Made by a program: the position numbers and the translations under genes | Shown: positions 1 to 64,000 of the stretch, in pieces | How the letters are laid out: each line of letters begins with the position of its first letter | Position numbering within the stretch: position 1 is the stretch's first letter | The notes under the pieces: generated by a model | Database searches by the model: none | What the model was told of the DNA's origin: nothing | The model's input: the letters and a program-made list of their open reading frames with translations, nothing else | Source: Deltaproteobacteria bacterium | Lineage (GTDB): Bacteria; Desulfobacterota; Dissulfuribacteria; Dissulfuribacterales; DYLC01 | DNA: 64,000 nucleotides | Reading direction: 5' to 3' | Assembly: GCA_028695735.1 (NCBI GenBank) | Contig: JAQVIJ010000005.1 | Location: 1 to 64,000 of the forward strand

Positions 1-128
1 CTGGAGACAATGTTTCCCTTGAAGTGGCATTGATTCAGCCTATTGCCATGGAAGAAGGTCTTCGTTTTGCCATTCGTGAGGGTGGCCGTACTGTTGGCGC
101 TGGTGTAGTCAGTCAAATTATAGAGTAG
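1..128 (+). CDS. tuf: Elongation factor Tu, C-terminal fragment (start outside window)
   Basis: The last 41 codons of EF-Tu, read in frame from base 3 and ending with TAG at 126-128. EF-Tu is the cytoplasmic GTPase that carries aminoacyl-tRNA to the ribosome. The visible part is the end of domain 3, with the near-invariant string [15 protein letters not shown] followed by SQIIE-stop. The copy lies directly before rpmG, tRNA-Trp and secE, which is the classical tuf position at the head of the secE-nusG-rpl-rpoBC block. Only the 3' end is present, so length and G domain cannot be judged. Confidence 0.97.
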
Positions 129-135
129 GTACATT

Positions 136-285
136 ATGAGAGATATTATTGTATTGGCTTGTACAGTCTGTAAGAGACGGAATTATACCACTACCAAAAA
201 CAAGAGAACCACACCTGAGAAGTTGCAGATAAAGAAGTATTGTCCTTTTGATAGGCAACATACGGTACATAAAGAAACCAAATAA
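136..285 (+). CDS. rpmG: 50S ribosomal protein L33
   Basis: A 49-residue basic protein starting [17 protein letters not shown] and ending HTVHKETK, the usual length of bacterial L33, a small protein of the large ribosomal subunit. It follows tuf by 7 bases. L33 forms come with four zinc-binding cysteines (C+) or without (C-). Here Cys9, Cys12 and Cys36 are present, but the position of the fourth cysteine is Asp39 (YCPFD). The protein therefore has a three-cysteine, probably weakened or altered, zinc site. Identity is clear from length, motif and position; loss of zinc binding is inference. Confidence 0.95.
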
Positions 286-294
286 TTGATATGC

Positions 295-370
295 AGGCCA
301 GTAGCTCTAATGGTAGAGCACCGGACTCCAAATCCGGGTGTTGGGGGTTCGAGTCCCTCCTGGCCTGCCA
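295..370 (+). tRNA. trpT: tRNA-Trp (anticodon CCA)
   Basis: A complete 76-base cloverleaf. The acceptor stem pairs 295-301 (AGGCCAG) with 360-366 (CTGGCCT), with discriminator G at 367 and genome-encoded CCA at 368-370. The anticodon stem CCGGA/TCCGG encloses the loop CTCCAAA with anticodon CCA at 328-330. The T loop GTTCGAGTC lies at 347-355. A tRNA-Trp gene between rpmG and secE is a common arrangement in proteobacteria. Confidence 0.97.
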
Positions 371-412
371 TGTTTTTGCACCTTTTGTGATTCACGAACT
401 GGAATGTGGTCT

Positions 413-733
413 ATGGACAAAAAAAACGAAAAAATAAGCATGGCACAGCCTAAATCTTTGGCTAAGGATTCTTCAAATAAAGAGTCCGGAGCTGCATCTG
501 AAGGTCTCTCTGTCAGGGCGGAAGATTTTCAATCCGGCATCAAAAACAGAACGGAGACCGCAAAGGCCTTTCTAAGGGAGGTCAGGGCGGAATTCGACAG
601 AATAACCTGGCCGACTCGTAAGGAAACCCTGGCGATGGCTGTGGCTGTGCTGGTCTTGACCGTCTTCTTTACAGTATTTCTGGGACTGGTGGACCTGACC
701 TTGGGCAAGCTCGTTCACCTGGTGTTGAGTTAG
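413..733 (+). CDS. secE: Preprotein translocase subunit SecE
   Basis: SecE clamps SecY in the inner-membrane SecYEG channel. The predicted 106-residue protein has a polar N-terminal half, the amphipathic helix ending in the family motif WPTRKE (about residues 66-71), and one transmembrane segment (about 73-95). This is the single-span bacterial form. The reading frame runs upstream through the tRNA without a stop, so the start is chosen by position: ATG 413, with ATG 404 and ATG 440 as alternatives. None has a strong Shine-Dalgarno. It lies 14 bases before nusG. Confidence 0.93.
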   Translation: MDKKNEKISMAQPKSLAKDSSNKESGAASEGLSVRAEDFQSGIKNRTETAKAFLREVRAEFDRITWPTRKETLAMAVAVLVLTVFFTVFLGLVDLTLGKLVHLVLS

Positions 734-747
734 AGTCTGGTAATCTT

Positions 748-1284
748 ATGGCTTTGAATTGGTATATTGTGCATACTCATTCTGGTTTCGAGGCCCGTGT
801 GAAGTCGGTTCTTGAGGAAAAGATCCGTCAGCAGGGCCTGGAACAATATTTCGGCAGGATTGTTGTCCCCACAGAAAATGTCGTAGAGGTAGTCAAGGGG
901 GCCCGCAGGACATCTACCCGCAAGATATATCCTGGTTATATACTGGTTCAGATGGAATTTAACGACCAGACATGGCATCTGGTGCAATCCAATGAGCGGG
1001 TGACCGGATTCGTAGGCGGCGCAAACCAGCGCCCCACGCCTTTGTCGGATGCTGAGGCCGAGAAGATCATTCAGCAGATGGAAGAGCGGGCGCAAAAACC
1101 TGTTCCCAAGTATAGTTTTGAGAAAGGTGATCATGTGACTATTACAGAGGGGCCGTTTGCGAATTTCAACGGGGTAATAGAAGAGGTGAAGCCGGATAAG
1201 GGTAAGATTCGTGTCATGGTTTCCATTTTTGGGCGTGCGACACCTGTGGAGTTGGAGTTCGCCCATGTGCATAAAACGGTATAA
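748..1284 (+). CDS. nusG: Transcription termination/antitermination protein NusG
   Basis: A 178-residue NusG, the RNA polymerase elongation factor that couples transcription to Rho and to ribosomal protein S10. The N-terminal NGN domain starts ALNWYIVHTHSGFE, and the C-terminal KOW domain has the typical core GDHVTITEGPFANFNG near residues 127-142. Length is normal. It follows secE and precedes rplK, as in most bacteria. No Shine-Dalgarno is obvious, so translation may depend on coupling with secE 14 bases upstream. Confidence 0.97.
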   Translation: MALNWYIVHTHSGFEARVKSVLEEKIRQQGLEQYFGRIVVPTENVVEVVKGARRTSTRKIYPGYILVQMEFNDQTWHLVQSNERVTGFVGGANQRPTPLSDAEAEKIIQQMEERAQKPVPKYSFEKGDHVTITEGPFANFNGVIEEVKPDKGKIRVMVSIFGRATPVELEFAHVHKTV

Positions 1285-1290
1285 ATTAAA

Positions 1291-1314
1291 GGGGGATTCT
1301 CTTCGGAGTCGCCC
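1291..1314 (+). promoter_or_regulatory. Candidate L1-binding hairpin in rplKA leader
   Basis: In the 56-base gap before rplK the sequence 1291-1314 folds into a stem broken by an asymmetric internal loop and closed by a TTCG tetraloop (CTC-TTCG-GAG, then GA/TC, then GGG/CCC). In many bacteria ribosomal protein L1 represses its own rplKA mRNA by binding such a leader stem that mimics its 23S rRNA site. Position and shape fit; L1 binding itself is inference. Confidence 0.45.
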
Positions 1315-1340
1315 TACAAAGTAGTTGAAGGAGAGATATA

Positions 1341-1766
1341 ATGGCTAAGAAGATTTCCGCTTATGTCAAATTGCAGTTACCTGCAGGACAGGCTAATCCA
1401 TCACCCCCTGTCGGCCCTGCCTTGGGTCAACATGGTGTCAATATCATGGAGTTTGTCAAGGCATTCAATGCCAAGACCCAAGATCAGGTGGGCATGATCA
1501 TCCCTGCCTTGATTACCATATATTCCGACAGGTCTTTTACCTTTGTCCTGAAGACCCCGCCTGCATCCGTGCTTTTAAAAAAGGCCGCCAAGATAGAAAA
1601 GGGTTCCGGTGTGCCGAACAGGGACAAGGTCGGAAAGGTTACAAAGGCGCAGGTGGAAGAGATCGCCAAATTGAAGATGCCCGATTTGAGTGCCGCTTCC
1701 ATTGATGCCGCTGTGCGTACCATTGCGGGCACGGCTCGCAATATGGGCATAGAGATAGTTGATTAA
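1341..1766 (+). CDS. rplK: 50S ribosomal protein L11
   Basis: L11 of 141 residues, the standard length, part of the GTPase-associated centre of the 50S subunit. The N-terminal domain carries the conserved stretches [20 protein letters not shown] and GVNIMEF. The C-terminal rRNA-binding domain ends with [12 protein letters not shown] good Shine-Dalgarno (GGAGAG) precedes the ATG. It is followed after 10 bases by rplA, the usual L11-L1 pair. Confidence 0.98.
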
Positions 1767-1776
1767 GGAGATAACT

Positions 1777-2469
1777 ATGGCAAAGCATGGCAAAAAATAT
1801 CTGGCTGGCAAGGCCAAGATCGACAGATTGAAGAAATATGCGCTGGATGAAGGGCTTGAGACGGTTTTGAGCACAAGTTATGCCAAATTCGATGAAAGTG
1901 TTGATGCCGCTGTCGCCCTTGGAGTTGACCCCAAAAAGGCTGATCAAAACATTCGAGGTTCGGTGGTCTTGCCCCATGGCACAGGCAAGGTGCCCCGAGT
2001 GCTGGTAATCGCAAAGGGTGAGAAGGCGAAAGAGGCCGAGGATGCAGGTGCTGATTATGTTGGCGCCGATGAAATGATTGCAAAAATTCAAGAGGGTTGG
2101 CTGGATTTCGATAAGGTTGTCGCTACCCCTGATACCATGGGCCTGGTGGGCCGGGTGGCCAAGATACTTGGGCCGCGAGGTCTGATGCCGAACGCTAAAA
2201 CCGGCACTGTTACCTTTGAACTGGCCAAGGTGATCAAGGAAATCAAGCTCGGGAAAGTGGATTTTCGTGTTGACAAGGGTGGCGTAGTGCATCTTTCCAT
2301 TGGTAGGGTTTCCTTTGGCGTCCCCAAGCTGAGAGATAATTTCTCCGCAGTTATGGATACATTGCAAAAGATGAAACCATCTACATCAAAAGGCACGTAT
2401 CTTAAGGCAATTTCTCTGGCCACTACGATGGGGCCGGGTGTAAATGTGAGCACATTAGAAATAAAATAA
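1777..2469 (+). CDS. rplA: 50S ribosomal protein L1
   Basis: L1 of 230 residues, a stalk protein of the 50S subunit and usually a translational repressor of the rplK-rplA message. It begins [17 protein letters not shown] and contains the family motif [14 protein letters not shown]. An ATG 18 bases further upstream is in frame, but ATG 1777 is preferred because an AAGGAG Shine-Dalgarno (1765-1770) sits six bases before it and the start matches the family. Confidence 0.97.
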
Positions 2470-2477
2470 AAATTTTA

Positions 2478-2612
2478 AGACCATATCAAGGGCATGGAGG
2501 AAATCATCAGCTTTCTTTCATGCCCTTGAAGTCAAAGACAGTAGGTACACCTATGTAGTGTTTAATAGAGGATATGTCCTTACCTACCGAGACGGTGCAA
2601 CCTCTGCTTTGG
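2478..2612 (+). promoter_or_regulatory. L10(L12)4-binding leader of rplJL (L10 leader)
   Basis: The long gap before rplJ holds structure typical of the ribosomal L10 leader, where the L10-L12 complex binds its own mRNA and represses translation. Seen: an 11-bp stem TCAAGGGCATG (2485-2495) with CATGCCCTTGA (2519-2529). Downstream, GTAGGT (2541-2546) can pair with ACCTAC (2582-2587), and the latter lies in the signature CCTACCGAG. The leader lies about 40 bases upstream of the chosen TTG start. Regulation by L10 is the known role of the family. Confidence 0.7.
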
Positions 2613-2651
2613 TGGTTAATCAACTGCCTGTGGCGGAAAGGGGTGAGAAAG

Positions 2652-3182
2652 TTGGCGTTAAAGCGCGAAGTAAAAGAAAAATTATTGTCTGAGATGCATG
2701 ACAGGTTTTCGCATGCCGTAGCTATCATTCTGATGGATTACGCAAATCTCAAGGTCTCTGAATCAGACAGCATCAGACGGAAACTAAGGGCAGTTGGAGC
2801 CGAGCTCCGTGTTGCCAAAAATACTGTCATGAAAATGGCTGCCTCCGGTACTCCGGCTGAGGTTCTGATGAATCATTTTGCCGGTCCCAAGATACTCGTT
2901 ATCGTGCATGACGGTCAAGATCCTGTCGCTGCCGCCAAGGTCCTTCTGGAGTCTCTAAAGGGACTGGAGTCGTTGAAAATCGTATGCGGCATGTTGGGCG
3001 GTAAATATATGGATGCAACGGGTGTCGAGGCCTTGTCCAAGATGCCGAGCAGGGAAGTTATGCTTGCCAAGTTGCTGTCTGTAATGGTTGCTGTCCCTAC
3101 GGGTTTTGTCAATGTACTGGCTGGTGTGCCCAGAAAGCTTTTGTACGCACTCAAGGCTATTGAAGAACAGAAGGCACAATGA
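2652..3182 (+). CDS. rplJ: 50S ribosomal protein L10
   Basis: L10 anchors the L7/L12 stalk to the 50S subunit. From TTG 2652 the product is 176 residues, (M)ALKREVKEKLLSEMHDRF, matching the family N-terminus and length. A Shine-Dalgarno GGGGTGAG lies at 2639-2646. Upstream in-frame starts (ATG 2574, GTG 2643) are disfavoured; the first would put the regulatory leader inside the coding region. The core contains LMDYANLKVSE, the L10 helix-strand motif, and the C-terminal helix that holds L12 dimers. Confidence 0.9.
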   Translation: MALKREVKEKLLSEMHDRFSHAVAIILMDYANLKVSESDSIRRKLRAVGAELRVAKNTVMKMAASGTPAEVLMNHFAGPKILVIVHDGQDPVAAAKVLLESLKGLESLKIVCGMLGGKYMDATGVEALSKMPSREVMLAKLLSVMVAVPTGFVNVLAGVPRKLLYALKAIEEQKAQ

Positions 3183-3256
3183 TTTTGAGTGCGCTGTTGT
3201 AATTCAGCTATTTTGTTTAATCCAATATACATAATCTATCAGGAGGAAATTTTCAG

Positions 3257-3640
3257 ATGTCCATCACTAAAGCAGATGTCATAGAATTCATATCCAACAT
3301 GACCGTTCTTGAACTATCCGAGCTCGTCAAGGAGCTTGAGGAAAAATTCGGTGTCAGTGCCGCTGCCCCCATGGCGGTAGCGGCTGTAGCGGCAGGCCCT
3401 GCAGAGGCAGCCGCTCCAGCTGAAGAGCAGACGGAGTTCACCGTTATTCTGGCGGATGTGGGCAGCCAGAAGATAAACGTCATCAAAGAGATTCGTGCAG
3501 TTACGGGTCTTGGGCTGAAAGAGGCCAAGGATTTGGTTGAGGGTGCTCCCAAGCCCATAAAGGAAGGCGTTTCCAAGGAAGAGGCCGCCAAGATCAAGGA
3601 AATAGTCGAGAAGGCCGGCGCCAAGGTCGAAATTAAATAG
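3257..3640 (+). CDS. rplL: 50S ribosomal protein L7/L12
   Basis: L7/L12 of 127 residues, the multicopy acidic stalk protein that recruits translational GTPases. The N-terminal dimerisation helix is followed by a flexible Ala/Pro-rich hinge (about residues 36-55). The C-terminal domain has the conserved [16 protein letters not shown] helix. The Shine-Dalgarno is AGGAGG at 3240-3245. It is followed by a strong hairpin terminator before rpoB. Confidence 0.98.
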
Positions 3641-3702
3641 TTGTGTTTTGATATTGTTTTTTGTAGAGCTATTACATCGTATATAACGAGCATATCGGTT
3701 TG

Positions 3703-3752
3703 AGATGTTGGGAAGACTATCTCCTTCCCAACATCTTCTTTTTGTTGTTTTT
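3703..3752 (+). terminator. Intrinsic terminator/attenuator between rplL and rpoB
   Basis: A perfect 13-bp stem, AGATGTTGGGAAG at 3703-3715 with its complement at 3724-3736, encloses an 8-base loop and is followed by a T-rich tract (TTCTTTTTGTTGTTTTT). Partial termination between rplL and rpoB is a known way to give excess stalk protein over RNA polymerase. The terminator here is strong enough that rpoB may also need its own promoter in the remaining 220 bases. No convincing one was identified. Confidence 0.85.
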
Positions 3753-3828
3753 GCATGTAATCAATTACCAAGTACCAATAATATACAGTATATGTTCAGT
3801 ATCGGCTTCTTTCAGGATTCACTGAATG

Positions 3829-3844
3829 GTGTGATTCATCACAC
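3829..3844 (+). promoter_or_regulatory. Hairpin in rpoB leader, similar to one before rpoC
   Basis: GTGTGA-TTCA-TCACAC forms a 6-bp hairpin 130 bases before rpoB. A similar hairpin, GGTGTGA-TTGG-TCACGCC, lies at 8134-8151 before rpoC. Apart from the terminator and this hairpin, the 333-base gap 3641-3973 contains only AT-rich sequence and the rpoB Shine-Dalgarno (AAGGGGC near 3957). Function unknown. Confidence 0.4.
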
Positions 3845-3973
3845 TTGGAGTGTAAAAATTGGTGATTTGGGTTCAATATATCGATATCCCATGTAATTTG
3901 CAGGTGATTTGCCTGCGTTATCTTTTGCCTGCTATATAAGCCATTCAAAATAGCCGTAAGGGGCGACAAAAAT

Positions 3974-6900
3974 ATGGAGCATAACCAGACATTCGTTCTC
4001 AGGAAAAGTTTCGGCTCTGTCAAAAAAAATATTGAGTATCCTAACCTCATTCAGCTGCAGACACTTTCATTTGCGAAATTTTTATACGGTGAAAAGACTG
4101 CCGATGGAATGCACCATTCCGGTTTGGAAGATGCCTTTAAAAGTGTGTTCCCCATTCGTGATTACACCGGTACCTTTTCGCTGGAGTTCGTAGATTATGA
4201 GATTGGTGAACCAAAGTATTCCATCGATGAATGTATATCGCGTGGGGCGACCTATGAAGCGCCTGTGAAAATCGGTATCAGGCTGTCCAGTTATGATATC
4301 GATAAAGAGAGCGGTGCGCAGAGCCTGAGAGATATCAAGGAACAAGAGGTTTATTTCGGCACCATTCCACTCATGACCAGTACCGGTACATTTGTGATCA
4401 ATGGCACCGAGCGTGTTGTCGTAAGTCAGCTTCAGAGATCACCTGGTGTTTTTTTCGATCATGACGGAGGGAAAAGCCATGCAAGCGGAAAGCTGCTTTA
4501 TTCAGCCCGTATCATCCCTGTCAGAGGTTCCTGGATCGACTTCGAATTTGATATAAAAGATATTCTGTATGTAAAAATCGATCGTAAACGCAAGTTTCCC
4601 GCCACATTGCTTTTGAAAGCCATAGGGGTCGAGGATATTCTCGGAAGCTTTTATGACCTGGATATATATCAATTGGAAGATGGATTGGCATACCGCATGG
4701 TCAATTCAAAAACCATGCTGGGGCAAAAGGCCACCAGGGATATATTGAATCCACAAACAGGCGATGTACTGGTCAAAAAAGGCGCCAAATTTTCCAAAAG
4801 TGTGCTGCGTAAGCTTGAAGAAAGCGGTATAGCCCGTATTGCGGTGGAAAGGGAGGAACTCGTTGGCAAGGTGGTCTGCTATGACGTGGTGGACCCTGTG
4901 TCCGGTGAGGTCCTTTTGCACTCCAATGATACCATCAAGGCGGAGCACCTTGACGGTTTTCTGCTGCATAATGTCCATGAATTGAAGGTGTTGTTTATGG
5001 ACGGCCTCAATGTCAGTTCCTCCATAAGAGACACACTGTTGATGGATAAGACCAAAGACAGAAATGACGCATTGCTGGAGATATACAGACGTCTCAGGCC
5101 TTCAAGCCCATTGATCGTGGATGTGGCAGAGAAATTCTTCAATTCCTTGTTTTTCAGTCCAGAGACATATGACATCTCGGAGGTTGGAAGATATAAGATC
5201 AACCAACGACTCAAGCTTTCCGCACCTCTGTCCCAGAGGGTCCTTGCTGCCGAGGATATAATCGCTACCATAAAGGAACTGGTGAGGATCAAGGATGAAA
5301 AAGGGGTTGTGGACGATATCGACCATCTCGGCAACAGACGTGTGCGTTCTGTGGGTGAATTGGTGGAAAATCAGTACCGCATAGGATTGGTGCGCATGGA
5401 AAGGGCGATAAAGGAACGGATGGGCCTTCAGGATATTGATGCCCTTATGCCCAATGACCTGGTAAATCCCAAGCCTGTCACCTCGGTTTTGAAGGAATTT
5501 TTTGGTTCAAGCCAGCTTTCCCAGTTCATGGATCAGACCAATCCGCTTGCTGAAGTAACCCATAAGCGCCGTCTCTCCGCCCTTGGGCCCGGAGGTCTTT
5601 CTCGCGAACGGGCCGGTTTTGAGGTGAGGGATGTGCATGCCACGCATTATGGCCGTATCTGCCCCATCGAGACGCCGGAAGGCCCCAATATCGGCCTCAT
5701 AGTCTCCCTGAGCGCCTTTGCCCGAGTGAACGATTATGGATTCGTTGAAACACCCTATAAAAAGATTGTAAACAGACAGGTGCAGCCTGAAGTCATATAT
5801 ATGACGGCATCTGAGGACCAGCAGGAGGTCATAGCGCCTGCAACTGTGCCCGTGGATGATCAGAACCGTGTCATTCCAGAGCGGGTTGGCGCCAGGGCAA
5901 AGGGTGATTTCATGCTGGTGTCGGCTGACGAGTTGACCGCCATGGATGTAGCTGCAAATCAGTTGGTCAGCGTGGCCTCTTCTTTGATTCCGTTTCTGGA
6001 GCATGACGATGCCAACCGCGCCCTAATGGGTTCCAACATGCAGAGGCAGGCGGTGCCGTTGCTTGTTTCCGAGGCGCCGTTGGTGGGTACAGGCATGGAA
6101 CTGCATGTCGCCAGGGATTCCGGTGCCACCATAGTTGCAAAGGCGGATGGCTGGGTGGAGGATGTGGACGCCACTCGTTTAGTGGTGGTTTATGAAGAAA
6201 ATCCTCAGGAGGGTATGGAACTGGATGCCTCCGGCCGCACCTCCAGATTGCAGGTGGATATACATAAACTCAAGAAGTTTCAAAAATCCAATCAGACCAC
6301 CACACTGAATCAGAAGCCCCTGGTCTATGCAGGACAACGAATCAAAAAGGGCCAGGTGCTGGTGGATGGTCCCGCCACCGCCAACGGTGAATTGGCCCTT
6401 GGCCGAAATGTGGTGGTGGCCTTTATGCCTTGGCGTGGCTACAACTTTGAGGATGCCATCATTATTAACGAAAGGATAGTCAAAGAGGATATCTATACCT
6501 CCGTTCACATAGAGGAATTTGAGGTTGAGGCTCGGGATACCAAACTGGGCAGAGAAGAGATCACACGTGATATTCCAAATGTCGGCGAGGAGGCCCTTAA
6601 AAATCTGGATGAAAGCGGCATAATCTGTCTGGGCGCAGAGGTCAAGCCCGGTGACATATTGGTCGGCAAGGTCACACCCAAGGGTGAGACGATGCTCTCC
6701 GCGGAAGAAAAGCTGCTCAGGGCCATCTTTGGTGAAAAAGCTGGTAATTTCAAGGATACTTCCCTGCGCGTGCCTCCCGGTATCGAGGGCGTGGTGATAG
6801 ATGCCAAGGTCTTCAGCAGAAAGGGTGTAGAGAAGGATATCAGGGCCAAGAGTAACGAAGACATGGAGATCGCCCGCATACAGAAGGACCAGGCGGACGA

Positions 6901-8086
6901 GCTGGCCATTATTCAGCGCGTGGCGCGTGAGAGACTTGCCCGTATTCTGACAGGCAAAAAGCCCGCTGTATCCATCAAGGACAGCAAGGGCAGGCTGCTT
7001 TTGGAGGCAGGCAGGGAGATTTCCAGCGAGTCCCTGGCGGATATCCCCCTTTATCGTTTGCACGATCTCATTCTGGAGGGCCAGAAGCGCCTGGATATGT
7101 CTGTCGCCGAGGTCCTGGCCTGGTATGAACAGGAAGATGAGCGCATTCGCCAGTTCTTTGAAGGCCGCATAGAAAGATTAAAAAAGGGGGACGAGCTGCC
7201 TCCTGGTGTCATAAAAATGGTCAAGGTGTATGTGGCCATGAAGCGTAAGTTGCAGGTCGGTGACAAGATGGCCGGCAGGCACGGCAACAAGGGTGTGGTT
7301 TCCAAGATTGTGCCGGTGGAAGATATGCCTTATTTCGCAGATGGGACGCCGGTGGACATCATTCTCAACCCCCTCGGCGTGCCGTCCCGTATGAATGCAG
7401 GCCAGATACTGGAGGTGCATCTGGGCTGGGCCACGCGTAATCTGGGTAAGCAGCTGATGGAGTTGGCCAGAGAATATAAAATAGACACAGTGCGCACCAG
7501 ATTGAAGGAGTTTTTTGCAGACGAGGAACTGGAGGGCATGCTCTCCGGTCTTTCCGATGAAGAGTTGTCCAGGCTGTGTATGCGGTTTGAAAACGGCATT
7601 CCTGTGGCTACGCCTGTGTTTGACGGCGCTACGGAAGAGGATATCCATGAACTGCTTGCCTCTACTGGGCAACCCAGGACCGGCCAGATGACGCTTTATA
7701 ACGGCATGACCGGTGAGCCGTTGGCCGAGCCTGTAACCGTAGGCATAATGTACATGCTCAAACTGCATCACCTTGTGGATGAGAAGATACATGCCCGTTC
7801 CATAGGCCCCTATTCACTTGTCACGCAGCAGCCGCTGGGCGGTAAGGCCCAGTTCGGTGGTCAGCGTCTGGGCGAGATGGAAGTCTGGGCCCTTGAGGCA
7901 TACGGCGCCGCCCATGCCCTTCAGGAGTTTTTGACCGTGAAGTCCGACGATGTCAACGGACGTTCCAGGATGTATGAAAAGATCGTCAAGGGGAACAATC
8001 TGCTGGAGGCCGGACTTCCTGAATCCTTCAATGTATTGGTCAAGGAATTACAGGGGTTGTGTATGGATATGGAGCTGATCGAGTGA
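3974..8086 (+). CDS. rpoB: DNA-directed RNA polymerase subunit beta
   Basis: The beta subunit, 1370 residues, close to the proteobacterial norm. It forms one half of the polymerase clamp and active site. The rifampicin pocket (about residues 511-555) reads [19 protein letters not shown] then [19 protein letters not shown], with no classic resistance substitution. The catalytic-side motifs EDAIIINE and [13 protein letters not shown] are present, and the C-terminus has [20 protein letters not shown]. It is followed by rpoC after 120 bases that carry a hairpin and a GTAG-type palindrome. Confidence 0.99.
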
Positions 8087-8162
8087 TGCGGTCTTGTAGC
8101 TTGCCATTATGCATCCAGTCAAAGCGTTGTGACGGTGTGATTGGTCACGCCTGATCAGGATT

Positions 8163-8186
8163 GGGCGCAATGAATTGCGCCCCTAC
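8163..8186 (-). repeat. GTAG-headed palindrome (REP-like) between rpoB and rpoC
   Basis: GGGCGCAA-TGAA-TTGCGCCC (8163-8182) is a perfect 8-bp hairpin followed by CTAC. Read on the minus strand it is GTAG plus a palindrome, the layout of REP sequences mobilised by RAYT transposases. Directly upstream, GGTGTGA (8134-8140) pairs with TCACGCC (8145-8151). The element may add an attenuating structure between rpoB and rpoC. Classification as REP is inference. Confidence 0.55.
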
Positions 8187-8206
8187 ACTTTCGCCAGGAG
8201 TTTTCG

Positions 8207-11200
8207 ATGGAAGAATTATTCCCTTTTTTTGCAGCACCCAAAGATCCTTTGAATTTTAAGGCAGTCAAGATATCCATAGCCTCTCCGGAAAAGATACTGG
8301 AGAGATCCCACGGGGAGGTCAAACAACCCGAAACCATAAATTACCGTACCTTCAAGCCGGAAAAAGACGGTTTGTTTTGTGCCAAGATATTCGGGCCTGT
8401 GAAGGATTACGAGTGTCTCTGCGGCAAATATAAACGCATGAAGCACCGGGGGGTCATCTGTGAAAAATGCGGTGTGGAGGTCATACAGGCCAAGGCGCGC
8501 AGAGAGCGTATGGGGCACATCTCCCTGGCGGCCCCCGTGGCACATATATGGTTTTTGAAGAGTCTTCCCAGCAAGATCGGTATGCTGCTGGATATGACTA
8601 CCAAGGATCTGGAAAGGGTTTTGTATTTTGAGTCTTATATCGTCATTCATTCCGATACGCCTGAGCTCAAGGTTGGGGATGTCCTTTCTGAGGATGCCTA
8701 TCATAAGTATTTGGAATTATTGGGTGATAAGTTTCAGGTTTCCATAGGGGCAGATGCGATCCGGTTTTTTTTGGAGAAATTGGACCTTCCTGCGCTGTCT
8801 GTAAGCCTGCGTGAGGAGATGTTGTCCACCCGTTCCGACCTTAAGCGTAAAAAGCTCGCCAAGCGTCTGCGCGTGGTGGACGCCTTCAAGGATTCAGGGA
8901 ATCGTCCGGAGTGGATGATCCTTCATGAGGTCCCTGTTCTGCCGCCGGATCTCAGGCCGTTGGTGCCCCTGGATGGAGGCAGGTTTGCCACATCCGACCT
9001 GAACGATCTCTACCGTCGTGTCATCAACAGAAACAACCGGCTGAAACGTCTTCAGGAAATAGACGCCCCCGAGATCATCATTCGCAACGAGAAGCGCATG
9101 TTGCAGGAGGCGGTGGATGTCCTGTTCGACAACGGCCGCAGAGGCCGTGTGGTGACAGGCACCAACAAGCGTCCGTTGAAGTCAATTGCAGACATGCTGA
9201 AGGGTAAACAGGGGCGTTTCCGACAGAATCTGCTTGGAAAACGTGTAGATTATTCAGGAAGAACGGTCATTGTGGTGGGGCCTGAACTGCGTCTGTATCA
9301 GTGCGGTCTGCCCAAGCGTATGGCCATTGAGTTATTCAAGCCCTTCATCTATAACAAACTGGAAGAAAAGGGTCTGGTTACCACGATCAAGAGCGCCAAG
9401 AAGATGGTCGATCGGGAGGTCCCTGAGGTCTGGGATGCACTGGACGAGGTGGTTCGCGAGCATCCTGTCATGTTGAACAGGGCGCCGACCCTGCATCGTC
9501 TGGGCATACAGGCATTTGAACCGGTCCTCATCGAGGGAAAGGCTATTCAGCTTCATCCCCTGGTCTGTACGGCCTTCAACGCAGATTTTGATGGAGACCA
9601 GATGGCCGTGCATGTCCCGCTTTCAGTGGAGGCGCAGACTGAGGCACGTGTGTTGATGATGTCCACCAACAACATCCTGTCGCCTGCCAGTGGAGAACCC
9701 ATTATCACAGCGTCTCAGGATATTGTTCTTGGCGTTTATTACATGACCCGTCAAAGACCTTTTGCCCTGGGAGAAGGCAAGTGTTTCAGCTCCAAGGAGG
9801 AGGTCATCATGGCCTGGCATCATGGTCAGGTGCACCTTCAGGCGGCAATCAAGGTCAGAATAAATGACAAACTTGTGGATACCACTGTGGGTCGGGTGTT
9901 GTTTGCCGATATCCTGCCGGAGGAGATTCCCTTTGAGGCCGTAAACAAGGTATTGCGGAAAAAGGACCTGGCTCAGCTCATAAATACCAGTTATCGGACA
10001 AGCGGTGTCAAAAAGACCATACTTTTTGCTGATCGTCTCAGGACCACCGGTTACTATTTTGCCACACTGGCGGGTATTTCAATCTGCCTCGACAACATGG
10101 TGGTGCCCGAACGCAAAGGTGAGTTGCTGCATAAGGCTCAGCTGGAGGTGGCTGAGGTGGCCAATCAATACAGCGAGGGTCTTATCACGGATGGTGAGCG
10201 GTACAACAAGGTCATAGACATCTGGAGAAGGGTGACCGATGAACTGGCCAGGGAGATGATGGATAATATCTCAAAGGTCACTTTTACGGGCCCAAACGGC
10301 GAAAAGGTGGTCGCTGACAGCTTCAATCCCATATTTATTATGGCGGATTCAGGGGCCCGAGGCAGCAAGGACCAGATCAAACAGCTGGCCGGTATGCGCG
10401 GACTCATGGCCAAGCCCTCCGGTGAAATTATTGAGACGCCCATTCAGGCCAATTTCAGAGAGGGTCTCAATGTCCTGGAATATTTTATTTCGACTCACGG
10501 CGCCAGAAAGGGTCTGGCCGACACAGCCCTCAAGACTGCGAATTCAGGATATCTTACCCGCAGACTGGTGGATGTGTCCCAGGATACCACCATCTATGAA
10601 GAAGACTGCGGCACCATAGACGGCATCGAGATGGAGCATCTCATCAAGGATGGTGAGATAGTGCAGAGAATGGGGGAGCGCATCCTGGGCCGTGTGGCCT
10701 TGTTCGATGTGGTGGATCCGGTGAGCGGTGAGGTCCTTGTGGCAGGGGGTGAAGAGATCACTGAAGCCGGTGTGAAAAAGATCGAGGATGCCGGCATATC
10801 GAAGGTGGACATCCGTTCCGTTCTGACCTGCCGCAGCCCCTATGGCGTATGCGCCAAGTGTTATGGTCGTGACCTTTCAAGGGGCCGGATGGTTGCCATG
10901 GGTGAGGCCATAGGTATTGTGGCGGCTGAATCCATCGGTGAGCCAGGTACCCAGCTGACCATGCGTACCTTCCATATAGGCGGCGCAGCAGGCGGTAAGG
11001 TTGAACAGGCCGACATCAAGACTCGCGGTAGTGGTGTAGTGCATTACGAGCGCATCAATTGCGTCAAAAACCGCCAAGGCAGAATGGTGGTGTTGAACCG
11101 CAATGGTGAATTGGTGATTCTTGGGCCCGACGGCCGTGAGATGGAGCGTTATCCGGTCATTTATGGCGCTGAACTCTTGGTTGAGGATGGGCAGACCGTA

Positions 11201-12295
11201 ACCGAAGGGACAAAGCTGGCGGAGTGGGATCCGTTCAACACGCCTATCTTGAGTGAGGTGGCGGGCCGTGTAAAATTCGGTGACCTCATAGAAGGCGTGA
11301 CCATTCAGGAAAATGTGGACATGATCACAGGCAGGTCCTTTCGCAAGGTGACAGGCAGTAAATCAGCGGATTATAACCCGCGCATCTCCATAAAAGATGG
11401 CGCCAAGACCATCAAGCTACCCGGAGGGAAGGGCGATGCCCGTTATGTCCTGCCTGTGGGGGCTATTGTGTTGGTGAATGAAGGAGATGAAATAGCCGCG
11501 GGTGAAATACTGGCGAAGATGCCTCGCGAGACTACCAAGACCAAGGATATTGTCGGTGGTCTGCCTCGTGTCGTGGACCTGTTCGAGGTGAGAAAACCCA
11601 AGGAATACGCCATGATCTCCGAGATTGACGGTGTGGTATCCTTTGGCAAGGACATGAAGGGCAGAAGACGTGTTGTGGTAACGCCTGATGTAGAGGGCGC
11701 CGAACCAAAGGAATATCTGGTGCCCAAGGGCAAACATGTCAGTGTGCACGAGGGCGACTATATTCGCGCCGGCGAGCCCATAATAGACGGCATCGTAAAC
11801 CCGCATGACCTGTTACGCGTCAAGGGTATCAAGGCGTTGGCCAGCTACCTGGTGGATGAGATACAGGAGGTTTACAGGCATCAGGGCGTCAAGATAAACG
11901 ACAAGCATATAGAGGTGATAGTGCGTCAGATGGTGCGCAGGGTGAGAATAACAGATGTGGGTGACAGTATCTTTATGCTTGGCGAGCAGGTGGAGCACAG
12001 GAAATTCGAGGAAGAAAACGAGAAATTGATGGCTGAAGGCCGCAGACCAGCGGTTGCAGAACCGATGTTGCTGGGCATTACACGCGCCTCGCTGACCACC
12101 TATAGCTTCATCTCGGCGGCTTCTTTCCAGGAGACCACCAAGGTCCTGACCGATGCCTCCATAGCAGGCAAGGTGGACTATCTCAGGGGTCTGAAGGAGA
12201 ATGTCATCATGGGAAGACTCATTCCCGCAGGTACAGGCATGGTGTATTACAAAGACAAGGAAAGACGCAGAAAAAAGTCGAGAAAGGCGGCCTGA
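8207..12295 (+). CDS. rpoC: DNA-directed RNA polymerase subunit beta'
   Basis: The beta' subunit, 1362 residues. The N-terminal zinc site ([17 protein letters not shown], about residues 70-90) is intact. The magnesium-chelating active-site motif NADFDGDQM is at about 458-466. Later motifs include the second zinc site near [13 protein letters not shown] and the trigger-loop region [18 protein letters not shown]. The Shine-Dalgarno AGGAG (8196-8200) precedes ATG 8207. The stop TGA at 12293-12295 lies just before the next start, suggesting coupling. Confidence 0.99.
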
Positions 12296-12299
12296 TGCA

Positions 12300-13043
12300 A
12301 TGAATGAGCCTGCCAATACTCACCACAATGAACCTGCGAACGGGCTGCGTGCCCTGATTCCGCCGGAATATACCGCTGTATATGAAAGATTGTCTTCCAA
12401 ATACGTGCTGGGTCTTGAGGATGTGACCATTCGCGAAAGACGTTTCCGTTTTGTCTGTGTTCAGGACCTGGAGCCGCTTCTGGCCGGCAAGGACCTGTTT
12501 GCATCTGTTTCCGACTTTCCATTCTGGGTCAAGATATGGGACGCCTCTGTTGCATTGGCCGATATGGTGGCCAGATTGCCGTTAAAGCCTGGCGTTCGTG
12601 TCCTGGAGGTTGGAGCCGGTCTGGGTATAACAGGCGTGGTGGCGGCCGCTTTCGGCTGTAATGTCACCATTACGGATATTGAAGAGGATATCCTGGATTT
12701 TTCCAGGCTTTCAGCCGTAATAAACGGCTGCACAACGGTCTCTCATGCAAGACTGGATTGGCTGTCACCCTCCGCCGGCCTGAATAAATTTGATATGATC
12801 CTGGGTTCGGAAGTGCTGTTCAACGAGCGGTTTTTCCTGCCGCTTTTAAATGTATTCAATCAGCTTTTGGCACCTGGTGGAGTGATATATCTTGCGCATT
12901 CAGCGGACAGGAAAAGCCTTGCCCGGTTTCTGCCCCTTTGCGCCAAGGATTATGATATCGCATTGCAGAAGAAGACCTTGAAGGCAGGGGAGGAGCAGTC
13001 GAAAATCGTTCTCACCCGTTTGAAGTATAGAGGGGACCTCTAA
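12300..13043 (+). CDS. Class I SAM-dependent methyltransferase (lysine-methyltransferase-like)
   Basis: A 247-residue protein that begins MNEPANTHHNEPANG four bases after the rpoC stop, in the place where rpsL often stands. Motif I, LEVGAGLGITGVVAA (about 101-115), binds S-adenosylmethionine. It is followed by the acidic motif TDIEEDIL and by DMILGSEVLF, the motif layout of the Methyltransf_16/METTL21-type group that methylates proteins. The substrate is unknown; proximity to rpoC suggests a translation or transcription target only weakly. The frame is open upstream into rpoC, but ATG 12300 gives the family-like start. Confidence 0.75.
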   Translation: MNEPANTHHNEPANGLRALIPPEYTAVYERLSSKYVLGLEDVTIRERRFRFVCVQDLEPLLAGKDLFASVSDFPFWVKIWDASVALADMVARLPLKPGVRVLEVGAGLGITGVVAAAFGCNVTITDIEEDILDFSRLSAVINGCTTVSHARLDWLSPSAGLNKFDMILGSEVLFNERFFLPLLNVFNQLLAPGGVIYLAHSADRKSLARFLPLCAKDYDIALQKKTLKAGEEQSKIVLTRLKYRGDL

Positions 13044-13107
13044 AAATTGCCTTTTCGCCTTTGAGCAACGCAGTTATGCCAACAAAATAAAGATAAGGGG
13101 AAGAGAA

Positions 13108-13377
13108 ATGCTTAAATCTATTCTAACAGGTTATATCGAAAGTGCTTTATCTTATGCAGAATATGACAAACTTGAGGATGGCACTTTTTCCGGTCGCATT
13201 CCTTTATGTAAAGGGGTCATTGCTTTCGGGAAAACGCTACGCGAATGTGAGGCTGAATTACAATCTACCTTAGAGGATTGGATTCTGGTCGGTTTGAAGT
13301 TGGGGCATCAACTTCCGGTTATCGAGGAGTATGATATGAATCGGGAACCTACTTATGAGTCAATGGCAACCATGTAA
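13108..13377 (+). CDS. hicB: HicB-family antitoxin
   Basis: An 89-residue protein with the partial RNase-H-like HicB fold. Family-typical stretches are FSGRIPLCKGVIAFGKTL and ECEAELQSTLEDWILVGL. In type II HicAB modules HicB binds and blocks the HicA RNase and represses the operon. A Shine-Dalgarno AAGGGGAAG lies before ATG 13108. The order is antitoxin then toxin, with a 23-base overlap, and the pair is contained in an integron-type cassette, a common home for toxin-antitoxin modules. Confidence 0.88.
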   Translation: MLKSILTGYIESALSYAEYDKLEDGTFSGRIPLCKGVIAFGKTLRECEAELQSTLEDWILVGLKLGHQLPVIEEYDMNREPTYESMATM

Positions 13378-13588
13378 ACGTAGAGTTTTTATAAAGCGAC
13401 TACGACAACTCGGTTTTGAAGGGCCTTATTCAGGAACACGTCATCAGTTTATGGTTTATAAGAATCACCGTTTAAGTATCCCCTCAGACGTGGAGTATTC
13501 TATTCCTCAATTGCGTATGATGATCAATGAAGTAAACTCAATAATAAAGAGAGATATCCAAGCTGACGAATGGAATAATCTGGCATAA
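13355..13588 (+). CDS. hicA: HicA-family mRNA-degrading toxin
   Basis: A 77-residue HicA-like protein of double-stranded RNA-binding fold. It contains IKRLRQLGFEGPYSGTRHQF, where the conserved G-T-R-H-Q-F segment carries the catalytic histidine, and LSIPSDVEYSIPQLRMM. HicA cleaves mRNA when HicB is lost. The start ATG 13355 lies inside hicB, so the two are translationally coupled. The TAA stop (13586-13588) is inside the R'' arm of the attC-like site, typical of compact cassettes. Confidence 0.88.
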   Translation: MSQWQPCKRRVFIKRLRQLGFEGPYSGTRHQFMVYKNHRLSIPSDVEYSIPQLRMMINEVNSIIKRDIQADEWNNLA

Positions 13589-13655
13589 CAAAGCGCTCCA
13601 CCTGACCGCTATTCCGCTGCGCTCCATAGCGGCAGGTGAGCTTGGTCGTTATCGG
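13582..13655 (+). other. attC: attC-like integron recombination site
   Basis: About 74 bases. R'' is GGCATAAC and R' is GTTATCGG. The central stem pairs CACCTG-A-CCGCTAT with ATAGCGG-CAGGTG, leaving an extrahelical A, and is closed by a loop of 13 bases. GCT/AGC pairs extend the stem past a bulged C. Extrahelical bases and an imperfect stem between R boxes are the features integron integrase reads in folded bottom-strand attC. The 3' part AGCTTGGTCGTTA resembles many environmental attC ends. Confidence 0.72.
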
Positions 13656-13689
13656 GCGAAAATTCTATTTTTTCGAGGTTCCCTTCCGC

Positions 13690-13863
13690 TCAAACCGTTT
13701 CTTGCCCGGCTGGTTCACCGGCGGCATCCTGAATGTCGCCTGCCTGTCCCTCAGATTCGGACGGTTTGTTCCTGTTCAGTCTCTGTTGCCGTTTTTCGTC
13801 CATTTTTTTCTTTTTTTCCAGTTCTTTTTTGCGTTTTTCAAATTGATAGGCGTTTCTGGCCAT
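13690..13863 (-). CDS. Small basic conserved-type protein downstream of gltX
   Basis: A 57-residue protein read leftwards from ATG 13863: MARNAYQFEKRKKELEKKKK, then a basic helix to about residue 34 and an acidic Gly/Ala/Glu tail. A strong AAAGGAGG lies between the gltX stop and this ATG, 11 bases apart, so the two genes form an operon. Small proteins that begin R-N-A-Y-x-F-x-K-R-x-K-E are familiar from Geobacter-type genomes but have no known role. The overlapping 80-residue frame on the other strand is rejected. Confidence 0.75.
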   Translation of the reverse strand: MARNAYQFEKRKKELEKKKKMDEKRQQRLNRNKPSESEGQAGDIQDAAGEPAGQETV

Positions 13864-13874
13864 TGGAGCCTCCT

Positions 13875-15350
13875 TTAAAATAGTGTTGGCGTGTTTTTGA
13901 GTCGGGCTGTCGTTCTGTCTTTACCTATGATTACGAGGCATTCGAACAGGCCTGGTCCTACTGATTGACCTGTCACAACTGTTCTGATGGCATTGATCAG
14001 GGTGCCTGATGCGATATTCCGCTCTGCGATAAAGTCTCTGACGGCCTTTTCAGTGGTTTCGAGCGTCCATGAATCGAGTCTTTCCATGCGTTCGGCCAGT
14101 TGAGGCAGCCATTCGGTCAGCTGCGGGTGTTTAAGGACATTCTTTTGTAATGCCTTTGAATCCATGGGAAAGTTGTCGGAGAAATAGGCGGCACCCAGTG
14201 TGGCGAAGTCATTGAGGGTATGAAAGCGTTGGCGGATAAGATCGATGGTCGAATAATACCAGGCCTTTTGCGTGGTCAGGAATGTCTCATCGAAGATATC
14301 AGCGGCTTTCAGCACGGCATTGACCCATGGCTCCAGCTCATTCAACGGCATGGTTTTGATATAGTGGGCGTTTATGGAAATGGCCTTGGGGTCAGTGAAG
14401 AATTTTGCATCGCCCGGCGTGTAGTTGAAGATGGAATTGGACCTGCTGACCCCTTCCAGAGAGAAGGCGTCTATCAGTTCTTGTTTGGAAAATATCTCCC
14501 TGTCATCGGAGGTATGCCACCCAAGTAAGGCGAGAAAGTTTACCAATGCCCACGGCAGGAAGCCCTTTTCCCTGTAAAATTGGACAGATACCACCTCACC
14601 ATGAGTGCGTTTGGATATCTTGCGCTTCTGCAGGTCCAGTGTGAGAGGCATGTGGGCGAACTGCGGTAATTTGGCGCCAAGGGCCTTATAGATGAGTATC
14701 TGCCTGGGTGTGTTGGCAAGGCCGTCCTGCCCGCGAATCACATGGGTGATGCGGTCGTTGATGTCATCCACCGCATTGGAGAGCAGATAAAGGGGGCTGC
14801 CGTCCGAGCGCAGGATCACGAAGTCTTCTATGTCTTCATATTTTCTTTCAATGGGGCCGTAAACGAGATCGTTGAAGATCAGGGATTCCTGCATGTCAGG
14901 GATTTTGAAGCGCACCACATAGGGAATGCCTGCCTGTTCCTTGCGGGCGATCTCCTCAGGGGAGAGATTGCGGCACGTCCTGTCATATTTGTATGCCTGT
15001 TTCGATGCTATGGCCGCCTCTTTTTTGGCCTCCAATTCCTCTTTTGTGCAGAAACACTTATAGGCATGTCCTGATTCCAGCAGGAGCTGGGCGGCCTGTC
15101 TGTGCGCATTCAGATTGGCGCTCTGAAAATACGGTCCCTCATCCCATTCCATGCCGAGCCACTTGAGGCCGTCCAGAATGCCCTGAATAGAGTCCTGTGT
15201 GGATCGTTCCGCGTCCGTATCCTCGATGCGAAGTATGAATGTTCCATTGTGTTTTTTGGCGAAGAGCCAGTTGTAGATGGCGGTTCTTGCACCGCCTATA
15301 TGCAGATAGCCCGTGGGGCTGGGGGCAAAGCGCACACGCACCTGTTCCAT
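13875..15350 (-). CDS. gltX: Glutamyl-tRNA synthetase
   Basis: A class I aminoacyl-tRNA synthetase of 491 residues that charges tRNA-Glu in the cytoplasm. The HIGH signature appears as [15 protein letters not shown] near the N-terminus, and the KMSKS signature as [10 protein letters not shown]. Start ATG 15350 is preferred over ATG 15365 because the AAAGGA Shine-Dalgarno lies between them, six bases before 15350. The C-terminal anticodon-binding domain is complete. Whether it also charges tRNA-Gln cannot be read from sequence alone. Confidence 0.97.
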
Positions 15351-15480
15351 GACGAATCCTTTCATTTTAATTGGAATATATCCCTTGATTCATGCAGTCC
15401 GGCTGCATTTTTGTAAAAAAAGCATTATAATTCAAAAATTGATTTTATCCATAGTTAACGGTATTCAACCACATAATTTT

Positions 15481-17493
15481 ATGTCTATTTTCAAGATAAA
15501 GAGTGATTTTAATCCGGCAGGACATCAGCCCGCAGCCATTTCCAGCCTGGTGCATGAATTGGAAAAGGGGTCGAGGCATCAGGTGCTGTTGGGAGTGACC
15601 GGTTCCGGCAAGACATTTACCATGGCCCATGTCATCGCTCAGATGGATAAGCCTGCCCTGGTTATGGCCCCCAACAAGACCCTGGCCGCCCAGCTCTTCG
15701 AGGAATTCAGGGAGCTGTTCCCTGAAAATGCCGTGGAATACTTTGTGAGTTATTATGACTATTATCAGCCGGAGGCCTATATCCCCCAGTCCGATACATA
15801 TATTGAAAAGGATTCCGCCATCAATGATTTCATAGACCGGCTTCGTCATTCCGCCACCCGGTCGCTTCTTACCCGCCGCGATGTGATCATAGTGGCCAGT
15901 GTATCCTGCATATATGGGCTTGGTTCCCCTGAAGAATATGAAAGAATGCAGCTGTATCTGCGAGTGAATGACGAAAGGCCCCGTGAGGAGATTTTGTCCC
16001 GCCTAGTCTCCATGCTGTACCAGAGAAACGAGGTGGATTTCCATCGCGGCACATTTCGTGTCATGGGTGATATCATCGACATCTTCCCTGCCCATGAGGA
16101 GGAACATGCAGTTCGTGTAGAGTTGTTCGGCGACACCATAGAGGCCGTCAGCCTGATAAATCCCCTGCGCGGGAATGTGGTGGCCCGGCTGCGGGATGCG
16201 GTTATATATCCCACCAGTCACTATGTCACATCCGGCGGTAGACTGGATGAGGCCATTCGTAATATAAAGCTGGAACTGGATGAGCGGCTGCTCTTTTTTG
16301 AGTCCCAGAACCGGCTGGTGGAGGCCCAGAGACTGGAGCAGCGCACTCAATTAGACATAGAAATGCTCTCTGAATTAGGTTACTGCCACGGTATCGAGAA
16401 CTATTCCAGGCACCTCTCAGGCAGGCCTCCTGGAGTGGCCCCTCCCACCCTGATAGATTATTTTCCCAAAGACTTCCTGTTGTTCATAGACGAAAGTCAC
16501 ATCACCGTTCCGCAGATCGGAGGCATGTATGCAGGAGACCGATCGCGCAAGACCACTCTGGTGGAGTATGGTTTTCGGCTGCCTTCAGCCCTGGACAACA
16601 GGCCCCTGCGATTTGAGGAGTTCGAAACCATGGTGAATCAGGTCGTTTATGTCTCGGCCACTCCCGGGCCCTATGAGCTTGCAAAGGCAGGAGGCCGGGT
16701 GGTGGAACAGATCATACGCCCCACAGGTCTGCTGGACCCAGAGATTCAAATACGACCTGCAAGGAATCAGGTGGATGACCTGCTGGAGGAGATTCACTTG
16801 CGCATTGAGCGTAACGAGCGGGTACTGGTGACCACACTCACCAAGCGCATGGCGGAGGAATTGACGGAATTTTACGGAAGTCTTGGCATAAAGGTGGCCT
16901 ATATGCACTCCGACATCAAGACAGTGGAGCGTAGCCGTATCATTCAGGCCCTTCGGGAGGGTGAATTCGATGTGCTTGTGGGTATTAACCTGTTGCGGGA
17001 GGGGTTGGACATGCCGGAGGTTTCGCTTGTGGCGGTGCTGGATGCGGACAAGGAGGGCTTTTTGCGTTCCGAGCGTTCCCTGATTCAGACCGCGGGTCGC
17101 GCTGCACGCAATTCAAGGGGGTTGGTGCTTCTATATGCAGACAGAATAACGGACAGCATTCGCCGTGCTGTCTCGGAGACCAATCGCAGGCGCACCATTC
17201 AGGCCGAGTACAACAAGGCGCATGACATCACCCCTGTCACCATTCAAAAGACTCGAAAACCCACGCTCTTTTCCATCTATGAACAGGATGTGCAGGAGAT
17301 CGCCCCGGATATGGTGGAGGAGTTTTCGGAGGCAGGTCTTCGAGAGGAGATGGGCAGGTTGGAGATAGAGATGAAGGATGCTGCCAGGAACATGGAGTTC
17401 GAGCGCGCTGCTGTCCTGAGGGACAGGCTGAAGCGGCTCAGGGGAATGAGCGCATCGAGTGGCGAAGGGCCGCAATATGGAATTCATGAGTGA
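15481..17493 (+). CDS. uvrB: Excinuclease ABC subunit UvrB
   Basis: UvrB, 670 residues, the damage-verifying helicase of nucleotide excision repair. Walker A is GVTGSGKTF. The beta-hairpin that inserts at lesions is [12 protein letters not shown]. Helicase motifs include FIDESH and the QTAGRAARN motif VI. The C-terminal UVR domain (about 630-665) binds UvrC. The chosen ATG begins [17 protein letters not shown]; the frame is open further upstream but that part lacks family similarity. It overlaps mltG by 17 bases. No clear LexA box was seen. Confidence 0.98.
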
Positions 17494-18535
17494 TTTCAAG
17501 GGATTTTTGCTGAAGGGCCGATGGATATGGCTGTTTTTGAGTTTGACCGCTGTTTTTTTAGGGCTGGCCTTTCTCGAATATGAAAAACGGCCGGTGTCCG
17601 ATGACAAGGGCACTGTGCTGTTGGAAATAGTCCCCGGCATGTCCTTGAGTGAGATACCGGCGCTCATGTATCAAAAGGGTGTCATAAGAAACAGATGGGC
17701 CTTTTACTGGGGTGTGTTGCAGAAAAACGCCTTTCACCGTATTCAGGCAGGCGAATACGAGTTGTCACCATCCATGACGTTGAATGAGGTGCTGGACATC
17801 CTGATCAAGGGATTGGTGAAGCGATATGCAGTGGTGGTGCCGGAGGGATTTAATGTCTTTGACATTGCAAGACGCCTGAATGAAATGGGGCTCTGTTCCT
17901 CCAGTGCATTTTTACGCATCTCACATGACCCGGAATTTTTGAGGCGTGTGGGTGTGGATGCCGACAGTCTGGAGGGATATCTGTTTCCGGATACCTACTG
18001 GTTTGTGAAAAAGACCTCTGTAGAGAGGATTGCAGAGGCAATGATCAGACGTTTCTGGCAGGTCTGGAACGAAAATGGTTATGCAACTCGTGCAAGGTCC
18101 ATGGATATGCGAGTCAAGGATGTCCTGACCCTTGCATCCATCATAGAGAAGGAAACAGGCATTCGCGAGGAGCGTCCTCTGGTATCGGCGGTGCTCTGGA
18201 ATCGTCTGCGCAAAGGGATGCCCCTTCAAGCCGACCCTACCGTGATCTATGGTCTGCTTTCCGAAGATGAGCCCGCCAGGGATACAATAACAGCAGCTGA
18301 CCTGCGCACTCCAACGCCTTACAATACCTATGTCATAAAGGGTATGCCCAAAGGGCCTATCTGCAATCCAGGCAAGGCCTCCATCGAGGCCGCTCTGTCC
18401 CCTGCCGATGTGCCCTATCTGTATTTCGTGGCCCAGGCGGATGGCTCTCATCATTTTTCTTCTGATCTGAGGGAACACAACGCCGCAGTTTACCGGTACC
18501 GCCGTGAGCTTGCAGACAAAGATACGGGGCATTGA
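17477..18535 (+). CDS. mltG: Endolytic murein transglycosylase MltG (YceG-like)
   Basis: A 352-residue inner-membrane protein with one N-terminal transmembrane helix (about residues 14-34) and a periplasmic YceG domain. MltG cuts nascent glycan strands and sets their length. The catalytic glutamate lies in [11 protein letters not shown], followed by the substrate-groove sequences [10 protein letters not shown] and [19 protein letters not shown] 17477 has a GAAGGG Shine-Dalgarno seven bases upstream; the start overlaps uvrB. Its place just before the dcw cluster fits a cell-wall role. Confidence 0.95.
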
Positions 18536-18734
18536 ATCTGCCCTTTCAGGGTGATGACGGGGGAAAATTTTCCGTTAGATTCACCACTTTATACCACCAT
18601 ATCCGCATAGTCGTGCCTCTTGTTTTTATCAATAAAACCAAATGGTTATATTCATAATAAAATTTTAATGCCGCTGCTCTTCTTTCTATGCCCAATGGCG
18701 CCTCGTAAAGTTTGTTTTTTTTAAAAAAATACCC

Positions 18735-18786
18735 TTGACATTCCTTCTAAAAAGCTCATATAGTGGCAGCCAGTGGTACAAAGTGG
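18735..18786 (+). promoter_or_regulatory. dcw promoter with three MraZ boxes
   Basis: TTGACA (18735-18740), an 18-base spacer and TATAGT (18759-18764) form a good sigma70-like promoter behind an A/T-rich tract. Over and after the -10 lie three direct repeats of GTGG at 18763, 18773 and 18783, exactly 10 bases apart; the second and third read CAGTGG and AAGTGG. Repeats with this spacing before mraZ are the known operator of the MraZ repressor, so autoregulation of the whole dcw cluster is likely. The rest of the gap 18536-18801 shows nothing else clear. Confidence 0.8.
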
Positions 18787-18801
18787 TGTAAAGAGGGAGA
18801 C

Positions 18802-19251
18802 ATGTTCAGGGGCAGATCCAGCCATACACTCGATGCCAAGGGACGTTTGAGCATACCGTCGCGGTTCAAGGATGTATTGCGCTCGCGTTACAATTCAGAT
18901 GTCCTTGTCATTACTACACTTCCTACCTGTCTTGCCGCCTATCCCATGGATGAATGGCGTAAACTGGAGGAAAATTTCGGCAGATTTGACCTAGTATCCC
19001 CTCCGGAGGTTTTGTCTTTTCAGCGTTATTTTCTGGCAGGTGGCATAGAGTGTCCTGTGGATGGTCAGGGAAGGACCTTGTTGCCCGTTCATCTCAGGGA
19101 AGAGGCAGGTATAGATAGAGAGGTGGTGCTCTGTGGAATGCTTAAATACTTCGAGATATGGAGTAAACCAGCTTTGGATGAAGAACTCAAGAAGGCCCGT
19201 AATAATTTCGAACAACACACCCGTCTTATCTCCCCCATCACCTCAAGATGA
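18802..19251 (+). CDS. mraZ: Transcriptional regulator MraZ
   Basis: A 149-residue protein with two AbrB-like halves. The N-terminal half has LDAKGRLSIPSRFKD and the second has VDGQGRTLLPVHLRE; these D-x-K/Q-G-R motifs contact DNA. MraZ forms rings and represses its own dcw promoter. A Shine-Dalgarno GAGGGAG precedes ATG 18802; the frame extends upstream but the operator lies there. It is the first gene of the cluster and overlaps rsmH. Confidence 0.97.
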   Translation: MFRGRSSHTLDAKGRLSIPSRFKDVLRSRYNSDVLVITTLPTCLAAYPMDEWRKLEENFGRFDLVSPPEVLSFQRYFLAGGIECPVDGQGRTLLPVHLREEAGIDREVVLCGMLKYFEIWSKPALDEELKKARNNFEQHTRLISPITSR

Positions 19252-20149
19252 GAGCACTGAAGGGCTGCATGTCCCTGTTCTCCTGAACGAGGTTTTGAGC
19301 GGTTTAGATCTGAAACCTGGTGGTTTTTATGTGGACGGCACCACAGGCATGGCGGGTCATTCAGCGGCCATGCTGAAGGCATGTCCTGATATCCGTCTTT
19401 TGTGTCTGGATTGGGATGCGGAATCCCTTGACAAGGCCAGGGATCGCCTGGGACAGGAAGGGTTGGCCGGCACCAGGGTGTTGTTTGTGCAAGGAAATTT
19501 CTGTGATTTGCCGGAGATATTGGAGGGTGAGGGCATAGATATGGTGGACGGTATTCTGCTGGATCTCGGCATATCGTCATATCAGCTCGATAGCAGTGAC
19601 AGGGGGTTCAGCTTTCTGAGGGATGCGCCATTAGATATGCGAATGGACCGTTTTTCCTCTGTCACGGCAGCGGATATGGTGAACGGGCTTCCGGAGGAGA
19701 ATCTGGCCAATCTTATCTATGAGTACGGAGAGGAGCGGTGGTCACGACGGATTGCACGGGCTATAGCGGCCAGACGCAGGGAACTGCCTTTTCAGACAAC
19801 GCTGGACCTGGCTCATGTGATCGCCCAGGCTGTTCCCAGGAGATTCCACGGCAGGCACTTACACCCAGCCACCAGGACATTTCAGGCCCTGCGCATAGCT
19901 GTAAATATGGAGATGGACAACCTGCGCAATGCCCTGAATAGACTCCCTGCGTGCCTGAGTCCGAAGGGCAGATTTTGTGTTATTTCCTTCCATTCGCTGG
20001 AGGATCGTATGGTCAAGGATACATTCAGAAGTCATGCGCTTCTGCAGAATCTGACCAAGAAGCCGATAACCCCTTCCGATGTCGAGATTTCTGCAAACCC
20101 GAGGTCAAGAAGCGCCAAGTTACGAGTCGCAATGCGTATAGATCATTAA
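19178..20149 (+). CDS. rsmH: 16S rRNA (cytosine1402-N4)-methyltransferase RsmH
   Basis: RsmH (MraW) uses SAM to methylate C1402 of 16S rRNA in the ribosomal P site. It contains LHVPVLLNEVL, YVDGTTGMAGHS (SAM-binding), LDLGISSYQLD, SDRGFSF and the C-terminal FCVISFHSLEDRMVK. ATG 19178 gives 323 residues, slightly longer than usual, with a 74-base overlap with mraZ. No start codon lies closer to HVPVLL, so the true start is uncertain. It is the second gene of the canonical dcw order. Confidence 0.95.
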   Translation: MKNSRRPVIISNNTPVLSPPSPQDESTEGLHVPVLLNEVLSGLDLKPGGFYVDGTTGMAGHSAAMLKACPDIRLLCLDWDAESLDKARDRLGQEGLAGTRVLFVQGNFCDLPEILEGEGIDMVDGILLDLGISSYQLDSSDRGFSFLRDAPLDMRMDRFSSVTAADMVNGLPEENLANLIYEYGEERWSRRIARAIAARRRELPFQTTLDLAHVIAQAVPRRFHGRHLHPATRTFQALRIAVNMEMDNLRNALNRLPACLSPKGRFCVISFHSLEDRMVKDTFRSHALLQNLTKKPITPSDVEISANPRSRSAKLRVAMRIDH

Positions 20150-20165
20150 AGGAGGTAGTGAGGAG

Positions 20166-20540
20166 ATGAGTTATCGTGTAGGTGCAGTCCGGTTTCCCCA
20201 AAGACAGTTTTCAGAGTCATGGGTCGCAGGTCGTGCATTGCGGCCCGGCCTGTCCAGGTATCTGTCCGTAAGTATTTCCTTGAATGATGTTTTGCTTTGT
20301 CTGTGTCTGGTTTTTCTGCTGGGTTTGCAGGTTCTGATCAATTCTTATATCAGCCAAATGCGGGGACAGAGTGCTGTTATCGAGACTGAGCTGAGCCGCA
20401 GCATCTCGAAAAACGCTCTGCTGCAGGCGGAAGAAAAACAGCTGAAGACAGTGAGCAATATCGCGCTGTCGGCACAGAAAATGGGGCTTAATCCCCCACA
20501 GAAGCATCAGATTGTCCGTATGACGGCAGAACTTAAGTAG
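20166..20540 (+). CDS. ftsL: Cell division protein FtsL-like
   Basis: A 124-residue bitopic protein with a short cytoplasmic tail, one transmembrane helix (about residues 40-60: LLCLCLVFLLGLQVLI) and a periplasmic heptad-rich coiled coil (about 70-105). FtsL families are poorly conserved, so the call rests on topology, size and place between rsmH and ftsI. FtsL with FtsB normally activates the FtsWI synthase. A very strong AAAGGAGG lies upstream. It is intact although its usual partners are altered or missing here. Confidence 0.8.
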   Translation: MSYRVGAVRFPQRQFSESWVAGRALRPGLSRYLSVSISLNDVLLCLCLVFLLGLQVLINSYISQMRGQSAVIETELSRSISKNALLQAEEKQLKTVSNIALSAQKMGLNPPQKHQIVRMTAELK

Positions 20541-20573
20541 CAGACACACTTCCGCTCATATCGTTGAGAGGCC

Positions 20574-22115
20574 ATGAGGCATAAGAGACGCGAGCCTTAC
20601 AGATTTTTACTGGTGGCCTTCTGTTTGCTTGGGGTATTTGGGGCATTGTGGTATTGGCAGGCCTTTCATAAGACAGGCGGCGAAGACGGCGGAAAAAGAT
20701 ATAAAAATGCAGTGGCCGGCGCTGCTGTGCAGTTCAGACGGAGTATAGTGGATCGTGCCGGTGCGGTGTTGGCTGATCAGGCCGCTTCTCTTTCGGTATG
20801 CGTCAATCATGTCAACGCGGCTCCCTTGGAGCAATGGTGTGAATTGGCCGCCTCCATTTTACATATGAAATGTGAGGATATCCGTTCCAGATTTATCAGC
20901 ACGCAGGGTTTTGTCTATCTCAAACACGACATCAGCGAGACTGAGGCAGCCGGATTGAAAAAAGCGGGGATCCCCGGCATCAATATACTGGAGATTATGC
21001 ACAGGACATATCTGGATGGTCCGCTTTTCGCCCATGTCATCGGCTTTGTGGATCAGAAGGGCAGGGGGTTGGACGGCGTCGAGTATCAGTATGACGAGAT
21101 ATTGCGCGACAGATCCCGTACCGTCTTTCCTGTCACAATAGAAAGAGGTCTTCAGAACTTAGTCAATAACGTGCTTAAAAGACAGTTGCAGATATTTCAG
21201 GGAGACAGCGGTTGTTTCGTGGTCATGGCCATAGAAAACGGTGAGATACTGACATTGGTCAATGTCCCTTTTTATGACCCTGAAAGATATTGGGAGTATG
21301 ACAGGTCTAAGTATCCGAATTTCGCCATATCGGCCAGGCTTAATCCGTCTTTCTTTCCCGTGTTTTTGCAGTGGTTTGCGCAAAAAAGGGCTGTTTTGAA
21401 TCATCCTAAAAGGTCGTCGCCGGGTCAAACGCCGGAAAAGGGCGGTGCAGCGCTGCCCGATTACAATGTCGCCCCCGGTGCCTGGAACGACGTAGCATTC
21501 GGGGCGTTTCGCATGTATAGCCCGTGGCCTGAGTCTGAGCTGCGGGGGATGGTCTTTCAGCAGGACATATTGAATGACCTCTGGGGATTGGGTTTCGGTC
21601 AGGTTACAGGCATAGACCTTCCGGGAGAAGAGGCCGGAAGCCTGCCTGCAAGTATGGCTGGCACTTGGGATGCCGTATTGGAACAGCATATGGAGGCCAG
21701 CCCTGTCCAGACGCTGCGGGCGTTTTCGGCATTGATAAACAGGGGTAAATTGGTACCGCCTCATGTGGCCTTGATGGATTTCAATAATAGTGTCTTAAAA
21801 AAAATCAGTTATTGGGACGGCGGTATGGTTACAGGGCCGAAGGCTGTGCCCCTTACCGAGGAACTGGGTATGAGATTGCGTGAGGCGTTTGCCAATGAGG
21901 ACGGCCTGCCCCTGGTATTTGCAGCCCCGTCTTCTGTGCGGAAAGATAACAGTATGCAGGTCACCGCCCTTGGCTTTTATCCGCAGCATGCGCCTGTGGT
22001 GTCATATATCTTTGTGATGGATGGAGTGCAGCACCTGCCGGATCAGTATTTTCAACTGTTGAAACCCTTGAAAGACGTGGCGGCCAAGGCAGCCCGTTTC
22101 CCATTGGATGGATGA
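20574..22115 (+). CDS. ftsI: FtsI (PBP3) homologue lacking transpeptidase active-site motifs
   Basis: A 513-residue bitopic protein with one transmembrane helix (about 10-28), in the ftsI position. Homology is clear: RRSIVDRAGAVLA, AHVIGFVDQKGRGLDGVEYQ (PBP dimerisation domain), GFGQVTGIDLPGE (about 342-352) and LGFYP (466-470). The catalytic S-x-x-K tetrad aligns to S259-F-F-P262, so the general-base lysine is gone. No S-x-N is found between there and GFGQ. The K-T-G-T strand is replaced by AAPSSVRKDN (about 450-459). The frame is intact with good codon use, so it is maintained as a protein, not a decayed gene. It probably cannot cross-link peptidoglycan; a scaffold role in the divisome is inferred. 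It overlaps murEF by 8 bases. Confidence 0.85.
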   Translation: MRHKRREPYRFLLVAFCLLGVFGALWYWQAFHKTGGEDGGKRYKNAVAGAAVQFRRSIVDRAGAVLADQAASLSVCVNHVNAAPLEQWCELAASILHMKCEDIRSRFISTQGFVYLKHDISETEAAGLKKAGIPGINILEIMHRTYLDGPLFAHVIGFVDQKGRGLDGVEYQYDEILRDRSRTVFPVTIERGLQNLVNNVLKRQLQIFQGDSGCFVVMAIENGEILTLVNVPFYDPERYWEYDRSKYPNFAISARLNPSFFPVFLQWFAQKRAVLNHPKRSSPGQTPEKGGAALPDYNVAPGAWNDVAFGAFRMYSPWPESELRGMVFQQDILNDLWGLGFGQVTGIDLPGEEAGSLPASMAGTWDAVLEQHMEASPVQTLRAFSALINRGKLVPPHVALMDFNNSVLKKISYWDGGMVTGPKAVPLTEELGMRLREAFANEDGLPLVFAAPSSVRKDNSMQVTALGFYPQHAPVVSYIFVMDGVQHLPDQYFQLLKPLKDVAAKAARFPLDG

Positions 22116-25083
22116 CATGAACCGGACCTCTGAAGGGCCCCTCAAACAGCTTTTGAGCCTCATCAAACAGGGTAAGGTGTCGGGTGTCACATCGGATTCC
22201 CGGCAAGTGAGACAGGGGTATGTCTTTGTGGCTATGCCGGGCAGCCGATTGAATGGCTGTGATTTCATAGCCGATGCCATAAAAAACGGCGCCTCCTTTG
22301 TGGTGCTGCCAAAGAATACGGCCTTGCATGCGCCGCCGTCTCAGGCCGCTCGAGCTGCCTTTGTCGAGGTGCCTGATGTGAGGGATGCCCTGGCCCGACT
22401 GGCTGCTGCATTTTACGGCTTCAACACCGGCACCTTGCGACTTATCGGCATCACCGGCACCAATGGCAAGACCACCATTTCATACCTGCTGGAGTCCGTT
22501 TTTCAGACAGCCGCGATACAGACAGGTGTTATGGGCACCATCAACACCCGCTTCAAGGGTGTCGAAAGGCCGTCTATGCTCACCACGCCCGATGTTGTGA
22601 CCTTGCACCGGACCCTGCGGGAGATGAGCGATGCCGGTGTGGAGGCCGTGGTAATGGAGGTTTCATCCCATGCCCTGGACCAGAGGCGTGTGGCCGGTTG
22701 TAATTTTCATGCCGCGATCTTCACAAACCTGACCCATGACCACTTGGATTATCACAGGGATATGGAGGCCTATTATCAGGCCAAGCGCAGATTGTTTACG
22801 GAATACGCCCCGGAAATTTCCATCGTCAATATAGATGACGCCTATGGCAAAAGGCTCTGGAACGAGATTGAAGGCCGAAAAATCAGCTATGGTTTTCATG
22901 GGCAGGCCATGGTGAGGCCTGTGTCCTATGCCTCAAGTCTTCATGGCATTCAAATGGAGGTGGCCACGCCCCTGGGGCCGCTTTCCATTGTCTCTTCTCT
23001 GGTGGGCCGTTACAACATCTCCAATATACTGGCGGTAATCGCTGCATCCATCGGCATCGGCATAGAAAAGAGTTCCATCGAGGAGGGTATAGCCGCCCTT
23101 TCCGGTGTGCCTGGAAGATTGGAGCCCATACGTTTTGAAGGGATTCATGCCTTTGTGGATTATGCACATACGCCTGACGCCTTATTCAATGTCTTGCGGG
23201 AACTTTCAGACCTGAAGATGAATGCAAGGCTCTTGTGCGTGTTTGGATGCGGTGGCGACAGGGACAGGTCCAAACGGCCGGAAATGGCGCATATCGCCGC
23301 TTCGTGGGCAGACGAGGCGGTCATGACCTCCGACAACCCTCGAAGCGAGGATCCAAACAGCATACTTCTTGAGATGTGGCGGGGTCTTTTCCCGTGGCCT
23401 GAGGAAAGGCGGTGCCGGGTTCATGTGGAGCCGAATCGCAAAAAGGCCATAGCCTTGGCCTGCTCCTTGGCGCGAGAAGGGGATTGTATCCTGGTGGCCG
23501 GCAAAGGCCATGAAACCTATCAGGAGATAGCCGGTGTGCGCCATGCCTTCGATGACAGGCTTGTGCTTCAGGAGTCTCTGCAAAATCGCATCGGAGTATT
23601 GCCTGAATTTACTCTTGAGGATATAACTAACGCCCTTGGTATCGCCCCCTCGGTCCATTTGAGCGGCAATATCGCTTCACACAGCATCTCTCATGACAGT
23701 CGCAGCCTGTATCCGTCTCAAATCTTTTGGGCGTTGAACGGGTTGCGTTTCAAGGGAGTGGATTTCGTCAAGGAGGCCGTGCAAAAGGCCGCGATTGCCG
23801 TGGTGGTGAACGAGCAGGACAGGCATGCGGTGGCTGGCATTTCACAGGATACTCCGGTGTTTTTTGTGCCGGACAGCCTGTATGCCCTGGGAGAGATGGC
23901 GCGGTTTCACCGCAGGAGAAGCGGCTATCGCGTTATAGGAGTTACTGGCAGTTGCGGCAAGACCACCACAAAAGAGATGATAGCCTCCATTTTGGGCCAG
24001 AGGGCCCGTGTTTTGAAGACGCAGGGCAACTACAACAACCTGATAGGGCTGCCGCTGACCATTCTCGATTCACCCGGAAACGAGGACTGGGCCGTACTTG
24101 AGATGGGTATGAATCAGCCAGGAGAGATAGGGAGGCTTTGTGAGATAGCCGGGCCGTGTGTGGGTGTGATCACCAATGTCAAACCCGTGCATCTGGAGGG
24201 TCTGGGCGACATTTACGGCGTGTTGCGGGAGAAGACGGCCTTGTGGCGCGGCATGGATGAAAACGGTCTGGCGGTAGTGAATCTGGATGACGCCCTGCTT
24301 GCAGAAAGCGCAGGCCGGCTGGGCGGTGCGGTGCAGAAAATCGGCTATAGTCTGCATGAAGGGCCGGCGGCACAGCTTGATTTGAACCGGTTGGTTTACT
24401 TGAAAAAATGGTCTGTGCTCGAAAACGGCACCAGATTGGAACTGGCCGTTCGTGATGCGCAGCAGGGGGAGCAGGTGTTTTCGGCGGAACTGAAGCTGAT
24501 AGGCATTGCGAACCTGCAAAATGCCCTGTGTGCCGCCGCCACTGCCATCGGCCTTGATTACGATATTCAATCCATGGTGCGGGCGGTGCAGGCGGGGCTC
24601 GAGGCAGTGAGGCCTGTAAAGGGCAGACTGGAGTTGAAGGCATTTGCAAGGGGGCTCTATATCATCGACGATACCTATAACGCCAACCCTGCCTCCATGG
24701 AACTCGCCCTTCAGACATTGAAGCTCTGGGGAAGGGGCGAGCTGTGGGCGATACTCGGCGATATGTTTGAGCTTGGAGTGAATGCAGAGGCCTATCACGC
24801 TCAAGTGGGCCGATTGGCCGCTGCCTGTGGTTTGAACCGGCTGTTTGTAGCCGGGGGTTTTGCAAACACTATGGCGAACGCCGCCTTTGAGGCTGGTATT
24901 TCTCCGGATGCGGTGCGTGTATATGAAAATACGGAGGCCCTGGTGAGTGCAGTGAGTTTAGGCGGTCTTGGCCTTCAAAACGGGCTTGCAGAAGGAGAGA
25001 TCACAATCCTGGTCAAGGCCTCTCGGGGAATGGGTCTGGAAAGGGTTGTGCAGGCCGTCAAGGACATCTTGGAAAAGGATTGA
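22108..25083 (+). CDS. murEF: MurE-MurF fusion: UDP-MurNAc-tripeptide synthetase / D-Ala-D-Ala-adding ligase
   Basis: A 991-residue fusion of two consecutive cytoplasmic Mur ligases. Residues 1 to about 495 are MurE: ATP loop GTNGKT (117-122) and the meso-diaminopimelate-selecting motif DNPR (409-412), so the wall is probably DAP type. After a very short linker ([10 protein letters not shown] at about 501) comes MurF with its own loop GSCGKT (614-619) and [12 protein letters not shown]. Each half has full length and intact motifs. The fusion joins steps that are adjacent in the pathway and in gene order. Separate genes are the rule; fusions are known sporadically. Confidence 0.95.
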
Positions 25084-25084
25084 T

Positions 25085-26164
25085 ATGCTTTTTTGGCTTT
25101 TGTATCCATTACATACCTATTGGGCGTTCTTCAATGTCTTCAGATACATAACATTCAGAACGATCTATGCCGCCCTCACCGCCATGTGCATAGTTCTGCT
25201 TCTGGGGAAATGGTTCATTCGCAGGGTGCAGGAGCTTCAGATGGGCCAGGTCATCAGGGACGACGGGCCGCAGAGCCATCTGGCCAAGGCAGGTACGCCC
25301 AGTATGGGGGGGATCCTGGTGATAGGTGCCATTTCCATTGCCACTCTGCTCTGGGCGGATATTGCCAATCTGCTGGTGTGGGTCAGCCTTTTTGTGATGT
25401 GGGGCTTCGGTCTAATCGGTTTGATAGACGACCTGCAGAAGGTCATGAAGAGGCACAGCCGCGGGCTTCAGGGCAGATGGAAACTGGTGGGACAGATCTT
25501 TTTCACCCTGGTGGCGGGCTACCTGATCTATACGTTCGGCGATTGGAATACACAGGTGAGCGTGCCGTTTTTTAAGGAATTTCGGCCTGATATCGGTATA
25601 TTTTACGTATTTTTCGCGATTTTGGTGGTGGTCGGTGCCTCCAATGCAGTAAATCTGACGGATGGTCTGGATGGTCTGGCCATAGGCCCTTTTGTGGTGG
25701 TGGCAGCGGTTTACACCCTTTTCAGCTATCTGGCCGGGCACAGTTCCATAGCCTCGTATCTACAAATTCCATACATTCCGGGGGCTGGAGAGCTTGCGGT
25801 GTTCTGCGGTGCAATGGTCGGAGCCGGTTTGGGGTTTCTGTGGTACAACTCCTACCCTGCCTCCATCTTCATGGGGGATGTGGGGTCGTTGGGATTGGGA
25901 GGTGCCCTGGGTGCGGTGGCTGTGCTGGTGAAACAGGAGATGCTCCTGGTGATTGCAGGGGGTATATTTGTTTTGGAGGCCGTTTCGGTCATGTTGCAGG
26001 TGGGCTATTTCAAGGCCACCGGCGGTAAGCGCATCTTTCGCATGGCGCCTATTCACCATCATTTTGAGCTCAAAGGCTGGAAGGAGCCCAAGGTTATAGT
26101 GCGGTTCTGGATTATATCCATTATTTTGGGCCTGATAGCCATCAGTACACTGAAATTGAGATGA
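25085..26164 (+). CDS. mraY: Phospho-MurNAc-pentapeptide transferase MraY
   Basis: MraY, 359 residues and about ten transmembrane helices, makes lipid I from UDP-MurNAc-pentapeptide and undecaprenyl phosphate on the inner membrane. Active-site motifs are GLIDDLQKV (the DD pair), [13 protein letters not shown], and [11 protein letters not shown] near the C-terminus. The start ATG lies one base after the murEF stop. An open frame upstream is discarded because the family begins MLFWLLYPL. Its stop overlaps the murD start (ATGA). Confidence 0.98.
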
Positions 26165-27582
26165 GTGACAGGCGTAACATATTGATTTTAGGGGCTGGTA
26201 TCTCCGGCCAGGAGACGGCTCGCTGGGCCGTCGGCCAGGGTTTCGGTGTCATGATCAGCGATGTGAAGCCGTTTGAGGCATGGAATGAAGGGTTTCGTGC
26301 GTGGTGTGAAAAAAACGGCGTTGAAATGGAGGCTGGTGGGCACAGCTGTCATGGATTGGAGCATTTTGACCTGCTGGTGGTGAGCCCGGGCATAGATCTG
26401 AAGATAGATGTCATAAGGGCGGCTATGGCATTGGGTATTCCTGTGGCAGGCGAGCTTTTTTTGGCGGCAAGCCTGTGGCAAGGCCCGATTTTGGCCGTTA
26501 CCGGTACAAACGGCAAGACCACGACCACAAAACTGGTGGGAGATATATTGCAGCGCATGGGTGTAAACCATGTGGTGGCTGGAAACATAGGCCGTCCCCT
26601 GATCTCATTGGTTAATGAATGCCGCGATCAAGTGGCTGTGCTGGAGGTGAGCAGTTTTCAGCTGGATACCTTTTTGAATGAGCCGGTTTTGGGGCTGCCC
26701 ATGCCGAGGTTTCATGGCTTTGCTGTTTTGAACATAGCGCCGGATCACCTTGACCGCTACGATGGTTTTCATGAGTATGCGGCCAGTAAACTGAAGGGAT
26801 TGCATTTTTTGAGTGAAGGCGCAAAGGCGGTGGTGAATGCAGGGCTTTTCGCCTCTTTGGCAGACTTTGATATGGCATCCACCGAATACAGGACCTTCGG
26901 GCTTGAAAGGCGCGGCAGGTCCGGGGCAGTGATAGGCAGCGGTCTTATCGAGCTATACGGCATGAACGGTGTGGAGACATATGATACCGCTGAGTGGCGT
27001 CTCAAGGGCCTTCATAATCTGGAAAATCTGGCGGCAGCCATCTTGCTTGTGCGTTCTCTTTATGAGGCGAAGCAGGCAGGGCCAGGCATTGCGGCCTCTA
27101 TTGCCGCCTTTGAGCCTCCGGCCCACAGGCTTCAGCTGGTGGCTGTGATAAACGGAGTGGATTTTTACGATGACTCCAAGGCCACCAATGTGGCGGCTGT
27201 GCATACAGCTCTTTCCGCCATGGACAGGCCGGTGGTGCTCCTGGCAGGCGGCAGGGGTAAGGAAGAGGCATACGATGGTTTAAGGGATTGGGCGGAAAAA
27301 GGGCGTATCAAGGCGGTGGTTACCCTGGGAGAAGAGGGCCCTGCCATCGCTAGGGTCTTTGAGGGCGCCTGCCCTGTTTATGAAGTGACGGAGATGACGA
27401 GCGGGCTTTCCGCCATGGAAATGGCTGTCAGAAGGGCAATGGATTTAGCTGAACCAGGCGATGTGGTACTTTTGGCCCCTGCCTGCGCCAGTTTCGACCT
27501 GTTCAGGAGCTATGCTGAGCGTGGGGATGTGTTTCAAGCGGTCGTAAACAGATTTTCAGCAGAGGGATTGCACCATGCTTAG
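26161..27582 (+). CDS. murD: UDP-N-acetylmuramoylalanine--D-glutamate ligase MurD
   Basis: MurD of 473 residues adds D-glutamate to UDP-MurNAc-L-Ala. The N-terminal nucleotide fold [11 protein letters not shown] is followed by the ATP loop [13 protein letters not shown], the central motif [10 protein letters not shown] and the C-terminal domain with [10 protein letters not shown] and [10 protein letters not shown]. It overlaps mraY by 4 bases and murG by 8. In the canonical order ftsW should follow; here murG does directly. Confidence 0.98.
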
Positions 27583-28648
27583 ACTGGCCGTAGCAGGCGG
27601 GGGCACAGGCGGCCATGTGTTTCCGGGTATGGCGGTTATAGAGGCGCTCAGGGCCGAAATGCCTGTGGATGTACTATGGATCGGCACAGGCAGGCCCATG
27701 GAAAAGGCCCTGCTCGACTCCAGGGGGTGGGATTACAGGGTGTTGGCTGTGAGACCTCTGACGGGTTTTCAGTGGATATCCAGGCTTAAAAGCCTGTTGA
27801 CCCTGCCGTATTATGTGGCCTTGGCCCGCAAATGGCTGAAGGAGTTCAAGCCACATGTGGTACTGGGGGTGGGGGGCTATGTCTCAGGCCCGGTGTTGGT
27901 CGCCGCATGGCTTTTGGGGATACCGGCTGCCTTGCACGAGCAGAATATGCTTCCAGGACTTGCAAACCGCATATCCGCCCGATTTGTCAGGCGTATTCTG
28001 GTGAGTTTTGAGGGGACGATGGGGCTTTTGCATCACAAGGACATACAGTGGACCGGTAACCCCATTCGCAGTGAGCTGGTTTCCGCCTGTTTGCGGCCAA
28101 GGGTCGGGCTGGACGGTCATCGTCTTCTGGTTTTGGGAGGCAGCCAGGGCGCAAGCACCTTAAATAGACTGGTATCTTCTGCTGTGACACTTTTAAGTAG
28201 GTCTGGATTTTTTCTTGAAGTGTGGCATCAGACTGGTAAAGTAGATGAAGAAACTGTGCGCAATCTTTATGAAGAGGCCGGAGTCAACGCCAAGGTCACG
28301 CCTTTCATTGAGGATATGGCCCAGGCATACTCCTGGGCGAATCTGGTGGTGGCTCGAGCCGGAGCCGGTACGGTTGCAGAGGTGGCGGCCACAGGCACGC
28401 CGGCTGTCTTTGTGCCATATACAGGCGCTGCCGGACATCAGGAGGCAAATGCCATGTATTTAGTCCAGAAAGGCGCCGCCTTGTGTTTTCGCGAAAACGA
28501 GATGGGCGCGGTTCGGCTGGCGAGCGAGATACAGAGGCTGCTGGACGACGGGGACATTCTGGGTGCCATGAGCGAAAGGGCGTTTGAGCTGGCCAGACCT
28601 GATGCGGCGGAGCGCATTGCAACCGCGCTTCTGGGGCTGCGCAAGTAG
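27575..28648 (+). CDS. murG: Lipid II synthase MurG (GlcNAc transferase)
   Basis: MurG of 357 residues transfers GlcNAc to lipid I on the inner face of the membrane to make lipid II. It is a GT-B glycosyltransferase. The N-terminal glycine-rich loop AGGGTGGHVFPG, the acceptor region HEQNMLPGLANR, LGGSQGA and the donor-binding VARAGAGTVAEVAA are present. It starts inside the end of murD with no ftsW between them, which departs from the usual murD-ftsW-murG order. Confidence 0.97.
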   Translation: MLRLAVAGGGTGGHVFPGMAVIEALRAEMPVDVLWIGTGRPMEKALLDSRGWDYRVLAVRPLTGFQWISRLKSLLTLPYYVALARKWLKEFKPHVVLGVGGYVSGPVLVAAWLLGIPAALHEQNMLPGLANRISARFVRRILVSFEGTMGLLHHKDIQWTGNPIRSELVSACLRPRVGLDGHRLLVLGGSQGASTLNRLVSSAVTLLSRSGFFLEVWHQTGKVDEETVRNLYEEAGVNAKVTPFIEDMAQAYSWANLVVARAGAGTVAEVAATGTPAVFVPYTGAAGHQEANAMYLVQKGAALCFRENEMGAVRLASEIQRLLDDGDILGAMSERAFELARPDAAERIATALLGLRK

Positions 28649-28681
28649 TGTATTTTAATCTAATTTCTTTTGGAGCTTTTA

Positions 28682-30067
28682 ATGTATAAAAGACAGCATA
28701 TTCATTTTGTGGGGGTTGGTGGTATCGGTATGAGTGGTCTGGCCCAGGTGCTTTTACAGCTGGGCTACGAGATTTCCGGTTCCGACCTGCGCTCTACGGA
28801 TATCACCAATAAACTGGCCTCCCTGGGAGGTCTGATCTACAAGGGCCATGCCCCTGAGCACATTCAGGGTGCGGATGTTGTGGTGTATTCCTCTGCAGTC
28901 CGGCCGGACAACCCGGAGATCCTGGCTGCCCACCAGGCAAACATACCCATCATACCCCGCGCCGAACTCCTGGCCGAACTCATGCGTCTCAAAAAGTTCG
29001 GCATTGCGGTGGCCGGTGCCCATGGAAAGACCAGCACCACCTCCATGGCGGCCTCTGTGCTTCAGGCAGGCGGGGTGGACCCGACTGTCATCATCGGAGG
29101 CAAGGTCAAGGCATTGGGGACTCATGCTGTGTGGGGAAATGGTGATTTTCTTCTGGCGGAGGCCGATGAGAGCGACGGCAGTTTTCTGCGTCTCACCCCG
29201 TCTATAGTGGCGGTGACGAATATCGACAGGGAGCATCTGGATTTTTATCCGGATATGAACAGCATCGTTGCGGCCTTTCATGAATTCATCGAAAAGATTC
29301 CGTTTTACGGCCTTGCTGTTCTCTGCGCCGACGATTCAGCCATTTCTGCCCTGCTGCCCAGTCTGCATAAGCGGTATCTGACTTACGGCACTTGTGAACA
29401 GGCGGATTTGAGGGCTGTGGATATAGAGTTAACAGGATTTGGAGTGCGCTACCGCGCTGTTTTCAGGGGAGAAGGGCTGGGAGAGATTCGCCTTCAGGTG
29501 CCCGGTCTGCATTATCTGCGCAATTCACTGGCGGCCTTGGCCATCGGTCTGGAACTGGAATTGCCTTTTGAGGCCATAAGTAGAGGCCTTTATGAGTATC
29601 AGGGGGTGGGGAGAAGATTCGAGGTGATAGGTGACTGCAACGGCATCACATTTGTGGACGATTACGCCCATCACCCCACGGAGATAGGGGCTACATTGAA
29701 GACAGCGCGATACTGCTGGCCTGACAGAAGGCTGGTGGTGCTGTTCGAGCCTCATCGCTACACCCGCACCCTGGCCTTGATGGATGAGTTCCCGGCGGCG
29801 TTTCAGGATGCTGACCTGTTGTTTCTTACGGAGATATATCCGGCCAGTGAAAGGCCCATAGTAGGGGTCAGCGGAGAGAGATTAGCCAGAAAAATAGAAG
29901 AGACAGGGTGCCCTGTGCGTTTTGTGCCCGCTGTGAGCGAGCTTCCGGAGCGTGTTGCAGGGATATTGCAGCAGGGAGATGTGGTGCTGACCCTGGGTGC
30001 AGGGTCCATAGGACAGGTGGGTTATGCCATGTTGTCACACCTTCTTAAGGGACAGGCAATTGCTTGA
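28682..30067 (+). CDS. murC: UDP-N-acetylmuramate--L-alanine ligase MurC
   Basis: MurC, 461 residues, adds L-alanine to UDP-MurNAc and commits precursors to the pentapeptide. The N-terminal fold HFVGVGGIGMSGLAQ is followed by the ATP loop AGAHGKTSTTSM, EADESDGSFL and the C-terminal DDYAHHPTEI. ATG 28682 is preferred to TTG 28670 because GGAG lies just before it. It is separated from murG by 33 bases and overlaps the chosen murB start by 8. Confidence 0.97.
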   Translation: MYKRQHIHFVGVGGIGMSGLAQVLLQLGYEISGSDLRSTDITNKLASLGGLIYKGHAPEHIQGADVVVYSSAVRPDNPEILAAHQANIPIIPRAELLAELMRLKKFGIAVAGAHGKTSTTSMAASVLQAGGVDPTVIIGGKVKALGTHAVWGNGDFLLAEADESDGSFLRLTPSIVAVTNIDREHLDFYPDMNSIVAAFHEFIEKIPFYGLAVLCADDSAISALLPSLHKRYLTYGTCEQADLRAVDIELTGFGVRYRAVFRGEGLGEIRLQVPGLHYLRNSLAALAIGLELELPFEAISRGLYEYQGVGRRFEVIGDCNGITFVDDYAHHPTEIGATLKTARYCWPDRRLVVLFEPHRYTRTLALMDEFPAAFQDADLLFLTEIYPASERPIVGVSGERLARKIEETGCPVRFVPAVSELPERVAGILQQGDVVLTLGAGSIGQVGYAMLSHLLKGQAIA

Positions 30068-30977
30068 GGCGGAGCTCCAGGCCATAGACGGCCTTGATAT
30101 TACTCGGAATGTGCCTCTTGCGCCCTTAACCACCTTTCATATCGGTGGAAAGGCCAGGCTTTTTCTGGCGCCAAGGAACATTAGAGCCCTTGAGCAGGCG
30201 CTTTTGAGCCTCAAACGCCATGAGCAAGGTTATAGAATCCTTGGGAACGGCAGCAATCTGCTCATAGACGATGCAGGGGTGGATGTGGTGCTCAGCCTTC
30301 GGGGATTGACCCGACATCTTGCCCCACAGCTTCAGTTTTCAAGGGGGCTTGAGCCCATAGGTGTGATGGTGGAGGCTGGTATGTCTTTGCAGCGCCTGTT
30401 GGCCTGGGCCGTGAAAAACGGTCTTTCAGGTTTGGAACGCCTGGCCGGCATACCTGGCAGTGTGGGCGGCGCTGCGTTCATGAATGCCGGCGCCAACGGC
30501 ACAGATATTTCCGCTGTAGTTGAGGCGGTGCTTTTCACCTTTCCAGGTGAAAGTCATTGGTATTCGAGGGATGTCCTGAAGTTTGAATACAGGCGGCTTG
30601 TTACGCCGGACGATGCGGTCGTAAGCGCTGCAAGATTTTTACTGATGCCCTGTTCAGTGCCGGATTTGATGCGTAATGTCCGAGTGATAATGGGCCGCAG
30701 ACGCGTCACTCAGCCCATAGGCAGCAAAAGCGCCGGCTGTGTGTTTAAAAATCCGGAGGGGGATTCGGCCGGCCGGCTTCTTGAGATGTGCGGACTGAAG
30801 GGAAGGCGCGTAGGAGATGCCCAGATATCTTCAAAACACGCCAATTTCATCGTAAATCTTGGGCAGGCCGGTTTTGACGAGGTATTTGAGCTCATGACAT
30901 CGGCCAAAGAGGAAGTATTTGCACACACCGGTATTGTATTGGCGCCTGAAGTGGCTGTCTGGAGGGATTATGTTTGA
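30060..30977 (+). CDS. murB: UDP-N-acetylenolpyruvoylglucosamine reductase MurB
   Basis: A FAD-dependent reductase making UDP-MurNAc. It has FHIGGKARL, LGNGSNLLIDD (FAD-binding), AGIPGSVGGAAFMNAGA and the C-terminal SSKHANFIVNLG. The proton-donor position usually held by Ser is Cys in SAGCVFKNPEG, a substitution known in some MurB. The start is a choice: TTG 30060 has AAGGGA seven bases upstream and an 8-base overlap with murC (305 residues); ATG 30024 would overlap by 44 bases with a poorly spaced Shine-Dalgarno. It is the type without the E. coli-like insert. Confidence 0.93.
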   Translation: MLEAELQAIDGLDITRNVPLAPLTTFHIGGKARLFLAPRNIRALEQALLSLKRHEQGYRILGNGSNLLIDDAGVDVVLSLRGLTRHLAPQLQFSRGLEPIGVMVEAGMSLQRLLAWAVKNGLSGLERLAGIPGSVGGAAFMNAGANGTDISAVVEAVLFTFPGESHWYSRDVLKFEYRRLVTPDDAVVSAARFLLMPCSVPDLMRNVRVIMGRRRVTQPIGSKSAGCVFKNPEGDSAGRLLEMCGLKGRRVGDAQISSKHANFIVNLGQAGFDEVFELMTSAKEEVFAHTGIVLAPEVAVWRDYV

Positions 30978-31800
30978 GGCCTCTGTGCGTTCCAATGCAA
31001 GATACCGCTCTTCAGCTAGGCAAATGGCCAGAAAAAGGGCCCGATGGAACCTGCTCAAGAGATTGGGCTGGAAGACCATGCTGTGTGGTGTTTCAGCTGT
31101 GTTTCTGGTGTTCGGCGGTCTTTATGCGTGGAATTATCTTGCCCACAGTTATGTGTTTTGCATACAATCCATTCGTATTGAACCGAGCCGGCATCTGAAC
31201 GAAGAGGAGATACTGAAGTTGAGCGGTCTTTCATCCACCACAAACATCCTGAATATGGATGTGCATGCCGTGGAAAGGGCCGTTGAAGCGAATCCATGGG
31301 TTGAAAAGGCCTCGGTGGAGCGCAGATTCCCTTCTGCTGTGCATATCAGTGTCAAGGAGCACGTGCCGGTTGCGGTGGTGTCTTTGGGAAACAAGGCATA
31401 TATGGTGAATGCATCGGGTGTTTTGTTCAGGGAGTTGAACCCTTCGGAACCTACGGACGGGTTGCCTGTGATCACTGGCTTGAAACAGGATAGTGTGCGG
31501 CAGGGCAGATTGCCGGCTGAGGCCATAAACAGCATGGAACTTTTGAAAATGGCGCAGAAGGGGGCCAGGACCCTGGGTGTGGGCAATATAAAGGAGATAC
31601 ATGTCTCTGAATCAGGGGAGTTGACTGTCTATACGGTGGACAAGGGGGTGCCCATTCTGTTTTCTGCAACCGATGTGAAGCAGCAGTTTGCAAGGGCTGA
31701 AAATATCCTGTTCCATTTGTATAAGTCAGGAAATTATGACAGGCTTCAGGCCATTGATCTGGATTATGGGAAGGATCGCGCTGTGGCGCGGCTTAAATGA
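30970..31800 (+). CDS. ftsQ: Cell division protein FtsQ
   Basis: A 276-residue bitopic divisome protein: a basic cytoplasmic tail, one transmembrane helix (about 38-58), then the POTRA domain beginning FCIQSIRIEPSRHLNEEEIL and containing NPWVEKASVERRFPSAVHI, the FtsQ/DivIB signature. FtsQ holds FtsL and FtsB at midcell. Shine-Dalgarno GGAGGGA precedes ATG 30970, which overlaps murB by 8 bases. No ddl gene lies between murB and ftsQ, unlike in E. coli. Confidence 0.94.
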   Translation: MFEASVRSNARYRSSARQMARKRARWNLLKRLGWKTMLCGVSAVFLVFGGLYAWNYLAHSYVFCIQSIRIEPSRHLNEEEILKLSGLSSTTNILNMDVHAVERAVEANPWVEKASVERRFPSAVHISVKEHVPVAVVSLGNKAYMVNASGVLFRELNPSEPTDGLPVITGLKQDSVRQGRLPAEAINSMELLKMAQKGARTLGVGNIKEIHVSESGELTVYTVDKGVPILFSATDVKQQFARAENILFHLYKSGNYDRLQAIDLDYGKDRAVARLK

Positions 31801-31809
31801 GGAAGCGAA

Positions 31810-33030
31810 ATGTCTGATAAATCGGAAACGATAGTTGGGCTCGATATAGGCACTACCAAGATATGCGTTGTGGTGGGGGTCTGCACAGAAGATGGCGTGG
31901 ACATAATCGGTGTGGGCTCACATCCCTCTGTCGGGCTTAAAAAAGGTGTGGTGGTCAATCTGGAAAGCACTGTGCGTTCCATAAAAAAGGCCGTTGAGGA
32001 TGCGGAACGTATGGCGGGTTGTGAGATAGGGCAGGTGTATATCGGTATCGCCGGAAGCCATATCAAGGGATTCAACAGCCATGGCGTCATCGCTATCAAG
32101 GGACCTGAGGTGTCTGTTGAGGATATAGAAAGGGTAATAGACGCTGCTCGCGCCGTGGCGATTCCCCTTGACAGGGAGGTGGTGCATGTGATTCCCCAGG
32201 AATACAAGGTGGATGATCAGGCCGGTATCATGGACCCTGTTGGAATGCGCGGTGTGCGGCTTGAGGCCCAGGTGCATATCGTGACCGCTGCGGTTACAGC
32301 GGCCCAGAATCTGGTGGCCTGCGCCAACAGGGCGGGCCTGGATGTGGTGGATATAGTGCTTCAGCCCATTGCATCCTCCGATGCGGTCTTGAGCAAGGAG
32401 GAAAAGGAGCTGGGGGTGGCTCTGGTGGATTTTGGAGGCGGCACCACAGATCTGGCGGTCTTTGTAGAGGGGGCCATAAAACACACATCGGTTATCGGGT
32501 TGGGGGGGTATAACCTTACCAATGACCTTGCCATAGGCCTGAAGACCCCCATCAACGAGGCCGAGCGCCTGAAGATACAGTATGGAAGTTGTCTTGCCTC
32601 CGCTGTGCCCCCGGACGAGACCATAGAGGTGCCAAGTGTGGGAGGCCGCAAGCCAAGGCTGCTTTACAGGCACGTTCTGGCCGAGATACTGGAACCACGG
32701 GTGGAGGAGATATTGGGATTGGTGGAGCAGGAGATGTCCCGTGTGGTTTCAAGGGATAAAGTGGCATCGGGCGTGGTTGTTACGGGCGGTTCAGCCCTGT
32801 TGCCTGGTATGGCCGAGCTGGCGGATCAGATATTCCAGCTTCCGACCCGCATAGGATATCCACAGCACATCACAGGCCTGGTGGATATGGTCAACACACC
32901 CATGTACTCCACTGCCATCGGCCTGGTGCTGCATGGCCTGGAGCACAACGCAGACAGGAAATTTCGCATTCGGGACGGCAACATCTTCAACAGATTGCTG
33001 GCCAGAATGAAGTCATGGTTCAAGTTTTGA
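31810..33030 (+). CDS. ftsA: Cell division protein FtsA
   Basis: FtsA, 406 residues, an actin-like ATPase that ties FtsZ to the membrane. The phosphate-1 loop reads VGLDIGTTKICVVVG, then the SHS2-type 1C domain, VDFGGGTTDLAVF (phosphate 2) and VVTGGSALLPGM. The C-terminal amphipathic membrane helix is seen as NRLLARMKSWFKF. It is complete and lies 9 bases after ftsQ and 14 before ftsZ. An intact FtsA shows that the early divisome is conserved here. Confidence 0.98.
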   Translation: MSDKSETIVGLDIGTTKICVVVGVCTEDGVDIIGVGSHPSVGLKKGVVVNLESTVRSIKKAVEDAERMAGCEIGQVYIGIAGSHIKGFNSHGVIAIKGPEVSVEDIERVIDAARAVAIPLDREVVHVIPQEYKVDDQAGIMDPVGMRGVRLEAQVHIVTAAVTAAQNLVACANRAGLDVVDIVLQPIASSDAVLSKEEKELGVALVDFGGGTTDLAVFVEGAIKHTSVIGLGGYNLTNDLAIGLKTPINEAERLKIQYGSCLASAVPPDETIEVPSVGGRKPRLLYRHVLAEILEPRVEEILGLVEQEMSRVVSRDKVASGVVVTGGSALLPGMAELADQIFQLPTRIGYPQHITGLVDMVNTPMYSTAIGLVLHGLEHNADRKFRIRDGNIFNRLLARMKSWFKF

Positions 33031-33044
33031 TGAAGGAGGGAAAT

Positions 33045-34202
33045 ATGTCGTTTGAATTTGTGGAGAGCACTCCCACTGCAAAATTAAAGGTTGTAGGCGT
33101 AGGTGGCGGCGGAGGAAACGCCATCAACAATATGATCGCATCCAAGATACTTGGAGTGGATTTTATCGTCGCCAATACCGACATACAGGCATTGGAGACG
33201 TCAAAGGCCGATATCAAGATACAATTGGGCAAGAAACTTACCGCCGGACTTGGCGCAGGTTCAAAGCCTGAGGTGGGTCGAGAGGCCGCAGAACAGAGTA
33301 TCGACGAGATTCGCGAGGTGCTGGCCGGTAGCAACATGGTGTTTGTCACAGCCGGCATGGGAGGAGGCACTGGCACCGGCGCCGCTCCTGTAATAGTTGA
33401 AGTGGCCAAGGAACTCGGCGCCCTGACCGTAGCTGTTGTGACAAAACCCTTTGCATTTGAGGGCAAACAGCGCATGAAAAAGGCGGAAGAGGGTCTGGAG
33501 CGGTTGAGACAGGTGGTGGATACCATCATCACCATTCCCAACGACCGCATCAAGAATCTCGACACCTCCAGCAGGCTTCTGGATGTGTATCGCAAGGTGG
33601 ATGAGGTGTTGTATTATGCAGTCAGGGGCATTTCAGACCTGATTCTGGTGCGTGGGCACATGAATGTGGACTTTGCTGATGTCAGGGCGGTTATGGAGCA
33701 CATGGGGCTTGCCATCATGGGTACAGGTGTGTCCAAGGGTGAAAGACGGGCCGTGGAGGCGGTTCAGATGGCCATAGCCAATCCGCTCCTGGAGGATGTG
33801 TCCATCAGTGGTGCCTATGGTATTTTGATGAATATCACCGCCCATCCGGATACCTTCAAACTGGAAGAACTGACGCAGGCATCGGAACTCATCTATAACG
33901 AAGCCCATGAGGATGCACACATCAAGATAGGGACAGTCATGGACGAAACCGCCGGAGATGAGTTGCGCGTTACCATAATAGCTACCGGCATCGGCAAGCG
34001 TGATGCGTGTCCTAAGGCCGAGGTGGTGGATTTTCTGGACAAAAAGAAGGAATTGGCTGGGCCGGATGAAAGGATTCCCGGTCTTCAGGCAGGCAGGGGC
34101 GCCAAAAAAGAAACCGGCGTCCAGAATAATGCCGTAAGTCTTGATGAGGTGGACTGGAATCAGTTTGAGATTCCGACATTTTTGCGAAAAAAAGCGGATT
34201 AG
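33045..34202 (+). CDS. ftsZ: Cell division GTPase FtsZ
   Basis: FtsZ, 385 residues, polymerises into the division ring. The tubulin signature GGGTGTGAAPV, the N-terminal VVGVGGGGGNAINNM and NLDTSSRLLDVYR are typical. A linker leads to the conserved C-terminal peptide NQFEIPTFLRKKAD that binds FtsA. The Shine-Dalgarno AAGGAGGG lies before ATG 33045; the frame is open upstream but MSFEFVES is the family-like start. It is the last gene of the cluster and is followed by a terminator. Confidence 0.99.
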   Translation: MSFEFVESTPTAKLKVVGVGGGGGNAINNMIASKILGVDFIVANTDIQALETSKADIKIQLGKKLTAGLGAGSKPEVGREAAEQSIDEIREVLAGSNMVFVTAGMGGGTGTGAAPVIVEVAKELGALTVAVVTKPFAFEGKQRMKKAEEGLERLRQVVDTIITIPNDRIKNLDTSSRLLDVYRKVDEVLYYAVRGISDLILVRGHMNVDFADVRAVMEHMGLAIMGTGVSKGERRAVEAVQMAIANPLLEDVSISGAYGILMNITAHPDTFKLEELTQASELIYNEAHEDAHIKIGTVMDETAGDELRVTIIATGIGKRDACPKAEVVDFLDKKKELAGPDERIPGLQAGRGAKKETGVQNNAVSLDEVDWNQFEIPTFLRKKAD

Positions 34203-34228
34203 GCCTTAAATTTGGCTCTTAAAGGATA

Positions 34229-34256
34229 GTAGGGGTGGTTAGCGAACCGCCCCTGC
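34229..34256 (+). repeat. GTAG-headed palindrome (REP-like) after ftsZ
   Basis: GTAGGGGTGGTT-AGCG-AACCGCCCC: a GTAG head followed by a 9-bp stem with one T.G pair, 26 bases after the ftsZ stop. It has the same layout as the palindromes at 8163 and 40391 but a different stem sequence. Confidence 0.55.
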
Positions 34257-34265
34257 TGGTTCGCA

Positions 34266-34290
34266 ACGACCGATGTGGTCGTTTTATTTT
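34266..34290 (+). terminator. Intrinsic terminator of the dcw cluster
   Basis: Stem ACGACC (34266-34271) with GGTCGT (34277-34282), a 5-base loop, then TTTTATTTT. It lies 64 bases downstream of ftsZ and faces the convergent sensor kinase gene. Confidence 0.75.
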
Positions 34291-34300
34291 CCGTCATCCG

Positions 34301-35383
34301 TCATTTGATGGGGTAATATGCTGGGAAATATATCCTGACAACAGTTCCTTTGCCCTCCGGGCTTGAGATATGAATGGAACCCCGGTGGTCCTCTATGATC
34401 TGCTTGACATACGCCAGGCCGAGACCGGTGGTTTTGCCCTTCTGGGTGGTGTAGAAGGGTTCGAAGATATGTTCCAGCATTTCCGGCGCGATACCCGGGC
34501 CGTTGTCTTCGATGATGAGGGTATTTCCTTTTTCAGTGAGATCGGTGGTGATCTCTATGGTGGCAGCCTCTGGGCAGGCCTCTATGGCATTTCCTATTAT
34601 GTGTTTGATGGCCATTATGACAGTCTGCCGGTTTCCATAGAAAAACAGGTTCAAAGGGCTTCGATTGAGCAGTATCACCTGTTTTTTTTGTTCAGCCAGC
34701 GGTCTGACAAGTTCTATGGCCTCTTCCGTCAGTGTGTTCAGCTCCAGCTGCGTATAGTGTATCTGGGGCAGGATCATGTTTTTTTCGAAGTTGGCGACCA
34801 GTTCATTCAACCGTTGCGCCTCGTCGAGAATGGCCTGAAACTGCGGTGCACGGGTATCGTCGCCCTTTTTCAGCAAGGAACGGACCATACCTCCGATCAC
34901 CATGACGGGGTTGCGTATCTCATGGGCCAGCTTCAGGGACATCTCCGCCTTACTGCGTTCCGATATGATGTTTTCCAGGTCGTTGGTGAGTTTCAGTATT
35001 TCCTTGCTGGTTTGTTCTATCCGTTTTCTGTCCTTGAGCATCTGCACCATGATGTCATAGATGTTTCCGAAGAAGAGGGTGACAGAGGCTATGATGATGA
35101 AACTGATGGAATTGATGGCGCCGCTCACAGGAGATATCTCTCGCCAGAGCCAGTTCATGTCCAGAAAATAAAGAATGTGTTTCAGGATATGACCGAATGA
35201 CCTGGAGACTGCAAAGATCAACAGCGCATATGTAAACCACACGAGGTAGCGTGCAAGCGGATGCTGGACATGGGTTAAAAGTATTCTGCGTGCGTGTACT
35301 AAGCAGCCTGCGCTTATGAGAATCATAAGACTGCTGCCCAGCATGTCTATCCCCCAGATTGGGTATAGAGGAAATGTAGTCAT
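34301..35383 (-). CDS. Membrane sensor histidine kinase
   Basis: A 360-residue kinase with about four transmembrane helices in the first 110 residues, a short coiled coil, then the H box LAHEIRNPVMVIGG, N box IIGNAIEACPEA, G1 IEDNGPGIAPEM, F box FEPFYTT and G2 GLGLAYVKQIIEDH. It has no PAS or HAMP domain and no receiver, and no response regulator gene adjoins it, so the partner is unknown. It overlaps by 4 bases with the small membrane protein gene upstream, which may be its signal-sensing partner. Confidence 0.92.
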   Translation of the reverse strand: MTTFPLYPIWGIDMLGSSLMILISAGCLVHARRILLTHVQHPLARYLVWFTYALLIFAVSRSFGHILKHILYFLDMNWLWREISPVSGAINSISFIIIASVTLFFGNIYDIMVQMLKDRKRIEQTSKEILKLTNDLENIISERSKAEMSLKLAHEIRNPVMVIGGMVRSLLKKGDDTRAPQFQAILDEAQRLNELVANFEKNMILPQIHYTQLELNTLTEEAIELVRPLAEQKKQVILLNRSPLNLFFYGNRQTVIMAIKHIIGNAIEACPEAATIEITTDLTEKGNTLIIEDNGPGIAPEMLEHIFEPFYTTQKGKTTGLGLAYVKQIIEDHRGSIHISSPEGKGTVVRIYFPAYYPIK

Positions 35384-35856
35384 AGCGGAAACCTGGGGAT
35401 CAGATCCGGTGAGGCAGCGATCTTTTTTACTCCCTTATAGATCAGATACATGCCTGGGACACAGAGAAGATGGTCGCACTTGAAGACTACATATGCCCAC
35501 GCCACCCATGAGTCGAGATAGATGATGGGTGTATGGCTCCCATCCGTTGTGATATTGGCGCCCGGCAGGAGTTCTTCTATTGTATGGCCGGTGATGGTCC
35601 AGATATTCCAGAGGATCAGCCAGAATATGCCGTTTCCGATGGAATGCCAGCCGTCCATGTCAAGGAAGCCGCTCTTTTGCAGCTGCCGGTGCAGCAGTGT
35701 GCAGGACGCGGCGAAAAACAGATGGGCAGCCTGATGCACATAGATACCCTCGGGGTTTCCATGTGTCTGAAAGGCGTTTGCATCCGTTGAGGTTAGACAA
35801 AGCAGGCTGCAACAGAATAATATTGTGGTTGTGCTTGACTTGTGTATTTGCATCAT
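35380..35856 (-). CDS. Small membrane protein co-transcribed with the sensor kinase
   Basis: A 158-residue protein with a signal peptide (cleavage likely after the Ala-Asn-Ala at about residue 28) and about three hydrophobic segments. The mature start HGNPEGIYVHQAAHLFFAA places several histidines next to the membrane, and another is in ITGHTIEELLPG. The histidines could bind metal or haem; this is inference. Function is unknown. The ATGA overlap with the kinase gene suggests a dedicated two-gene sensor. ATG 35856 is followed at once by another ATG (35853), and neither has a Shine-Dalgarno. Confidence 0.75.
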   Translation of the reverse strand: MMQIHKSSTTTILFCCSLLCLTSTDANAFQTHGNPEGIYVHQAAHLFFAASCTLLHRQLQKSGFLDMDGWHSIGNGIFWLILWNIWTITGHTIEELLPGANITTDGSHTPIIYLDSWVAWAYVVFKCDHLLCVPGMYLIYKGVKKIAASPDLIPRFPL

Positions 35857-35861
35857 TAAAA

Positions 35862-35867
35862 ATTATA
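35862..35867 (-). promoter_or_regulatory. -10 element five bases before the start codon (possible leaderless mRNA)
   Basis: On the minus strand TATAAT (35867 to 35862) ends five bases before ATG 35856. A transcript starting about seven bases after the -10 would begin at or within the start codon. The -35 region is weak. Lack of a Shine-Dalgarno agrees with leaderless translation, but this is inference. Confidence 0.4.
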
Positions 35868-36035
35868 CAGTATTCCCCAAAGGTTATTGTTATACATTTA
35901 GATCGTTACAAATCATGGGGCCTGTGAATCATGAAGGTCGTGGCAAGTTATAAGTAATATCAATATGTCCCTCATGATGGTAGGATTTTTACTATATCAG
36001 GAATTAAAATCAAGCTTTTCTTTGAAAGGATGGTT

Positions 36036-37859
36036 ATGAGCCAGAACAAAGCGGCTGTAAAAAAGGTGGGGCCTTCCAATGATTTGGAGGGCCTGGGTGT
36101 GGACTCTGTCAGATGGGACATAACTCATTTGTATCAGGGCATCTCAGATGACCGCATTGCCCAGGATATGGCGGCATGTGAGTCCGAGGCAAAGGCCATA
36201 GCGAGGCATTTTGCAGGCCGTCTGGCAGGGCTTGCGGCAGAGGAGTTTTTTGAGCTGCTCTCCCGTATGGAAGCTCTGCTGGAGACAGTGGGCCGCATCA
36301 CCAGCTTTGCAAGCCTGAATTTTGCCACACAGGTCACAAATAGCGAGGCAGGTGCCTTTTTACAGAAGGTCAAGGAGCAGACCTCCTTCATCGTAAAGGA
36401 ACTGGTGTTTTTTGACCTGGAGTGGGCGAACCTGCCGAATGATGCGGCAAAAAAACTGCTGGAATCCCATGTGTTGGGCCGTTACCGCCATTATCTTGAA
36501 AACATTCGGCGTTATAAGCCGCATCTTTTGAGCCATCAGGAAGAGAGGCTCCTGGTGGAGCTGTCGCCCGTGGGTGTCTCCGCCTGGACGAATCTCTTTG
36601 AAAAGGTTTTCGCAGAGCAGCTCTATGGCGAGCGCAAACGGCCTCAGGAGGAGGTGCTGGCCGATCTCTATTCCCCTGACAGGGAAGTGCGCAGGCAGGC
36701 GGCCAAGGAACTCACCGAGGGGTTGAAGGCTGTTTCCACGGTGATCACTCACACCTTCAATACCGTCCTGGCTGAGAAGATGATAGAGGACCGTCTGCGC
36801 TCCTACCCACATTGGCTTCGTTCCATGAACCTTGCAAATGAACTGGAGGATGAGGCGGTCAACGCCCTGATTTCCGCTGTTACCAGCAGATACGACATTG
36901 TCCAGCGCTATTATGCATTGAAACGCAGACTTTTGGGGCTGGACGAGCTTTTTGACTATGACCGCTATGCCCCGCTGCCCTTTGCAGGCACCACCTTGGT
37001 GCCCTGGCCGGAGTGCCGTACTATAGTGCTGAATGCATTTTCGGGCTTCAGCAGTGAAATGGCAAAGACGGCCCAGCGTTTCTTTGAAGAAAACTGGATA
37101 GATGCACCGGTAATGGCCGGCAAGACATCAGGGGCGTTCGCACATCCAGTCGTGCCGTCGGCTCATCCCTATGTGCTCGTGAACTATACAGGTAATCTGC
37201 GGGATGTGGAGACAGTGGCCCATGAACTTGGACACGGCGTGCACCAGGTTTTGGCCGCCTCGCAGGGCTATTTTAACAGCAATACCCCCCTGACCTTTGC
37301 AGAGACAGCCTCGGTGTTTGCAGAACTCTTGGTCTTTCATGCCCTTATGGACAGGCTTTCCGATAAAAAGGAACGGCTGGCCCTGGCGTGCTCCAAGCTG
37401 GAGTCCATCTTTGCCACTGTGTTTAGGCAGGTGGCCATGAACCGGTTTGAGGATGCCATTCACAACTCCAGGCAACAGCAGGGTGAGTTGTCTCCGGAGG
37501 ATTTTGATGCCCTCTGGATGCGGACTCAGAGTGAGATGTTTAAAGGCAGTGTAATCCTCACCGATGACTATTCCCGCTGGTGGGCATACATCGGGCATTT
37601 CGTGCATGCCCCGGGTTATGTCTATGCCTATGCCTTTGGGGAGCTTCTGGTGCTCTCGCTCTATGCCCTGTTCAAGAATGGAATGCAGGGGTTTGTGGAG
37701 AGGTATCTGGAGCTGTTAGCCGCAGGCGGCAGCAAGACACCGGAGGAATTGATGCGACCCTTTGGTGTGGACATAAACTCCAGGGATTTCTGGATGAGCG
37801 GCCTTCAACTCATCGAAGATATGGTAAAGGAGGTGGAGGCCGAGGCTGATGCCCTGTGA
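36036..37859 (+). CDS. pepF: Oligoendopeptidase F (M3B zinc metallopeptidase)
   Basis: A 607-residue cytoplasmic peptidase that trims peptides of about 7-17 residues. The zinc motif is HELGH at 396-400 (VAHELGHGVHQ), with the third ligand in FAETASVFAELL. The C-terminal tyrosine-rich GYVYAYAFGELLVLSLY is typical of the PepF/M3 fold. Start ATG 36036 is chosen over ATG 36030 because GAAAGGA ends five bases before it. Single-gene unit, convergent with the next gene 7 bases away. Confidence 0.95.
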   Translation: MSQNKAAVKKVGPSNDLEGLGVDSVRWDITHLYQGISDDRIAQDMAACESEAKAIARHFAGRLAGLAAEEFFELLSRMEALLETVGRITSFASLNFATQVTNSEAGAFLQKVKEQTSFIVKELVFFDLEWANLPNDAAKKLLESHVLGRYRHYLENIRRYKPHLLSHQEERLLVELSPVGVSAWTNLFEKVFAEQLYGERKRPQEEVLADLYSPDREVRRQAAKELTEGLKAVSTVITHTFNTVLAEKMIEDRLRSYPHWLRSMNLANELEDEAVNALISAVTSRYDIVQRYYALKRRLLGLDELFDYDRYAPLPFAGTTLVPWPECRTIVLNAFSGFSSEMAKTAQRFFEENWIDAPVMAGKTSGAFAHPVVPSAHPYVLVNYTGNLRDVETVAHELGHGVHQVLAASQGYFNSNTPLTFAETASVFAELLVFHALMDRLSDKKERLALACSKLESIFATVFRQVAMNRFEDAIHNSRQQQGELSPEDFDALWMRTQSEMFKGSVILTDDYSRWWAYIGHFVHAPGYVYAYAFGELLVLSLYALFKNGMQGFVERYLELLAAGGSKTPEELMRPFGVDINSRDFWMSGLQLIEDMVKEVEAEADAL

Positions 37860-37866
37860 TTTATTC

Positions 37867-38124
37867 TCAAAACATGTGAATGCGCTCACAGTCCGGGCAG
37901 ATCCAGGTGGGGCCGTTGCTCATGCCCCACTGGTTTTCCTTCATGCAGTCGTCACAGATGGCAAATCCGCACTGGCAGTTCCAGCAAAAGGGCAAGGTCC
38001 TGCCGCAGGCATGGCAGGTGTAGGTGCGTTTTGAGCGTCTTTGGCGGCCTGCAGATGTCTGGCTATTTTTGTTTTGAGCATTGGAGTCGGGCTTCATTGG
38101 GGCATCCTTGCGCATTTCAGCCAT
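37867..38124 (-). CDS. Small multi-cysteine zinc-binding protein
   Basis: An 85-residue protein with a basic, disordered N-terminus (to about residue 34) and a cysteine-rich C-terminus: CHACGRTLPFCWNCQCG, CDDC and CPDC, about four C-x2-C knuckles that could bind two zinc ions. It lies 23 bases after cysS and is probably co-transcribed. It is not recognised as a named family; nucleic-acid or protein binding is a guess from the zinc ribbons and basic tail. Confidence 0.75.
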   Translation of the reverse strand: MAEMRKDAPMKPDSNAQNKNSQTSAGRQRRSKRTYTCHACGRTLPFCWNCQCGFAICDDCMKENQWGMSNGPTWICPDCERIHMF

Positions 38125-38147
38125 ATTCCGATCCGCTTCATATTTAT

Positions 38148-39626
38148 TTACAGCTCCTTTTCCTTGACCGTCCAGGTGGTGCCTTGAGGCGTATCCTTGA
38201 GCAAAATCCCCTTGGCCTCCATTTCACTTCGAATGGCATCCGCTGTGCCCCAGTCCTTTTGTTGTCGGGCTGCGGCCCGTTTTTCTATGAGTGCCTGCAG
38301 ATGTGCCTCGCTCATGCCTTGTCGGGCCAGGTATTCCAGGTTGTAATCGTGTAGAAAACGCAGCGGCTCCTGTTGCAGCAGCCCCAGGACCTGGCTCAGG
38401 TCTTGAATGGATTGGGCCCCTTCGGTTATGGCGCTGAGAAGGGCCTGCGAGGGCGTTTGATTCGCCTCTTGCATCAGACGATTTAGGGCCTTCACCCCCT
38501 CAAAGATCACCCCCAAGGCGCCAGCGGTATTGAAGTCATCGGACATGTGCTGATGAAAACGGGCAGGAATGTCTTGTAAAATCGCCATATTCACCTTGGC
38601 CGATTCGGAAATGGGTCTTTCCTTTTTGCATTGGGCTGTCAGGTGGTTGGCCTCTGCAATGGCCGAATAGATGCGCCAAAGGGCTGTTCTGGCATTGGAG
38701 ATGGCCTCTTCTGAGTAGTCCAGGGGGCTTCTGTAGTGTTTGGAGAGCAGAAATAGCCGAAGGGTTTCAGGGTGATGCCGAGTGAGTATCTCCTGAATGG
38801 TGATGAAATTGCCCAGGGACTTGGACATCTTTTCATTGTTGATGGTGACAAAGCCGTTGTGCAGCCAGTAGCGTGCAAAGGGTTTGCCAGTGGCTGCCTC
38901 GGATTGTGCTATCTCGTTTTCGTGGTGTGGAAAGATGAGGTCCAGCCCGCCGCCGTGAATGTCAAATGTGTCGCCTAAGTACTTGCGGGACATGGCCGAA
39001 CACTCTATGTGCCACCCAGGCCTGCCCTTGCCCCAGGGGCTGTCCCAGGCTGGTTCTTCGGGCTTGGCGGCCTTCCACAGGGCAAAGTCCAGGGGGTCCT
39101 TCTTTTTTTCGCCAGGCTCGATGCGGGCGCCTGCCTTGAGCTCGTCCAGCTTGCGATTGGAGAGCTTGCCGTAGTCAGGGAAGGTGCGCACAGCAAAATA
39201 GACATCCCCTTCCGCCTCATAAGCATGCCCCTTTTTAATCAGGAGCCGTATCATATCTATGATCTCCTGAATGTGCTCCGTGGCCTTGGGTTCAAAGGTG
39301 GCGTGCAGCACTTCAAGCCTGTCCATGTCTTCATAGTAGTGGCGAATCTCCCGTTCGGCTAATGCCTTGGAGTCGATGCCTTCTTGCTTGGCCCTGGCTA
39401 TGATCTTGTCGTCTATGTCTGTGAAATTGCGAATAAAGGTTATATTTAGTCCAATGGCCTTGAGGTATCTGACCATGGCGTCGAATACTATGGCGGAACG
39501 GGCGTGGCCTATGTGGCAGCGGTCGTATGCGGTTATGCCGCAGACATACATGCGGACATTGCCAGTCTCAAGGGGCTGAAAGACCTCTTTGGTGCGGGTG
39601 AGTGTGTTGTAGAGTCGAATCTCCAA
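38148..39626 (-). CDS. cysS: Cysteinyl-tRNA synthetase
   Basis: A class I synthetase, 492 residues. The zinc-binding cysteine is in MYVCGITAYDRCHIGHARS, which also carries HIGH. A further zinc-site segment is WHIECSAMSRKYLG with HGGGLDLIFPHHENE. KMSKS is exact in NEKMSKSLGNFIT. The C-terminal anticodon domain contains the DWGTADAIRSEMEAKGI stretch. Length is normal. The upstream region is a repeat island with no obvious promoter. Confidence 0.98.
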   Translation of the reverse strand: MEIRLYNTLTRTKEVFQPLETGNVRMYVCGITAYDRCHIGHARSAIVFDAMVRYLKAIGLNITFIRNFTDIDDKIIARAKQEGIDSKALAEREIRHYYEDMDRLEVLHATFEPKATEHIQEIIDMIRLLIKKGHAYEAEGDVYFAVRTFPDYGKLSNRKLDELKAGARIEPGEKKKDPLDFALWKAAKPEEPAWDSPWGKGRPGWHIECSAMSRKYLGDTFDIHGGGLDLIFPHHENEIAQSEAATGKPFARYWLHNGFVTINNEKMSKSLGNFITIQEILTRHHPETLRLFLLSKHYRSPLDYSEEAISNARTALWRIYSAIAEANHLTAQCKKERPISESAKVNMAILQDIPARFHQHMSDDFNTAGALGVIFEGVKALNRLMQEANQTPSQALLSAITEGAQSIQDLSQVLGLLQQEPLRFLHDYNLEYLARQGMSEAHLQALIEKRAAARQQKDWGTADAIRSEMEAKGILLKDTPQGTTWTVKEKEL

Positions 39627-39697
39627 TTGCCTGCCTCCGGCTGATAAATAATTCCCTTTTTATATTCCAAACTCACGGCCCTTACAAGAGTAGGGAT

Positions 39698-40368
39698 GGT
39701 CGGCTGCCCTCGCCCATACATCGAATTATCACCATGTATTAAAACTGGGAAAAACAACAAGCACGATGAGACAGAAGGGAAAAACAGAACAATGGCAGAT
39801 ACGTTCCTGAATAACATTTTTAATGAATACAAAAAAGACATCATTTTCTTGGGGTCGGCAGCGGTGAAGCATTTGTTCCATGCGGCGCATAACTGCCCTT
39901 CATGGCAGGATGCGCCGCCGGCGCCCTTCATGGCGCCTATTTCACAAACACTTCACCACTGCCGCCCTTTTCGTCCATGCGGAACTCCATGCCCAGAACG
40001 GGTTCCCTATCCATTCCTGATGTAATCCTACTGATAACTGATGGACCTACTGTTGATAATGAGCTGGTATTTCTGCCAATAAAAAATGCAGAATTGGCCT
40101 TTATCCTCATAATAACCAAAATTCAAAGGGGATGTGCTGCGTTAAAGCGTCGTTTACGGTTGGGCGTGGGGTTTCAGAAAGGGTATTAAGCAAAGTCCAG
40201 GGGGTCTATGCCTTTTTTAAGCGGCTTCTGAGGTAGAATGTGGAGGTGGGGAAGGGCGAGGGCAGGCGGTGTTTGTGGAATAGGCGCCATGGAGGGCGCC
40301 GGCCCCACATTACCGCCAGGGAGGGCGGTTATGTGGGGCATGGAACAAATGCCGGCTGCCCTCGCCCC
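39698..40368 (-). repeat. Compound structured repeat, copy 1 (minus orientation)
   Basis: Read on the minus strand: type A end (40368-40254), core (40253-39969), type B end (39968-39851), flank G (GTTATTCAGGAACGTATCTG near 39814-39795), flank F (about 39780-39716) and the end of another A copy (39714-39698). Each end can fold into a three-way junction. The outer stem of B here has A-U where other copies have G.U. The core holds the last part of a reading frame ending EKGGSGEVFVK-stop inside the B stem. This island fills the 1.1-kb gap between cysS and nrdJ together with the next entries; no gene is supported in it. Confidence 0.85.
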
Positions 40369-40390
40369 AAAAACAAAAAAACATGTTATT

Positions 40391-40428
40391 AGAAGGTAGG
40401 GGTGACCGGCCGGTCGCCCCTACCTTCT
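40391..40428. repeat. 38-bp palindrome (REP-like, GTAG on both strands)
   Basis: AGAAGGTAGGGGTGACCGG followed at once by its complement (one T.G difference). The core GTAGGGG-T-GACCGGCCGGTC-G-CCCCTAC has the GTAG head on both strands. It could act as a bidirectional terminator as well as a REP-like element. Confidence 0.65.
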
Positions 40429-40534
40429 TTTGTGCAGGGGATTGCTTCGCTTCGCTCGCCTTCGGGCCGAGGCCTCGGCGCGTGGCGCAATGACAACCGC
40501 TTTGTACCACCGCTGAAGAAAAAACATTCTTCGG

Positions 40535-40614
40535 ACAGAAAAAGGACAGTCACATTCTCCGCCAAGAAGGGCGGTTATGTGGGGCATGGAACAAATGCCG
40601 GCTGCCCTCGCCCA
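40535..40614 (+). repeat. Truncated type A element joined to inverted flank G
   Basis: From 40558 the tip of the inner hairpin (CCGCCAAGAAGGGCGG) and the whole 3' half of a type A element are present to 40614. The 5' half is replaced by flank G in inverted orientation (GGACAGTCACATTC, 40545-40558). The breakpoint is at the hairpin tip, as in the hybrid copy at 60664. Confidence 0.7.
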
Positions 40615-40643
40615 ACTGAATTACCTTAAAAAACAGCAGGGGA

Positions 40644-40672
40644 TTGACAGTCATCGGCTTTTTTATTACACA
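40644..40672 (+). promoter_or_regulatory. Candidate promoter of nrdJ
   Basis: TTGACA at 40644-40649, a 17-base spacer and TACACA at 40667-40672. The -35 is perfect and the -10 weak. The predicted start falls in the first NrdR box, which fits repression. Confidence 0.5.
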
Positions 40673-40673
40673 T

Positions 40674-40721
40674 ACACAACATGCAGTTGCCATTAAGGCA
40701 TATCGCCACAATATATGGTAT
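40674..40721 (+). promoter_or_regulatory. Tandem NrdR boxes upstream of nrdJ
   Basis: Two 16-bp sites resemble the NrdR-box consensus (acaCwAtATaTwGtgt): ACACAACATGCAGTTG at 40674-40689 (about 11 of 16) and CCACAATATATGGTAT at 40706-40721 (13 of 16). Their starts are 32 bases apart, three helical turns, which is the usual spacing of paired NrdR boxes. NrdR is the nucleotide-sensing repressor of ribonucleotide reductase genes. nrdR itself is not in the window. Confidence 0.72.
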
Positions 40722-40764
40722 TTTAGGGTTTAATTAAAAAATTTATAATTTAATGGAGAAGATT

Positions 40765-43026
40765 ATGGACAAAAAGATGCAGCTTCCCAAGACCAATCTG
40801 CCCCTCACTCAAAATGCCCTGGTCGTGCTTGCCAAGCGTTATCTGCGCAAGGATGAAAATGGCAATGTAATCGAGACGCCGGAGGATATGTTCAAACGCG
40901 TCGCCCATGCAGTGGCTTCCTCCGATAGCATATACGATAAAACCGCAGACATCTCCGTCTTGGCATCTGTATTTTATGAGGAGATGACCAGTATGCGTTT
41001 TCTGCCCAATTCACCCACCCTTATGAATGCAGGCAGAGAACTGGGGCAGTTGTCTGCCTGTTTTGTGCTGCCGGTGGAGGATGCCATCGAGAGCATCTTC
41101 GAGACGGTCAAGCATACGGCCATGATTCATAAAAGCGGTGGCGGCACAGGCTTTTCCTTTTCCCGCATTCGGCCAGAGGGCGATCCAGTCAAGACCACTC
41201 ATGGCGTGGCCAGCGGCCCCATCTCCTTCATGACCATATTTGATGTGGCTACAGAGACCATAAAACAGGGGGGGACTCGTAGGGGTGCCAATATGGGGAT
41301 TTTGAGAGTGGATCACCCGGATATTGAAAAGTTTATCACCTGCAAGACCAAGACAGACCGTTTGAATAATTTCAATATCTCCGTGGCCCTTACAGAGGAG
41401 TTTATGTGGGCTGTGGAGCGGGGGGATGACTATGCCCTGAAAAATCCCAGAACAGGGGAAGAAGTCAGGCGTATCTCCGCAAAACATATATTTGATCTCA
41501 TTGTGGAATCAGCCTGGAGCAGTGGCGAACCAGGGATAGTATTTTTGGATCGCATAAACCGCTCCAATCCCACGCCTCAGTTGGGTGAGATCGAGAGCAC
41601 CAATCCCTGCGGTGAGCAGCCGCTTCTGCCCTATGAATCCTGCAATCTTGGTTCCATCAATCTGGCCAAATTCGTAAAAGCAGGAGAAATCGACTACGAA
41701 AGCCTGAGCGAAACCGTGCACAAGGCCGTACATTTCCTGGACAATGTCATTGACGCCAATCGTTTCCCCCTGCCTCAAATTCGGGAAAATACCTTGCGTA
41801 CCCGTAAGATAGGCCTGGGTATCATGGGTTTTGCGGACATGCTCATTTCATTGGGCATACCATACAACTCCGATGGCGCCATACTGGTGGCAGAGGAGGT
41901 CATGTCCTTCATAGACAGGGAATCCAAGAGGAAATCCGCGGAACTGGCTCAAAAACGGGGGAATTTCCCGGCCTATAAGGGCAGCATCTACGACAGGCCG
42001 GAGACGCCCTTCATGCGCAATGCAACCACCACCACCATCGCTCCCACCGGCACCATCAGCATGATAGCTGGCGCATCCAGCGGCATAGAGCCGCTTTTCG
42101 CCATCAGTTACATCAAGCGTGTTCTGGACGGAACAGAACTGGCGGAGGCCCATCCCCTCTTTCTGAAGGCGGTTCAAAGGGCGGGTATCTATTCAGAAGA
42201 GCTGCTGGAGCGCATAGCCCAGGCTGGTTCCATTCAGGGGTTCAAGGAGATACCTGAGGAGATCAAACGGGTATTTGTGACCTCTATGGATGTCTCGCCC
42301 GATGATCACATAGCCATTCAGGCCGCATTTCAAAGGCATACAGACAATGCGGTATCCAAGACCATAAATTTTCCGGAAAACGCCACAAAGGATGCCATTC
42401 GCCGGGCATATTCCCTGGCCTGGCATCAGGGGTTAAAGGGCATCACCATCTACCGTTACGGCAGCAGGCCAGTGCAGGTGTTGAACCTCAAGAAGGATGA
42501 AAAAGACGATAAACAGACCCAGGCCCAGCCGGCCTCGCAGCCGCAGCCAGTGGAGGAACAGCCTTATGTCTCAAACGGCAAGATCGTGCCCAGGCCCAGG
42601 CCTGTCCGCACCACAGGCGTAACGGAGCGTGTGAGAACCGGCTGTGGTTATCTGTATGTCACGGTCAATCGGGACGATCAGGACCTGTGTGAGGTGTTTG
42701 CCCAGATGGGCAAGGCAGGTGGGTGCGCCGCATGTCAGATAGAGGCCGAGAGCCGTCTCATCTCCCTGGCATTGCGTTCCGGCATCAGCACGCAGGCCAT
42801 AGTAAAGCAGCTGGCAGGCATAAGATGCCCGTCTCCCATTTGGCAGGAAGGGCAGCAGATACTTTCGTGTCCTGACGCCATGGCTCGGGTGCTGGCCGCT
42901 GCTGCCCAGGTAAATGTTCAGCGAAAGATGGATGACATAAAGCTGTGTCCTGAGTGCGGGGCCACCATGGAGCCGGAAAGTGGGTGCATGGTGTGCAGGT
43001 CCTGCGGGTTCTCCCGTTGCAGTTAG
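40765..43026 (+). CDS. nrdJ: Adenosylcobalamin-dependent (class II) ribonucleotide reductase
   Basis: A 753-residue class II reductase that makes dNTP precursors using vitamin B12 instead of an oxygen-dependent radical. Seen: [54 protein letters not shown], and [18 protein letters not shown]. The C-terminus is a Pro/Gln-rich linker, a cysteine-rich domain and a zinc ribbon ([22 protein letters not shown]) that relays electrons. Start ATG 40765 is chosen for GGAG six bases upstream; ATG 40753 has none. It is preceded by NrdR boxes and followed at once by a REP array whose GTAG overlaps the stop codon. Confidence 0.97.
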
Positions 43027-43156
43027 TAGGGGCAGGCCCCTGTGCCTGCCCATGTTAGGCCCCTGTGCCTGCCCATTAAGGGCTATGTGCCTGCCCATGT
43101 TATGCCTCCGTGCCTACCCATGTTTTTTTGTAGGGGCAGGCCCCTGTGCCTGCCCA
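43026..43156 (+). repeat. REP-like array downstream of nrdJ
   Basis: Two full GTAG-headed palindromes (GTAGGGGCAGGCCCCTGTGC and CTGCCC, at 43026 and 43130) flank degenerate tandem copies of the tail, three or more units of about 23 bases that each contain GTGCCT[GA]CCCAT. The stem is GGGGCAGG/CCTGCCC around the 8-base loop CCCCTGTG. The first GTAG shares its G with the nrdJ stop TAG. Single copies of the same palindrome occur at 45105, 50055, 50523 and 51469. Confidence 0.8.
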
Positions 43157-43202
43157 ACTTGATGGTATTCTTACTCAAATTCCAATGATTAGGAGGTTGT
43201 TC

Positions 43203-43475
43203 ATGAAATGTGTGCATCTGCGAATAACAGGACGTGTGCAAGGGGTATTTTACAGGGCCAGCGCCCAGGATGAGGCAAGGCGTCTGGGTCTGGTGGGCTG
43301 GGTACGCAATCTACCTGATGGCGGAGTGGAGGCCGTTGCCCAAGGCACGAATGACCAGGTGGATGCCTTTGTGGAGTGGTGTAAAAAGGGCCCCAAGTTT
43401 GCCGTGGTGACAGGGATTGATGTAAGGGAAGAGGGGCTTGAAGACGGGCTTGTGGGCTTTGAAATACGGCATTGA
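43203..43475 (+). CDS. acyP: Acylphosphatase
   Basis: A 90-residue acylphosphatase, which hydrolyses carboxyl-phosphate bonds such as acetyl phosphate. The catalytic Arg lies in the phosphate loop GRVQGVFYRASAQDEA and the catalytic Asn in GWVRNLPDGGVEAVAQG. Length is typical. An AGGAGG Shine-Dalgarno lies before ATG 43203; the open frame upstream runs through repeat DNA and is discarded. Single-gene unit after the REP array. Confidence 0.97.
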   Translation: MKCVHLRITGRVQGVFYRASAQDEARRLGLVGWVRNLPDGGVEAVAQGTNDQVDAFVEWCKKGPKFAVVTGIDVREEGLEDGLVGFEIRH

Positions 43476-43548
43476 CAAGATATGGTGTTGTCATTAGTGT
43501 TTGTTTTGAATGTTAATAAAATCTTAATTTCAATTTAAGGAGTAGGCC

Positions 43549-44157
43549 ATGCACCTTGTCAAAAGATATTTTTGGGTCTGTTTACTGATGATCTCCATGT
43601 TCCAGCTCTCAGGCTGCGGCTATAACACCATTCAGCAGCAGGATGAAGCTGTAAAGGCCGCCTGGTCTGAGGTTCTGAACCAATATCAGCGTCGTGCCGA
43701 CCTGGTGCCCAATCTGGTAAATGTGGTGAAGGGTTACGCCGAACACGAAAAGGATGTGCTCACCAAGGTCACTGAGGCCAGATCAAAAGTGGGCAGCATA
43801 CAGGCCAACGAGGCCCTGTTAAATGACCCTGAGGCCTTCAAGAGGTTTCAGGCCGCCCAAAAAGAGATGTCTTCGGCCCTGTCGCGTCTGCTGGTGGTGG
43901 CTGAAAACTACCCGCAGCTAAAGGCGGACGGTGTGTTCAGGGACCTGCAGGCCCAGCTCGAAGGCACTGAAAACCGCATCACAGTGGCCCGCAACCGCTA
44001 TATCAAGGCGGTAGAGGCATATAATGTCACCATCCGTTCCTTCCCAAGCAATCTCACTGCCAAGTTCTTCGGCCATACCACCAAGCCGAATTTCGAGGTG
44101 GAAAACGAAAAGGACATCTCCAAGGCCCCTAAAGTGGATTTCGGCCCCAAACAGTGA
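43549..44157 (+). CDS. lemA: LemA-family lipoprotein
   Basis: A 202-residue protein with a lipoprotein signal peptide, lipobox LSGC at about residues 20-23, then the LemA helical domain: NTIQQQDEAVKAAWSEVLNQ, YQRRADLVPNLVNVVKGYA, and ENRITVARNRYIKAVEAYN. Anchored to the membrane, function unknown. In many bacteria lemA sits before a TPM-domain gene, as here (9-base gap), and the two are thought to act together on membrane protein complexes. Confidence 0.95.
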   Translation: MHLVKRYFWVCLLMISMFQLSGCGYNTIQQQDEAVKAAWSEVLNQYQRRADLVPNLVNVVKGYAEHEKDVLTKVTEARSKVGSIQANEALLNDPEAFKRFQAAQKEMSSALSRLLVVAENYPQLKADGVFRDLQAQLEGTENRITVARNRYIKAVEAYNVTIRSFPSNLTAKFFGHTTKPNFEVENEKDISKAPKVDFGPKQ

Positions 44158-44166
44158 TAGCTTGAC

Positions 44167-45075
44167 ATGACCCCATTTATTTTTGCCCCTTCAGTGCGCC
44201 AGGTCAGGCTGTTAGTCCTGTGCCTGGCGTTTGTCATTTCTTGCCTCTCTTCTCCACTACAAGCAGAGGTGCCTGTGCCCGCCTTGACCGGCCGTGTAGT
44301 GGACCTGACCGGTACATTGACCGCTGATCAGAAGACCGCCTTGGAGGCAAAACTTGCCGCCTTCGAGGCAGAAAAGGGTGCACAGATAGCAGTCCTCTTG
44401 GTCCCGACCACTCAGCCTGAGGCCATTGAACAGTACTCCATTCGTGTGGTGGAGGCCTGGAAACTGGGCAGAAAAGGTGTAGATGACGGTGTTTTGCTGC
44501 TTATTGCCAAAAATGACAGGAAAATGCGCATAGAGGTGGGGTATGGGCTGGAGGGTGTGCTGCCCGATGCCGTGGCCAAGCGCATCATAAGCGAGGTCAT
44601 CACGCCTTTTTTTAAGGCCGGAGCATTTTATGACGGCATAGATGCAGGTATCAGTGCCATTATACGAGTGGTTTCAGGTGAAAAACTGCCTCCTCCTTCC
44701 GATAGTTTAAAGGCGAAGAGGCGCAGCGCAGCCGGTGGCACATCCGGCACGCTGCCCATGCTCTTCATGACCGTCTTTTTCAGCGCCATACTGGGCAGTA
44801 TCTTCCTGCGCAGCATCTTCGGCAGATTTTTAGGCGGGTTGTTCACCTTTCTTGCAGCGGCCTTTCTCACATGGTTTATCCTGACCTCCCTTCTCTGGGC
44901 CATTCTCATAGGTCTCATAGCCATGTTCCTGGGTATGGCCATGGGAAGCGGCGGCCTTGGCGGCGGTGGTTTCTATTCAGGTGGTTTTGGTGGCGGTTCC
45001 TTTGGTGGTGGCGGTGGCGGCTTCTCCGGCGGTGGAGGAGGTTTTGGCGGCGGCGGTGCCTCAGGGGACTGGTAA
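44167..45075 (+). CDS. TPM-domain membrane protein (YgcG type)
   Basis: A 302-residue protein: signal peptide (to about residue 35), TPM/YgcG-type domain (about 38-165) with VVDLTGTLTADQKTAL, DDGVLLLIAKNDRKMRIEVG and GYGLEGVLPDAVAKRI, then two transmembrane helices (about 195-260) and a Gly-Ser-Phe-rich low-complexity tail ending GGGGASGDW. Paired with lemA. The tail is probably extracytoplasmic or disordered. The 3' end of this gene, with its downstream sequence, is duplicated at 50470-50522. Confidence 0.93.
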   Translation: MTPFIFAPSVRQVRLLVLCLAFVISCLSSPLQAEVPVPALTGRVVDLTGTLTADQKTALEAKLAAFEAEKGAQIAVLLVPTTQPEAIEQYSIRVVEAWKLGRKGVDDGVLLLIAKNDRKMRIEVGYGLEGVLPDAVAKRIISEVITPFFKAGAFYDGIDAGISAIIRVVSGEKLPPPSDSLKAKRRSAAGGTSGTLPMLFMTVFFSAILGSIFLRSIFGRFLGGLFTFLAAAFLTWFILTSLLWAILIGLIAMFLGMAMGSGGLGGGGFYSGGFGGGSFGGGGGGFSGGGGGFGGGGASGDW

Positions 45076-45104
45076 TACAGAGGAAATGTCCTAACCGAAA
45101 AAAT

Positions 45105-45700
45105 GTAGGGGCAGGCCTGTGTGCCTGCCCTTATTGTTTGTGTGCTGCCCCTTATGCTGTTCAGATTTAATCTTTTCTGGGCGAGGGCAGCCGGCATTTG
45201 TTTCATGCCCCACATAACCGCCCTCCCTGGCGGTAATGTGGGGCCGGCGCCCTTCATGGCGCCTATTCCACAAACACCGGCTGCCCTCGCCCCTCCGGAA
45301 CCCCACGCCCAACCGTAAACGACGCTTCAAAACACCGCATATCCTTCGAACTTTGGTTAACAGAGGGTAAAAAAACCAATTCCACGTTTTTTATTGACAG
45401 AAACGCCGGTTCAGCCAGCGATTTTTATTGGCAGAAATACCAGCTCATTATTCCAGCAGGTCAATCCGAGTGGAATTACATGAGGAATGGATAGGCCATC
45501 CGTTCTGGGCATGGGGTTCCGCAGGGGCGAGAAGGGCGGCAGTGGTGGAGTGTTTGTGGAATAGGCGCCATGGAGGGCGCCGGCGGCGCATCCTGCCAGG
45601 GAGGGCAGTTATGCGCCGCATGGAACAAATGCTTCACCGCTGCCGCCCCAAGAGATTTAATTAAAAAAGTTGTTCAGGAATGTGACTGTCCTTTTTCTGT
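45105..45700 (+). repeat. REP and compound structured repeat, copy 2
   Basis: The 777-base gap 45076-45852 holds no supported gene. In order: a GTAG palindrome (45105-45130), a linker ending TTCAGATTTAATCTTTTCT, a type A end on the minus strand (45179-45293), a core (45294-45533) with two copies of ATTGRCAGAAAYRCC, a type B end on the plus strand (45534-45649), AAGAGATTTAATTAAAAAAG and flank G (GTTCAGGAATGTGACTGTCC). Degenerate REP tails follow at about 45720-45760. A and B are inverted relative to each other. The next gene starts behind AAGGAG at 45842. Confidence 0.85.
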
Positions 45701-45852
45701 TTTTTCTGTTTTTTCTGTTTCCTGTGCCTGCCCCTGTTATAGGGCTTTGTGCCTGCCCAGATTGACTCCATTACAGTTTTATTCGCATTCTGCCGATAAA
45801 AAAGGCATAAAAAATGCAATATGTTATGGCAAATCAAAAATAAGGAGCTGTC

Positions 45853-46617
45853 ATGAGCGGTAAAGGAAGTTTCAAAAACGGTTGGCCTTTTGAGTGGAAG
45901 ACCTTGCAAGTGTATCTGTCTGTGCTTGCAGGTTTTATGGGGGTGTTGGTCTGGGTTGCGCCCTCTTTTGCTGCGAGCATTGCCGTAGGCAATATGCTAA
46001 TGAGCGGCACAACCCTTTCCTTGGATGTGGTCATTCAAAACGATGGCAGGCCAGTGGGTTCAGCAGGGTTTAGTCTCACCTATCCTGCGGATCGCCTGCA
46101 GTTCATGGGAGCGGATTCCACCGCGGATGCCATGAACACCGCCATGCCATCCGGGGCAAGTGTCCGAGTCGGTGTGATGAGTATGAACCCTATGGCCACA
46201 TCCCTGACGGTTCCCATGCGTTTTCGCGTCTTATCGCCAGGCCCCTATCTCTTTGCCTTCAATCCCTCTGACCTGATCGATACCGTGCAAGGTGTCAATC
46301 CCAAGCGGGCATGGATCTATGGCATTCAAGATGTGACAGCCCCTGATATGTGGAGTACGCCGGATGTGGAAAGGGGAAATCTCTTCTGGGTGGTGCCAAA
46401 AGTGGGGCAATTGACCGGCCTTCGCTTAGAATATGAAGGGGTGGACATTCTGGCCCCGCTTTTGCCCTATTGTCAGTGGTACTATGACTATTTCTTCGGG
46501 ACGGCATATCTTGTGCTTCCCAGTATTCAGTTGCCACCAGGCGCCTATTCCCTCACAGCGGTGATGGAATATGGCTCAAATGTGGTACGCAAGACAGCTA
46601 TAGTAGCCGTGCATTGA
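45853..46617 (+). CDS. Secreted cohesin-like domain protein
   Basis: A 254-residue exported protein. After a basic N-terminus (about 16 residues) a long signal peptide ends near APSFAA (about residue 40). Residues about 41-150 resemble a cohesin/carbohydrate-binding beta-sandwich (SLDVVIQNDGRPVGSAGFSLTYPADRLQFM), and the rest is beta-rich with no recognised domain. It stands 11 bases before a gene with both a cohesin-like and a dockerin domain, so the pair may form a surface complex. The cohesin assignment is by sequence pattern only. Shine-Dalgarno AAGGAG precedes the ATG. Confidence 0.7.
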   Translation: MSGKGSFKNGWPFEWKTLQVYLSVLAGFMGVLVWVAPSFAASIAVGNMLMSGTTLSLDVVIQNDGRPVGSAGFSLTYPADRLQFMGADSTADAMNTAMPSGASVRVGVMSMNPMATSLTVPMRFRVLSPGPYLFAFNPSDLIDTVQGVNPKRAWIYGIQDVTAPDMWSTPDVERGNLFWVVPKVGQLTGLRLEYEGVDILAPLLPYCQWYYDYFFGTAYLVLPSIQLPPGAYSLTAVMEYGSNVVRKTAIVAVH

Positions 46618-46628
46618 GGAGGAGTGAT

Positions 46629-49600
46629 ATGAAAAAAGGACTTCTTTTCTGCCTGTTTTTGGTATGGGCGTGTTGTAGCGGTTCTTGGGTATGGGCGGCA
46701 GCCACGCTCTCACAGCTCTATGAGACCCCCAAGGACCAAGTAACTACAGCTACTCAACCTGGGTACAAGAACCTTCAGAGCTATGTGTATGATGGCATAC
46801 CGGGGGTTACTACTGCTGGGGGTGCCGAGCTGATTCTGGCCATGGGCGAGGGCGGTCTGGTGACCTTTGATTATGATGCGACCACACCTAAGTATGGCAT
46901 TATTGATCGCAAGACCAGCATCACCATGGGCACAGAGGAGGTGCCGCTCTTTGTCACTCGAGTGGTGGCGGATCAGTCAAACGCGGCTCTGGGGTCAGCG
47001 ACAGAGTATGACACCGTATTTGCCATCTCAGGCGCCTATCTTGTAAAGTACAGCCTCTCTACTGCCGGTCTGCTTTCAGACCCCAAATATGTCAAAATCT
47101 ATGACCCGTCCGACAATACCAGGCAGTATGAACCCACAGACCTGGCGATTGTAGCTCATGCTGCTAGTGGACCCACCTATCTGGCTGTCAGCGCCAGAGA
47201 GCAGAGCGGCACAGGTGGCGCCATCTTTCTAATCGCCTTTGACCACAGTGCAGACGGATTTGCAACCAATGCCGGGCTTCCAGCCTTTGATATCCTGCGC
47301 ACCAGCTTTGCCCCCAATGCCATTGCCACTGTGAATGCCAATGTGACCGGCTCAGGAGCAGCAGACCTCTTGTTTATTGTTGGCCCGGATAACCTGGTGA
47401 TCAAGGCCATCAATAGCGCAAATATAGGCGGTACCAGCACAACAGATGCCTTTTCTGATGCAGCACAAAGCACCTTTGACGGCACTGCCAGGGATGTGGC
47501 GGTTTATGCCGATGCAGCGGTGGATACAACAACAGCCACTGAAGCCAATGCTGAAGTCTTGATCTTCATCGCCACCAACAACGGCGTCTATGGCTTTGAG
47601 CTGGATAACTCCGGCACTTCCTATAGCCTGGAAGACAAGGGCAACCTCACTCAGGGGGAGCTGCCAAATCTGGATGCCTATGGTGTGTATTTTAATGCAG
47701 CAGGCACCGCCTCAGGTAGGGCCGGCTGGTTAGGTGTGGCGGCAGGCACAGGCGGTTTTTATCTGCTGAAAAGTGGTGGCGATGCTACGGCCTCGCCCGA
47801 TACACTGATCTTGAGCTATGTAGCTGCCCTGGACACCACCGGCACCACCGAAAAGGTCTTCGGTATAGTGCCTAATAGTACTAATCCTACCACCACTATT
47901 GACCATATCTATGTGGCGGATGGCGGCGGTGGCTTTAAGGACCTGGCTGGGGCCACATTGAGCACGGCTCCTGAAGTAAGTCTGCAATACCAGTGGGATG
48001 AATCAGTGGCGGCAGTGGCCACCAAGATAGTAAATAACGGTACCGATGACTATGCCGTGGTGTTGGACCAGGCAGGCGGTATAAAGCTGTATAAAATCAC
48101 TATGGGCACTACACCTTCCCTGATTCCTCAGGAAGAGGCCGATACCAAAGGTGGTAAATATGGCTTTGACCTGGCCTGGAACAGCAACTACAATAAAGAG
48201 GGTACAGGTACCAATCTGGCAGGCACACCCTATGACCTCTATGCAGCAGCGGATTTAACTACCTTAACCACGGTGCATCTCTTTATGGCGGCAGGTTCTG
48301 CAGGCTTAAAGAAAATGCAGTTGACAGCCGTCGGCGACGCTACCAACTTTGTTTACGATAAGGACACTAATGCAGTAGAGTCCTACAATACTCCAGGCAC
48401 TGCCAGGGGTGTGGATGCCTCTCAGACAGCAGCAGGCGTGTTCAAAGTGGCGGTGGCAGACGGGGATGCCGGAATCCTGCTCATGGATTATGGAACCACT
48501 GCTAATAAATTCACCTTGAATCGCTCTTTGGCCCTGCAGGGCGCTGGCGTGGCGGAGTCAGTGGCCATTGACAAACGCACCTCCAGTTCCTTTGTGCATG
48601 TGGCCTACGGAGACCAGGGGCTTTTGATTCTCGATACAGGGGATGCCTCCTTCAGCAACTGGTCCAATCCCTCCACCGCGGCCCAGATAGACGGCGCTAC
48701 TCTGGGCGGCTATGCCAAGAAGGTGGTCATCGGCCAGCAGGGCTCGGCATACTATGCCTATGTCCTGGTGCAGACCGCCACTCAAGGCAATAAAATCGTC
48801 ATAGTGGATGTGAGCACGCCGTCTTCAGCCGCTGTAAAAGGCACCTATACCGCAGAATCAGAGGTGAATAACCTGGCCTTTGTGGCAGATACCACCAATT
48901 CCAAATACTACCTGGTGCTTTCTTCCACCAACGACACTGTATTGGGTCAGACCTCTCGCGTGGCGGTGGTCAATGTCTCCAACCCCGCTACTCCCCTGGC
49001 CGGCGCGACATACGGCGTAACGGGTCAGGCCATAAGTATTGCAGCAAAATATGGCACTACCAGTGAGGTGGTGGTGGGTGAGGTGCTGCAGATCGGCACT
49101 GATAACGGCTATAAGGGAGATGTGGGGCTTTTGAAGCTCACATTCACGGGTGCACAGACCGTTACGGTCACCCCTTCTGCCAGCTCATCTGTGGTGCCTC
49201 TGGGCGGTTCCATCACCCTGGGTGCATCGGTAAGTGGCGGCACGGCGCCCTATCTCTACTCCTGGTCTGTGGTGCCACGTAGTGGAACGGATACAGGTCA
49301 ATTCAATCCTGATCCGCCCACTGCCCAATCCGTGGGCTGGACCGCACCGCAGGTATCGGACCTCTTCACCTTTACCGTGCAGGTTACAGACAACGACGGC
49401 AATGTGGGAAGCGGCAGCATCACTGTGCGTGTGCGACCCACCGGTGTCTCCGTGGTGAATCGTATCGGCAAGGCAGGTTCCACTGTGACCGTGCCCATCG
49501 AAATAAGCGGAGTACCCAGCGTGGCCATAGATGCCTGGGGTATGGATGTCACCTTTGATCCGCAGTTGCTGGTGTTTACAGGCGTGAGCACACCCAGTGA

Positions 49601-50033
49601 CCTCTCAGGATGGACTGTTACTGGGCAGCAGGTCTCCAGCGGCCGTGTGCGTATTGCAGGACATGCCGAGGCAATAGATAAGGTCATTGAGCCGGGTGCC
49701 ACCAAAACCTTGATATATCTGCGTTTTTCCATAAATCGCAATGCCCAGCCTGGTACTGTGGCCAGTGTGACCCCTTCCAATGCGGTGGATGACATAGCAG
49801 GCGTGCCGCTTACGGCAGGAAACTTCAAGCTGGTCTGCCCTGGGGATGTGGATGGAAGCGGGCTCCTGACACCGCAGGATGCCCTCTGGACCTTCTACTA
49901 CTTCCTAAACCTTTACAGCCTAGAGGATGACGAGGCCAAGGTGGCGGATGTGGACAACAACGGTATTGTAAATATAACCGATGCAGTGGAGATCATGAAC
50001 CGCTATGTGGCATATGGAGGTGCATGCCAGTAG
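46629..50033 (+). CDS. Large secreted protein: propeller-like repeats, PKD-like, cohesin-like and dockerin domains
   Basis: A 1134-residue exported protein, signal peptide about 1-24. Residues about 30-830 hold repeated beta segments of LVIVD/propeller type (for example VHVAYGDQGLLILDTGD and NKIVIVDVSTPSSAAVKG). About 840-935 is a PKD/Ig-like domain (GGTAPYLYSWSVV, VQVTDNDGNVGSGSITV). About 940-1070 is a cohesin-like domain (AIDAWGMDVTFDPQLLVFTG). The C-terminus is a type I dockerin with two calcium loops: PGDVDGSGLLTPQDAL and ADVDNNGIVNITDAVEIM. Cohesin and dockerin in one chain could allow head-to-tail assembly. There are no catalytic domains and no anchor motif. The start has GAGGAGG upstream. 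Confidence 0.82.
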   Translation: MKKGLLFCLFLVWACCSGSWVWAAATLSQLYETPKDQVTTATQPGYKNLQSYVYDGIPGVTTAGGAELILAMGEGGLVTFDYDATTPKYGIIDRKTSITMGTEEVPLFVTRVVADQSNAALGSATEYDTVFAISGAYLVKYSLSTAGLLSDPKYVKIYDPSDNTRQYEPTDLAIVAHAASGPTYLAVSAREQSGTGGAIFLIAFDHSADGFATNAGLPAFDILRTSFAPNAIATVNANVTGSGAADLLFIVGPDNLVIKAINSANIGGTSTTDAFSDAAQSTFDGTARDVAVYADAAVDTTTATEANAEVLIFIATNNGVYGFELDNSGTSYSLEDKGNLTQGELPNLDAYGVYFNAAGTASGRAGWLGVAAGTGGFYLLKSGGDATASPDTLILSYVAALDTTGTTEKVFGIVPNSTNPTTTIDHIYVADGGGGFKDLAGATLSTAPEVSLQYQWDESVAAVATKIVNNGTDDYAVVLDQAGGIKLYKITMGTTPSLIPQEEADTKGGKYGFDLAWNSNYNKEGTGTNLAGTPYDLYAAADLTTLTTVHLFMAAGSAGLKKMQLTAVGDATNFVYDKDTNAVESYNTPGTARGVDASQTAAGVFKVAVADGDAGILLMDYGTTANKFTLNRSLALQGAGVAESVAIDKRTSSSFVHVAYGDQGLLILDTGDASFSNWSNPSTAAQIDGATLGGYAKKVVIGQQGSAYYAYVLVQTATQGNKIVIVDVSTPSSAAVKGTYTAESEVNNLAFVADTTNSKYYLVLSSTNDTVLGQTSRVAVVNVSNPATPLAGATYGVTGQAISIAAKYGTTSEVVVGEVLQIGTDNGYKGDVGLLKLTFTGAQTVTVTPSASSSVVPLGGSITLGASVSGGTAPYLYSWSVVPRSGTDTGQFNPDPPTAQSVGWTAPQVSDLFTFTVQVTDNDGNVGSGSITVRVRPTGVSVVNRIGKAGSTVTVPIEISGVPSVAIDAWGMDVTFDPQLLVFTGVSTPSDLSGWTVTGQQVSSGRVRIAGHAEAIDKVIEPGATKTLIYLRFSINRNAQPGTVASVTPSNAVDDIAGVPLTAGNFKLVCPGDVDGSGLLTPQDALWTFYYFLNLYSLEDDEAKVADVDNNGIVNITDAVEIMNRYVAYGGACQ

Positions 50034-50054
50034 TGCTGAATTGGTGAATATAAA

Positions 50055-50462
50055 GTAGGGGCAGGCACAGGGGCCTGCCCCTTATTGTTTGTGTGCTGCC
50101 CCTTATGCTGTTCAGATTTAATCTTTTCTGGGCGAGGGCAGCCGGCATTTGTTCCATGCCCCCCATAACCGCCCTCCATGGCGGTAATGTGGGGCCGGCG
50201 CCCTCGTGGCGCCTATTCCACAAACACCGACTGCCCTCGCCCCTCCCCACCTCCACATCCTACCTCAGAAGTCGCTTACAAAAGACATAGATCCCCTGAA
50301 CAACTTTGGTTAACCCCCCTTCCTGCAACCCACGCCCAACCGTAAACGACGCTTCAAAGCAGCACATACTCTTTGCACTTGAGTGAACATGATGGTAAAG
50401 GCCAATTTCACTTTTTTTATTGGCAGAAACGCCATGTTCAGGAATGTGTCTGTCCTTTTGTT
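50055..50462 (+). repeat. REP, type A element and truncated core after the dockerin gene
   Basis: Start of a 2-kb island (50034-52098) with no supported gene. A GTAG palindrome (50055-50081) has the stem GGGGCAGG/CCTGCCCC with the loop inverted (CACAGGGG). The same linker as at 45131 leads to a type A end on the minus strand (50130-50243), then a core with AACCGTAAACGACGCTTCAA. This stops at about 50432 and jumps to flank G (TTCAGGAATGTGTCTGTCC). The B end is missing. Confidence 0.8.
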
Positions 50463-50469
50463 CTTTTGT

Positions 50470-50522
50470 GGCGGTGCATCAGGGGACTGGTAATACAGAG
50501 GAAACGTCCTGACCGAAAAAAT
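50470..50522 (+). pseudogene. Duplicated 3' end of the TPM-domain gene
   Basis: These 53 bases match 45052-45104 with three substitutions. They include the last codons of the TPM gene (Gly-Gly-Ala-Ser-Gly-Asp-Trp-stop in the source; here Ala to Ala-preserving and Ser codons remain readable) and its trailer up to the GTAG palindrome. A gene end has been copied together with the following REP and type A element. Confidence 0.85.
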
Positions 50523-51170
50523 GTAGGGGCAGGCCCCTGTGCCTGCCCTTATGCTGTGCCTGTTCAGATTTAATCTTTTCTGGGCGAGGGCAGCCGGCAT
50601 TTGTTCCATGCCCCACATAACCGCCCTCCATGGCGGAGATGTGGGGCCGGCGCCCTTCATGGCGCCTATTCCACAAATACCGACTGCCCTCGCCCCTCCC
50701 CACCTCCACATTCTACATCAGAAGCCGCTTAAAAAAGACATAGACTCCCTGAACTTTGCTTAATACTCTTTCTGAAATCCCACGCCCAACCGTAAACGAC
50801 GCTTCAAAGCAGCACATACTCTTTGCACTTGAGTGAACATGAAGGTAAAGGCCAAATTCACTTTTTGCAGAAGTGCCGGTTTAGCCAGCGATTTTTATTG
50901 GCAGAAATACCAGCTCATTATTACAGCAGGTCAATCCGTTATCAGTGGGATTACATCAGGAATGGATAGGCCATCCGTTCTGGGCATGGGGTTCCGCAGG
51001 GGCGAGAAGGGCGGCAGTGGTGGAGTGTTTGTGAAATAGGCGCCACGAGGGCGCCGGCGGCGCATCCTGCCAAGGAGGGCAGTTATGCGCCGCATGGAAC
51101 AAATGCTTCACCGCTGCCGCCCCAATAGATTTAATTAAAAAAGTTGTTCAGGAATGTGTCTGTCCTTTTT
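50523..51170 (+). repeat. REP and compound structured repeat, copy 3 (most complete)
   Basis: GTAG palindrome (50523-50548), linker, type A end on the minus strand (50582-50695), core (50696-51008), type B end on the plus strand (51009-51123), AATAGATTTAATTAAAAAAG and flank G. In this A copy the outer stem has A-U where the 45179 copy has G.U. The core contains a short frame whose end, GEKGGSGGVFVK-stop, runs into the B stem; compared with copy 1 it is frameshifted further upstream, so it is not counted as a gene. Confidence 0.85.
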
Positions 51171-51194
51171 CTGTTGTTTTTATCAGAAGGCTAG

Positions 51195-51495
51195 GTTCAT
51201 TATTCCAGCAGGTCAATCCGAGTGAAATTACATCAGGAATGGATAGGCCATCCGTTCTGGGCATGGAGTTCCGCAGGGACGAGAAGGGCGGCAGCGGTGG
51301 AGTGTTTGTGAAATAGGCGCCATGAAGGGCGCCGGCGGCGCATCCTGCCAGGGATGGCAGTTATGCGCCGCATGGAACAAATGCTTCACCGCTGCCGCCC
51401 CAAGAGATTTAATTAAAAAAGTTGTTCAGGAATGTGTCTGTCCTTTTTCTGTTGTCCCTTTTTCTGTTGTAGGGGCAGGCCCCTGTGCCTGCCCC
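51195..51495 (+). repeat. Type B element with partial core, flank G and REP
   Basis: Partial core from about 51195, type B end on the plus strand (51287-51401), AAGAGATTTAATTAAAAAAG, flank G (GTTCAGGAATGTGTCTGTCC) and a GTAG palindrome (51469-51495). No A end belongs to this copy. The hairpin P3 loop has GGGAT in place of GGGAG or AGGAG. Confidence 0.8.
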
Positions 51496-51499
51496 TTAT

Positions 51500-52060
51500 G
51501 CTTATTCCTCCCTTCTGTCTCATCGTGCTTGTTGTTTTTTACAGTTTTAATACATTGTGATAATTCGATTTCTTGGCGAGGGCAGCCGGCATTTGTTTCA
51601 TGCCCCACATAACCGCCCTCCATGGCGGAGATGTGAGGCCGGCGCCCTCCTGGCGCCTATTCCACAAATACCGACTGCCCTCGCCCCTCCCCACCTCCAC
51701 ATTCTACCTCAGAAGTCGCTTAAAAAAGACATAGACCCCTTTGAACTTTGGTTAACATGAGGTTAAAGATCAATTCTGCGATTTTTATTGGCAGAAGTGC
51801 CGGTTTAGCCAGCGATTTTTATTGGCAGAAATACCAGCTCATTATTACAGCAGGTCAATCCGAGTGAAATTACATCAGGAATGGATAGGCCATCCGTTCT
51901 GGGCATGGAGTTCCGCAGGGACGAGAAGGGCGGCAGTGGTGGAGTGTTTGTGGAATAGGCGCCATGAAGGGCGCCGGCGGCGCATCCTGCCAAGGAGGGC
52001 AGTTATGCGCCGCATGGAACAAATGCTTCACCGCTGCCGCCCCAAGAGATTTAATTAAAG
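51500..52060 (+). repeat. Compound structured repeat, copy 4, with flank F
   Basis: Flank F (about 51500-51573, including CTTCTGTCTCATCGTGCTTG), type A end on the minus strand (51575-51686), core (51687-51927) with two copies of TTTTTATTGGCAGAA, type B end on the plus strand (51928-52043), then AAGAGATTTAATTAAAGG. In the A end one inner-hairpin pair is U.G on the reading strand (CCTCACAT against ATGTGGGG). The island ends about 40 bases from the stop of the mcp gene. Confidence 0.85.
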
Positions 52061-52098
52061 GTGAGCAGTGAATAGGGGTGGAGTAGGTGAAGAAAGAA

Positions 52099-53646
52099 TT
52101 ATAGAGTCCTAAAGACGCTCATGGCATCCTGCAGGGCCTTGTTGGCATCCGTCAGTTCACGAGTGACCTTTGCCAGGGCCTCGGCCTTTTGAGCCAGGGA
52201 GTCGTTGAGCTCCATGACCTGGCCGGCATTTTGCGACATATCCTGTGCGTTCTGATTGCTCTCCTGAAGCCTCTGGCTGATCTCTGAGGCGGCAGCGGTC
52301 TGCTCCTCCACTGCGGCAGCTATCTGATTGGTGATGTCAGTCACATTGGCTATGGATGTGGAGATGTGCTTCATGACATTCAGGGTGTCTGTGGTGCCCC
52401 TTTGAATCTCTTGAATGATGCTGTCGATCTCCTGTACGGAGTCTGATGTCTGCTTGGCCAGTTCCTTGACCTCATTGGCCACCACGGCAAAGCCCTTGCC
52501 TGCCTCACCTGCCCTGGCGGCCTCAATGGTGGCGTTCAATGCCAGGAGGTTGGTCTGGGCAGCGATGCCGCCTATGAGTTTGCTCACCTCTCCCACCTTC
52601 TGAGCGGCCTGTGCCAGGCTATCCACCACCTGCATGGCCTGTGCGCCCTCTTGATTGGCGTTGTCCGCTGCATCCTTGGCCTGCGTGGTGTTCTTGCTGA
52701 TCTCTGTGATGGTGGCCACCATCTCCTCCATGGCGGAGGCCACTGAGGCTATGCTGGCTGCGGTGGCCTGGGCCTTCTGGCCTATCTCGTTTGCAAAGCC
52801 CTTGCCCTGTTCCGTGGCCACGCTCAGAGTCTGTGCGCTGTCTGACACCAGGGAGATGTTATCCGCTGTCTTGTGGGCAGCCAGAGTCAGCTTGTCAAAG
52901 AGTGTCTTCATGGCCTCTTGAGTGTTTATGAGGTTGGTAAGGATTTCGCCCATTTCATTGGTCAAGTTGGTGTGAATGCGAGTGTCAAAACGGCCTTCTT
53001 TCATGTTGGAAATGATGGATTGTATCTCGGATATGCCTGCCATCAGATTTTTATAGAAGAGAAGCGTAAAGACGATGACCACCAGCATGGCCACACCCAA
53101 GACCGTTATTGTCTCCCAGAGAGTGGCGTTCATCTGCTCCTTTTGTGTATTGAAGTTATCGTTCAACAGCTTGTTCAGATCAGCTATTGTAGTCGCTATT
53201 ATATTTGCTGACTTGTTAAACAGCTCGTTTAGTTCCTTTTTTTCGCCTTCAGTCAGGCCACTCTCAGACTTTTCCTTTTTGATGAGCTCCAATCGCCTGG
53301 GCTGCAGATTGATCCAGTCTTTAAAGCTGGCAATGGTTTGCTTGGCTAATTCCGTATTTTTTTGGTTTGTTGCTGTTTGACTGTAATAAGTCAAGTGCTC
53401 AATTGCCTTCTTTGAATCCTCTTCAAAGTCCTTTAAGAACTTATCTGAGCTAGTGATTTGATATCCCCGTAAATTTGACAGGGCGCCCGCAACATGATTG
53501 GAGGCCTCATGCAGGGCTATTATGCGTTTAGCACGGCCTTCTGCAGCGCTGACAGAGGCATATTGCACATAGATGGTTATGGCGGTACCTATCAAGAGCA
53601 GCGCCAGCATAATCTGAAATGCCTGTTTGATTCTCAAGTTTTTCAT
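52099..53646 (-). CDS. Methyl-accepting chemotaxis protein
   Basis: A 515-residue transducer. Start ATG 53646 follows AAGGAGG; the longer frame is discarded. Transmembrane helix 1 is about 9-27; the periplasmic four-helix-bundle sensor is about 28-178; transmembrane helix 2 is about 180-203, then a HAMP domain. The cytoplasmic coiled coil has the conserved tip [20 protein letters not shown] and [18 protein letters not shown]. Glu/Gln pairs suitable for CheR/CheB modification flank the tip. It has no C-terminal CheR-docking pentapeptide. Last gene of the chemotaxis operon. Confidence 0.96.
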
Positions 53647-53726
53647 AAAATTTCCTCCTTTTGATGTTGATATATAAATTTTTAATGATGCCAAAGGGTG
53701 TTACCGCGCAGACACGAGCCCTGTTT

Positions 53727-54764
53727 CTACGGCGGCAGCGCAAGTCTGTGGGAAAAGGGCCAGACGGCCTCCAGGAGTTGAAGTAAGGCCGTGGCCGCCT
53801 GAGAGGGCGGTGTCTGAGGCAGTAATAGGCGAGGGGTCAGAATCAGATTCCCTCTTTTGCCCAATTCATTGATCCATCCATGGCCCTCCACCAAAATGGG
53901 CTCTTGCATCAAATTCACACCACTGGAAACAGGTATCTGTATCCACCTTTCATCCAGTGTCTGAAATGGTATCTGTCCTCCTTTCAGGGCGGTCCAGATG
54001 GGTATGTCGAGTTGAGTGTGTAGGTCCAGGCCGTTTATGTGCCAGCCCTCTGGAAACTCCACTCGCACCTCCACAAAGACAGGCGCCCGTGAGTATCTGT
54101 TGGCCTGCCATGGGCCCTGGCCGGGCAGCTTGATGATGGTGCCGTTTTGAATTCCGCGAGGCAGGTGTATGCGCAGGGGCCGCTTGATGCTCACTCGGCC
54201 ACGGCCTTTGCAGAGGGTGCAGGGTCTTCTGCCGGTAAAGCCGGTGCCTGAGCAGGTGGAGCACACTATGAGCAGGGTCTCCTCTCCCCACTGCATGGGT
54301 ATGCAGCCCTTGCCATGGCATTTGGGGCATCGGGCCTCGTCTTCGCCGCCTGCGGCAGTGCCTGTGCCGTTACAGCGAGGGCAGAATTCCTCTCGATCCA
54401 CCACCCACATCTCCTTGCCGGCCCCCAGCAGGGCATCCCTTGCCGAAACTGACAGAAAGAGATATGTGCCGTTTTGAAGGCTGTCACAGGGTTCGGAGCT
54501 GGTCAAGCCAGTGGAATAATTGCTTGAAATCCCATGCTTTTCCTGCTCTTCGCAAGCAATTCTGCACTGACTCTGCTCAAATCGGGCGCGGCAGCACTCA
54601 TACGCCCGTTGAATGCGCAGAAACAGGTCTTTGTCCGCAAGGGAGGAGCTGTCGGGATGCAGCCGTTTTATGAGGTTGCGATAGGTCTTACGAATCTCCT
54701 CCTCTGTGGCGGACACATCCAGGCCCAGAGTGCGCAGGGCATCTATGTAGTCCTGGTGCAACAT
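53727..54764 (-). CDS. DnaJ-like co-chaperone within the chemotaxis operon
   Basis: A 345-residue J protein. The J domain (about 3-65) has the HPD triad in IKRLHPDSSS. All four zinc-finger repeats are present: CPRCNGTG, CPKCHGKG, CSTCSGTG and CTLCKGRG. The C-terminal substrate-binding domain follows (VFVEVRVEFPEGWHINGLDL). The Gly/Phe linker of true DnaJ is replaced by a polar, Cys-containing stretch (about 66-90), so it is probably a paralogue, not the housekeeping DnaJ. It lies 20 bases after cheW and 80 before mcp. A role in assembling receptor arrays is speculation. Confidence 0.85.
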   Translation of the reverse strand: MLHQDYIDALRTLGLDVSATEEEIRKTYRNLIKRLHPDSSSLADKDLFLRIQRAYECCRARFEQSQCRIACEEQEKHGISSNYSTGLTSSEPCDSLQNGTYLFLSVSARDALLGAGKEMWVVDREEFCPRCNGTGTAAGGEDEARCPKCHGKGCIPMQWGEETLLIVCSTCSGTGFTGRRPCTLCKGRGRVSIKRPLRIHLPRGIQNGTIIKLPGQGPWQANRYSRAPVFVEVRVEFPEGWHINGLDLHTQLDIPIWTALKGGQIPFQTLDERWIQIPVSSGVNLMQEPILVEGHGWINELGKRGNLILTPRLLLPQTPPSQAATALLQLLEAVWPFSHRLALPP

Positions 54765-54784
54765 TTGTATGTTGGTTGAGAAGG

Positions 54785-55273
54785 TCAGTTGTTGGACACA
54801 CTCTGTAGGGCATCTGTGTTCATGATGACCAGGAGTTTCCCCGGCAGTTTGCAGACATTCTTCACGTAGCGAATGTCTATGCCTGCCAATAGGTCGGGCG
54901 GCGGTTCTATGTCCGCAGTGGGCACTGAGATGACATCGCCTATGCGCTCCACCAGCAGGCTTATGGGTTCTTCCCGATTACCCATGATGATGTTATGAAA
55001 GGCGATGCCCTCTGGAGGCGTGTAATCCAGCCCGATGCGCCTGGCCAGATGAATGGCTGTAAGGATATGTCCGCGCAGGTTTACCACGCCCAGCACATAA
55101 TCAGGTGCAAGGGGTGTGCTGGTGATATTGAGGTTCTTGTTGATCTCGATGACGAGGTCTATGGGCATGCCGAAGAAGTGTTTGCCCATATAAAAGGTGA
55201 TGAATTGGGTTGTAGTGTCGGAAGCAACGGCCACATCTGTGGTCTGGGATTGGACGGGCAGATTTTCTGTCAT
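54785..55273 (-). CDS. cheW: Chemotaxis coupling protein CheW
   Basis: A 162-residue SH3-like adaptor that links receptors to CheA. Typical segments: TQFITFYMGKHFFGMPIDLV, VLGVVNLRGHILTAIHLARR and the C-terminal VRYVKN-like IRYVKNVCKLPGKLLVIMN. A 20-residue polar extension precedes the domain. It is 13 bases after cheA. Confidence 0.95.
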   Translation of the reverse strand: MTENLPVQSQTTDVAVASDTTTQFITFYMGKHFFGMPIDLVIEINKNLNITSTPLAPDYVLGVVNLRGHILTAIHLARRIGLDYTPPEGIAFHNIIMGNREEPISLLVERIGDVISVPTADIEPPPDLLAGIDIRYVKNVCKLPGKLLVIMNTDALQSVSNN

Positions 55274-55286
55274 ATAGTCCTCCTTG

Positions 55287-57995
55287 TTATGCAGCGTTTT
55301 GAAGTCGAATCTTGAGCAGCCGCTCTACGGCCCTTAACACCAGGTCCCTGTCTAATTTGGGCTGATAGTCGTCCACTCCGGCCTGAATACCGCGTTTCCT
55401 GTCCTCCTCGCCTGAAAGGGAGGTCACTGCTATGACCGGCAGGTCCCTGGTGGCAGGGTCTTCCTTTATCTTGCGAGTGAGTTCCAGGCCGGTCATGTTG
55501 GGCATTTCTATGTCGGTGATGACGATATCGAAGTGTTCATTCTGGAGAAGTTCCCAGGCCTTTTGACCGTCCTCTACTGCTGTGACATTCAGCCCGGCAG
55601 CATTGAGGTATGAGGTGAGGATATTGCGGTAGAAATTGGAATCCTCAGCCAGCAGCACCTGAGCCGCCATGCTCTCGGTCTCTGTGATCTTTGCGAAGAA
55701 ATTGGGGTCATAGGTGTTGATGATCTGATAGATGTCCAGGAATATGGTGGTGCGGTCCTTGATGATGGCTGAGCCTATCATGCCTTCCTGCTTGAAGTTT
55801 TCTTCCTCTATGTTGACGGAGATATTGATGCTGTCTTCGATCTTGGAGACCAGACATGCGATGTCGCGCCCGTTTACATGAAAGACCAGCAGGTTGTATT
55901 CATCCTGTTCCGGAAGGGGTGCGATGGGCAGATAATTTTCCAGACGTATGATGGGCATGGAACGGTTGCGGTACTGCACCACTTCCTTTCCGGCTACATG
56001 CTCCAGTTGGTGTATATTGATCTTGTCCAGGCGGTTGACGAGGGCCAGTGGAATGGCAAAGAATTCATCCGGTGCGACTGTGAACAGCAGGAGGAACTGT
56101 TTTTCCTCTTCGCCGGTGGCCACCGCAGTGGCGGCCTTGGCCTTCTTCAATGCCTCATCAGCCTTGAGATGGAGCATGGAGGCGATGCCTACGATGTCGA
56201 GTATGAGGGCGGCCCTGCCGTCTCCCATGAGCGTGGTGCCGGCATAGCATCTGAGGTGTTTTAGGTGGCGGCCCAGGGGTTTTACGACGATCTCCTCTGA
56301 GTCGTTGATATTATCCACTACCAATCCGAATTGTCTCTCGCCGGAATTCAAAACCACGATCTCGAGGCCTGATTCTTCATTTCCGGTTTCGGCAGGCAGA
56401 TGCAGTACCTCCCGCAAGCGCACCAAAGGCAGTATCTGGCCGCGCAGACGGTAGAATTCGGCATTTCCTATGAGTTGGACATCCCTGGAAACGGCCTCCG
56501 GGCTCAGGTGCACCAGCTCCACCAGATTGACCTGGGGTATGGCGTAGCGCTCTTCAGCACACCTGACTATCAAGGCAGGAATGATGGCCAGGGTCAGTGG
56601 AATCTTGATCTTGACCACAGAACCCATGTTGACCGTGCTCTGGAGCTCTACAGTGCCTCCGATCTTTTCGATATTGGTCTTGACCACGTCCATTCCTACC
56701 CCGCGGCCGGAGATGTTGGTGACCTTTTCGGCAGTGGAGAAGCCCGGCTGAAAGATGAGCAGCAGGGCGTCCCTGTCAGAGAGGGCATTGGCCTGTTCAG
56801 CGGTTAACAGCCCCTTTTCTACGGCCTTTCTGCGAATCTTGTTGGGGTCGATACCTGCCCCGTCGTCTTCGATCTCGATGATGACCTGACCGCCTTCGTG
56901 ATAGGCACGCATGGTCAGGGTGCCTACGGGGTCCTTGTCCTTCTGCACTCGAATCTCAGGGGCCTCTATGCCGTGGTCGATGGAGTTTCTGACCATGTGG
57001 GTCAGTGGGTCCTTTATGACCTCTATGATGGAGCGGTCTAATTCTGTTTCAGCACCTTCTATATGTAATTGGACCTGTTTTTGGGCGTTTTTGGCCAGAT
57101 CCCGCACAATACGCGGAAATTTATTGAAGACATTGCCGATGGGCTGCATTCGAGTCTTCATGATCTGTTCCTGCAACTCCGTTACAATGAGGCTCATGTG
57201 CTGATTGGCCGCCATCAGCTCCGGATTGTTGATATAGCCTGCAAGCTGGGCCAGACGGTTGCGGGACAGGACCAGTTCGCCCGCCAGGTTCATCAGATTG
57301 TCTAAAAGCTGGACATCCACGCGCACATGGGTCTCCGTCATCTGGGGTGCGGCGGGCGGCGGGCCTGCGGCTGGCTGTTTGGTCTCGGATGGGGCGGGAG
57401 GTTCCGGGGCCTTGGGCTCATGAGTGGCCGCTTGCTCGGGTTGAGGCTTGAATACCGCTGCGGCCTGGGCCTCAAGTGGTGGAGTCTCTGGCGCAAGTGT
57501 TTCAGGCGTTGCTGCCTGAGATTCCGTCTTTGGTTCCGGTGCAGGAGCGGCTGCCTTGGGCGGTGGCGTTGATTTACTTGATGCAGTAGCGGGCTGGCCC
57601 TTTGTCACCTTTTCAGCGAAGTTTCGAAGGTCCACTACAAAATCCAGATATACGAGGTCAGTGGGCTCCTTGCCTGTCTGCTCCAGACTGGCGACTATGG
57701 CCTTTATATAGTCCACGGCCTTGAGGAGCATGGTGGCGATGTCTTCGGTTACCTTGATGACACCGTCTCTGAGTTTGGAGAGGATGTCTTCTGCGAAGTG
57801 GGCTATGGCCTCCAGGGTGGTGAATCCAAAAAAACCGGAAGTGCCCTTGATGGTGTGAATGGTGCGGAAGATGCTTTTTATGAGCTCCGCATTTTCAGGG
57901 TCCTGTTCCAGCTCTACAAATTGTTGATCCAGGAGCTCCAGATTCTCCTTGGCCTCTGATAGAAAATCCTTGAGAATGTCCTGTTCCATGCCCAT
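55287..57995 (-). CDS. cheA: Hybrid chemotaxis histidine kinase CheA with extra CheW domain and receiver
   Basis: A 902-residue CheA. The HPt domain has phosphorylatable His47 in FRTIHTIKGTSGFFG. A Pro/Ala-rich linker (about 130-218) replaces P2. P3/P4 has the N box HMVRNSIDHGIEAPE and the G motifs EDDGAGIDPNK and GRGVGMDVVK. P5 (CheW-like) is followed by a second CheW-like domain (about 630-765), then a C-terminal receiver (about 777-895) with the phospho-Asp in IVITDIEMPNMTG and conserved Lys in YQPKLD. Tandem CheW plus receiver is unlike E. coli CheA and suggests an internal phosphate sink. ATG 57995 has AAAGGAGG upstream. Confidence 0.95.
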   Translation of the reverse strand: MGMEQDILKDFLSEAKENLELLDQQFVELEQDPENAELIKSIFRTIHTIKGTSGFFGFTTLEAIAHFAEDILSKLRDGVIKVTEDIATMLLKAVDYIKAIVASLEQTGKEPTDLVYLDFVVDLRNFAEKVTKGQPATASSKSTPPPKAAAPAPEPKTESQAATPETLAPETPPLEAQAAAVFKPQPEQAATHEPKAPEPPAPSETKQPAAGPPPAAPQMTETHVRVDVQLLDNLMNLAGELVLSRNRLAQLAGYINNPELMAANQHMSLIVTELQEQIMKTRMQPIGNVFNKFPRIVRDLAKNAQKQVQLHIEGAETELDRSIIEVIKDPLTHMVRNSIDHGIEAPEIRVQKDKDPVGTLTMRAYHEGGQVIIEIEDDGAGIDPNKIRRKAVEKGLLTAEQANALSDRDALLLIFQPGFSTAEKVTNISGRGVGMDVVKTNIEKIGGTVELQSTVNMGSVVKIKIPLTLAIIPALIVRCAEERYAIPQVNLVELVHLSPEAVSRDVQLIGNAEFYRLRGQILPLVRLREVLHLPAETGNEESGLEIVVLNSGERQFGLVVDNINDSEEIVVKPLGRHLKHLRCYAGTTLMGDGRAALILDIVGIASMLHLKADEALKKAKAATAVATGEEEKQFLLLFTVAPDEFFAIPLALVNRLDKINIHQLEHVAGKEVVQYRNRSMPIIRLENYLPIAPLPEQDEYNLLVFHVNGRDIACLVSKIEDSINISVNIEEENFKQEGMIGSAIIKDRTTIFLDIYQIINTYDPNFFAKITETESMAAQVLLAEDSNFYRNILTSYLNAAGLNVTAVEDGQKAWELLQNEHFDIVITDIEMPNMTGLELTRKIKEDPATRDLPVIAVTSLSGEEDRKRGIQAGVDDYQPKLDRDLVLRAVERLLKIRLQNAA

Positions 57996-58016
57996 ATAAA
58001 ATACCTCCTTTGAGAT

Positions 58017-58826
58017 TTAAGCGTTCTTCTTCCAATAGGTTGTCTTGCCTGACACCACCCGCTCCATATAGGCCGGAAGACCTATGGGTGTTTCGGTTGC
58101 GCCGAGAATCAGGCAGCCGCCTGGATTTAATGACTTTGCAAGTTTTTCCAGAATCTGCTGTTTGGTCTGCTGTTCAAAGTAGATCAGCACGTAACGGCAG
58201 AAGATTACATCAAATGTGCCGAAATTGAAGGGGGAGAGCAGGTTGAATATCTGAAAGTTGATCATCCGCCTCAAGTTGTCATTGGCATGCCAAAACGCCC
58301 CGTTTTGTTTGAAATATTTTATGAGCAGTGTGATGGGTAGGCCCCGGTTCACCTCTACCTGTGTGAAACGGCCTGCCTTGCCCTTTTCAACGGCATCACG
58401 GGAGATGTCCGTGGCCAGGATGTCCGCAGCGCCTCTTGAAAGGGCAGGAAAGCTTTCACAGAGCAGCATGGCCATGGAGTAGGGTTCCTGGCCGGTGGAG
58501 CAGGCCGCACTCCAGATGCGTACGGAGTTGCCGTTTCTTTTGATGGCTTCCGGCAGAATCTCCTTTTTCAGGGTGTCGAAGGGGTGCTGGTCCCGAAAGA
58601 AGTAGGTCTCGTTGGTGGTCATGGCGTCGATGATGCGCTCCTTTAGGGAGCTGGTCATGCCGGTCTTGGCCTTGGAGTAGAGTTCATTCAGGTCCTTGAG
58701 TCCCAATATGCGGGCAAGCTCGTTCAGCCTGCTTTCCAGGAGATATTCCTTGCCAGGCGCCAGGGCGATGCCGCTGGCCGTCTTTACTAATTCTGCAAAA
58801 AAACGAAATTGTTCCGGAGTGATCAT
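58017..58826 (-). CDS. cheR: Chemotaxis protein methyltransferase CheR
   Basis: CheR, 269 residues, methylates receptor glutamates with SAM. The N-terminal helical domain precedes MTTNETYFFRDQHPFDTL, then IWSAACSTGQEPYSMAMLL (SAM-binding) and VIFCRYVLIYFEQQTK. It overlaps cheB by 4 bases, so synthesis of the opposing enzymes is coupled. It is 21 bases before cheA. Confidence 0.97.
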   Translation of the reverse strand: MITPEQFRFFAELVKTASGIALAPGKEYLLESRLNELARILGLKDLNELYSKAKTGMTSSLKERIIDAMTTNETYFFRDQHPFDTLKKEILPEAIKRNGNSVRIWSAACSTGQEPYSMAMLLCESFPALSRGAADILATDISRDAVEKGKAGRFTQVEVNRGLPITLLIKYFKQNGAFWHANDNLRRMINFQIFNLLSPFNFGTFDVIFCRYVLIYFEQQTKQQILEKLAKSLNPGGCLILGATETPIGLPAYMERVVSGKTTYWKKNA

Positions 58827-60100
58827 CTTCCACTCTCCATCATTGGTCTTTTGGATGTCATGGTTATTTCAACTATTGCGCATGCTATCTCATTTAATGG
58901 GCATATACGATCCGCCAGCCCTGCTTCTACTACAAACTTGGGCATGCCCCAGACCACACAGGTTTCCTGGTTCTGGGCTATTACGCAAGCGCCCTTGGTC
59001 TTGAGTTCCTGAATCCCTTTGAAACCGTCCTGACCCATGCCGGTCATGATTACAGCCAGACTTCTGCCGCCATAGACCTGGGCTATGGAACGAAATGTAA
59101 CATCTGCAGCGGGCCGGCAGCTGTTTTCAGGTGGTTTTTGATTGAGGGTTATGAGCCGTTCGGTGCCGTTTACTGTGACCTCCATGTGGTAATCGCCTGG
59201 GGCCAGATAGACGGTGCCTGGCTCTATCTTCATGCCTTCCTGCGCCTCCACCACTCGGACCTTGGATTTTTCGTTCAACCTGTTGGCAAGCTGAGTGGTG
59301 AATACCGGGGGCATGTGCTGGACCAGCAGCACTGGCAGATTAAAGTTGGCCGGCAGCCTTGGTATGACCTCGTTTAAGGCATTGGGCCCGCCTGTGGAGA
59401 CACCTATGCCCACTATCTCTATCTGCCCGGCACGAGCTGACCTCATTGGTTGAGGCATTGCCTGGGGTGTGGCACAGGTACCGGATTTGAGTGCAGGGGT
59501 TATGGCACATGTTCTCATGCGAGGGGGGGCTGAAGGTGTTTTGTCTGAAGTGGTCTGGGTTGCAATCCGTTGTGGAACACCTTGTGGAGTGAGTGTGGGT
59601 CTCTGTGTAGCCGTTGTGGTTTTGGGGGTGACGGTGGGCGCAGATGGAGCTGTGGCGGGTTTGACGTAAGGCTTTGGGGTTGTGATGCGTTGCGCCTCGG
59701 CATAGGCACGAATCTTTGGAACCAGGTCCTCCTGAATCTTTTTTACACTCTCTGCAAAGGCGCCTGTGCCTGATGGTTTGGGAACGAAATCAAATGCACC
59801 TTTGGAAAGGGCCTCCAGTGTGGTGCGGGCGCCTTCCAGTGTGAGGGAAGAGAACATGATGACGCCAACATTGAGTTTTTGACGACGGATCTCGTCCAGG
59901 GTTTGAATGCCGTTCATTTCAGGCATCTCCACATCCAGGACAACCAAGTGGGGCCTGTGAGTGCGAATGAGCTGAAGGGCCTCTTTGCCGTTTTTGGCCG
60001 TGCCGACTACTCGAATGCCGACCTGTTTGTTCAGGGCCTCTTCCAGTATCTTGCGGAATACTATGGAGTCATCGACAACCAATACCTTTATAAGGATCAT
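58823..60100 (-). CDS. cheB: Chemotaxis methylesterase CheB
   Basis: CheB, 425 residues. The receiver domain (1-120) has phospho-Asp56 in VVLDVEMPEMNG. A very long Pro/Thr/Gln-rich linker (about 140-225) is followed by the esterase domain with Ser in IGVSTGGPNALNEV, His in LVQHMPPVF and Asp in IMTGMGQDGFKG, the catalytic triad. The long linker makes it about 75 residues larger than E. coli CheB. It overlaps cheY and cheR by 4 bases each. Confidence 0.96.
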   Translation of the reverse strand: MILIKVLVVDDSIVFRKILEEALNKQVGIRVVGTAKNGKEALQLIRTHRPHLVVLDVEMPEMNGIQTLDEIRRQKLNVGVIMFSSLTLEGARTTLEALSKGAFDFVPKPSGTGAFAESVKKIQEDLVPKIRAYAEAQRITTPKPYVKPATAPSAPTVTPKTTTATQRPTLTPQGVPQRIATQTTSDKTPSAPPRMRTCAITPALKSGTCATPQAMPQPMRSARAGQIEIVGIGVSTGGPNALNEVIPRLPANFNLPVLLVQHMPPVFTTQLANRLNEKSKVRVVEAQEGMKIEPGTVYLAPGDYHMEVTVNGTERLITLNQKPPENSCRPAADVTFRSIAQVYGGRSLAVIMTGMGQDGFKGIQELKTKGACVIAQNQETCVVWGMPKFVVEAGLADRICPLNEIACAIVEITMTSKRPMMESGR

Positions 60101-60474
60101 TCTTCCAACCCCAGCATTATCTTGACCTTTTCCTGCAGCATCTCGCTGTTGAAAGGCTTCATAAGGTACTCATTGGCCCCGGCCATCACAGCCCGAATGA
60201 TGTTTTCCTGCTGATTTTCAGTGGTGACCATCATGACCTTGATATCGTCCCAATTGGAGTTCTGACGGATATTGACAAGGCAGTCATATCCTTCCATTTC
60301 AGGCATGTACCAGTCCAGAAAAACGATGTCGAACGGGCCTTCTTCCTGAAGTTTTTTCAAGGCCACAAGGCCGTTTTCAGCCTCTGCGATCTCTGTGAAG
60401 ATGTTCATCTCTTTCAGGCCGCTCTTTACGATGTTGCGCATTGATTGGGAATCATCGACCACCAAAGCCTTCAT
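60097..60474 (-). CDS. cheY: Single-domain response regulator CheY
   Basis: A 125-residue receiver: LVVDDSQSMRNIV, phospho-Asp54 in IVFLDWYMPEMEG, switch Thr in MMVTTENQ and Lys in YLMKPFN. Start ATG 60474 follows GGAGGG by seven bases; an earlier in-frame ATG (60489) has no Shine-Dalgarno. First gene of the operon, so the promoter should lie in 60475-60600. A TATAGT on the minus strand is visible there but without a good -35. No phosphatase (cheC, cheX or cheZ) is seen. Confidence 0.95.
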   Translation of the reverse strand: MKALVVDDSQSMRNIVKSGLKEMNIFTEIAEAENGLVALKKLQEEGPFDIVFLDWYMPEMEGYDCLVNIRQNSNWDDIKVMMVTTENQQENIIRAVMAGANEYLMKPFNSEMLQEKVKIMLGLEE

Positions 60475-60604
60475 AGGCCGTCCCTCCACGATTCATTTTT
60501 GTAATGAAAACTCTGCATAAGACACGACTATAACAAATGAATGGGTAAAAGAAAATATGTTTTCAGTTTTTTGTTAGAAGCACATAATCTGTCATGAGTT
60601 GCCC

Positions 60605-60800
60605 CTCTGTATCATCGTGCTTGTTGATTTTTTAGTTTTAATACATGGTGATAATTCAATGTCTGGGCGGGGGCAGCCGGCATTTGTTCCATGCCCCACA
60701 TAACCGCCCTTCTTGGCAGAATGCGCCGCATGGAACAAATGCTTCACCGCTGCCGCCCCCAATAGATTTAATTAAAAAAGTTGTTCAGGAATGTGACTGT
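60605..60800. repeat. Hybrid A/B structured-repeat remnant
   Basis: Flank F (about 60612-60663) leads into the 3' half of a type A element in minus orientation (60664-60710). This is joined at the hairpin tip to the 3' half of a type B element in plus orientation (60713-60759), followed by AATAGATTTAATTAAAAAAG and flank G. The result can still fold as two long arms (GGAACAAATG repeated inverted), but the pairs GGGGCAGCCGG and CCGCTGCCGCCCC no longer match well. The rest of the gap 60475-60953 holds no supported gene. Confidence 0.75.
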
Positions 60801-60953
60801 CCTTTTTCTATTTCACTGGCGTTATTTTGCAAATCTTGACTTGAATCAATGCAGTGAACGAACGCCTTGATATCCTACGAGTATCCTATGAGGGTCTTTA
60901 TGCTGCAAAAAATCAGCTTCCTTTGAATCTGTTGACGAATGGAGTGTAATGTT

Positions 60954-61937
60954 ATGAAGGACTTAAAGCGAATTCGATTTGCAGTTCAGGCTGGATTTGC
61001 CCTGTATTTTCTGTATGCGGGTTATGTATTTTACAGATATTACCTGTGGGTCAGTGGACAGTCGAATACCTATGTGCCCCACCTGCCTTCTGTGGAGGCC
61101 TTTTTGCCCATTGGGGCACTGACGAGCCTGAAACGCCTGTTTCTGACCGGTGAGTTCGATGTCGTACACCCTGCTGCCCTGGTCATCTTTATGGCCGTAC
61201 TGCTCTCAGCCCTGCTCTTCCGCAAGGGTGTCTGCGGCTGGGTATGTCCTGTGGGATTTTTGTCCAATCTGTGCGAAAGACTGGGCAGAGGGCTTGGTCT
61301 GGCGTTTTGCCTGCCCAGGTGGCTCACTCTCTCACTTTCCGCCGTAAAATATGTGCTGCTGGGCTTTTTCGTGTATGTCATCTGCCTTGCCATGAATAGA
61401 GAGGCCATAGATGCCTTTGCCGCCAGCCCCTATAATCTGCTGGTGGATGTCAAGATGCTTCAGTTTTTCATGCACCCCTCCAGCCTCACTTTGGTGGTGC
61501 TGACAGCCCTGTTGTTGTTCTCCATAGTGGTGTGCAATCCCTGGTGCAGATTTTTCTGCCCTTACGGCGCGCTGCTTGGCCTTCTGGCATGGATAGGACC
61601 CACGCAGGTCAAAAGAGACGAAACCGCCTGCATTAAATGTAAAAGGTGCTCAAGGGCATGTCCTTCCTGCATTCAGGTGCATAGCATGGCAGTGATTCGA
61701 ACGCCGGAGTGTCAGGGCTGCATGGAATGCGTGAATGTATGCCCTGTTAAGGGGTGTTTGAACGCCCATGTGGCTGCCAGGCGTGTGCCGGCATGGGTTG
61801 TGGCTGTGTCGGTCCTGGCGGTGATCTGGGGCTTTTGGGGTTGGGCTGAACTGACGGGTCACTGGCGTTCGAGGGTTTCTGATACGGCTAAACGCACCAT
61901 TTTCCTTCAGACCGGTGGGGATATAAGACACCCCTGA
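60954..61937 (+). CDS. Membrane-bound 4Fe-4S protein (NapH/Fer4_5 type)
   Basis: A 327-residue membrane protein with about five transmembrane helices and four Cys clusters. Two C-x3-CP motifs lie at membrane edges: CGWVCPVGFLSNLCE and CRFFCPYGALLG. Two ferredoxin motifs are CIKCKRCSRACP and CQGCMECVNVCP. This layout is that of NapH-type quinol-linked electron-transfer proteins. No nap, nos or other partner genes are adjacent, so its redox partner is unknown. ATG 60954 follows GGAG; ATG 60939 is an alternative. Confidence 0.88.
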   Translation: MKDLKRIRFAVQAGFALYFLYAGYVFYRYYLWVSGQSNTYVPHLPSVEAFLPIGALTSLKRLFLTGEFDVVHPAALVIFMAVLLSALLFRKGVCGWVCPVGFLSNLCERLGRGLGLAFCLPRWLTLSLSAVKYVLLGFFVYVICLAMNREAIDAFAASPYNLLVDVKMLQFFMHPSSLTLVVLTALLLFSIVVCNPWCRFFCPYGALLGLLAWIGPTQVKRDETACIKCKRCSRACPSCIQVHSMAVIRTPECQGCMECVNVCPVKGCLNAHVAARRVPAWVVAVSVLAVIWGFWGWAELTGHWRSRVSDTAKRTIFLQTGGDIRHP

Positions 61938-62084
61938 CACTGGTTCGCCCTTATGATAAAAAAACATCGGCACTGACAGCACAGGGCCGGGTCACTATGC
62001 CTGCGCCTTCACAGGCTGAACGCACGGGTTTGCCCCTTCCTGCGATTTTTGTAAAATAAATCGGACAATATCTTCGAAAAAGCC

Positions 62085-62114
62085 TTTACATAGAGGGTTA
62101 TTGGCGATTAAAAT
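62085..62114 (+). promoter_or_regulatory. Candidate sigma70-type promoter
   Basis: TTTACA (62085-62090), an 18-base spacer and TAAAAT (62109-62114), 77 bases before the GTG start of the small zinc protein. The remaining sequence from 61938 shows no other clear feature. Confidence 0.45.
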
Positions 62115-62191
62115 CATCGTTCGGTCAATTGAGGGCTGCAAAAGAGATTTTATTGCCCAAAGCACCGTTTAAGCCAACAGGAGGAAACATA

Positions 62192-62407
62192 GTGAAGATC
62201 GTATATGACCCTGATATACCCACATCCATCAGGCCGTCCATTCAGCATGAGATAAAAAATTCCGTGCACAACCAGTGTGAGTGCGGCTGTGATGAGATTT
62301 ATGTCTATTTCAGCTCCAAGGATATCATCGATGTCAAATGTTATGACTGCGGTCACAGTTTTTTTGAGTTGAAGCTCGAAATAGACGACAGCCCTGAAAA
62401 AAAATAA
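62192..62407 (+). CDS. Small zinc-ribbon-like protein
   Basis: From GTG 62192 a 71-residue protein, chosen because AGGAGG (62179-62184) lies seven bases upstream; the frame is open further left. It contains CECGCDEIYVYF and VKCYDCGHSFFELKLE, two pairs of cysteines that could hold one zinc. The tail is acidic. Function is unknown. It is 23 bases before the inositol-phosphate synthase gene and probably co-transcribed. Confidence 0.75.
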   Translation: MKIVYDPDIPTSIRPSIQHEIKNSVHNQCECGCDEIYVYFSSKDIIDVKCYDCGHSFFELKLEIDDSPEKK

Positions 62408-62430
62408 CAATTCGGTAAGGAGAAGGAGAA

Positions 62431-63537
62431 ATGCAGGGGATTCGTGTGGCGGTAGTGGGCGTGGGCAATTGTTTCAGCGCCTTGTTTCAGGGTATTCATT
62501 ATTATAGAAGCAAGACGGCCCAGGATGCCATTGGTCTTATGCATTGGGAGATAGGCGGATTCAGACCATTTGACATAAAAGTTGTTTGCGCATTTGATAT
62601 CGACCGCCGCAAGGTGGGCCTGGATGTGTCAAAAGCGGTGTTTGCCTTGCCCAATTGCACGCAGGTTTTTTGCAGGGACATACCCAAAACAGGTGTTTTG
62701 GTGAGTATGGGTCGAATACTGGATGGTGTTTCGGGGCATATGGCCAGTTATCCAGAAGGCCAGACCTTTTCGCCTGCATCCCTGCCCGAGCCGTCCAAAG
62801 AGGATGTGGTGCGATTGCTCAGAGAAAGCGGGGCCGAGATATTGCTCAATTATCTGCCCGTTGGATCAGAAGAGGCCAGCCGTTTTTATGCTGAATGCGC
62901 ACTGGAGGCAGGGCTTGGAATGGTCAACAATATCCCCGTGTTTCTGGCCAGCGACAGCCATTGGGCACAGAGGTTTCAAGAGCGCAATCTGCCCATCATC
63001 GGCGATGACATCAAGTCACAACTGGGCGCCACTATTGTCCATCGAGTGCTTACGGACCTGTTCATGAAGCGGGGTGTGCGTCTGGATAGGACATATCAGC
63101 TCAATACCGGAGGCAATACGGATTTTTTGAATATGTTAAACCGGCACAGGTTGGCCTCCAAAAAACTCTCCAAGACCGAGGCGGTTCAGGCCATGCTTCC
63201 CGTGAACCTGGCCCCTGAAAATATACACATCGGGCCCAGTGATTATGTACCTTGGCAAAAGGACAACAAGGTCGCCTTTATTCGCATGGAGGGGAGGCTC
63301 TTTGGGGATGTGCCCATGAACCTCGAGCTGAGGCTCTCTGTGGAGGACTCGCCCAATTCTGCTGGCGTGGCCATAGATGCCATTCGTTGCTGCAAGCTGG
63401 CCTTGATGCGTGGCATGGGTGGCCCTGTGTTACCGCCATCTGCATATTTCATGAAACACCCACCGGTTCAGATGACGGATCACGAGGCGTATCTGGCCAT
63501 GGAGAAGTTCATCGGCACAAGTGAGGATAGTCAATGA
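62431..63537 (+). CDS. ino1: myo-Inositol-1-phosphate synthase
   Basis: A 368-residue NAD-dependent enzyme converting glucose 6-phosphate to inositol 3-phosphate. The Rossmann loop is VAVVGVGNCFSALFQGI. Family motifs include ILLNYLPVGSEEASRFYAE, GDDIKSQLGATIVHRVL and TGGNTDFLNM, and catalytic Lys candidates lie in SKKLSKTEAV. Size fits the compact prokaryotic form (eukaryotic enzymes are over 500 residues). Inositol could serve phosphatidylinositol lipids or inositol-phosphate solutes; neither pathway is seen here. It overlaps carA by 4 bases (ATGA), an unusual pairing. Confidence 0.92.
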   Translation: MQGIRVAVVGVGNCFSALFQGIHYYRSKTAQDAIGLMHWEIGGFRPFDIKVVCAFDIDRRKVGLDVSKAVFALPNCTQVFCRDIPKTGVLVSMGRILDGVSGHMASYPEGQTFSPASLPEPSKEDVVRLLRESGAEILLNYLPVGSEEASRFYAECALEAGLGMVNNIPVFLASDSHWAQRFQERNLPIIGDDIKSQLGATIVHRVLTDLFMKRGVRLDRTYQLNTGGNTDFLNMLNRHRLASKKLSKTEAVQAMLPVNLAPENIHIGPSDYVPWQKDNKVAFIRMEGRLFGDVPMNLELRLSVEDSPNSAGVAIDAIRCCKLALMRGMGGPVLPPSAYFMKHPPVQMTDHEAYLAMEKFIGTSEDSQ

Positions 63538-64000
63538 AGGCCATTATAGCATTTGAAGATGGCAGGACCTTTGAAGGGGAATCCTTTACAGGCCCTGGGG
63601 AAGTAGCTGGTGAGATGGTTTTCAATACCGGCATGACCGGCTATCAGGAGATTCTTACAGACCCTTCGTACAAGGGGCAGATGGTCACCATGACCTATCC
63701 TCTCATAGGCAACTACGGTATCAATACAGAGGATGATGAGTCTTTGCGCATACATGTCTCTGCCTTTGTGGTGCGGGAATACGAGGATTTTTACAGCAAC
63801 TGGCGGGCCTGCCGTTCCCTGGCGGACTATCTGCGCAGTCAGGGTATTCTGGGTATTCATAAAGTGGATACACGGGCCATTACAAGGCACATTCGTTTGG
63901 CAGGCGCCATGAAGGCCGTGATCTCCACACAGGACCTCTCTGCGGACTCCTTGATAAAAAAGGCCAAGGAATCCCCCGGCCTGGTGGGCAGGGACCTGGT
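63534..64000 (+). CDS. carA: Carbamoyl-phosphate synthase small subunit, N-terminal part
   Basis: The first 155 residues of CarA, cut by the window end. CarA takes ammonia from glutamine for carbamoyl phosphate, used for arginine and pyrimidines. The N-terminal domain signatures EDGRTFEGESF, VFNTGMTGYQEILTDPSY, YPLIGNYGIN and VDTRAITRHIR are present. The glutaminase domain would lie beyond the window. The start overlaps the ino1 stop. Confidence 0.96.
   Translation, partial: MKAIIAFEDGRTFEGESFTGPGEVAGEMVFNTGMTGYQEILTDPSYKGQMVTMTYPLIGNYGINTEDDESLRIHVSAFVVREYEDFYSNWRACRSLADYLRSQGILGIHKVDTRAITRHIRLAGAMKAVISTQDLSADSLIKKAKESPGLVGRDL

Follow-up and report, generated by a model that had tools for sequence, protein, structure and literature searches.

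Papers that cite Loot et al. 2024 (doi 10.1038/s41564-023-01548-y) describe integron cassettes inserted at attG sites outside integrons. Off-target insertion by an IntI located elsewhere is listed in a review as one of the origins of isolated attC sites (PMC8618304). IntegronFinder version 2 calls a CALIN from two attC sites and leaves a single attC to the user (PMC9024848). Pairs of hicAB genes have been found as cassettes in Treponema denticola and in an oral metagenome (PMC4909258).

The locus described here lies in a stretch of 64,000 nucleotides (the window) and shares features with each of these systems. As in the attG insertions attributed to Loot et al., the cassette sits outside an integron, its crossover is G|TT and its target is neither an attC nor an intI-adjacent attI. 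Unlike in those insertions, so far as the citing papers describe them, the cassette has entered a palindromic repeat with many copies, so that the empty form of the target occurs many times in the genome. Like CALINs and single attC sites (IntegronFinder, PMC9024848), the locus has an attC without a neighbouring integrase; unlike CALINs, which by the IntegronFinder 2 default comprise at least two clustered attC sites, the window contains one only. The cargo is a hicAB pair, as in the cassettes of PMC4909258, but here the cassette is alone and the genome has no detected integrase.

A sequence-only reading had proposed that a lone hicBA integron cassette lies at this place, and we can confirm that this observation is real. 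The entire cassette occupies positions 13074–13648 (575 bp, forward strand) and is bounded by crossover points at G13073|T13074 and G13648|T13649, which places the earlier coordinates correctly within a few bases. Its left core site GTTATGCC (13073–13080, forward strand) is complementary without mismatch to the R'' box GGCATAAC (13582–13589), as had been claimed, and is the sole such 7-mer match in the 1.8 kb scanned upstream. A left core complementary to R'' and G|TT at both ends are marks of an integron gene cassette.

The attC site (13583–13654, forward strand) was the single match of a covariance model (R1) across the 64-kb window, with a score of 81 bits (E = 6.2e-22). This strong match agrees with the attC proposed earlier. 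The training set of the model consisted of 15 attC sites, collected within the same order from intI-adjacent arrays, and excluded the site of the window. One of the 15 sites, an array attC from the intI-bearing genome G016, is 97% identical to the window attC over 65 bp, so the score of 81 bits is partly inflated by this close relative. Given the folding of the site and the left core, the conclusion that this is an attC is independent of the G016 site. Folding of the bottom strand gives the hairpin expected of an attC, in which R''/R' and L''/L' are paired, and the outer boxes pair fully once the cassette's own TTATGCC is put back. On the top strand C13598 and A13605 are unpaired and correspond to the extrahelical G and T of a bottom-strand attC; an imperfect stem with an extrahelical A had been noticed before.

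The cassette carries two overlapping reading frames. The first (13108–13377, forward strand, 89 aa) is clearly a hicB antitoxin gene by its match to Pfam UPF0150 (PF21748, 96 bits, E = 1.3e-27). The second (13355–13588, forward strand) encodes a 77-aa protein that we read as a divergent HicA and candidate toxin. Its score against the Pfam HicA_toxin family is 15 bits (E = 0.024), below the cut-off of 27, and a search of NCBIfam with this protein returned no match. His30 is invariant across a 34-member alignment of the window protein and 33 homologues. The structure model is confident (mean pLDDT 93), and its best structure matches include, weakly and with E above 0.1, the HicA chains 6g26 and 6hpb; HicA proteins from Burkholderia pseudomallei and E. 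coli are among these weakly matching nearest structures.

The stop codon of hicA lies in R'', as the sequence-only reading had stated. Since GGCATAAC is partly the conserved coding end of hicA and is present also at the relatives' loci L016 and L018, R'' alone is weak evidence for a cassette. The case is carried by the left core, the attC and the target instead. Most relatives have no attC, and only one link between hicBA and an attC is convincing (L026, 40 bits). The candidate link at L016 scored 25 bits and has no GTT at the R' position, and a cassette is not claimed there. At L026 (2495–2832) the HicA relative is 68% identical and the attC-like site begins 42 bp past its end; it lies on a contig of 3.2 kb that was assigned to a Methanosarcinaceae archaeon and may be misbinned.

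The target can be read from the sequences that flank the cassette, which are the two halves of one palindromic repeat. The left half (13032–13073) ends in CAACGCAG and the right half (13648–13686) runs from GTTATCGGGCGAAAATTC to GAGGTTCCC, with the crossover at G13648|T13649. Excision of the cassette between its G|TT ends leaves an unbroken repeat: the junction CAACGCAG|TTATCGGGCGAAAA agrees with the repeat core at every position, and the joined flanks match CAACGCAGTTATCGGGCGAAAA with 0 mismatches. When excisions of 200–2500 bp were scanned over the whole 64-kb window, removal of the cassette was the only one that yielded the repeat core. When folded, the joined site forms a long hairpin whose stability exceeds that of 500 of 500 mononucleotide shuffles, which preserve base content alone.

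According to genome-wide searches, from which all copy counts given here derive, the repeat core is present in 24–25 copies with up to 3 mismatches versus 0 for the reversed pattern, and 22 of 25 copies have GTT at the crossover. With 25 genomic copies of the core, the empty site is itself multicopy. The repeat copies in the genome are without a match to the attC model, and the target is not an attC. It lies outside integrons and offers GTT at the crossover in the context CAACGCAG|TTATCGG. Five other genomes of the order also contain the repeat, in few copies and mostly as GTCATC or other variants. The repeat family (L150–L173) is variable at its centre, where a second nested palindrome CCTGTCTGCGTGCAACGCACAGGCAGG is frequent.

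We conclude, with a probability of a little under nine in ten, that a hicBA-attC cassette was inserted by an integron integrase from elsewhere at a repeat target that is not part of an integron. This type of event, off-target cassette insertion, is already known; the target is unusually well defined. In the proposed course of events the target would be the G|TT of GTTATCGG within one copy of the dispersed palindromic repeat. The single-stranded bottom strand of attC would have been recombined into this repeat by IntI in an attG or secondary-site reaction, with the integrase carried on a transient element or lost since.

The sequence-only reading had offered two origins for the cassette, insertion at a secondary site or the last remnant of an array. 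The first is favoured because excision regenerates the dispersed palindromic repeat exactly; the second found no support at the locus. As a former on-site array, the locus would have lost its integrase and all remaining cassettes. Such a loss would agree with a genome that is without IntI over the cut-off and whose other attC loci are short, and integrase-less arrays have been proposed as degraded integrons (PMC9024848). However, the flanks are halves of a single repeat copy and join without a missing base; different sequence would be expected there if an array with its integrase and attI had once occupied the site. Exact restoration of the repeat speaks strongly against this origin, which we consider very improbable.

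The multiplicity of the repeat also bears on the integrity of the assembly. Repeats can cause misassembly, and the cassette and the repeat halves could in principle have been misjoined from separate places. A search of the genome with the region recovered additional copies of the right flank only; there are nine other partial copies of this half with 84–87% identity, so that the right half is distinct from them. In addition, each junction coincides to the base with the integron crossover G|TT, a position that a misjoin would not produce, and the assembly consists of only 9 contigs. An artefact of this kind is hardly credible.

The palindromic and dispersed nature of the repeat, with its halves bracketing the cassette, raises the question whether it represents the inverted-repeat end of a MITE-like small transposon. 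The cassette would then be a passenger that had been inserted elsewhere before the unit moved here. No second copy of the repeat with the cassette is present in the genome, and a target duplication was not recognised. Furthermore, such a transposition would leave the first step, entry of the cassette into a repeat, unchanged. We judge this scenario, too, to be very improbable, and return to insertion by an integrase from elsewhere.

Consistent with the earlier description of a cassette without integrase, a search of its own genome (97% complete in 9 contigs, so that about 3% may be missing) gave no IntI over the cut-off, and thus no complete integron with intI adjoining attI. The best IntI score was 75 bits versus a cut-off of 265; ordinary tyrosine recombinases in 14 of 14 control genomes score similarly to these 75 bits. 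The genome has two tyrosine recombinase genes, which are Xer-like in appearance. IntI over the cut-off is likewise absent from the only other genome of the same family, and is present in 24 of the 46 genomes of the order. Sites of the attC type occur in 37 of these 46 genomes, hence cassettes are in circulation within the order. At lone attC loci elsewhere in the order, the inspection covered left cores. The HicA family is sparse in the phylum (28 of 395 genomes), with its nearest relatives in Desulfobacterales; of the present order, the phylum-wide search listed 16 further genomes, none with a match. This distribution fits horizontal arrival.

The insertion point lies between two convergent genes. 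Upstream is a methyltransferase gene (Methyltransf_16, 12300–13043, forward strand; Pfam PF10294, 61.6 bits), and the cassette begins 30 bp past its stop codon. Downstream follow a 57-aa small reading frame (13690–13863, reverse strand) without an assigned family, and gltX for glutamyl-tRNA synthetase (13875–15365, reverse strand), named from sequence and 60–75% identical to the homologues of relatives. The neighbourhood is not conserved at 29 gltX loci of relatives, among which no orthologous empty junction was found. An Rfam scan of the window returned nothing but a tRNA at the window start. The cassette is co-directional with the rpoC and methyltransferase genes. The 34 bp that precede hicB revealed no promoter above chance, so that read-through from the rpoC–methyltransferase side is the likely source of cassette expression. 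Retention of the cassette may be aided by its toxin-antitoxin pair, as the sequence-only reading had proposed.

This locus represents an off-target cassette insertion that occurred in nature. Its target can be identified with confidence, because the same genome has many uninterrupted copies of the repeat. We know of no report of a multicopy palindromic repeat as such a target. If repeats were favoured as targets, cassettes could spread in integron-free genomes, with multicopy repeats accounting for their landing sites.

The attC model found three further attC sites in this genome, all in short loci (L147, L148 and L149): a DUF488 gene with a HicB-like fragment on contig C7, a DUF4136 gene with a HicAB pair on C2, and BrnT with a probable BrnA on C8. 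Each of the four attC loci of the genome thus has toxin-antitoxin genes or part of such a gene. All three further loci start at the same 85-bp module, with matching left cores. This module contains TTGACA, a spacer of 15–17 bases and GATAAT or TAATTT, and then ends in GATAATAAATAATG|TT, features that suggest a putative promoter plus attI-like element. Eight copies are present in this genome (L174–L181; G000:C7:3792, C2:2134(-), C8:29743, C2:51774, C8:189015, C8:178595, C7:4640(-) and C7:7763(-)); the other 45 genomes of the order lack the module. The copies are homologous up to G|TT and diverge beyond; those at C7:4640 and C7:7763 have a common downstream sequence, and the other six precede different genes. 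Three of the eight copies carry attC cassettes, the remaining copies have no attC match, and the genes that follow the modules include a likely restriction-modification pair. The attI-like module was absent beside intI at the loci of relatives that were examined, and absent from the rest of the order. Modules that combine a promoter with an attI-like site would provide another means of expression where an integron platform is missing. One might go further and regard the dispersed repeats, hairpin repeat and 85-bp modules alike, as landing pads for cassettes delivered by an outside integrase, which together would amount to an integron spread over a chromosome without integrase, a doubtful proposition at present. 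The short arrays are also flanked or interrupted by repeats with the ends AAAAGGACAGTCACATT and AATGTGTCTGTCCTTTT (at about 470–1020 and 1798–2717 of L147, and also in L148 and L149), which look like small non-autonomous elements.
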